From the NCBI GenBank assembly GCA_022763145.1, contig JALEGM010000093.1, positions 1 to 34,123 of the forward strand: DNA of 34,123 nucleotides, written 5' to 3'. Source of the stretch: Aquisalinus sp. (GTDB lineage Bacteria; Pseudomonadota; Alphaproteobacteria; Caulobacterales; Parvularculaceae). A program made the translations under genes and the position numbers. The notes beneath the pieces were generated by a model, which worked only from the letters and a program-made list of their open reading frames with translations, had not been told where the DNA came from and made no database searches. Shown piece after piece: positions 1 to 34,123 of the stretch. Within the stretch, counting starts at the first letter, position 1, and every line of letters starts with the position of its first letter.

Positions 1-626
1 CGCGGCCAGGGTTGATCATGCTCTGCGGTGTAGCGATCCGCCATCGGTTCCAGTCCCAACGCTGAGGTGAAGCTATGCACGAAACGTGCGCGACCATCTG
101 GGTTCTGCAGCGGATCAATGATGATAATAGTGTTGTCTAGAATGGTCTCGACGAGCTCATCCTCTTCAGCAGCCAACAGGTGGTAGGCCATGAACAATGC
201 ACTGTCCGGCGGCGTAATCTCATCCCCATGGACACCATAAGACAGCCATACGACGGCCGGTAGATCATTCAGTATTTGACGCGAGACAGTCTCACCCTCT
301 GCGAGACGATCTGTTGTTTCGCGGATTTCCTCGAGCCTCTGCATATTGTCGGCCGAAGCAATCACTGCATAAAGCAGTTCGCGTCCCTGCCAGCTCTCTG
401 CATATGTCTGCACCTTCATCCTGTCAGGCGCAGCTTCTGCCAAGGCGTACATGTAGAAATTGATCTCTTCTACTGAAGAAATGTCTTCACCGTGTTCATG
501 ACCAACAACATCTTCCAGTGTTGGAATTTCCGGATCATAATTTGCCTGCGGGTATGACTGCGCCATAACCGGAAAGCTCAAAGTCATTCCAAAAACCAAA
601 CTGGCCAAAATATGCGAAAGTCTCAC
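1..626 (-). CDS. M14-family zinc carboxypeptidase, N-terminal part (truncated by window edge)
   Basis: Reverse strand is open from a GTG at 624-626: [50 protein letters not shown]...; contains [15 protein letters not shown] and [13 protein letters not shown], typical of the M14 zinc site and substrate region; signal peptide present. Missing from the ORF track because it runs off the edge. Confidence 0.85.
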
Positions 627-730
627 GAGACAGCTCCATGTCATTTACGGATGTGAGTGAAGCCGATTTCACGAGGCTTTGCAAAGATCAATGGCTGAAC
701 AGGCTGGAAGAAACCGCAAAAATTGAATGG

Positions 731-804
731 TCGGAACGGCGGGATTCGAACCCACGACCCCTACACCCCCAGTGTAGTGCGCTACCAGGCTGCGCTACGT
801 TCCG
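731..804 (-). tRNA. tRNA-Pro (anticodon GGG)
   Basis: Reverse complement CGGAACGTAGCGCAGCCTGGTAGCGCACTACACTGGGGGTGTAGGGGTCGTGGGTTCGAATCCCGCCGTTCCGA folds as a cloverleaf: acceptor CGGAACG/CGTTCCG, anticodon stem CTACA/TGTAG with GGG, T-loop GGTTCGAATCC. Confidence 0.95.
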
Positions 805-956
805 ATTCAACTCATCAAGTCAGCCTTATAGGCTTTGACCGACATGCATCAAGCATAGAAAACCTGTCTCTTCTCCGTGACAAGCAGTTTCTTCATTTCA
901 TTGATTTATCGGGGCAATCAACCTAATTAGCTGCTGTGGTAACGAGGATCATCCCT

Positions 957-1901
957 ATGACACTGACTAAATCACTCATTATGACTTCCTCCATCGCTGT
1001 ATTGCTCGCAGCGTGTGGCGGTGAAAAAACGACGGAAGAAAAAATCACTGACGCTGCCAAGGAAGCAGAAGAAGCAATCACGGAAGCCGTTAGCGATGTA
1101 GAACAAGCGCTCGAGGAAACCAGTGAAACATTATCAGATGCGGCGAAGGAAGTAGAGCGTGAATTGGCTGAAGCTGCAGAAGAAGTAGGACTTTGCGAAG
1201 GCTTTGGCCCGCAAACACCACGCGACATTTCAAGCGCTACAGGCACGAATACCGTAGCATTTACAATGGCACCTGCGTCAACAGAACTCAATTTGTGCAA
1301 TATCCATTCGCATACAAATGCTGAACATAAGGGACCGGGTTTTAGCGTTTACGTTGGCGATGGTGTCAATGGAGGTTTTGCCTGTAACAACACCTCTGAA
1401 CTTACTGAAGCGGAACTCGTGAATCCGGAAAGTAACGCATTTGGTGGCGTTAAGCCGGGTGATACTATTGAAGTACACTGGGTACACTCCTCTTGCGATA
1501 TTCAACCCGGTGAAGGGTTAGGCTCTTGCCTTAATGAAACTTGCGAAAGTCCATTACTCCGTGTGGAGGCTCAGACATTCCTGGTTGTGAATGATCCGAA
1601 TGCATTGGACTTCACAGATTTTGATTATGCCGGACCGGGTGAAGGCCTACATCAGCCAAAAGCACTGCCAACAGGCACCGGTACACCGGTAGTGTTCCGT
1701 GGCTCAACAACAGGTCCTTCGTATACGCAGGCAAATTGTTCACCTCTTCAGGTGACATGGAGTGTTCGTCCGAACTGCGCGAAAGTGGATATCAATTCTC
1801 TGAACCGGTGGGCCGAACAAGGCAATGTCTTTAACGAGACTGAGTCCCACGGTGTTCGCCAATTGGTGACAGCACCTGAGTTGCTGGACCAGATCAACTA
1901 A
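957..1901 (+). CDS. Lipoprotein with a helical stalk and a delta-class carbonic anhydrase-like domain
   Basis: Start MTLTKSLIMTSSIAVLLAACGG with lipobox LAAC; Glu/Ala-rich helical segment; then CEGFGPQTPRDI...NLCNIHSHTNAEHKGPGF...CNETCESPLLRVEAQTFLVVND, which I recognise as bacterial delta-CA-like. Confidence 0.75.
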   Translation: MTLTKSLIMTSSIAVLLAACGGEKTTEEKITDAAKEAEEAITEAVSDVEQALEETSETLSDAAKEVERELAEAAEEVGLCEGFGPQTPRDISSATGTNTVAFTMAPASTELNLCNIHSHTNAEHKGPGFSVYVGDGVNGGFACNNTSELTEAELVNPESNAFGGVKPGDTIEVHWVHSSCDIQPGEGLGSCLNETCESPLLRVEAQTFLVVNDPNALDFTDFDYAGPGEGLHQPKALPTGTGTPVVFRGSTTGPSYTQANCSPLQVTWSVRPNCAKVDINSLNRWAEQGNVFNETESHGVRQLVTAPELLDQIN

Positions 1902-1924
1902 GGCCAACAGCCAGTTTATGAAAT

Positions 1925-1955
1925 AAGGCCTGTCTGTTTCGACAGGCCTTTTTTA
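1925..1955 (+). terminator. Rho-independent terminator after the delta-CA gene
   Basis: AAGGCCTGTC (1925-1934)-TGTTTC-GACAGGCCTT (1941-1950) followed by a T-run. Confidence 0.9.
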
Positions 1956-2053
1956 TATTAATTCTCAAGTTGATATACATCTGTTGTCTGATGAGAACTC
2001 GACAACGAAGATACCTTTAGTCCGCTCTGCCCGTCACTAACTCTTGGCCCTCA

Positions 2054-2689
2054 TCACAAGTTACGCCTTGGACGGCCAAACTTTGGTGACGGAATATCCC
2101 AGATAATTGCCCCGGCGCGGATCATGAAAGTTGCCAGTGCTGCAAGAGGTGCTGCAATGCCTTGCTCCAGTCCGGTTGATAAAAGGATCATATAAATGCC
2201 TGCTCCGATAAGGGCGGCAGTGGCATAAATATCCTGCTTCAAAATCAATGGCGGCTCATTCAGCAGGACATCCCGAACAACACCACCAAAGGTCGCGGTG
2301 ATCGCGCCCATGAAAATCGCAATGACGACAGGCGCATTCATGGCAAGAGCAGCTTGAGCGCCGAGAATAGCAAACACAGCCATCCCGAGCGCGTCAGCCC
2401 AGATCAATGCTTTCAGACGGTTTGACAAGAGAGGCTGCGCCAGAGTGGCAATGATTGCACCAGCCAGACAGATAAATACCGCAGATGGGTCGCGTATCCA
2501 CCAGACAGGGAAAGCGCCAAGCATCACATCCCGGATCGTACCTCCCCCAACACCAGTCACGAAAGCGATCAGCGCAACACCAAAGAAATCCATATCGTTC
2601 CGCAATGCTGTTAGAGCGCCGGAAATCGCAAACACGAATAACCCGAAGATATTGAGATACTGAAAGACTGTGATGCTGTCGAAAGACAT
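2054..2689 (-). CDS. Trimeric intracellular cation channel (TRIC/YicG, UPF0126) family membrane protein
   Basis: MSFDSITVFQYLNIFGLFVFAISGALTALRNDMDFFGVALIAFVTGVGGGTIRDVMLG..., with two G-G-GGxxRDVLL-type repeats. Start trimmed from the ORF-track 2878, which lies in the antisense of the riboswitch. Confidence 0.85.
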   Translation of the reverse strand: MSFDSITVFQYLNIFGLFVFAISGALTALRNDMDFFGVALIAFVTGVGGGTIRDVMLGAFPVWWIRDPSAVFICLAGAIIATLAQPLLSNRLKALIWADALGMAVFAILGAQAALAMNAPVVIAIFMGAITATFGGVVRDVLLNEPPLILKQDIYATAALIGAGIYMILLSTGLEQGIAAPLAALATFMIRAGAIIWDIPSPKFGRPRRNL

Positions 2690-2790
2690 GGCTGTGCCCT
2701 TGCTGATAATCGTGTGATTATGCGCACTACCCAGCTTCTGCAAGCGCTGCTTGCTATCATCATCGCAGAAGCATATATTGAAGTAGAAAT

Positions 2791-2957
<167 letters not shown>

Positions 2958-3077
2958 GAGGCAAGTGATACCCGGACTCCGGGTATACTTTAGCTATGAT
3001 GAGAAACACACGTGCGTACACGTGTGCTCTTGAATAGCCGCCTTTACGCCCTGAAAGTCCGATTTTGTGAGGCTTTT

Positions 3078-4220
3078 ATGGGTGATGAAACCCAATACAT
3101 GATGCGCGCAATTGATCTTGCCAAAAGGGCGGAAGGATATACATCCCCTAACCCGATGGTTGGCTGCGTGCTGGTGAAAGGCGACCGCATCATTGGGGAA
3201 GGTTTTCATGCTCGCCCCGGTACGCCGCACGCAGAAGCAAATGCCTTGCGGGTTGCCGGAGAGCAGGCACAAGGCGCCACAGCCTATGTCACGCTTGAGC
3301 CCTGTAATCATTACGGCAGTAATCCACCCTGTACGGAAGGGTTAATAAAAGCAGGTGTTTCAGAAGTCGTTTATGCCGTCTCTGACCCCAACCCTATCGC
3401 TGCCGGGGGTGATAACAAATTGACAGATGCAGGCATCAAGGTCCGTTCTGGCCTTTGCACCTCGGAAGCAGCAGACTTGAACAGATTCTGGCTGCATCAT
3501 ATCCGCCAGAGAAAACCTTATGTGGTTGCCAAGTTCGCGAGCAGTCTTGATGGCAAAATCGCGACAAGAACAGGTGACTCCAAATGGGTCACATCGGAAG
3601 CAGCACGAATGCGGGGTCATGATCTGCGCCAGGCCTGTGATGCAATCATCGTCGGCGTAGATACTATTATCGCAGATAATCCGAGCCTGACCGCAAGAGG
3701 TAAATTACCAGCAGGGCACCGCCAGGCAGCGCACCCTCTGCGCGTTGTGCTTGATAGCTCTGGCCGTATACCGCTGGAAGCGCAGATTTTTCGCTCCACG
3801 ACTCCCGGCAAAACACTGGTGGCCACAACTGCCACCATGCCTGCCTTGAAAGAACAGGCCCTGCGTGGGCGTGGTGTCGACGTATTGCGGCTAAAGGCTG
3901 ACATTGCTGGGCGACCTGACCTCTCTGCCCTACTCTCAGCCTTGCATGAACGAGACGTTCTCTCCTGCATGATCGAAGGGGGTGGCAAAGTTCTGGGTAG
4001 TTTCTTTGATGCAGGTCTTGTCGATGAAGTCTGGGCGTTCATGGCTCCTGTCATAATTGGTGGTGATGCCGCAGTGCCAGTGGCAGGCATTGGCGCAGAA
4101 AATCTGTCTGATGCGTTCCGCTTGCAGAATACTGAAATTGAACAACTGGATGGCACGTTGCTGATGCGCGGCGCTGTATCGAAGCAGAATTCGGAGGTCA
4201 CATGTTCACAGGCCTCATAG
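3078..4220 (+). CDS. ribD: Bifunctional diaminohydroxyphosphoribosylaminopyrimidine deaminase / 5-amino-6-(5-phosphoribosylamino)uracil reductase
   Basis: MGDETQYMMRAIDLAKRAEGYTSPNPMVGCVLVKGDRIIGEGFHARPGTPHAEANAL...VTLEPCNHYGSNPPCT (HAE/PCxxxxxxPPC zinc motif) plus reductase domain. Confidence 0.95.
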   Translation: MGDETQYMMRAIDLAKRAEGYTSPNPMVGCVLVKGDRIIGEGFHARPGTPHAEANALRVAGEQAQGATAYVTLEPCNHYGSNPPCTEGLIKAGVSEVVYAVSDPNPIAAGGDNKLTDAGIKVRSGLCTSEAADLNRFWLHHIRQRKPYVVAKFASSLDGKIATRTGDSKWVTSEAARMRGHDLRQACDAIIVGVDTIIADNPSLTARGKLPAGHRQAAHPLRVVLDSSGRIPLEAQIFRSTTPGKTLVATTATMPALKEQALRGRGVDVLRLKADIAGRPDLSALLSALHERDVLSCMIEGGGKVLGSFFDAGLVDEVWAFMAPVIIGGDAAVPVAGIGAENLSDAFRLQNTEIEQLDGTLLMRGAVSKQNSEVTCSQAS

Positions 4221-4831
4221 AAGAGATTGGTCAAGTCGCAGATATTTCGCAGGCGGACCAGAAATATACCCTGAATATCAGTGCCAACAAAATACTGCAG
4301 GACGTGGCTGTTGGGGACTCAATTGCGGTCAATGGTGTTTGTCTCACGGTCACCAGCTTCACCCATGAAGCTTTTACAGTGGACGCAGTGCCGGAAACAC
4401 TTGCCCGCACCAATCTTGGTGACCTGGTCTCAAGCAGCAGGGTGAATCTTGAGCGTTCCGCAACGCCGCAGACCCGGCTTGGGGGCCATTATGTTCAAGG
4501 CCACGTGGATGGCACTGGGGTAGTTGAGAGTTTCCGGGAAGACAAGGAAGCGATCTGGGTTACCATCAAGACTGATCCCGGCCTGATGAAATACATCGTG
4601 AGCAAAGGGTACATTACCATCGATGGTACAAGCCTGACAGTCGTGGATACAGGTGCAGACTGGTTCAACATTACCCTCATTCCGCACACACAGGAGCATA
4701 TTACCCTTCCCCGAAAATCTGTCGGTGAACGGGTCAACCTCGAAGCAGATATCATCGCCAAGTACGTTGAGAAACTGATTGGTGCACAAACAATAACAGA
4801 AGCGCAAGGAGGCCATCATGCCATTAGCTAA
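4202..4831 (+). CDS. ribE: Riboflavin synthase (alpha chain)
   Basis: [12 protein letters not shown]...[10 protein letters not shown]...[12 protein letters not shown]...IDGTSLTV; duplicated lumazine-binding fold; overlaps ribD by 19 bp. Confidence 0.95.
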
Positions 4832-5456
4832 TCTGGAAGACGCCATTGCTGATTTTCGTGCCGGTAGGTTCGTTATTATCGTAGATGATGAAAACCGCGA
4901 AAATGAAGGCGATCTGGCTTTTGCGGCAGAATTGATTACACCTGAAGCCGTCAATTTCATGGCGCGCGAAGGTCGCGGTCTGATCTGCTGCGCTATGGCT
5001 GGCGAGATCATTGACCATTTTGGTCTTCCTTTGATGGTTGAACCAAAAGATAATCAGTCAGGTTTCGGCACCCCATTCACTGTTTCAGTTGAAGCTGCTT
5101 CCGGGGTCACAACAGGTATTTCAGCTCATGATCGTGCACGAACTATTCAGGTATTGATGGACCCAATGAGCCAGAAATCTGACATTGTCATGCCGGGGCA
5201 CATGTTCCCGTTGCGCGCACGCGATGGTGGGGTTCTGGAAAGAGATGGCCAAACGGAAGCCAGTGTTGATCTTGCAAAATTGGCAGGGCTGCGTCCCGGC
5301 GGAGTTATCTGTGAAGTGATGAACGATGATGGCACAATGGCGCGCCTGCCGGACCTGGAAGAATTTGGCAGAAAACATGACATCCGCATCATCTCTGTCG
5401 AACAGATCCAGGCATGGAGACGGGAGACGGAAGCTGTGTTCCGAGCTGCCGAATGA
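4818..5456 (+). CDS. ribB: 3,4-dihydroxy-2-butanone 4-phosphate synthase, single domain
   Basis: [30 protein letters not shown]...[10 protein letters not shown]...[27 protein letters not shown]; only 212 aa, no GTP cyclohydrolase II domain. Confidence 0.95.
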
Positions 5457-5941
5457 GAACCGAAGGCCTGACAACAGCAATTGACGGTGTGCATGATGGT
5501 GCGGGCCGCAAAGTCGCTATTATCTACACACGCTGGAATGACGAGATTATTGGTGAAATGCGCGAAGCGTGTCTCGAAACCCTGCAGGCGCAAGGCGTAG
5601 CAGTAAGTGATATCAGTCAGATCGTTATCCCGGGCGCTTTTGAATTCCCCCTCACCTGTACCCTTGCCGCAGAAAGCGGAAATTATGATGCCGTGGTTGC
5701 CCTTGGCTGTGTCATTCGCGGCGAGACACCGCATTTTGATTATGTAGCCGGCGAAGCGGCGCGCGGTATTACAGCTGCATCGCTCAGTGGGAACACACCT
5801 GTCATATTCGGTGTGCTGACGGTCAATACAGAAGAGCAAGCCTGGCAACGAGCCTCTAAAGACAAAGATAACAAAGGTGCTGAGTTCGCCTTGGCGGCGC
5901 TTGAAATGGCCAGCGTTACAGAGAAATTGAAGAAACATTAG
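5453..5941 (+). CDS. ribH: 6,7-dimethyl-8-ribityllumazine synthase
   Basis: [12 protein letters not shown]...[11 protein letters not shown]...[25 protein letters not shown]...[23 protein letters not shown] start/stop overlap with ribB at 5453-5456. Confidence 0.95.
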
Positions 5942-5961
5942 ATATCCCTGAAGGATCTATC

Positions 5962-6540
5962 ATGAGTGAAGATATGTTAAAGCGGCCAGGCCGCGCCGAA
6001 GCAGAAGCGGCAGTTCGCACGCTGCTGGCCTACATCGGAGATGACCCGTCCCGTGAGGGGTTGATTGATACCCCTAAGCGTTTTGTCAAAGCCTATGATG
6101 ACTGGTTTCAGGGGTACAATGAGGACCCGGAAGCTGTGTTGTCACGCACCTTCGAGGAAGTGGAAGGCTACGATGATATCGTCCTGATGAAAAACATCCG
6201 TGTGACCAGTCACTGTGAGCACCATGTTGCGCCGATCATCGGCACTGCCCATGTAGCCTATCTACCGGACACCCGCGTCGTCGGTATCTCCAAGCTGGCA
6301 CGGCTGGTTGATATTTATGCCAAGCGTCTTCAGTCGCAGGAAATCCTGACCAACCAGATTGCCCAGACACTGGACCGTGTTCTGAAGCCACGCGGCGTTG
6401 CGGTTCTGGTTGACGCGGAGCATCAATGCATCTCGACCCGTGGTATCAACAAGACAGGCGTTAGCTGTGTTACCCGCTGTTTCACCGGCGCCTTCAAGGA
6501 AGCAAACATGGAAGACAGGTTCTTCAGGCTAATTAAGTAA
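5962..6540 (+). CDS. folE: GTP cyclohydrolase I
   Basis: [17 protein letters not shown]...[21 protein letters not shown]...[21 protein letters not shown]...CISTRGI. Confidence 0.95.
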
Positions 6541-6552
6541 GAGGCGGATAGT

Positions 6553-7104
6553 ATGGGCAAGGTTTACGAGAAGATAGATGATCGCTGGGCTGATTTTATC
6601 AAGGCACAGAAAATGTTCTTCGTGGCAACTGCCCCCCTTTCGGCAGATGGTCATGTCAACGTTTCCCCCAAGGGATATGACAGTTTTGCCATTCTGAACC
6701 CTTTAACAGTCGCCTATCTTGATGTCGGCGGCTCTGGAATTGAGACAGTTGCTCACGTTCAGGAAAATGAGCGCATCACGATCATGTTCTGCGCTTTTGA
6801 AGGCGCGGCGAAAATTCTGCGCCTTTATGGTCATGGCGAAGCACTGGATTTCAATCACCCTGAATTTGCTGATTTGATGAAATTGTTCCCGTCGCATGAT
6901 CGCGCCCGAAACATCATTCGGGTCAAACTGACCCGCATTCAGGACAGCTGCGGCTGGGGCGTTCCGTTTTACGAATTCAAATCAGAGCGCGATCAGCTTC
7001 TGCGGTATTACGAAAATAAGACTTCCGACGAAATCCGTGACAAGATTTACGTCAACAACGCCCAGAGCCTAGATGGCCTCACTGGTATTGAAAAACCGGA
7101 ATAA
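6553..7104 (+). CDS. Pyridoxamine 5'-phosphate oxidase-family (FMN-binding split-barrel) protein
   Basis: FIKAQKMFFVATAPLSADGHVNVSPKGYDSFAILNPLTVAYLDVGGSGIETVAHVQENERITIMFCAFEG, typical of PNPOx-like family. Confidence 0.85.
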   Translation: MGKVYEKIDDRWADFIKAQKMFFVATAPLSADGHVNVSPKGYDSFAILNPLTVAYLDVGGSGIETVAHVQENERITIMFCAFEGAAKILRLYGHGEALDFNHPEFADLMKLFPSHDRARNIIRVKLTRIQDSCGWGVPFYEFKSERDQLLRYYENKTSDEIRDKIYVNNAQSLDGLTGIEKPE

Positions 7105-7192
7105 AATCGGCTTACCTTGTACATTTCGTAATTTTGGCATGACGCCGCACGCGGCTTATTATGCGATTAATGAGATTTACGAGGGAATTTTC

Positions 7193-10078
7193 ATGTTACG
7201 CTTATCTAAAGCACTTAAGGTGCGCACCAGCTTTCTCGCTCTGACTGCCGCAGCACTCTCGCTGACTGCATGCAGCAACAGTGAAACCGCAATCACCACA
7301 GACCAGCCTGTAGCAAGCAAAACCGAAGCCGCCGGCAGTCAGCTATCCGTTGAGGTTGAAAAATACGAACTCGACAATGGCCTTGATGTTGTTCTGCACG
7401 TGGACAAATCTGATCCTGTAGTAGCCATCAACCTTGCCGTACATGTCGGGTCGGCCAGAGAACTGCCGGGCCGTACAGGTTTTGCACACCTGTTCGAACA
7501 CCTGCTTTTTCTGGACTCTGAAAATCTCGGCTATGGTGGTCTTGATGAGATGAACACCCGCATTGGCGGCGAAGGCACCAACGGCTTCACCACCAATGAC
7601 ATGACGCAGTACTTCCAGGCTGTGCCAACTGATGCGCTTGAGAAAATTATTTGGGCGGAAGCCGATAAGTTGGGCTATTTCATCAATACAGTGACAGAAG
7701 ACGTCATCATCAATGAAAAGCAGGTCGTTAAAAACGAGAAGCGCCAGCGCGTAGATAACCAGCCTTATGGCCATAATTTCTATGTCATCGGCAAGGCAAT
7801 GTACCCGGAGGACCACCCCTATAACTGGCAGGTCATCGGGTCTCTGGCCGACCTTGAAGCTGCAAGCCTTGAAGATGTGCAGGCATTCTATCGGCGCTGG
7901 TATGTGCCAAACAACGTCACCGTCACTATTTCAGGTGATTTTGAACCAGCCGAAGCAAAGCGGCTCGTCGAAAAGTACTTCGGTGAAATTCCGCGTGGGG
8001 AAGATATTGAACCAATCCCTCCACGTGCCGCAGTCGTTGAGGAAAATATTTCCCTCTATCACGAAGACAGTTTCGCTACAGTTCCGCTGATGACGATGGT
8101 CTGGCCTGCTGCAGAGCAATTCCATCCGGATACTTATGCACTGGAAATTCTGGTTGAGTACCTTACGGAAGGCAAACGCGCCCCACTTAACGAAGTCCTG
8201 ATTGATGAGCAGAAGCTGACCTCGGATGTCAGCATGTTCAATAACGCGTCAGAGCTTGCTGGTGAAGTATACCTGTTCATCAACTCCAATGCCGGCGAAG
8301 ATCTGGACGGCCTTCTCCCCGCCCTCGAACAGGGCTTTGCGCGTTTCGAAGAAGATGGCATCTCGCAGGATGATCTCGACCGCATCAAGGCGGGGCTGGA
8401 AGTTGATTTCTATGACAACATCCAAAGCGCTCTCGGCAAGGCTATCCAACTTGGTGAGTACAATCTGTTCACAGGCGACCCAGGTTACATCAACAAGGAC
8501 ATCAGCCAGATACTTGGTGTCACAACTGATGACGTGATGCGCGTCTATGAAACATATATCAAGGACAAGCCATTTGTCGTGACCAGCTTTGTGCCTGAAG
8601 GAAAGTTGGAACTGGCCCTTGAAGGATCTACCCAGGCGGAAGTTGTTGAGGAACAGATCATTCAGGGCGCGGAAACTGTGGCCGAATTTGATCCTACAAT
8701 TCGCAGTTTCGAACCGACACCGTCCAGCTTCGACAGAACTGTAGAGCCGCCATTTGGTGAACCTTACGAATTGAGCTCACCGGAAGTCTGGCGCAGCGTG
8801 CTGAGTAACGGCATTGACGTTTACGGCATTGAGAATACAGAGACACCTCTTGTCTATTTCTCCCTCGCTATTGATGCCGGACGCGAGCGTGGTGATGCTG
8901 CAAAGCCTGCTATCGCCAACATGACGGCTGATATGCTTGAAAAAGGCACAGCCGGCAAAACTACTGCAGAACTGGAAGATGCCATCAACAAACTGGGCTC
9001 TTCTATTCGCATCAATGCTGGCAGCTATGGCACCTTTGTGCAGGGTGAGACACTGGCCAGAAATTTCGGCGAAACCATCTCGCTCGTAGAAGAAATGCTT
9101 CTTGAGCCACGCTGGGATGCAGAAGAGTTTGATACATTGAAACGTCAGCGGATTAATGAACTTGAACAGGCCGCCGGCAGCCCTAACGCGATTGCCGCGC
9201 GCGAAGCAGCACAGTTGCTGTATCCGGACGATCATATGTTCAGTTACCGACCTTACGGGACGGTCGAAAAACTGGAACCTGTTACCCTGGATGATCTAAA
9301 AGCCTTTTACGCAAGCTATTATACGCCTGCTAACGCAAAGCTCCGGGTTGTGGGTGACATCAGTTCAGATGCTGTCACATCAGTCTTCAGCGGCCTTGCA
9401 GAGCGCTGGAATAAACCGGCACCTGATGCGGTCAACCTACCACAGGCAGAAGATGTGCTCGCGTCAGAAATTTTCTTCTATGATATTCCGGGGGCGAAGC
9501 AGTCTGTCATTATTGCGGCAAGACCTTCCCTCGCCGCGACTGATGACGATTATCCTCTGGCAGAAGCCATGAACTTCCTACTTGGCGGCATCTATACCTC
9601 CGAGTTGAATACAGAGCTGCGCGTCAATCGCGGCTATACCTATGGCATCCGCTCTGGCTTCAATGGCGCGGAAGATCGCGGCACATTCGCAGTGCAGACA
9701 AGTGTGCGCTCCAATGTCACGCTTGAATCAGTAGAATTGATCCGGGACATTCTCGCGAATTATGGGCCTGAATTCACTGAAGATGACCTCACGATCATGA
9801 AAGGTGCACTGCTGCGCGGCCTCGCACTGGAGACAGAGACATTGGACGACAAGCTCGGCGTCTTGGAAGATATCAGCGCTTACGGCTATCCGGATGATTA
9901 TCTCGCACGCAATGCCGACCGTGTGGAAGCCATGACCCTGGAAGACTTCAAGACACTGGCAGAAAACTACTTGCGTCCTGATGCTATGAACTGGCTTGTA
10001 GTGGGTGATGCGGAGACACAAGCCAGCCGCCTTGAGCAGGTTGGCTTTGGGGATCCTGTCATGTTGGAAACAGAGTAA
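7193..10078 (+). CDS. M16 family metallopeptidase (two-domain), lipoprotein
   Basis: Start MLRLSKALKVRTSFLALTAAALSLTACSN (lipobox); inverted zinc motif HLFEH; two M16 domains. ORF-track start 7073 overlaps the preceding gene and lacks the signal peptide. Confidence 0.92.
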   Translation: MLRLSKALKVRTSFLALTAAALSLTACSNSETAITTDQPVASKTEAAGSQLSVEVEKYELDNGLDVVLHVDKSDPVVAINLAVHVGSARELPGRTGFAHLFEHLLFLDSENLGYGGLDEMNTRIGGEGTNGFTTNDMTQYFQAVPTDALEKIIWAEADKLGYFINTVTEDVIINEKQVVKNEKRQRVDNQPYGHNFYVIGKAMYPEDHPYNWQVIGSLADLEAASLEDVQAFYRRWYVPNNVTVTISGDFEPAEAKRLVEKYFGEIPRGEDIEPIPPRAAVVEENISLYHEDSFATVPLMTMVWPAAEQFHPDTYALEILVEYLTEGKRAPLNEVLIDEQKLTSDVSMFNNASELAGEVYLFINSNAGEDLDGLLPALEQGFARFEEDGISQDDLDRIKAGLEVDFYDNIQSALGKAIQLGEYNLFTGDPGYINKDISQILGVTTDDVMRVYETYIKDKPFVVTSFVPEGKLELALEGSTQAEVVEEQIIQGAETVAEFDPTIRSFEPTPSSFDRTVEPPFGEPYELSSPEVWRSVLSNGIDVYGIENTETPLVYFSLAIDAGRERGDAAKPAIANMTADMLEKGTAGKTTAELEDAINKLGSSIRINAGSYGTFVQGETLARNFGETISLVEEMLLEPRWDAEEFDTLKRQRINELEQAAGSPNAIAAREAAQLLYPDDHMFSYRPYGTVEKLEPVTLDDLKAFYASYYTPANAKLRVVGDISSDAVTSVFSGLAERWNKPAPDAVNLPQAEDVLASEIFFYDIPGAKQSVIIAARPSLAATDDDYPLAEAMNFLLGGIYTSELNTELRVNRGYTYGIRSGFNGAEDRGTFAVQTSVRSNVTLESVELIRDILANYGPEFTEDDLTIMKGALLRGLALETETLDDKLGVLEDISAYGYPDDYLARNADRVEAMTLEDFKTLAENYLRPDAMNWLVVGDAETQASRLEQVGFGDPVMLETE

Positions 10079-10093
10079 CAAAACTTGCTTTGC

Positions 10094-10136
10094 CCAAGGC
10101 CATTCTGGCTTTAGTGAATAGCCAGAATGGCCTTGG
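10094..10136. repeat. Perfect 17-bp inverted repeat
   Basis: CCAAGGCCATTCTGGCT (10094-10110)-TTAGTGAAT-AGCCAGAATGGCCTTGG (10120-10136); no T-tract on either side. Confidence 0.9.
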
Positions 10137-10285
10137 CAGCCACAAAACAGTGCCACTTTGCCAGAAATTCACCCGGCTTCAGCGATTAGGGTGAGCATTC
10201 TAATTTTTCTTCCTATCTTCCAATCATCGAAGGAATAAGTCCGGGAAATGATTTCGCCGGCCTTCTTGAAGAAAGGAATTTTGAA

Positions 10286-10678
10286 ATGGCAAAAGCTGAA
10301 ACAAAACAGACACCAAAAGTTGTTGAAATGGCTCGTAACGGCTGGTTGGCTTACATCGGCATGTACGGCGCTGCATTTGAGCGTCTTCAGCCACGTATCG
10401 AAAAACTGAACCTCAACACCGGTGATGTTTGGAACGAGCTGATCGCTAAAGGCGAAGCAATGGAAGAAGCTGCTCAGGAGCGTTTCCAGGAAGTACGCGA
10501 GCGTGCTGAAGATCGTTATGGTGACCAGATCGAACGCGTCCGTGAAATGATGCCAAAAGCTGGCAAAGACAGCAACGAAGTTGAAACACTGCATGAAGAG
10601 ATCGCCGAGCTGAACAAGCAAATCACATCTCTGAAGCGCAAAGTCACTTCTCTGGATAAAGCTGTAAAAGCTGCTTAA
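10286..10678 (+). CDS. PhaI/PhaF-like phasin (polyhydroxyalkanoate granule-associated protein)
   Basis: NGWLAYIGMYGAAFERLQPRIEKLNLNTGDVWNELIAKGEAMEE plus long coiled coil; matches the (W)LAxxGxYG...ELxxxGE signature of PhaI/PhaF phasins. Confidence 0.75.
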   Translation: MAKAETKQTPKVVEMARNGWLAYIGMYGAAFERLQPRIEKLNLNTGDVWNELIAKGEAMEEAAQERFQEVRERAEDRYGDQIERVREMMPKAGKDSNEVETLHEEIAELNKQITSLKRKVTSLDKAVKAA

Positions 10679-10695
10679 CCGGAAACAACTTGCTT

Positions 10696-10722
10696 AGGGG
10701 CACTCAATCGGGTGCCCCTTTT
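10696..10722 (+). terminator. Rho-independent terminator between the two phasin genes
   Basis: AGGGGCAC (10696-10703)...GTGCCCCT (10712-10719) followed by TTTTC. Confidence 0.8.
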
Positions 10723-10754
10723 CATTTCAGCTGCAAAATAAAAGGGGAAAAGGC

Positions 10755-11192
10755 ATGACAAAAAAAGAGACAGCTTCCGCAAATGACGTTGCCAGACGTA
10801 TCTGGCTGGCAGGCGTGGGTGCTTATGGCAAAGCCTTTTCCGACGCTCAGGAATCTCTTGAGAAAATTGGCGAGGACACCAGTCGCCGCTTTGATGAGCT
10901 TGTCGCACGCGGCGAGGAAATCGAGGATAATCTGGAAGAAAAGAGACAAGATCTGATGGAGCGGATGCCGAAGCAGCCGTTTGCGCTTGATGATCGCATT
11001 CAGGAAATGCGCCAGCGTCTTGGTCTCGCGATTCCGGTCAGTGGTGGGCATGAAGCTACAGCTTCTGATCTGGAAGAGAGACTCGAACGCCTTGAAGACA
11101 AGGTTGATCTTCTGCTTGAACAAGTTCAGGTTCTTACTAAGTCGCCAGCAAAGAAAAAGACGGCGACCAGAAAACGGGCAACAAAAAAATAA
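10755..11192 (+). CDS. PhaF-like phasin with a short Lys/Arg-rich C-terminal tail
   Basis: RRIWLAGVGAYGKAFSDAQESLEKIGEDTSRRFDELVARGEEIE...; C-terminus SPAKKKTATRKRATKK is histone H1-like, as in PhaF. Confidence 0.75.
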   Translation: MTKKETASANDVARRIWLAGVGAYGKAFSDAQESLEKIGEDTSRRFDELVARGEEIEDNLEEKRQDLMERMPKQPFALDDRIQEMRQRLGLAIPVSGGHEATASDLEERLERLEDKVDLLLEQVQVLTKSPAKKKTATRKRATKK

Positions 11193-11220
11193 GCTGCGCC
11201 CGATTGTCGGGCAAAGCTGA

Positions 11221-11886
11221 ATGGCCTCTAAATCATCAAAATCACCTTCGAGACCAAAGACTCGTGATCGCATTCTGCAGACCGCACTGGCTCTCTTTAA
11301 TGAAGAAGGAGAGGCAGAGGTATCAACAGTTGAGATCGCCGCTGTGCTCGATATCTCCCCCGGCAATCTCTACTATCACTTTAAAGGCAAAGACGCGATT
11401 ATTGAGGGCCTCTTTGATGAATTCGAGGAGGAAATCCGTCAGGTGCTGACAGCGCCAATCGCCAAACCTCTGGCGCTGGAGGATAACTGGATTTACCTCT
11501 ACATCATTTTTGAAGAGATTCACGACTTCCGCTTTTTCTACAATGCCCTGCCCACCTTGCTGGACAGGTGCCCGTCTCTTCAGCCACGGTTCCGTCGATT
11601 GATCACCCTCAAGCAGGACGTGGCGACGGCAATTCTGCTTTCCCTGAAAAAAGCCGGTGTCCTGTCCATCAGTCAGACCGGCATAAACCTGTTAGCAGAA
11701 CGCATTGCTCTGCAAATCACTTACTGGATACAGTATTGCTCCCTGAAAGACCCTCACCGCAAGGAAGCCGCGTTGATCCATGAAGGTGTATTCTCGATCC
11801 TCTCCCAGCTAACGCCCTGGCTGGGTGAAGACGGCATTGCCTATGCGGCTCTGCTGGAAGAGTTTTATGAAAGCAGAAGTGCCTGA
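11221..11886 (+). CDS. TetR-family regulator, PhaD-like
   Basis: KTRDRILQTALALFNEEGEAEVSTVEIAAVLDISPGNLYYHFKGKDAIIEGLFDEFEEEI: TetR HTH, closely resembling the N-terminus of Pseudomonas PhaD as I recall it; adjacent to PhaI/PhaF-like genes. Confidence 0.85.
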   Translation: MASKSSKSPSRPKTRDRILQTALALFNEEGEAEVSTVEIAAVLDISPGNLYYHFKGKDAIIEGLFDEFEEEIRQVLTAPIAKPLALEDNWIYLYIIFEEIHDFRFFYNALPTLLDRCPSLQPRFRRLITLKQDVATAILLSLKKAGVLSISQTGINLLAERIALQITYWIQYCSLKDPHRKEAALIHEGVFSILSQLTPWLGEDGIAYAALLEEFYESRSA

Positions 11887-11927
11887 TGAAAGCGAGAGAG
11901 TAACTTTGCCGATTGAGTAGATCGGGC

Positions 11928-11959
11928 TTGACATTTCACCAAATGTTCTATATATGTTC
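11928..11959 (+). promoter_or_regulatory. Sigma70-like promoter overlapping a GTTC-N7-GTTC (alphaproteobacterial LexA box-like) motif
   Basis: TTGACA (11928-11933), 17-bp spacer, TATATG (11951-11956); GTTC (11945-11948)-TATATAT-GTTC (11956-11959) spans the -10. Confidence 0.6.
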
Positions 11960-12433
11960 TTTTGCCGTTACTGAGTTTTCTAGTGACGAACAAGCCGGGT
12001 TCCGGTCTCTGTTTTTGACTTTCCGTTCACTGATCGCGGATAGCTAAAAGCAGATGCAGGAGGTCCGGGGCTCTTTGACATTTCGCTTTCCGGCTTTTGA
12101 CCGATCACCAAGACGCAGAACAACTGGTTCTCCAACGGGTCTCATTGGCAACAAGCTGCACCATTATCACTCGGAGCGCGTTCGTTCTGAAAGACCCTTC
12201 CACGTACAAATGACTGGTCTTTTCAGGTCCAACTTGTGAACCGCCAAAACCTTTTGGTCGGCCAAGAGGCCGTGAACAAAAATCAGAAACGTAGCAGATC
12301 ATGCTACAGGATGCACAGTTCGACGTTGTCATGCGTCCGACTGTTTTTCCAACTGCGCCCCAAATAGGTGTTTTGCCAACAGTTGAAAAAGCGGCTAACC
12401 TCCGGTTTTGCGTTTAAGGTGAGGACGGAACAG

Positions 12434-14236
12434 ATGGCAAAAACGGCGGCGACTGCGGGCGGACAACGCGGTATCCTCGGATTGATCGAAAGAGCGGGTA
12501 ATAAACTGCCCGACCCTGTCTTTATCTTCTTCTATCTTATCGCCCTTCTGATGGTCGTATCTATTGTCACGTCATTTCTTGGTCTTTCAGCCAAACTCAA
12601 TGACGATGTCCTTGCTGGTATGGGGCAATCCAGCCTCGACCGCTTTGGCATCAAGGACGACGGTATCATCTATGCCATCAGTCTGTTATCTGCTGAAAAC
12701 ATTCAGCGCCTCTGGGTCGAAATGCCCAAGACATTCACTCACTTCCATCCCCTTGGTTACGTGCTTGTAGTTATGCTTGGTGCAGGCGTTGCCGAACGCT
12801 CCGGGCTATTTGCAACAGCCATGCGCTCTGCCGTCAGCGGCGCTCCGAAGTTCCTGCTGACACCGGTCGTCGCGATTGTTGCCATGATTGGCAACCACGC
12901 CGCTGATGCAGCTTACGTTGTGCTGATACCGCTGGCAGGTGTCTTGTTCGCATCTGCCGGGCGTCACCCTCTTGCCGGTATCGCCGCAGCCTTCGCAGGT
13001 GTGTCGGGCGGTTTCTCGGCGAATGTTGCGCCTGGTCAGCTTGATGCCCTGCTCTTTGGCATCACGCAGCAGGCTGGTGAAGTGCTTGTGCCGAGTTATG
13101 TCGCCAACATTGCTGGCAACTGGTATTTCATTGCCGCCATGACCGTTGTCTTCACACCAATTATTTGGTTCGTGACAGACGTGATTATTGAGCCGCGCTT
13201 CGGCAAATATGTGCCGGAAGGCGACGCCATCAATTCTGTTTCAGACGGCAATGAGCCAATCACCCCTGAACAAAAAAAGGGCCTCAGAAATGCAGGTGGC
13301 GCGACCCTTTTGGTAGTCTTCGCCTGGCTCATTATGACTTTGTGGCCTTGGGGCACGCCCCTTATTGCTGAAGAAGGCTCTGCAGATACCGGAGAACTTC
13401 GAGACCGTATGGTTGCGTTTGCTTTTGCGGCAACAATATTTGCCATTGTGTTTGCGGGTTGGTTTACGCGAAAATTTTTAATTGGCAGTATCGCCGCTAT
13501 CATTATCGGCGTTATTGGAACCCCATTACTGCCTAGCCTTGCTGGGATATCCGGCCCCAGTGAAGACCTCGTCCTGCAACTTAGCCCCTTCTTCCAGTCT
13601 CTTGTTGCGGCGTTCTTTATCCTGTTCCTGGCCGCAGGCTGGGCATATGGATCAGCTGCTGGAACTATCAAGGACAAGCAGGATGTCGTCGATATGATGA
13701 CCGATGCCATGAAGGATCTTGGCTATTATCTGGTTCTGGCCTTTGCTGCCGCCCACTTCGTGGCCATGTTCAACTGGTCAAACCTCGGCCTGATCTCCGC
13801 CGTCCATGGTGCTGATGCCATCGAAAACTCCGGCTTGCCCCTCTGGGCTCTGCTAGGCGTAATTGTCGTCTTCTCCGGCCTGATCAACCTGTTTGTCGGA
13901 TCAGCTTCAGCCAAATGGGCCCTGCTCGCTCCTGTACTCGTTCCGATGCTGATGCTGCTCGGCGTTTCTCCGGAAGGGGCAACTGCAGCCTATCGCGTCG
14001 GCGACAGTGCGACTAACATCATCACGCCGCTGATGGTTTACTTCCCGCTCATCCTGATTTTCTGTCAGCGCTGGGTAAAAGAGTTTGGCATTGGCTCTCT
14101 CACCGCCATGATGATCCCATACTCGATTTGGATCATGATTATAGGTGTGGTCCTGATGATGGCTTGGGTCTATCTCGGCTGGCCCCTCGGGCCAGGTGCC
14201 AGCATCTCGTACACCCTACCCGGCGCCAGTGGATAG
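12434..14236 (+). CDS. AbgT-family transporter (p-aminobenzoyl-glutamate/antifolate transporter family)
   Basis: MAKTAATAGGQRGILGLIERAGNKLPDPVFIFFYLIALLMVVS...GNHAADAAYVVLIPLAG...GVSGGFSANVAPGQLDALLFGITQQ...; RBS GAGGACGG upstream of ATG 12434. Confidence 0.92.
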   Translation: MAKTAATAGGQRGILGLIERAGNKLPDPVFIFFYLIALLMVVSIVTSFLGLSAKLNDDVLAGMGQSSLDRFGIKDDGIIYAISLLSAENIQRLWVEMPKTFTHFHPLGYVLVVMLGAGVAERSGLFATAMRSAVSGAPKFLLTPVVAIVAMIGNHAADAAYVVLIPLAGVLFASAGRHPLAGIAAAFAGVSGGFSANVAPGQLDALLFGITQQAGEVLVPSYVANIAGNWYFIAAMTVVFTPIIWFVTDVIIEPRFGKYVPEGDAINSVSDGNEPITPEQKKGLRNAGGATLLVVFAWLIMTLWPWGTPLIAEEGSADTGELRDRMVAFAFAATIFAIVFAGWFTRKFLIGSIAAIIIGVIGTPLLPSLAGISGPSEDLVLQLSPFFQSLVAAFFILFLAAGWAYGSAAGTIKDKQDVVDMMTDAMKDLGYYLVLAFAAAHFVAMFNWSNLGLISAVHGADAIENSGLPLWALLGVIVVFSGLINLFVGSASAKWALLAPVLVPMLMLLGVSPEGATAAYRVGDSATNIITPLMVYFPLILIFCQRWVKEFGIGSLTAMMIPYSIWIMIIGVVLMMAWVYLGWPLGPGASISYTLPGASG

Positions 14237-14798
14237 TGCATCAATAGTCACCCATGTTTCCATTCCACGCCGTGAGGTAACTAAGTGGGTAGTGCTCCTA
14301 CTATATTTTAGTACGCTTTACTTCTTGGTCAAAGTTTTCTCGATTGATCCTTCTGCTGAATTTGAAGACTTCACAAGAGGATTTGGCCTTTTGGCTACAC
14401 TACCCAATTGGAGTGTTAGAATTTTGTGTACTTTACTGGCTTTTTGGATGGGGAGTTTAGCGACTGTTATGATGCTTAATCTTGGCCATGATAAGAAAAT
14501 TTTTATTGCTGACGAGAATGGCTTGAAAAGGGAGTCTGTATCTCCTTCCAGATTTCTGGATACTCCCTCGGCAAACATACATTGGCATGAGTTACAAAAG
14601 ATTGAGTATAATCAACGAACTAGGAATATAGTTTTTTCAGGGCGCGAGAAGTTCGATACAGTATTTGTTCCTAAAGAGGACTTCATCAGAAATTATATAG
14701 AAATAGCTGAATTATTTAAAAACTACTGTCCTTGTATGTTAAATGAATTGAAATCCATTCAAGAGCTGGCGGGACAAAAACACAATCACCAAGATTAA
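14196..14798 (+). CDS. Hypothetical protein, two predicted TM segments plus a soluble domain
   Basis: WVVLLLYFSTLYFLVKVF and ILCTLLAFWMGSLATVMMLNL hydrophobic stretches, then IFIADENGLKRES...IHWHELQKIEYNQRTRNIVF (PH-like feel). AT-richer than neighbours; start uncertain because the ORF overlaps the abgT end. Confidence 0.55.
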   Translation: MPASRTPYPAPVDSASIVTHVSIPRREVTKWVVLLLYFSTLYFLVKVFSIDPSAEFEDFTRGFGLLATLPNWSVRILCTLLAFWMGSLATVMMLNLGHDKKIFIADENGLKRESVSPSRFLDTPSANIHWHELQKIEYNQRTRNIVFSGREKFDTVFVPKEDFIRNYIEIAELFKNYCPCMLNELKSIQELAGQKHNHQD

Positions 14799-14848
14799 GT
14801 GAATATCTTATATTTGATACTTCAAACACAACTTGAAGTTCTGAGTTT

Positions 14849-15586
14849 TCAATTTCGTACAGAAAATGGCGTAAAGTCTGTTTTTCTATCATAAACATCG
14901 ACACCTTCAGCACGTTTGAGGGTGTTGACGACACGATAGGTAACAGGTGTCAGGATCGCCTCCCAAAGGACCTTCAGTAGGTAGTTGGTAATTAGCACCG
15001 TGATAACTGCTTGTGTCGTCCAGATCCCCAGAAAAGCAATAGGATAAAATAGCAGAGAGTCCACCCCCTGCCCCACCACAGTTGATCCGATGGTGCGTGT
15101 CCAAAGATGTTTTCCTTCTGTCCAGATTTTCATGCGCGCCATGACAAAGGCATTCGCTAATTCACCGGCCCAGAAAGCGACAATAGAAGCAAAAACAATA
15201 CGCGGTGTCAGGCCAAAAACCTCCTCATAAGCAGGCTGGCCATTCCAGACATCAGCTGGCGGTAAAGCCACCACGACCCAACTCATGACAGCCATGAAGA
15301 TAACAGCACCAAAGCCGGCCCATATAACACGCCGGGCACGAGCATAGCCATAGACTTCGGTCAGTATGTCACCCAGCACATAAGACAATGGGAAAAACAG
15401 GATACCGGCACCAAATATCTGTGTGCCGATTACCGGTAAATCAATTTGTGAAAGTTTTGCCGCCCCTATCAAGTTAGAGCAAATCAGGATTGCCACGAAC
15501 GCTGACATCGCAAAGTCATAATACTTGAAACGATGCGTATTCAGGTCATCCGCCGACTTGGTTGTTATGTTTGTATCGTCTACCAT
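14849..15586 (-). CDS. yhhQ: Queuosine precursor transporter family (YhhQ/VUT, DUF165)
   Basis: ICSNLIGAAKL...FPLSYVLGDILTEVYGYARARRVIWAGF...GELANAFVMARMKIWTEGKHLWTRTIGSTVVGQGVDSLLFYPIAF. Confidence 0.88.
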   Translation of the reverse strand: MVDDTNITTKSADDLNTHRFKYYDFAMSAFVAILICSNLIGAAKLSQIDLPVIGTQIFGAGILFFPLSYVLGDILTEVYGYARARRVIWAGFGAVIFMAVMSWVVVALPPADVWNGQPAYEEVFGLTPRIVFASIVAFWAGELANAFVMARMKIWTEGKHLWTRTIGSTVVGQGVDSLLFYPIAFLGIWTTQAVITVLITNYLLKVLWEAILTPVTYRVVNTLKRAEGVDVYDRKTDFTPFSVRN

Positions 15587-15616
15587 GATTAGCTTTAGCC
15601 TAGATGATATCGCAGT

Positions 15617-16639
15617 TTATGAAAACCGGTATACTAACTTGTGCTGGTATGGTCGCCTAGGAGCAACAAGTGATGTCATGAATTCGGGTCGATTCAGGGA
15701 ATTGGGAAATTGCTGTGCTTCAAGGCAAAGACCTGAATATTCGCCATATCCGGAAGACTTTGAGGTGAGATACCCTCCGGTATAGAGCATTACACATGGT
15801 TGCGTTGTTAAGACTTGTAAACTTCTACCTGATTCAGGATCGGATAATTCTGCTGCGAGTTTCAGATCATCAGTAGTACTTCGGAGCACATAGTTTTGAT
15901 CATATCCATTTCTAAGCTGCACGGGATATTGTTTTATCTGCTGACCAATCGTCACTGATTCAGTAAGGTCGAAAACGGAACCAGCTATATGTTGTACCTC
16001 ACCTGTCGGTAAGACATCTTCTCCTTGTATCGTTATCTGATCTGCAGGCACGCAGATGGTGTGGTCAAGGATATCATTTTTCATACCTGCAGAAAGATTG
16101 AAGTAGTCATGTCGTGTAAGATCCAAGGGTGTTTCTTGATCTGACGTTGCCATATACTGAAAAACTAACTCATTTGGTTTTGGTACTGACACCTGCATAG
16201 ATATATCTACTGTACCAGGATAGCCAGCCTCCCCTGCAGGACTGTGATAGCTGAGCGTCAAGACATTTCCATCAGATCGAATACTTCCCTGCCAAAGAGC
16301 ATGGCTGACTCCCCCATCACCACCATGCAAATGATGTTTTCCATGATTGGCCGATAGCTTGTACGTTTGCCCGGATAATTCAAAACAACTATTCGATATT
16401 CGGTTTGCGACACGCCCAATAAGCCGCCCTATGTAAAACTGATCTGACAGATAAGATGAGAGCTCGTTATAGCCCAAAACGATGTTACCGAGGTGCCCCT
16501 CACCATCTGCAGTATAGAGCTTGGTTATGATACAGCCGTATTCTATAATCGAAACTTCAATGTCTTTGGTCTTTAGGGTGAACTCTTTTACCGGTCGATC
16601 ACCTGGCAGGACTCCAAATGTTCTCTCACTTATCTGCAT
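15617..16639 (-). CDS. galM: Aldose 1-epimerase (galactose mutarotase)
   Basis: GCIITKLYTADGEGHLGNIVLGY...FYIGRLIGRVANRIS...NHGKHHLHGGDGGVSHALW...DLTRHDYFNLS. Confidence 0.9.
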   Translation of the reverse strand: MQISERTFGVLPGDRPVKEFTLKTKDIEVSIIEYGCIITKLYTADGEGHLGNIVLGYNELSSYLSDQFYIGRLIGRVANRISNSCFELSGQTYKLSANHGKHHLHGGDGGVSHALWQGSIRSDGNVLTLSYHSPAGEAGYPGTVDISMQVSVPKPNELVFQYMATSDQETPLDLTRHDYFNLSAGMKNDILDHTICVPADQITIQGEDVLPTGEVQHIAGSVFDLTESVTIGQQIKQYPVQLRNGYDQNYVLRSTTDDLKLAAELSDPESGRSLQVLTTQPCVMLYTGGYLTSKSSGYGEYSGLCLEAQQFPNSLNRPEFMTSLVAPRRPYQHKLVYRFS

Positions 16640-17491
16640 CTATGAAGCACCTAGTTGCATCAATATAAGGCAGATTGCCAAGACTGCGGCAAGGATGATG
16701 CGCCTTTGTCCGAATGGCTCTTTTAAGACGACTGTTGCTAAAATTGCACCGAATACGACACTTGTTTCACGCAAAGAAACCATCAACCCGACTGGCGCAA
16801 GTGATAATGCGTAAAGCGCGAGCGCGTAACTGGAAAAGCCGATCAGAGAGGCAAATAAGGCGTTACGCAAGATCTTCGGAGCTTCAGAGAAGAACACCTT
16901 CCGCCTTAACCAGAAACAAGTGAGTGCGATAGGTAAACTGACGGAAACAAAGAACCAGGCGATATAGATAAGCGGGTTGCCCATAGCTCTGGCGCCAGCT
17001 GCATCATTCACTGAGTAACAGGCAATCATGACCGCAGTCAGCAGAGCATAAGTGATAGCTGTCCTGTTCAGCACACCGCCTTTTGATGGCCAGGCAAAAG
17101 CGATCAGCGTCAAGCAGGCAGCAACGAGCCCGACCACAGCAAGAACCGGCAATTGCTCGCCCAAAAAGACTAATGCGACAACTGCAGCAAGGATCGGTGC
17201 GAGTCCGCGCATTATGGGGTATACCAGCCCAAGGTCCCCTTTTTGCAAGGCATTCAACATGAAATATGTGTAGCCAGCATGAATAATAAGAGAAATCCCC
17301 AGGTGCATCCAGACTTGTGCTGTGGGGAAAGGCAGGAAAAACAAAAAAGGGATTGAACAAGTGGCTGAAATGGTCAGGAACACTGCACGGAACAGGACAA
17401 TGTCACTGGCACCTTTGTTGTAAACATTCATGACCGCGTGACCAATAGCCGAGGCAATCATACAAAGGGCAGAGATGGTTTCTATACTCAA
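16640..17491 (-). CDS. EamA/DMT-superfamily transporter
   Basis: Ten hydrophobic segments; GLVYPIMRGLAPILAAVVALVFLGEQLPVLAVVGLVAACLTLIAF and ATVVLKEPFGQRRIILAAVLAICLILMQLG; abuts galM directly. Confidence 0.85.
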   Translation of the reverse strand: MSIETISALCMIASAIGHAVMNVYNKGASDIVLFRAVFLTISATCSIPFLFFLPFPTAQVWMHLGISLIIHAGYTYFMLNALQKGDLGLVYPIMRGLAPILAAVVALVFLGEQLPVLAVVGLVAACLTLIAFAWPSKGGVLNRTAITYALLTAVMIACYSVNDAAGARAMGNPLIYIAWFFVSVSLPIALTCFWLRRKVFFSEAPKILRNALFASLIGFSSYALALYALSLAPVGLMVSLRETSVVFGAILATVVLKEPFGQRRIILAAVLAICLILMQLGAS

Positions 17492-17745
17492 GCTATGTTC
17501 TCTTATGCGTATAATGCACTCTGTCTTAGCACATAAAATGCCATGTTTGATACAGCTATGCTGCGATAAGGCTATAATTACTGAGCTAGTCTATTTGTAG
17601 CTGCTAATAACTATATTTATATACGAATAACTCACAGGAGTTTTTTTAATAAGAAAATTTTTTGCTAAAGCATTATATAAACTTTTCTATTATTTTTCCA
17701 AGGGCAAGCGTCGATAGGCTTAACTTACAACAGGGATGAGACGAG

Positions 17746-18165
17746 ATGGCAGCAGTCAATTATAATCCAATTACGCAGGAGAATATTGAAGAAGCCTATG
17801 AGGGTATCTTTGCCCCCTGGGTCAAAGATCTGGGGCTGTATGATTTCAGGGTGGAACACGGTTTCACATCAGCGCGGTTGCCAATCTCTGACCGGCTGAA
17901 ATTTTCAAGCGGTGCTGTATGCGGCCAGGCTCTGATGGCCGTAATTGATACGGTGACGGCGATTGCCATGGGTACGACTGAGCGCACACCGAAGGGTACA
18001 GCTTATCAACATACGCACTTTCTGCGACCGGCGATTGATGAGGATTTTCTGGTTGAAGCGAAAATTATGCGCTTTGGCAAGACTACGGCCTATGCGGATG
18101 CGAAAATCACCGGCGTTACATCCGGCAAGATAATCGCCCATGCGGTTCTGGAGTTCGCGTTTTAG
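17746..18165 (+). CDS. PaaI-family (hotdog-fold) thioesterase
   Basis: LPISDRLKFSSGAVCGQALMAVIDTVTAIAM...KGTAYQHTHFLRPAIDEDFLVEAKIMRFGKTTAYADAKI. Confidence 0.8.
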   Translation: MAAVNYNPITQENIEEAYEGIFAPWVKDLGLYDFRVEHGFTSARLPISDRLKFSSGAVCGQALMAVIDTVTAIAMGTTERTPKGTAYQHTHFLRPAIDEDFLVEAKIMRFGKTTAYADAKITGVTSGKIIAHAVLEFAF

Positions 18166-18203
18166 GCTTAATATCTGGTTTGGAAAAGAGGTGCAGCTTG
18201 AAA

Positions 18204-18584
18204 ATGTATATTAAGAGTATTGCCGTTGAGGACCAGCAGAAGGCGCTTGAGCTCTACACGGAGAAACTGGGCTTTGTGGTCAAGCATGATATTCCTATGG
18301 GAGAATTCCGCTGGATCACACTTGTCTCGGCTGAGGAACCTGAGGGCGTGAAACTGGCGCTGGAGCCGAACCAGCACCCGGCGATGCGCACCTTTAAGGA
18401 AGCGCTGGCAGCCGATGGAATCCCCTTCACAGCCTTCAGCGTTGACGACATTGAAGCGGAAGTTGCGCGACTGAAGGTTGCTGGCGTCGAGGTTAAGCAA
18501 GGCCCCATGAAAGTCGGTGACGCGACAATGGCGGTTATTGATGATACGTGCGGGAATCTGATTCAGTTAATTGAACTGGGTTGA
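18204..18584 (+). CDS. VOC-family (glyoxalase/bleomycin resistance-like) protein
   Basis: MYIKSIAVEDQQKALELYTEKLGFVVKHDIPMGEFRWITLVS...GNLIQLIEL; start may be the TTG at 18198 or this ATG. Confidence 0.85.
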   Translation: MYIKSIAVEDQQKALELYTEKLGFVVKHDIPMGEFRWITLVSAEEPEGVKLALEPNQHPAMRTFKEALAADGIPFTAFSVDDIEAEVARLKVAGVEVKQGPMKVGDATMAVIDDTCGNLIQLIELG

Positions 18585-18713
18585 TGGACAGGCCATGACA
18601 CATTGCTGTGTGAATTATACAATAAGGTAACAATATTAGTTCATTTTTATGAATTATGAAATTAAAATATGCGGGTTAAATATATTAAATCATTCCAAGA
18701 AAAATATCTCAAC

Positions 18714-18742
18714 TTGATTTAAAGTATATTTTATATTATAAA
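18714..18742 (+). promoter_or_regulatory. Predicted sigma70-like promoter of the AT-rich lipoprotein cassette
   Basis: TTGATT (18714-18719)-17 bp-TATAAA (18737-18742), about 27 nt before a likely start at 18769; AGAGGAG at 18753-18759. Confidence 0.5.
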
Positions 18743-18768
18743 TATCCTATCAAGAGGAGCATAACGCT

Positions 18769-19068
18769 ATTAAAATATTTTTACCAATAATTGCCTATTT
18801 GTCTCTGGCCGGATGTGCTATTAAGTATACTACAGAAGATGGAAGTAAACACATTATAGGTTTTGCAAAGGTAACTATATCACCTGTTAATCAAAGCGCT
18901 ATAGCTGGTGATATAAATTCATTGGAAAGTTTTGGCATTGCAATGTCTTATACAGATAATATAAAATATATATCACTGGGGTATACAAAAGACACCTTTG
19001 CGTCCATAAAAGACAACAGTTTAGTAATTGGCAACCCGATAGATGAAATAAAAAATAACTCGGATTAA
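18769..19068 (+). CDS. Small putative lipoprotein of unknown function; apparent ATT start
   Basis: IKIFLPIIAYLSLAGCAIKYTTEDGSKHIIGFAKVTISPVNQ...: hydrophobic signal plus lipobox LAGC; no ATG/GTG upstream in frame; RBS AGAGGAG spaced for ATT 18769. ORF track starts at TTG 18799, too short for a signal peptide. Confidence 0.55.
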   Translation: MKIFLPIIAYLSLAGCAIKYTTEDGSKHIIGFAKVTISPVNQSAIAGDINSLESFGIAMSYTDNIKYISLGYTKDTFASIKDNSLVIGNPIDEIKNNSD

Positions 19069-19073
19069 GGTAT

Positions 19074-19901
19074 ATGAAGTACGTACTTTTATCAATATCA
19101 TTATTATGTGTCGGCTGCGCCAATAAAGTAGTGACCTTTGTCACATCAACAGAACTTGGGGTTGATGCCGACACCACAACTCAGAACGTCACAATAGGTT
19201 ATTCCAGGAAGGAAGCTGTTATTGGACCAATTTATGAAACGGGAGCAATTCCACCAGTATTCGCCGATATAAAATCTTCTACTTCAGTCTTTCGTCCAAG
19301 AGTGTCACAGTTTTATGCTACTGGTGAAGCTGCTAGGTTGGCAACCACCAAAGAAGCGGTGCAACAAGACGAGAACGCTCAACTCTCAGGTCGAACCAAA
19401 CGAATGTATTTTGGCACCTCAAGCAATGTTGGCCTGCAGGCGCGCTTCACTGGCGGCCAGCCAACAAGTGTAAATTTTGGATATAAAAGGCAAGAGTATT
19501 CCAGAATCCCTATCATCGAAAACGATGAAGACGAAGATGTTTATGGATCTGTACTTGCAAATATACAAATAGGAACAAATATTAATAATATCGGATCAAC
19601 AAGCCTGGAAGTCGGTCAGATATTTGCCACAGGAGATGCTGCAAATCAGCTCGCTCCATATACGAATAATGCAATCATCAAAGAAACTATAAGAGCCGCA
19701 GGGAATGTAGGCGGTAGCTACGCTGACGATGAGAATACTCGAATTTTGCGACAAAAACAAATCGATGACGATACCTTTAATTCCAGACTGGAAGGTTGGT
19801 TAGCAGCAAACAATATAGATGTTTCTACCACAACCTTTATAGAAACTGATCAATTTCCAGTACTCAAAAGTCGTGCAATCCAACAACTGCTTGAGGAATA
19901 A
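19074..19901 (+). CDS. Lipoprotein of unknown function with internal repeat
   Basis: MKYVLLSISLLCVGCANK (lipobox VGC); repeated segments NVTIGYSRKE...VSQFYATGEAARLA and SVNFGYKRQE...VGQIFATGDAANQLA. Confidence 0.75.
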   Translation: MKYVLLSISLLCVGCANKVVTFVTSTELGVDADTTTQNVTIGYSRKEAVIGPIYETGAIPPVFADIKSSTSVFRPRVSQFYATGEAARLATTKEAVQQDENAQLSGRTKRMYFGTSSNVGLQARFTGGQPTSVNFGYKRQEYSRIPIIENDEDEDVYGSVLANIQIGTNINNIGSTSLEVGQIFATGDAANQLAPYTNNAIIKETIRAAGNVGGSYADDENTRILRQKQIDDDTFNSRLEGWLAANNIDVSTTTFIETDQFPVLKSRAIQQLLEE

Positions 19902-19902
19902 A

Positions 19903-20055
19903 ATGCCACAGCGACACGAATTTGTAGACAACATTCCTACAGAAGAAGAGGCTATCCGAATAGAAACAGATTACAAAGAAAAAAGCCAAGCCGATAGGAC
20001 GGAAAGGTCAATTAATAGTAACGATCTCTGGCGGGTTGATGCGTATTGGGATTAA
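19903..20055 (+). CDS. Small (50 aa) hypothetical protein
   Basis: ATG 19903 preceded by GAGGAATAAA at the previous stop: MPQRHEFVDNIPTEEEAIRIETDYKEKSQADRTERSINSNDLWRVDAYWD. Confidence 0.5.
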   Translation: MPQRHEFVDNIPTEEEAIRIETDYKEKSQADRTERSINSNDLWRVDAYWD

Positions 20056-20068
20056 AAAATTAAACTTT

Positions 20069-22396
20069 CTAACGTACCCGCTCTTCTTCGTCCGCTTTAT
20101 CGCCCTCTCCTTCTTCTACTTTTTTCGGGTCTTCAGGGATATATTCGAAGGCAAGTTGTGACGCGTCATCCTTATCGCGCAGGACACGGACGATGCCGCC
20201 GTTTTTCAGGGAGCCGAACAGCAGCTCATCGGCGATAGGCTTCTTGATATATTCCTGAATGGTGCGCGCCAGTGGCCGGGCGCCCATCTCCTCATCAAAG
20301 CCTTTTTCGGCGAGCCAGCTGGTGGCTTCTTCAGTCAGCTCGAAGGTGACATTTCGGTCAGCCAGTTGCGCCTCCAGCTGGAGGACGAATTTGGCAACGA
20401 TGCGCTCAATGATCGGCGCCGAGAGACCGGCAAACTGGATGGTCGCATCCAGACGGTTGCGGAACTCCGGCGTGAAAAGGCGTTTGATGGCCGCTTCACT
20501 CTCATCAACCTTTTTGCCTGCACCAAAACCAATGGCCATCTTCGCCGCATCGGACGCACCGGCATTGGTGGTCATGATGAGGATGATATTGCGGAAGTCG
20601 ATCTTCTTGCCATGGGTATCCGTCAGGCTGCCATTATCCATGACTTGCAGCAGGATATTGTAAATATCCGGGTGCGCCTTCTCGATCTCGTCGAGCAGGA
20701 CCACGGCATGAGGATTCTGATCGACCGCATCGGTCAACATGCCACCGCCTTGGTCGAAGCCGACATAGCCCGGCGGTGCACCAATGAGGCGGGAAACAGT
20801 GTGCCGCTCCATATATTCGGACATGTCGAAGCGCAGCAGTTCCACGCCCATCATATTTGAGAGTTGCTTGGCGACTTCCGTCTTGCCGACGCCTGTTGGG
20901 CCAGCAAAAAGATAAGAGCCAATAGGCTTGTCCGGCTCGCGCAGGCCGGCACGGGCGAGCTTGATTGCGGCGGATAACTGCTCGATGGCATTATCCTGTC
21001 CGTAGACGACACGCTTCAGATCATCCGGCAGGGATTTCAGTTTTTCTTCGTCAGACTTGGAAACCGACTTTGGCGGGATGCGGGCCATGGTGGCCAGTGT
21101 TTCTTCAATCTGGGGCACGTCGATGAGCTCAACCCGGTCTTCCGGCTTGAACAGCATCTGACGGGCACCGGCCTCATCGATCACGTCAATTGCCTTATCA
21201 GGCAATTTCCGGTCCGTCATGTAGCGGGCGGACAGCTCTACAGCGGTCTTGATCGCTTCATCTGTGTATTTGAGGTTATGGTGATCCTCAAAATACGGAC
21301 GAATGCCGCGCAGAATTTCAATCGTGTCGGGCACGGATGGCTCGACAATGTCGATCTTCTGGAAGCGGCGGGCGAGCGCGCGGTCTTTCTCGAAATGCTG
21401 CTTGAACTCTTTATAGGTTGTGGAGCCCATGCAGCGGAATTTTGTGTCCTGCAGGGCAGGCTTCAACAAGTTTGAGGCATCCATGGCACCGCCGGAGGTG
21501 GCCCCTGCCCCGATAACCGTATGGATTTCATCAATGAACAGCACCGCACCGTCAATAGAGGTGATCTGCTTCAGAACGGCTTTCAGGCGCTCCTCAAAGT
21601 CACCGCGATAGCGCGTGCCAGCGAGCAGTGCGCCCATGTCGAGGGAATAGATCGTGGCGTTTTCCAGAACGTCCGGCACCTCCTCATCGACGATCTTGCG
21701 GGCGAGCCCTTCAGCGATGGCGGTTTTGCCGACACCGGGGTCGCCCACAAGGATGGGGTTGTTCTTGCGGCGGCGACAGAGAATCTGGATGGCGCGCTCA
21801 ACTTCCTTTTCGCGACCAATCAGCGGGTCGATCTCATCCTTGCGAGCCTTCTCGTTGAGATTGACCGTGTACGACGAGAGCGCATCCTTGCCGTCCTTGT
21901 TCTGTGCATCCTCATCCTGATCGGCACCAGCGGGGGTGCGATTTTCGCTCGGCTGGCCGTTTTTGGTGAGGCCGTGGGAGATGTAGTTGACGGCATCATA
22001 GCGCGTCATCTCCTGCGCCTGCAGGAAATAGGCTGCGTGGCTCTCACGCTCGGCAAACAGCGCCACGATGATATTTGCGCCCGTGACTTCCGAACGTCCA
22101 GAGGTTTCCACATGGATCAGGGCGCGCTGGACGACGCGATGGAAACCTGTGGTGGGCTTTGCGTCGTCCTCTTCCTCGGTGACCAGCTTTTCGAGATCTT
22201 CCTCAAGATAGTCCCGCAAGTTCTGACGCAATTCATCCAGATCCACCGAACAGGCTGTCATGACGCCGATGGCGTCAGGGTCTTCCGTAAGGGAGAGGAG
22301 CAGATGCTCCAGGGTTGCAAGCTCATGCTTGTATTCGTTGGCGATCGCTATCGCGCGATGGATGGACTTTTCTAGATTATCTGAAAAACTGGCCAA
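20069..22396 (-). CDS. clpA: ATP-dependent Clp protease ATP-binding subunit ClpA
   Basis: Two AAA+ modules ([32 protein letters not shown]), Clp N-domain; directly downstream of clpS. Confidence 0.96.
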
Positions 22397-22439
22397 AATC
22401 TGCTCCGGGTTTATGGATACTTATTAGGTAAGTATCCCC

Positions 22440-22802
22440 TCATTCCTTTTCCATGATACATTGCAAGGGATGGTCATTGCGGCGGGCGAGTTCCATCACC
22501 TGCGCGACCTTGGTTTCTGCCACCTCAAAGGTGTAGATGCCGCAAATGCCGACACCTGTCTGATGGACGTGAAGCATGATGCGCACGGCCTCCTCTGAGG
22601 ATTTATTGAAGACTGACTCCAGCAGCCAGACAACAAATTCCTGTGGCGTGTAATCGTCGTTCAGAAGGATCACCTTGTAGAGCGACGGCTTTTTGGTTTT
22701 GGGCTTTTCACGGGTGATGGTGCCGGTTTCGTGCTCTTCTGTAGGATCACGATCCGGGCCGCTGCTTATGGACTTGTTTGTATGGTTATTTTGTTGGTTC
22801 AT
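22440..22802 (-). CDS. clpS: ATP-dependent Clp protease adaptor ClpS
   Basis: [61 protein letters not shown]. Confidence 0.96.
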
Positions 22803-22895
22803 CTGGAGGCATTATTTGGGGCTTTGGCCGTGCTCTGCAAGCACCGACTTATCACAAGACAGTAAATAATTCGCGCGGTGAGATATGGCCAGCGT

Positions 22896-23294
22896 TCAAG
22901 CCGCCAGTTCCTGCTCAAGGGCCGAGAGCCAATCCGTCACGCGGCGGCGGTTGACGCCCATATCAGAGTAGCCGATTTTAGAACTGGAATAGACCAGCAC
23001 GCGGATCTCGCTGCCATCAGCCTCTGGCAGGAATCGCACGGTAATCGTGTCCGGAAATCTGAGTAAGGCCGAACGCTGGACGTATTCAAACGTCATGGTT
23101 TTGCTGTCGTAATCTGTCTGCGTAGTTCGCGGCTGCTGGGCAATGACGGCTTGCCAGGCCGCCAGTACGGCTTCCGGCTCATGGGGCAGCACAGGCGCTT
23201 GCCTATCTGGTCTGGCATTCGGGCAATGAGCCTTGTCCGCGACAAGGTAATTGTTCGGCTTGTGAGAGCGTTTTAGCGTTTGAAAGTCTATCAT
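22896..23294 (-). CDS. DUF1499-like protein
   Basis: MIDFQTLKRSHKPNNYLVA...TFEYVQRSALLRFPDTITVRFLPEADGSEIRVLVYSSSKIGYSDMGVNRRRVTDWLSALE. Confidence 0.7.
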   Translation of the reverse strand: MIDFQTLKRSHKPNNYLVADKAHCPNARPDRQAPVLPHEPEAVLAAWQAVIAQQPRTTQTDYDSKTMTFEYVQRSALLRFPDTITVRFLPEADGSEIRVLVYSSSKIGYSDMGVNRRRVTDWLSALEQELAA

Positions 23295-23321
23295 ATTTGA
23301 TTTCTTGATTTTTAAGGGGCG

Positions 23322-23356
23322 CAAAAAACAAGGCCCGACGATGATGCCGCCGGGCC
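23322..23356 (-). terminator. Rho-independent terminator downstream of the phasin (minus strand)
   Basis: On the minus strand GGCCCG...CGGGCC (23351-23356/23332-23337) followed by TTGTTTTTTGC. Confidence 0.75.
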
Positions 23357-23392
23357 CCGAATACTCAACGAAATACAAGTCAGCAAAATTGC

Positions 23393-23842
23393 TTAGAAGC
23401 GATAGCTTTGAGCTTTCTCAACCACTTCTGTGTAGCGCTTGTTCAGCGGCTCAGAAGCGCTTTTAGCTGTTGCTGTCCATGCATCAGCGACTTTCTGCAT
23501 TTGAGCCAGGTTAGATTCAAACGCTGTACGAACGAAATCTGTTTGGGCCTGGATGAACTCCTGAGGAGTTTTCAGGGCGGACACCGCCTTAAATTGCTCA
23601 ACTGTTTTCTCAACAGAGGCTTTTGCGTAAGCAGCGTTATCAGCAGCGATTTCTTCTACGCCTTTCGCATAGTGTGTTGCAGATTCCATGACAGCGTCGA
23701 AGTTCTCTTTTGAGAATTCGCTGACGTCAGTCATACCTTTGGACATTTTTTCAAAGCCATCTTTCATGGATGTAGTTGCCTGCTCTGCGAAATCTTCGAA
23801 CTGCTCTGCAGCAGCGGCCGGTTTTTTCTTCGTGGCACTCAT
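23393..23842 (-). CDS. Phasin family protein (classical alpha/betaproteobacterial type)
   Basis: MSATKKKPAAAAEQFEDFAEQATTSMKDGFEKMSKGMTDVSEFSKENFDAVMESATHYAKGVEEI...SALKTPQEFIQAQTDFVRTAFESNLAQ. Confidence 0.88.
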   Translation of the reverse strand: MSATKKKPAAAAEQFEDFAEQATTSMKDGFEKMSKGMTDVSEFSKENFDAVMESATHYAKGVEEIAADNAAYAKASVEKTVEQFKAVSALKTPQEFIQAQTDFVRTAFESNLAQMQKVADAWTATAKSASEPLNKRYTEVVEKAQSYRF

Positions 23843-23891
23843 TGAGGTATCTCCTGAATATGTTCGTTAGTTCCACCAACGCAGAACTATT

Positions 23892-23955
23892 TTGCACTGC
23901 AACATATGTGGAGAATCAAGCGCCATGTCAAGATGGAATTTGTGCAGCGCACAAA
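23892..23955. promoter_or_regulatory. Two TGC-N3-GCA palindromes upstream of the phasin gene (candidate PhaR-like operator)
   Basis: TTGCACTGCAA (23892-23902) and TTTGTGCAGCGCACAAA (23939-23955), centres 50 bp apart. Confidence 0.4.
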
Positions 23956-24120
23956 ACTTTATAGGTGTGCATTCTGGCCCGTTTCTTGTGACGCCAGCTT
24001 GGTAAACGATTTATTAACCCGCTGTTTACCGAATTGAAGCATTTTCAGATTGCTCAGAGACAGTGTTACAATGTATCATTCTGGCATATTGCGGGAATGA
24101 ATTGATACAGGAGTTACAAA

Positions 24121-25533
24121 GTGCAGTCAGTCCGCTCTATCCGCTTTCTCGCTTTATTCCTGACCACACCCCTGCTGATGCTTGCTGCGCAGCCTGCCTA
24201 CGCGAATAGCAAATATGCTGCCTTTGTAATGCACGCAGATACAGGGGATATCCTCTTCGACAAATATTCGAAGCAGCGCCGCTATCCAGCCTCTCTTACA
24301 AAGATCATGACTCTCTATCTGCTTTTTGAGGAACTAGAGAAAGGCAATCTGACCCTTGAGTCCAATCTCACGACCAGTCGCTACGCAGCCTCCATGCCTG
24401 CCTCAGACCTTGGCTTGAAGCGCGGCGACAAGATCAAAGTTGAAGACGCCATCAACGCCCTGATTATAAAGTCTGCAAATGATGTTGCCGTTGTCGTCGC
24501 CGAGAAAATAGCTGGTAGCGAGAAGGCCTTTGCCACTCGCATGACTAACAAGGCCTGGGGCATGGGAATGAGATCAACCAGATTCAGGAATGCTTCTGGC
24601 TTGCCCAACACCAAACAGTATACGACAGCAAGAGATATGGCGCTTCTTGCGCGCCGCATCATGCAGGATTTCCCGCAATACTGGCATTACTTCCAGAAAG
24701 AGAACTTCACCTGGAAAGGTAACACCTACAATACTCATAACAAGCTTGTCGGCAGCTTTGACGGTGCGAACGGCCTGAAGACAGGTTACACTCGCATGTC
24801 AGGTTATAATCTCGCGACAACCATAACTCGCGGCGATAACCGTTTGATCGGCATCGTGTTAGGTGGCCGGTCTGGCACAACACGCAACCGACACATGCGC
24901 GACATCCTCAACCGCGCCTACAATGATATTGAAGCCAAGCCACACCTGGTAAGTACCGTCTATCGTAGCAAGCCAATCCCTAGCATGAAGCCAACAACGC
25001 TTGCCGAATTGGGTGGAAGCTGGCCTCCAGCAGAATACCAACTAGTTTCAACTGACGATGTTATAGGCGCACCGACGGTGAGTGGCTCAGCTGCACTACA
25101 ATATGAGCTCGCTAATAGAGCAGCAGAACTCGGCCTGACAGACGATATGGGCCAGCTGATCACGGATAATATGAGCGAGACAGAGCGCTTAAACGCGATG
25201 GCTCTGGCACAAGCTTATGAAGAAGGACCTTATGCGCAAGGTGACGCTGATGCGAATTTGCCAACCGCAGATTTGATCTGGAGCATTCAAACTGGCGCCT
25301 ACAGCACCCAACAAAAGGCCAATGAAGAACTTTCAGAAATACAGCGTGATTTTGCTGCTGTACTCACTGGTGCCTCTCCGGTGATTTCGGAGATCATTTC
25401 TGATGGACGCTCTATATATCGCGTCAGGTTTAACTATATGACAGAAAACCAGTCCTCACTGGCCTGCTCGGCCATTATCGCTGACGGTGGTGGCTGCTTT
25501 GTAATGCGCGAAACGGATGCGTCAGTAAACTGA
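24121..25533 (+). CDS. D-alanyl-D-alanine carboxypeptidase (S11) with C-terminal SPOR-like domain
   Basis: SLTKIM (SxxK), SAND (SxN), KTG motifs; C-terminal IWSIQTGAYSTQQKANEELSEIQRDF...YRVRF SPOR-like; GTG start with signal peptide. Confidence 0.9.
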   Translation: MQSVRSIRFLALFLTTPLLMLAAQPAYANSKYAAFVMHADTGDILFDKYSKQRRYPASLTKIMTLYLLFEELEKGNLTLESNLTTSRYAASMPASDLGLKRGDKIKVEDAINALIIKSANDVAVVVAEKIAGSEKAFATRMTNKAWGMGMRSTRFRNASGLPNTKQYTTARDMALLARRIMQDFPQYWHYFQKENFTWKGNTYNTHNKLVGSFDGANGLKTGYTRMSGYNLATTITRGDNRLIGIVLGGRSGTTRNRHMRDILNRAYNDIEAKPHLVSTVYRSKPIPSMKPTTLAELGGSWPPAEYQLVSTDDVIGAPTVSGSAALQYELANRAAELGLTDDMGQLITDNMSETERLNAMALAQAYEEGPYAQGDADANLPTADLIWSIQTGAYSTQQKANEELSEIQRDFAAVLTGASPVISEIISDGRSIYRVRFNYMTENQSSLACSAIIADGGGCFVMRETDASVN

Positions 25534-25542
25534 CGACATCCG
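25514..25542. repeat. Stem-loop spanning the stop codon of the D,D-carboxypeptidase gene
   Basis: CGGATGCGTCAG-TAAA-CTGACG(A)CATCCG, 12 bp with one bulged A; TGA stop at 25531-25533 lies in the stem. Confidence 0.7.
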
Positions 25543-25560
25543 TAAATTAAAACTCATTAA

Positions 25561-26919
25561 TCAGACTACGCCGTAAGCGACCATTGCTGCGGCTACCTTC
25601 TCAAACCCGGCTATATTGGCTCCGGCTACATAATTGACCTTGCCATCACCCTCACCATATTTGACGCACTTGGCGTGAATATCTTTCATGATGTTCTGGA
25701 GACGCTGATCCACCTCCTCGGCGTCCCAGGAAATCCGCAAGGAATTCTGGCTTTGTTCAAGACCCGAAACAGCAACCCCTCCAGCATTAGCTGCTTTCGC
25801 AGGCCCGAAAAGCACTCCAGCCTCAAGGAAGTTATGCACTGCTTCCAGAGTCGAAGGCATATTCGCCCCTTCAGCAACGACCTTGACCCCATTATCGATA
25901 AGGGTTCTCGCATCATCGCCATCTAGTTCATTTTGAGTGGCGCATGGCAGTGCGATATCACATTTTACGCCCCAAGGGCGTTTGCCTTCCATATATTCAG
26001 CCGAAGAGTACTTTTCAGCATACTCACTTATTCTACCACGTCGTACTTCCTTGAGCTGCTTGATGAACTCGAGTTTTTCCTCATCAATGCCATCTGGATC
26101 ATAGACTGATCCGCCGGAATCAGATGCAGTGAGCGGCTTGCCGCCATAATGAAGGACTTTCTCAATGGCATAAGTCGCCACATTACCGGAACCGGAAATG
26201 ACGACGTCTTTACCCTCTACACTATCATCTATGTGGTTCAGCATATTCTGGGCAAAGTAAACGGTGCCGTATCCCGTCGCCTCCTTACGGATAAGGCTGC
26301 CGCCATATTCAAGCCCCTTACCCGTCAGTACGCCAACAAAATTATTCTCAAGGCGCTTATATTGACCAAACATATAGCCAATCTCGCGCGCACCAACGCC
26401 AATATCGCCAGCGGGAACATCCTTGCTCTCCCCGATATGACGGTAAAGTTCGGTCATTAAAGAATGGCAAAAACGCATGATCTCAAGATCCGACCGCCCT
26501 TTCGGGTTGAAGTTTGAACCACCTTTCGCGCCGCCCATAGGCAAGCCTGTAAGGGCATTTTTGAAGCACTGTTCGAAACCGAGAAACTTCAGCACACTAA
26601 GTGTCACGCTGGGGTGAAACCGCATACCGCCTTTATAAGGACCTATGGCGTTGTTGAACTGAACACGCCAAGCCTTATTGGCGCGGATCGTCCCTGTGTC
26701 GTCCGACCAGGTCACGCGGAACATAACCACCCTATCCGGCTCCGTCATACGCTCCAATATGCGCCATTTACGATATTGGTCATGATCCAAATAATAGGGC
26801 ATGACTGTCTCCACCAGCTCCTGCACAGCCTGATGAAACTCGCCTTCATGCGGGTTACGGCGCTTGAGACCGGACATGAATTCCTTGACTTCTTTTTGCA
26901 CTGCTTTTGAGCTGGCCAC
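25561..26919 (-). CDS. gdhA: NADP-specific glutamate dehydrogenase
   Basis: NNAIGPYKGGMRFHPSVTLSVLKFLGFEQCFKNALTGLPMGGAKGGSNFNPKGRSDLEIMRFCHSLMTELYRHIG...VISGSGNVATYAIEKV. Confidence 0.96.
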   Translation of the reverse strand: MASSKAVQKEVKEFMSGLKRRNPHEGEFHQAVQELVETVMPYYLDHDQYRKWRILERMTEPDRVVMFRVTWSDDTGTIRANKAWRVQFNNAIGPYKGGMRFHPSVTLSVLKFLGFEQCFKNALTGLPMGGAKGGSNFNPKGRSDLEIMRFCHSLMTELYRHIGESKDVPAGDIGVGAREIGYMFGQYKRLENNFVGVLTGKGLEYGGSLIRKEATGYGTVYFAQNMLNHIDDSVEGKDVVISGSGNVATYAIEKVLHYGGKPLTASDSGGSVYDPDGIDEEKLEFIKQLKEVRRGRISEYAEKYSSAEYMEGKRPWGVKCDIALPCATQNELDGDDARTLIDNGVKVVAEGANMPSTLEAVHNFLEAGVLFGPAKAANAGGVAVSGLEQSQNSLRISWDAEEVDQRLQNIMKDIHAKCVKYGEGDGKVNYVAGANIAGFEKVAAAMVAYGVV

Positions 26920-27069
26920 GTTTCACTCCCCTTTCTCTCTGTATGAAACGCCGCCAGACTTCTCTTTTTTGGAATGGATAGCAAGCAGTTTTTGGTTAAT
27001 CACGGCCTAGTGAAAGCGTGCGCCAATTGCTGCGCCGCACAATGATGAATTACCAAATACAGTAATGAT

Positions 27070-27720
27070 TCAAGTGAGATAATCTACCAGCCGACTGGTG
27101 AGAGGCACGGTTGCATAATGTCGCAACTGAATGTCAGGATCAATCCAGACATCTATTCCCGCTTGCGTGCATCTTGTGCTGAAATAAAAATCAGAAGCAA
27201 TAAAGCCGTCTGGCTCACCTTCTCTTGGTGGCGCTATATCATGAAAGAACCAGGATTTGCAGGTACCTTCAGGGTGGTGATAGGTTTTTGCGTAGTCGAG
27301 CTCATCAAAGACAGATGTCTGAATACGGAGGAATGCCGTAGCCGCCAGGCCGGAAAGAAGATGGCCATGCCGCTTTATTTCCTGTTGATCGGGTATGGAA
27401 CAGAAAGAAATACTCTTTGGATCACGCCGCTGTGGGGCACCGGCTATAATACGGCACTCATCCGGCACATGAAATAATTTGCTGAATGCTTCCGGCTCCC
27501 AACCGATGTCGGAGTCGATGAAAACCACATCTGTTGCACCTCGTTTCAAGGCTTCGGCTACGAGGATATTACGCGCATGCGCAATGTTCGCCTGACCTAC
27601 GACATTCAACCAGGCTAGCTGCTCTTTAACAGCTCTGAATGTCTTCAGGAGAGAAGACGTAAAATCGGCATCCGTATTGCGATGAATAGGCGTACATATG
27701 GCTATCTTCCTTGCCATCAT
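27070..27720 (-). CDS. Glycosyltransferase-like protein (paralog B)
   Basis: AICTPIHRNTDADF...VFIDSDIGWEPEAFSKLF (DxD-like)...AGAPQRRD...SDFYFSTRCTQAGIDVWIDPDIQLRHY. Confidence 0.65.
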   Translation of the reverse strand: MMARKIAICTPIHRNTDADFTSSLLKTFRAVKEQLAWLNVVGQANIAHARNILVAEALKRGATDVVFIDSDIGWEPEAFSKLFHVPDECRIIAGAPQRRDPKSISFCSIPDQQEIKRHGHLLSGLAATAFLRIQTSVFDELDYAKTYHHPEGTCKSWFFHDIAPPREGEPDGFIASDFYFSTRCTQAGIDVWIDPDIQLRHYATVPLTSRLVDYLT

Positions 27721-27726
27721 TAACCT

Positions 27727-28374
27727 CTAAATATGATCCACCATACAGGCAGTCAGTGCGATATTATTGTAATGACGGAGCTTGATGGTCGGGTCGATCC
27801 AGTTTTCCACCCCCTCTTCCTTGCTCTTCATGCTGAAGTAGAAATCTTCATTGATGAAGCCACTAATGCCATGTTCCTGATTATAATACCTCACATAATC
27901 GAACCAAGCGCGTGTCTCACCGTCATTATGCTGATAGGTTTCGGCGTATTTTAACATCGGAAATACACGCGCCTGTATGCGCATGAAGGCTGTCGCAGCT
28001 ATACCTGAAATCAGGCGCCCATTTGTCGCGCGCTTATCGTCAACGACACTGCAAAATTTAATATCCTGCTGGTCACGACGCTGGGGAGCGCCAGCAACGA
28101 TAAGGCAATCCTGCGGGGCCTCAAACAATGCCGCAAAAGCATCCGGTTCCCAGCCAATATCGGAATCGATGAACACAATATCATCGACGCCACGCTTGAT
28201 GGCTTCCGACACAAGGATATTGCGCGCCTGCGCCAGATTAGCGTTACCCACCATATTCAGCCAGGCGAGATTGTCAGGATCTTTGACAGCGCGATACGTC
28301 TTGATGAGCGATGCCGTAAAGTCAGCATGCGTATAACGATGTATTGGTGTGCAGATCGCGACTTTTCGGTCCAT
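27727..28374 (-). CDS. Glycosyltransferase-like protein (paralog A)
   Basis: MDRKVAICTPIHRYTHADFTASLIKTYRAVKD...VFIDSDIGWEPDAFAALFEAPQDCLIVAGAPQRRD...EDFYFSMKSKEEGVENWIDPTIKLRHY. Confidence 0.65.
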   Translation of the reverse strand: MDRKVAICTPIHRYTHADFTASLIKTYRAVKDPDNLAWLNMVGNANLAQARNILVSEAIKRGVDDIVFIDSDIGWEPDAFAALFEAPQDCLIVAGAPQRRDQQDIKFCSVVDDKRATNGRLISGIAATAFMRIQARVFPMLKYAETYQHNDGETRAWFDYVRYYNQEHGISGFINEDFYFSMKSKEEGVENWIDPTIKLRHYNNIALTACMVDHI

Positions 28375-28500
28375 GGTCGAGACCTTAGGACTCCGCTTCA
28401 CCCCGATCAAGTCGCATGTTTGCGCAGACCAAACGGGAACAACACTGTTCAAAAGGCTGTTGATATCCTATGTCATGCTGAGAATTGAGTGAGGTTGACG

Positions 28501-29673
28501 ATGCTTCTTTTTCTGGTGTGTGCCCTGCTAACGTTTGCGGCTGTCGCGCTGCTTGTGATCCCTTATTTGCGCAGACAGGAAGAACAAGCCGAGGGCAGCG
28601 AGTACAACTTGACCGTATATCGGGATCAACTGGCGGAACTAGACCGTGATGTAAGTCGCGGCGTTATTGCGGAAGAAGAACGGGAAGCTGCCAAGCTGGA
28701 AATCGAGCGGCGTATGTTACTTGAGGCAAGAACCGCCAGGGAAGAGAAACCCGCTAATCAAGGCAGTTCGCCCATTCTGCTGTTCAGTTTTGCCGGGCTG
28801 ATGCCTGTACTGGCTGGCATTGTTTATTTTGCAAATGGCAGCCCGGATCAACCCGCCTCGCCCTTTGCGGAACGATCAGACCTTGCCAGTGCGCCAAGTG
28901 CAGCTGACGGTATGCACGCCGGTATGAATGACATGATCGGATCTTTGCGCCAACGCCTCGCCGATAACCCTGAAGATGCAGAGGGATGGGCATTACTCGC
29001 TCGTTCCCTGATAAATCTAAATCGATACGACGAAGCTATTGAGGCATATCGTGAAGCTAACCGCGTCGTCGGTGGTCGGGATCGACAGCTTGCAGCTGAA
29101 TACGCGGAAACGCTTGTGGTTGGAAATGGTGGCATGGTCAGCCAGGAAGCGAAATCGATCTTCGAAGTCTTTCTGTCTGAAAATCCTGATGATCCGCAGG
29201 CAGTGTATTATCTTGCCCTCGCAAAGGCACAGGAAGGCAATATTCCTGCTGCGGTGGCTGACTGGGAGCGACTTATCAGCATTTCTCCCCCTGACGCGCC
29301 TTGGCTCCCAGTGGTTCGCCAGCAAGTAGCCGCAGCATCAGGCGGTGAGACCGGTTCCGTGATGATACCTCAGCAGTCCTCTTTGCCTGACCCGGCACCT
29401 GTCGAGGCACCGCCAGTACGCCGTGGGCCAACAGCGGCGGATATTCAGGCTGCGCAGCAAATGACAGCTGATCAGCAAAGCCAGATGATAGAAGGTATGG
29501 TTGCCGGACTTGCTGCAAGACTTGAAGAAAACCCTGACGATCTTGCTGGCTGGCGGATGCTGGCTAGATCTTACTCCACACTCGGGCAGACTGAAGAAGC
29601 ACGACAAGCTTATCAAGAGGTGTTGCGACTGGCACCAAATGATCCGGATGCGCGCGCTGCGCTTGGGCAATAA
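28501..29673 (+). CDS. ccmI: Cytochrome c-type biogenesis protein CcmI (CycH), TPR protein
   Basis: MLLFLVCALLTFAAVALLVIPYLRRQ...YNLTVYRDQLAELDRDVSRGVIAEEEREAAKLEIERRML, then TPRs (AEGWALLARSLINLNRYDEAIEAYREA). GTG 28489 is an alternative start. Confidence 0.9.
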   Translation: MLLFLVCALLTFAAVALLVIPYLRRQEEQAEGSEYNLTVYRDQLAELDRDVSRGVIAEEEREAAKLEIERRMLLEARTAREEKPANQGSSPILLFSFAGLMPVLAGIVYFANGSPDQPASPFAERSDLASAPSAADGMHAGMNDMIGSLRQRLADNPEDAEGWALLARSLINLNRYDEAIEAYREANRVVGGRDRQLAAEYAETLVVGNGGMVSQEAKSIFEVFLSENPDDPQAVYYLALAKAQEGNIPAAVADWERLISISPPDAPWLPVVRQQVAAASGGETGSVMIPQQSSLPDPAPVEAPPVRRGPTAADIQAAQQMTADQQSQMIEGMVAGLAARLEENPDDLAGWRMLARSYSTLGQTEEARQAYQEVLRLAPNDPDARAALGQ

Positions 29674-29696
29674 AATTAGGACAGTCTAATTGCTGA

Positions 29697-30158
29697 TCAG
29701 CTCTCGCCGGTCAGGCGATCAATTTCTTTTTTCTCGTCCGCGCTTAGCGGCGCGACTTTAACTTCCGGTTGCTTTTGCAAGCGCAGAAAATACACGGCAA
29801 GCCCTGCCCCAATGATCAGCATAAAAATAGGGGAAATCCATAGCACGAGATTTTTGGGTGAAAGTCGGGGGCGTAACAGTACAAACTCACCATAACGATC
29901 AACCACATAATCCGTCACTTCTTCATTCGTGTCACCAGCAGCAACTCGTTCACGGACAAGAATACGCAAATCCTTAGCAAGCATAGCATCGGACTCATCA
30001 ATTGATTGATTTTTACATACAATGCAGCGCAGACCTTTGGAAATCTCACGGGCGCGCTCTTCCATGACCGGGTCGTCCAGAACTTCCTCTGGATCAATTG
30101 CAAATGCCGTAGAGATCGAGAAGCAGGCGACCAAAGTAAGAACGAAAAGCCTTTTCAT
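29697..30158 (-). CDS. ccmH: Cytochrome c-type biogenesis protein CcmH
   Basis: KGLRCIVCKNQSIDESDAMLAKDLRILVRERVAAGDTNEEVTDYVVDRYGEFVLLRPRL (LRCxxCxxQ motif). Confidence 0.93.
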   Translation of the reverse strand: MKRLFVLTLVACFSISTAFAIDPEEVLDDPVMEERAREISKGLRCIVCKNQSIDESDAMLAKDLRILVRERVAAGDTNEEVTDYVVDRYGEFVLLRPRLSPKNLVLWISPIFMLIIGAGLAVYFLRLQKQPEVKVAPLSADEKKEIDRLTGES

Positions 30159-30168
30159 ATCGGGCATC

Positions 30169-32184
30169 CTACTCTGCCGGCATAGCATCAGGTGCTGCTG
30201 TTGGTGATTCAGGCTTGGGGCTTGCCTGCTTAGGTTTTGGTGCGCCAACCCTGTATCGTCTGTCAGTCAACGAAACGATACCGCCAAAGGCCATCAACAA
30301 GGACCCGCTCCAGAGGTACATGACAAGGGGATGATAATAGGCACGGACAATGCGGGCCTCATTATTTTCGCCGCGTGGCTCGCCGATGGCAACATAAACA
30401 TCAGATGTCCAGCGTGGCTGAATAGCCGCTTCAACGGTCTGTTGCTGGGCAACCGGGTACCAGCGGCGCTCCGGCTGGACGATGCTGACGACTGTGCCAT
30501 TTCTAATCAGACTAAAGGTTGCCATTTCAGTTTCGTAGTTGGCAATATTAAGTATTTCGATGCGTTCCATGCGTAGCTGATAGTCAGCAACGTCAATAAC
30601 ATCCCCTGGTTTCATAATCGTCTGCTCTTCGGTCATCCAAAGAGATGTGCCGACCATGCCGAGAATACAGACACCAATACCGAAATGTGCCAGTGACCCG
30701 CCCCAAAAAGCACGTGGAAAACCAGCGGCCCGATTCAGGCTGGTTTTGAAAGGTATCTGAAAGAGTTTCATACGGAGCGCTATATCCGTCAGCGTACTCA
30801 GCATGATCCAGAAGGCTATGAGACAGCCAACAACAGCGAGAATGTTTCGGAATCCAGAAAGATAAAATGCAACAATAGTGAATATGACTGTCAAACCACC
30901 AGCCCATTTCAACCGACCCGAAACCGTTTTCATGTCACCGCGCTTCCATGGCAGTAAAATGCCATAGGCCATGACAGCCGCAAGCAACATCATCAAAGGA
31001 ATAGTCAGAATGTTATAATATGGGGGACCAACAGTGATGCGCTCACCAGTCATGAGCTCTGCAATAGTCGGCCAAAACGTACCAATCAGGACAATGAAGA
31101 GAATAACCGAGAGTAGCAGATTATTCAGTATAAGCGCTGACTCGCGGCTGACGGTCTGGAAGGTGCCCCCGGCCTTCATGGCCTGACCGCGCCATGCATA
31201 CAGCACAAAGGCGCCGCCTGTCAGAACGATACAAATCGCAAGTAGAAGTACACCACGATCAGGATCATTGGCGAAAGAATGCACACTTGTCAGCACCCCT
31301 GAGCGCACAACAAAGGTGCCAAGCAGAGAAGTGGAGAACGCAGTGATCGCCATGAGAATCGTCCAGAGCTTGAGCGTGTTGCGCTTTTCAACCACAATAG
31401 CACTGTGCAAAAGTGCTGTACCTGCAAGCCATGGCATCAAAGACGCATTCTCAACCGGATCCCAGAACCAGTACCCGCCCCAGCCAAGCTCGTAATAGGC
31501 CCACCAAGAACCCATGGCTATGCCGAGCGTGAGACTAGACCAAGCAAGCAATGTCCATGGCCGAACCCAGCGGGCCCATGCGGGGTCAACTTTGCCTTCA
31601 AGCAGAGCGGCAACGCTAAACGAAAACGCGACGGACATGCCGACATAGCCGAGATACAAAAATGGCGGGTGAAACGCCAGCCCGGGATCCTGCAGCAGCG
31701 GGTTTAGGTCCGTGCCATTAACCGGGACCGGGTCCATGCGCAGAAAAGGGTTGGAAGTGAAAAGTGAAAATGCAAGAAAACACGCCCCGATTAGCGCCTG
31801 AATACCAAGTACTCTTGCCTGCAGTGAGGGCGGAAGATTGCCACCAAACAATCCAACCAAAGCACCCAGAAATGCCAGCATCAGTATCCAGAGGATCATG
31901 GACCCTTCATGGTTGCCCCAGACACCGGCGATCTTATAGATCATCGGCTTTTCTGAATGACTGTTCTGATAAACATTCTCGACGCTGAAATCAGAGGTCA
32001 CATAGGCATGCATCAAGGCAAGGAATGCAATTAGCACAAGAACAAACTGCGCCATGCTGGCATTCTTGGCGAAAGTCATCCCTTTCTCATCCCCGACATG
32101 TGCGGCTCGAAGGGGAATAATCGTCTGACCTAATGCCACAACCAGAGCTAGGACCAGAGCATAATGACCTATTTCAGTAATCAT
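30169..32184 (-). CDS. ccmF: Heme lyase subunit CcmF
   Basis: ELGWGGYWFWDPVENASLMPWLAGTALLHS (WWD domain), many TMs. Confidence 0.95.
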   Translation of the reverse strand: MITEIGHYALVLALVVALGQTIIPLRAAHVGDEKGMTFAKNASMAQFVLVLIAFLALMHAYVTSDFSVENVYQNSHSEKPMIYKIAGVWGNHEGSMILWILMLAFLGALVGLFGGNLPPSLQARVLGIQALIGACFLAFSLFTSNPFLRMDPVPVNGTDLNPLLQDPGLAFHPPFLYLGYVGMSVAFSFSVAALLEGKVDPAWARWVRPWTLLAWSSLTLGIAMGSWWAYYELGWGGYWFWDPVENASLMPWLAGTALLHSAIVVEKRNTLKLWTILMAITAFSTSLLGTFVVRSGVLTSVHSFANDPDRGVLLLAICIVLTGGAFVLYAWRGQAMKAGGTFQTVSRESALILNNLLLSVILFIVLIGTFWPTIAELMTGERITVGPPYYNILTIPLMMLLAAVMAYGILLPWKRGDMKTVSGRLKWAGGLTVIFTIVAFYLSGFRNILAVVGCLIAFWIMLSTLTDIALRMKLFQIPFKTSLNRAAGFPRAFWGGSLAHFGIGVCILGMVGTSLWMTEEQTIMKPGDVIDVADYQLRMERIEILNIANYETEMATFSLIRNGTVVSIVQPERRWYPVAQQQTVEAAIQPRWTSDVYVAIGEPRGENNEARIVRAYYHPLVMYLWSGSLLMAFGGIVSLTDRRYRVGAPKPKQASPKPESPTAAPDAMPAE

Positions 32185-32246
32185 AGTTTCACTATCTAGC
32201 GGGCTAACTTACCCAGTCAATTAGTAATAGAATTGACCGGGTAATC

Positions 32247-34123
32247 CTATTGATCCTGCAGGATGTTTGTTACTTCAGCAGCATGTGGCAGGCTGGCCGA
32301 TGAGACAGCAAGCTCATCAACACGTTTGGGCCAAATTGATGCATGACGCGTCCTGGAGGAATTCTCAGGAGTCATAAACGGTTGATGTGTGTCGTCGTGA
32401 TACTCATGACACATCAGGCAGTTTGATGGGATGAAGTTGACCGTCGTTTCACCTCGGTGGCAATCTAGGCAATTATCTATGCCTGGCAGCAACACATCGG
32501 TTGCACTGTCTGATGTTTCCGCTTCATGGCAGTCGAGACAATTCATGAAATCATGGCTTTCATGATGGAAGACTGTCTTAGGCATGAACTGTTCTTCCAA
32601 AGACACATGAGAGATGTCGTACTTTAGGGGATCACCGTCTTCAGGCTCGACAATCACATGGCAGTCATAACAAGCGCCACCTTCATTGAAGATTTCTGCA
32701 ACCCGCTGCTTCGCACGATCACTGGCGAAAAGTAGTGAGTCCACAAGGCGATTGTCTTCGCGCAACTGGGCAACATCTCCAGGACGGCGACGCGTTGAAC
32801 CACCAGTATTAGATTCATCGAAGAGGCGCGCTGCGGATGAGTTATAGAAGTCCTGCATGCTCGCAATAACATCTTGAGGCTCTCCATGACGCAATGTGCG
32901 GATATAGCCAGTTTCAGGATCCTGATCGAAAGCGAGCGAGTGACACATGCCGCAATTCTGCTCCATGTTGACTGGCAGGAACAACGCACCGGCGGCATTT
33001 GTCTGGTGACAATCCTCACAGCCGAGGACCTCGTCAAATCCCCACTCATCAGCCAGGTCCATCGCCTGTTTTGCAACGGCACCATCAGCTTCGAGATGGA
33101 TATCATGCGGGAATTTCAAGCCAGAATAAGACTTCGGATTATCGTCAAGGCTAATACGTGCTGTCAGCGGATTATCAAAATGCGGTTCTGTAATGACTGT
33201 CGGACGGAAATTCGGATGATCGACATCAAAGTGACTGACGTTAATTAAATCAGTATCAGTCAGTCTTTCGTCCATATCGGCATGACAATCGTTACAGGTG
33301 CCTTCCGACGTCAGAATGACGCCCTCTCGTCCGTTGTGCTCCATATGGCAAGACCCACAGGCCATCTCGTTTTTACCAGTAAACTGAGCGACTGAACGCA
33401 GGATTTCTTCACCGGCAGAAAGCGGTGGCTTCGAGGCCCAGAGATCATCCTGTTCTGCGTGATTGCGAATGCCGTCATGGCACCCAGAAGACAGACAGGT
33501 TACATCCTGCACGGACTCAAACGCATTGAGATGACAAGCATTACAGTTGTCAGCCAGACTTGTATGGGCCAATGACATGGGCCCGGACAACCAAAGCTGA
33601 TCGACCCGCGTGCCAATCAGTTCCTGGTCCGCCCTGATCTCAATGGGGTTGGCAACATCAGCCTTACGGTCAGAATAGAAATAATATAGGGGCGCTGCGA
33701 TGGCGACGAATATAGTCAGGAGAGCCCAGAACCAGGAATGGGAGCGCTTACCGAGAACAGCTTTCTTGAGGCTGAAGATTTTTTCTTCATCCTCTGGCTG
33801 GAGCATCTGTGTTTTTTCTTCGGTGCGCTCCGTGGCGACAACAATAGAGTCATCTTCCTTATAAATCTTAATCTGATAAGGACCGATACCAATTGTGTTC
33901 TCGTCTTTAGCAGGAAAAACGAAGCGGGTGCCGAACTTGCCCTTGGCTTTGACAGGTCGGTCGCTTGTGGCCTGCACGCGAATGCTCGTACCCGCTGCTT
34001 CAATAGTCGCGTGATTAAGACTGACTGTCAGGTCCGGCAGATAGATATCGCACTCGGTTGCGCGACCTACAGTGAGCTCTGTCTTGTTAACAGGCTGGTC
34101 GCGAACAACTTCCTGACCATTAG
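32247..34123 (-). CDS. FHA domain-TM-multiheme cytochrome c (9 CXXCH plus one CX4CH), 5' truncated at window edge
   Basis: Reading frame stays open to 34123: NGQEVVRDQPVNKTELTVGRATECDIYLPDLTVSLNHATIEAAGTSIRVQATSDRPV... (FHA-like GR...S..H); TM SWFWALLTIFVAIAAPLYYFY; heme motifs CNACH, CLSSGCH, CGSCH, CNDCH, CEDCH, CGMCH, CYDCH, CLDCH, CLDCH, CLMCH. Confidence 0.85.
   Translation of the reverse strand, partial: NGQEVVRDQPVNKTELTVGRATECDIYLPDLTVSLNHATIEAAGTSIRVQATSDRPVKAKGKFGTRFVFPAKDENTIGIGPYQIKIYKEDDSIVVATERTEEKTQMLQPEDEEKIFSLKKAVLGKRSHSWFWALLTIFVAIAAPLYYFYSDRKADVANPIEIRADQELIGTRVDQLWLSGPMSLAHTSLADNCNACHLNAFESVQDVTCLSSGCHDGIRNHAEQDDLWASKPPLSAGEEILRSVAQFTGKNEMACGSCHMEHNGREGVILTSEGTCNDCHADMDERLTDTDLINVSHFDVDHPNFRPTVITEPHFDNPLTARISLDDNPKSYSGLKFPHDIHLEADGAVAKQAMDLADEWGFDEVLGCEDCHQTNAAGALFLPVNMEQNCGMCHSLAFDQDPETGYIRTLRHGEPQDVIASMQDFYNSSAARLFDESNTGGSTRRRPGDVAQLREDNRLVDSLLFASDRAKQRVAEIFNEGGACYDCHVIVEPEDGDPLKYDISHVSLEEQFMPKTVFHHESHDFMNCLDCHEAETSDSATDVLLPGIDNCLDCHRGETTVNFIPSNCLMCHEYHDDTHQPFMTPENSSRTRHASIWPKRVDELAVSSASLPHAAEVTNILQDQ

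Follow-up and report, generated by a model that had tools for sequence, protein, structure and literature searches.

An FHA-domain decahaem cytochrome c of Alphaproteobacteria, a probable subunit of an inner-membrane electron-transfer complex serving outer-membrane conduits

At the end of a contig of Aquisalinus sp. we identified the gene of an FHA-TM-decahaem cytochrome c (32247..34121, minus strand), termed FHA-cytochrome in the following. The window analysed here, 34,123 nt long, is all of contig C290 in a draft genome of 2.9 Mb. Comparison with its homologues confirmed, at the level of sequence, that the protein is real and conserved, its periplasmic part with ten haem sites being anchored by a cytoplasmic FHA-fold domain. 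We propose, with a probability of about 0.6, that the FHA-cytochrome acts as the periplasmic subunit through which electrons leave or enter a three-protein complex of the inner membrane, which in turn serves outer-membrane conduits.

Since the window is a whole contig, the N-terminus of the FHA-cytochrome is unreadable inside it: the ORF is open at the window end, and the visible part (624 of 636 aa) begins with NGQEVVRDQPVNKTELTVGRATECDIYLPDLTVSLNHATIEAAG, followed by one hydrophobic helix and then by CXXCH motifs. The final 19 bases of C290 are identical to the initial 19 bases of contig C26, which supplies the N-terminal piece MTFIIRKIRRRP including the start codon. The joined gene codes for 636 aa starting with MTFIIRKIRRRPNGQEVV, so that the N-terminus sought by the first-pass annotation beyond position 34123 is recovered. 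A location at a contig end may raise the suspicion of a frameshift or an assembly chimera in which two genes, one for an FHA protein and one for a cytochrome, were fused, and a frameshift had been considered from the outset. The chance of such an artefact is negligible, and we ruled it out: the same fusion in one ORF recurs in 47 independent homologues, complete genomes among them, with ten haem sites in each of the sequences, and the overlap with C26 puts the start codon back in frame.

The FHA-fold domain occupies about residues 1–115 (residues ~13–115 of 636 at 33813..34121, minus strand). It scores 23.0 bits with the Pfam FHA model (PF00498; gathering cut-off 20.7); at E<=0.01, 33 of 40 family members match FHA and 37 of 40 match Yop-YscD_cpl. 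A profile search with the N-terminal region found the FHA structures of GarA, OdhI and Rad53, GarA being the best match (E=1.7e-11). AlphaFold predicted 11 strands for the domain (pLDDT 84), and Foldseek returned FHA structures throughout the list (probability 1.0), bar a few entries titled by the whole assembly; the nearest structures are GarA and OdhI. An FHA fold was defined as an 11-strand beta sandwich combined with a PF00498/PF16697 match, and the domain has both. Pfam, profile search and AlphaFold/Foldseek thus agree on the N-terminal FHA fold that the first-pass annotation had claimed, and place it within the first 120 residues.

A single TM helix (WFWALLTIFVAIAAPLYYF; residues 142–160, 33678..33734, minus strand) was located by hydropathy, and in 30 of 40 homologues its N-side flank holds more K/R than its C-side flank. 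The decahaem domain behind it (32406..33545, minus strand) contains, in this order, the motifs CNACH, CLSSGCH, CGSCH, CNDCH, CEDCH, CGMCH, CYDCH, CLDCH, CLDCH and CLMCH. Nine of them are the CXXCH motifs counted before; the second, a CX4CH (33477–33497), had been overlooked and, as the tenth site, makes the protein truly decahaem. The Pfam models Cytochrome_C7 and Cytochrom_c3_2 both exceed their own cut-offs, in line with the c3/c7 folds suspected earlier. The initial reading of one TM segment followed by a periplasmic multihaem electron carrier is borne out. AlphaFold modelled the haem domain with a pLDDT of 37 (full-length run, four sequences), so the geometry of the haem wire was not obtained.

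Homologues are present in 15 of the 62 genomes of the host's family, in 38 of 385 genomes sampled across the class (35 are convincing; three matches are short or weak), and, beyond the class, in five or more of the genomes sampled from elsewhere in the phylum. The closest named relative belongs to Aquisalinus sp. (97% identity), and relatives on Sphingobium plasmids are annotated merely as hypothetical or "cytochrome c3 family". All ten haem motifs and additional invariant His are retained in a 40-row alignment, within which identity to the reference drops to 27%. For four loci (L008, L049, L050 and L055) the tblastn matches are interrupted by stops, though several give a readable full ORF; these stops probably reflect where alignments end or where the sequence has local errors.

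Wherever a locus is long enough for a judgement, and in two classes, the FHA-cytochrome is the third gene of a three-gene operon on a single strand. The first gene encodes a flavo/Fe-S protein that binds cNMP, the second a dihaem cytochrome b. The host carries the first two genes on contig C26, and its inner operon is single-copy. According to Pfam, the flavo/Fe-S protein (about 815 aa) combines a Pyr_redox_3/YpdA-like FAD domain, two cNMP-binding domains and a four-cluster ferredoxin part. At least 95% of 41 sequences retain the 16 Cys for four 4Fe-4S clusters as well as E422/R431 and E547/R556, so that both cNMP domains possess the E/R pair in the phosphate-binding cassette by which we defined a cAMP/cGMP-binding domain. 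The cytochrome b (about 295 aa), with five TM helices as judged by eye from the alignment, has the haem-ligand motifs W-x3-H97-x13-H111 (W93) and W-x3-H273-x13-H287 (W269) as well as an SGxxG motif (S134-G135..G138, alignment A5); a PDB profile search with it gave chance coiled-coil matches only. Near the operon, five loci of one family (L030–L034) encode a CHASE2 protein (L030:3155-5536 and equivalents in L031–L034), with an adenylate/guanylate cyclase domain in the one scanned, L030. Together with the cNMP domains, this linkage, seen in a single family only, suggests that the complex may be under second-messenger control. Most of the CHASE2 loci additionally encode a protein with a FecR domain and an outer-membrane protein of TPR-like type. 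In L116 and L117, which come from another class of the phylum, nine CXXCH were counted in the FHA-cytochrome, the flavo/Fe-S protein and cytochrome b read as a single ORF of about 1,120 aa, and neither of the two porins described below was found.

Further recurrent neighbours are an HbpS-like protein (with a lipoprotein-type signal usual among close relatives), a porin-like protein (porin A), a c554-like cytochrome, and a decahaem cytochrome of 1,250–1,390 aa that bears LVIVD repeats. We refer to the HbpS-like lipoprotein, porin A and this LVIVD-repeat decahaem cytochrome (~1,350 aa) as module A; module B consists of a 4-haem and a 5-haem cytochrome plus porin B, which adjoins the 5-haem cytochrome in the loci read. 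Porin A was found in 29 of the 385 class genomes, and all 29 fall within the 35 FHA-cytochrome-positive ones (hypergeometric log10 P about -37, with genomes counted as independent and relatedness uncorrected). Five of the six positive genomes lacking porin A carry porin B; the sixth (G086) is an 86%-complete draft with the HbpS gene at a contig edge. The host owns both modules, A on C26, C169 and C181 and B on C303. On C303 (locus L155, 1650-4115), genes for a Rieske_3 protein and a molybdopterin oxidoreductase of the arsenite-oxidase large-subunit type lie directly upstream of the module-B cytochromes. The porins are conserved ORFs adjoining multihaem cytochromes. They had no match in Pfam, and PDB profile searches found no relative of porin A or of the giant decahaem cytochrome of module A; the predicted outer-membrane placement of the porins therefore draws on published analogues, on N-termini that resemble signal sequences and on an aromatic residue at the C-terminus.

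Such outer parts are already known as putative porin-cytochrome clusters (PCCs; PMC5566968 and PMC13264449). PCC4 of He et al. 2017 comprises a porin and 4-, 5- and 10-haem cytochromes, and its inner-membrane protein has five TM together with SGXXG and a pair of WX3HX13H motifs (PMC5566968). These motifs, which are described for PCC3 as well, are the same as in the cytochrome b reported here, and the Fe-S domain pfam13247 is also common to PCC4 and our system. Three of our loci (L085, L087 and L088) hold 4-, 5- and 10-haem cytochromes, a porin, the inner-membrane protein and the Fe-S redox protein in a single cluster, in which the FHA-cytochrome is the sole 10-haem member; in the host, this set is divided between C26/C290 and C303. 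The likeness is judged by composition and by the motifs described in PMC5566968. That paper treats the cytochrome as periplasmic, its main text being without an FHA domain, whereas the protein reported here is FHA-anchored. Most of our loci share the inner module with PCC4, but have another outer module (porin A, HbpS-like protein and the 1,350-aa decahaem cytochrome). Group-1 PCCs from ghost-rock metagenomes (PMC13264449, 2026) are described as a 4–5 kb decahaem cytochrome gene beside a ~20-strand porin, with a "ferredoxin-NADP reductase" close by in 7 of 11 cases. Compared by description, they resemble module A plus the flavo/Fe-S protein, whereas an FHA cytochrome, a five-helix cytochrome b and cNMP domains go unmentioned in the section consulted.

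The module A decahaem cytochrome matches the NCBIfam model of Geobacter ExtM (E=1e-18), but its 67 bits stay below the equivalog cut-off of 800. Ferric reductases and NADPH oxidases (FRD, NOX) resemble the cytochrome b in the dihaem HX13H pattern on helices 3 and 5 and in the flavin feed from the cytoplasmic side; they differ in that the cytochrome b has no Pfam FRD match and that we propose entry via Fe-S clusters and exit to a decahaem protein. A pairing of an FHA domain with a multihaem cytochrome was not found in the open literature. As far as main texts there go, the FHA domain, the cNMP-regulated flavo/Fe-S partner and the combination of one inner module with two outer modules seem undescribed.

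According to our proposal, NAD(P)H would reduce the FAD of the flavo/Fe-S protein (YpdA-like fold, two cNMP-binding domains, four 4Fe-4S), and its Fe-S clusters would pass electrons to the five-helix cytochrome b, across which two b haems would be stacked. From there, electrons would reach the FHA-cytochrome with its ten haems in the periplasm and, through small multihaem carriers, the outer-membrane conduit (module A or B). Cyclic nucleotides might tune electron entry at the flavo/Fe-S protein, while the FHA domain would dock this cytoplasmic subunit onto the membrane complex. In its broadest form, the idea of a common electron port, with one cNMP-gated, FHA-clamped inner complex, two interchangeable conduits and an NAD(P)H-driven extracellular path under second-messenger control, is a tentative one that we put forward with less than even confidence. 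The named host genera Aquisalinus, Sphingopyxis and Sphingobium are not known as metal respirers, which counts against the conduit reading.

Electrons could also flow inward, the conduit oxidising an extracellular donor, for instance Fe(II) or Mn(II), and the FHA-decahaem part delivering to cytochrome b and further to quinone or NAD(P). The occurrence of PCC3/PCC4 in Fe(II) oxidisers led He et al. 2017 to propose inward flow for these systems (PMC5566968). In the host, module B adjoins the Rieske_3/molybdopterin oxidoreductase of the arsenite-oxidase type, and haem chains are reversible. We nevertheless consider an inward path rather unlikely, as the cytoplasmic partner, a pyridine-nucleotide flavoprotein of the YpdA/TrxR type that carries cNMP domains, reads easier as an NAD(P)H oxidase, and export is favoured for PCC-bearing heterotrophs with similar clusters by the authors of PMC13264449. 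Less probable still is that the inner operon serves periplasmic reductases or detoxification, with the porins co-occurring for other reasons. Here one may point to the c554-like cytochrome, which could be a terminal enzyme, and to three operon-bearing genomes of another class (G446, G471 and G576) in which neither porin A nor porin B was found; against this stands the FHA-cytochrome in all 29 porin-A genomes, with porin B as a substitute elsewhere.

The first-pass annotation had read the FHA domain as a binder of Thr-phosphopeptides and a possible link from Ser/Thr kinase signalling to electron transfer, a reading in keeping with the FHA fold, its GR, and the phospho-regulated nature of its closest structures, GarA and OdhI. 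The GR...S..H signature on which it was based indeed exists in the host genus, which retains S and H. Across 40 aligned members, however, Gly31/Arg32 are found in 40, but His49 in 28 and Ser46 in only six, and the canonical Asn of STNG is absent from the alignment of the family with GarA. The FHA-cytochromes thus share the fold of the GarA, OdhI and Rad53 domains, but do not conserve the phosphothreonine-binding Ser and Asn, and as a family they do not carry the signature of phosphothreonine-binding FHA domains (G-R, S..H, N-G of STNG). Hanks kinases were absent or below cut-off in five gene-bearing genomes (G000, G012, G014, G206 and G803), which take in the host and one complete genome of the host genus. 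The flanking genes had been named earlier as a place to look for a kinase: none was seen among the inspected recurrent neighbours, the conserved partners being the flavo/Fe-S protein and the dihaem cytochrome b. On residue conservation and the lack of Hanks kinases above cut-off in those five genomes, the phospho-signalling reading fails at the family level, with a less strict verdict for the host genus, which keeps S and H; phosphopeptide binding is not supported, the kinase link was discarded, and a kinase cascade coupled to electron transfer through this domain appears highly improbable. Most likely, the FHA domain would act as a phosphothreonine-independent docking clamp between the cytoplasmic subunit and the membrane complex.

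Roughly a tenth of the alphaproteobacterial genomes sampled have the operon, and nearly all of these have one of the two conduits. If our proposal of a complex serving outer-membrane conduits is true, extracellular electron exchange would be common in ordinary Alphaproteobacteria mostly unsuspected of such an ability, and would be tied to NAD(P)H, not to quinol alone, under cyclic-nucleotide control. The hypothesis is directly testable in culturable Sphingobium and Sphingopyxis hosts, for which the FHA-cytochrome provides a single-gene marker to locate and delete the system.

Within the window, the FHA-cytochrome gene lies upstream of ccmF-ccmH on the same strand, as had been stated before. 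The haem lyase gene ccmF (30169..32184, minus strand) is located 62 bases downstream of the FHA-cytochrome stop and adjoins ccmH (29697..30248, minus strand, by ORF reading). Outside the genus, this adjacency extends to just two genomes of the family; being local only, it ruled out membership of the FHA-cytochrome in a ccm operon. The window further contains two related tandem genes (27070–28452) of 216 and 241 aa, the first with a weak match to an Anp1-like glycosyltransferase, and a glutamate dehydrogenase gene (25561–26919), a homologue of which is found near the FHA-cytochrome operon or the outer module in nine loci.
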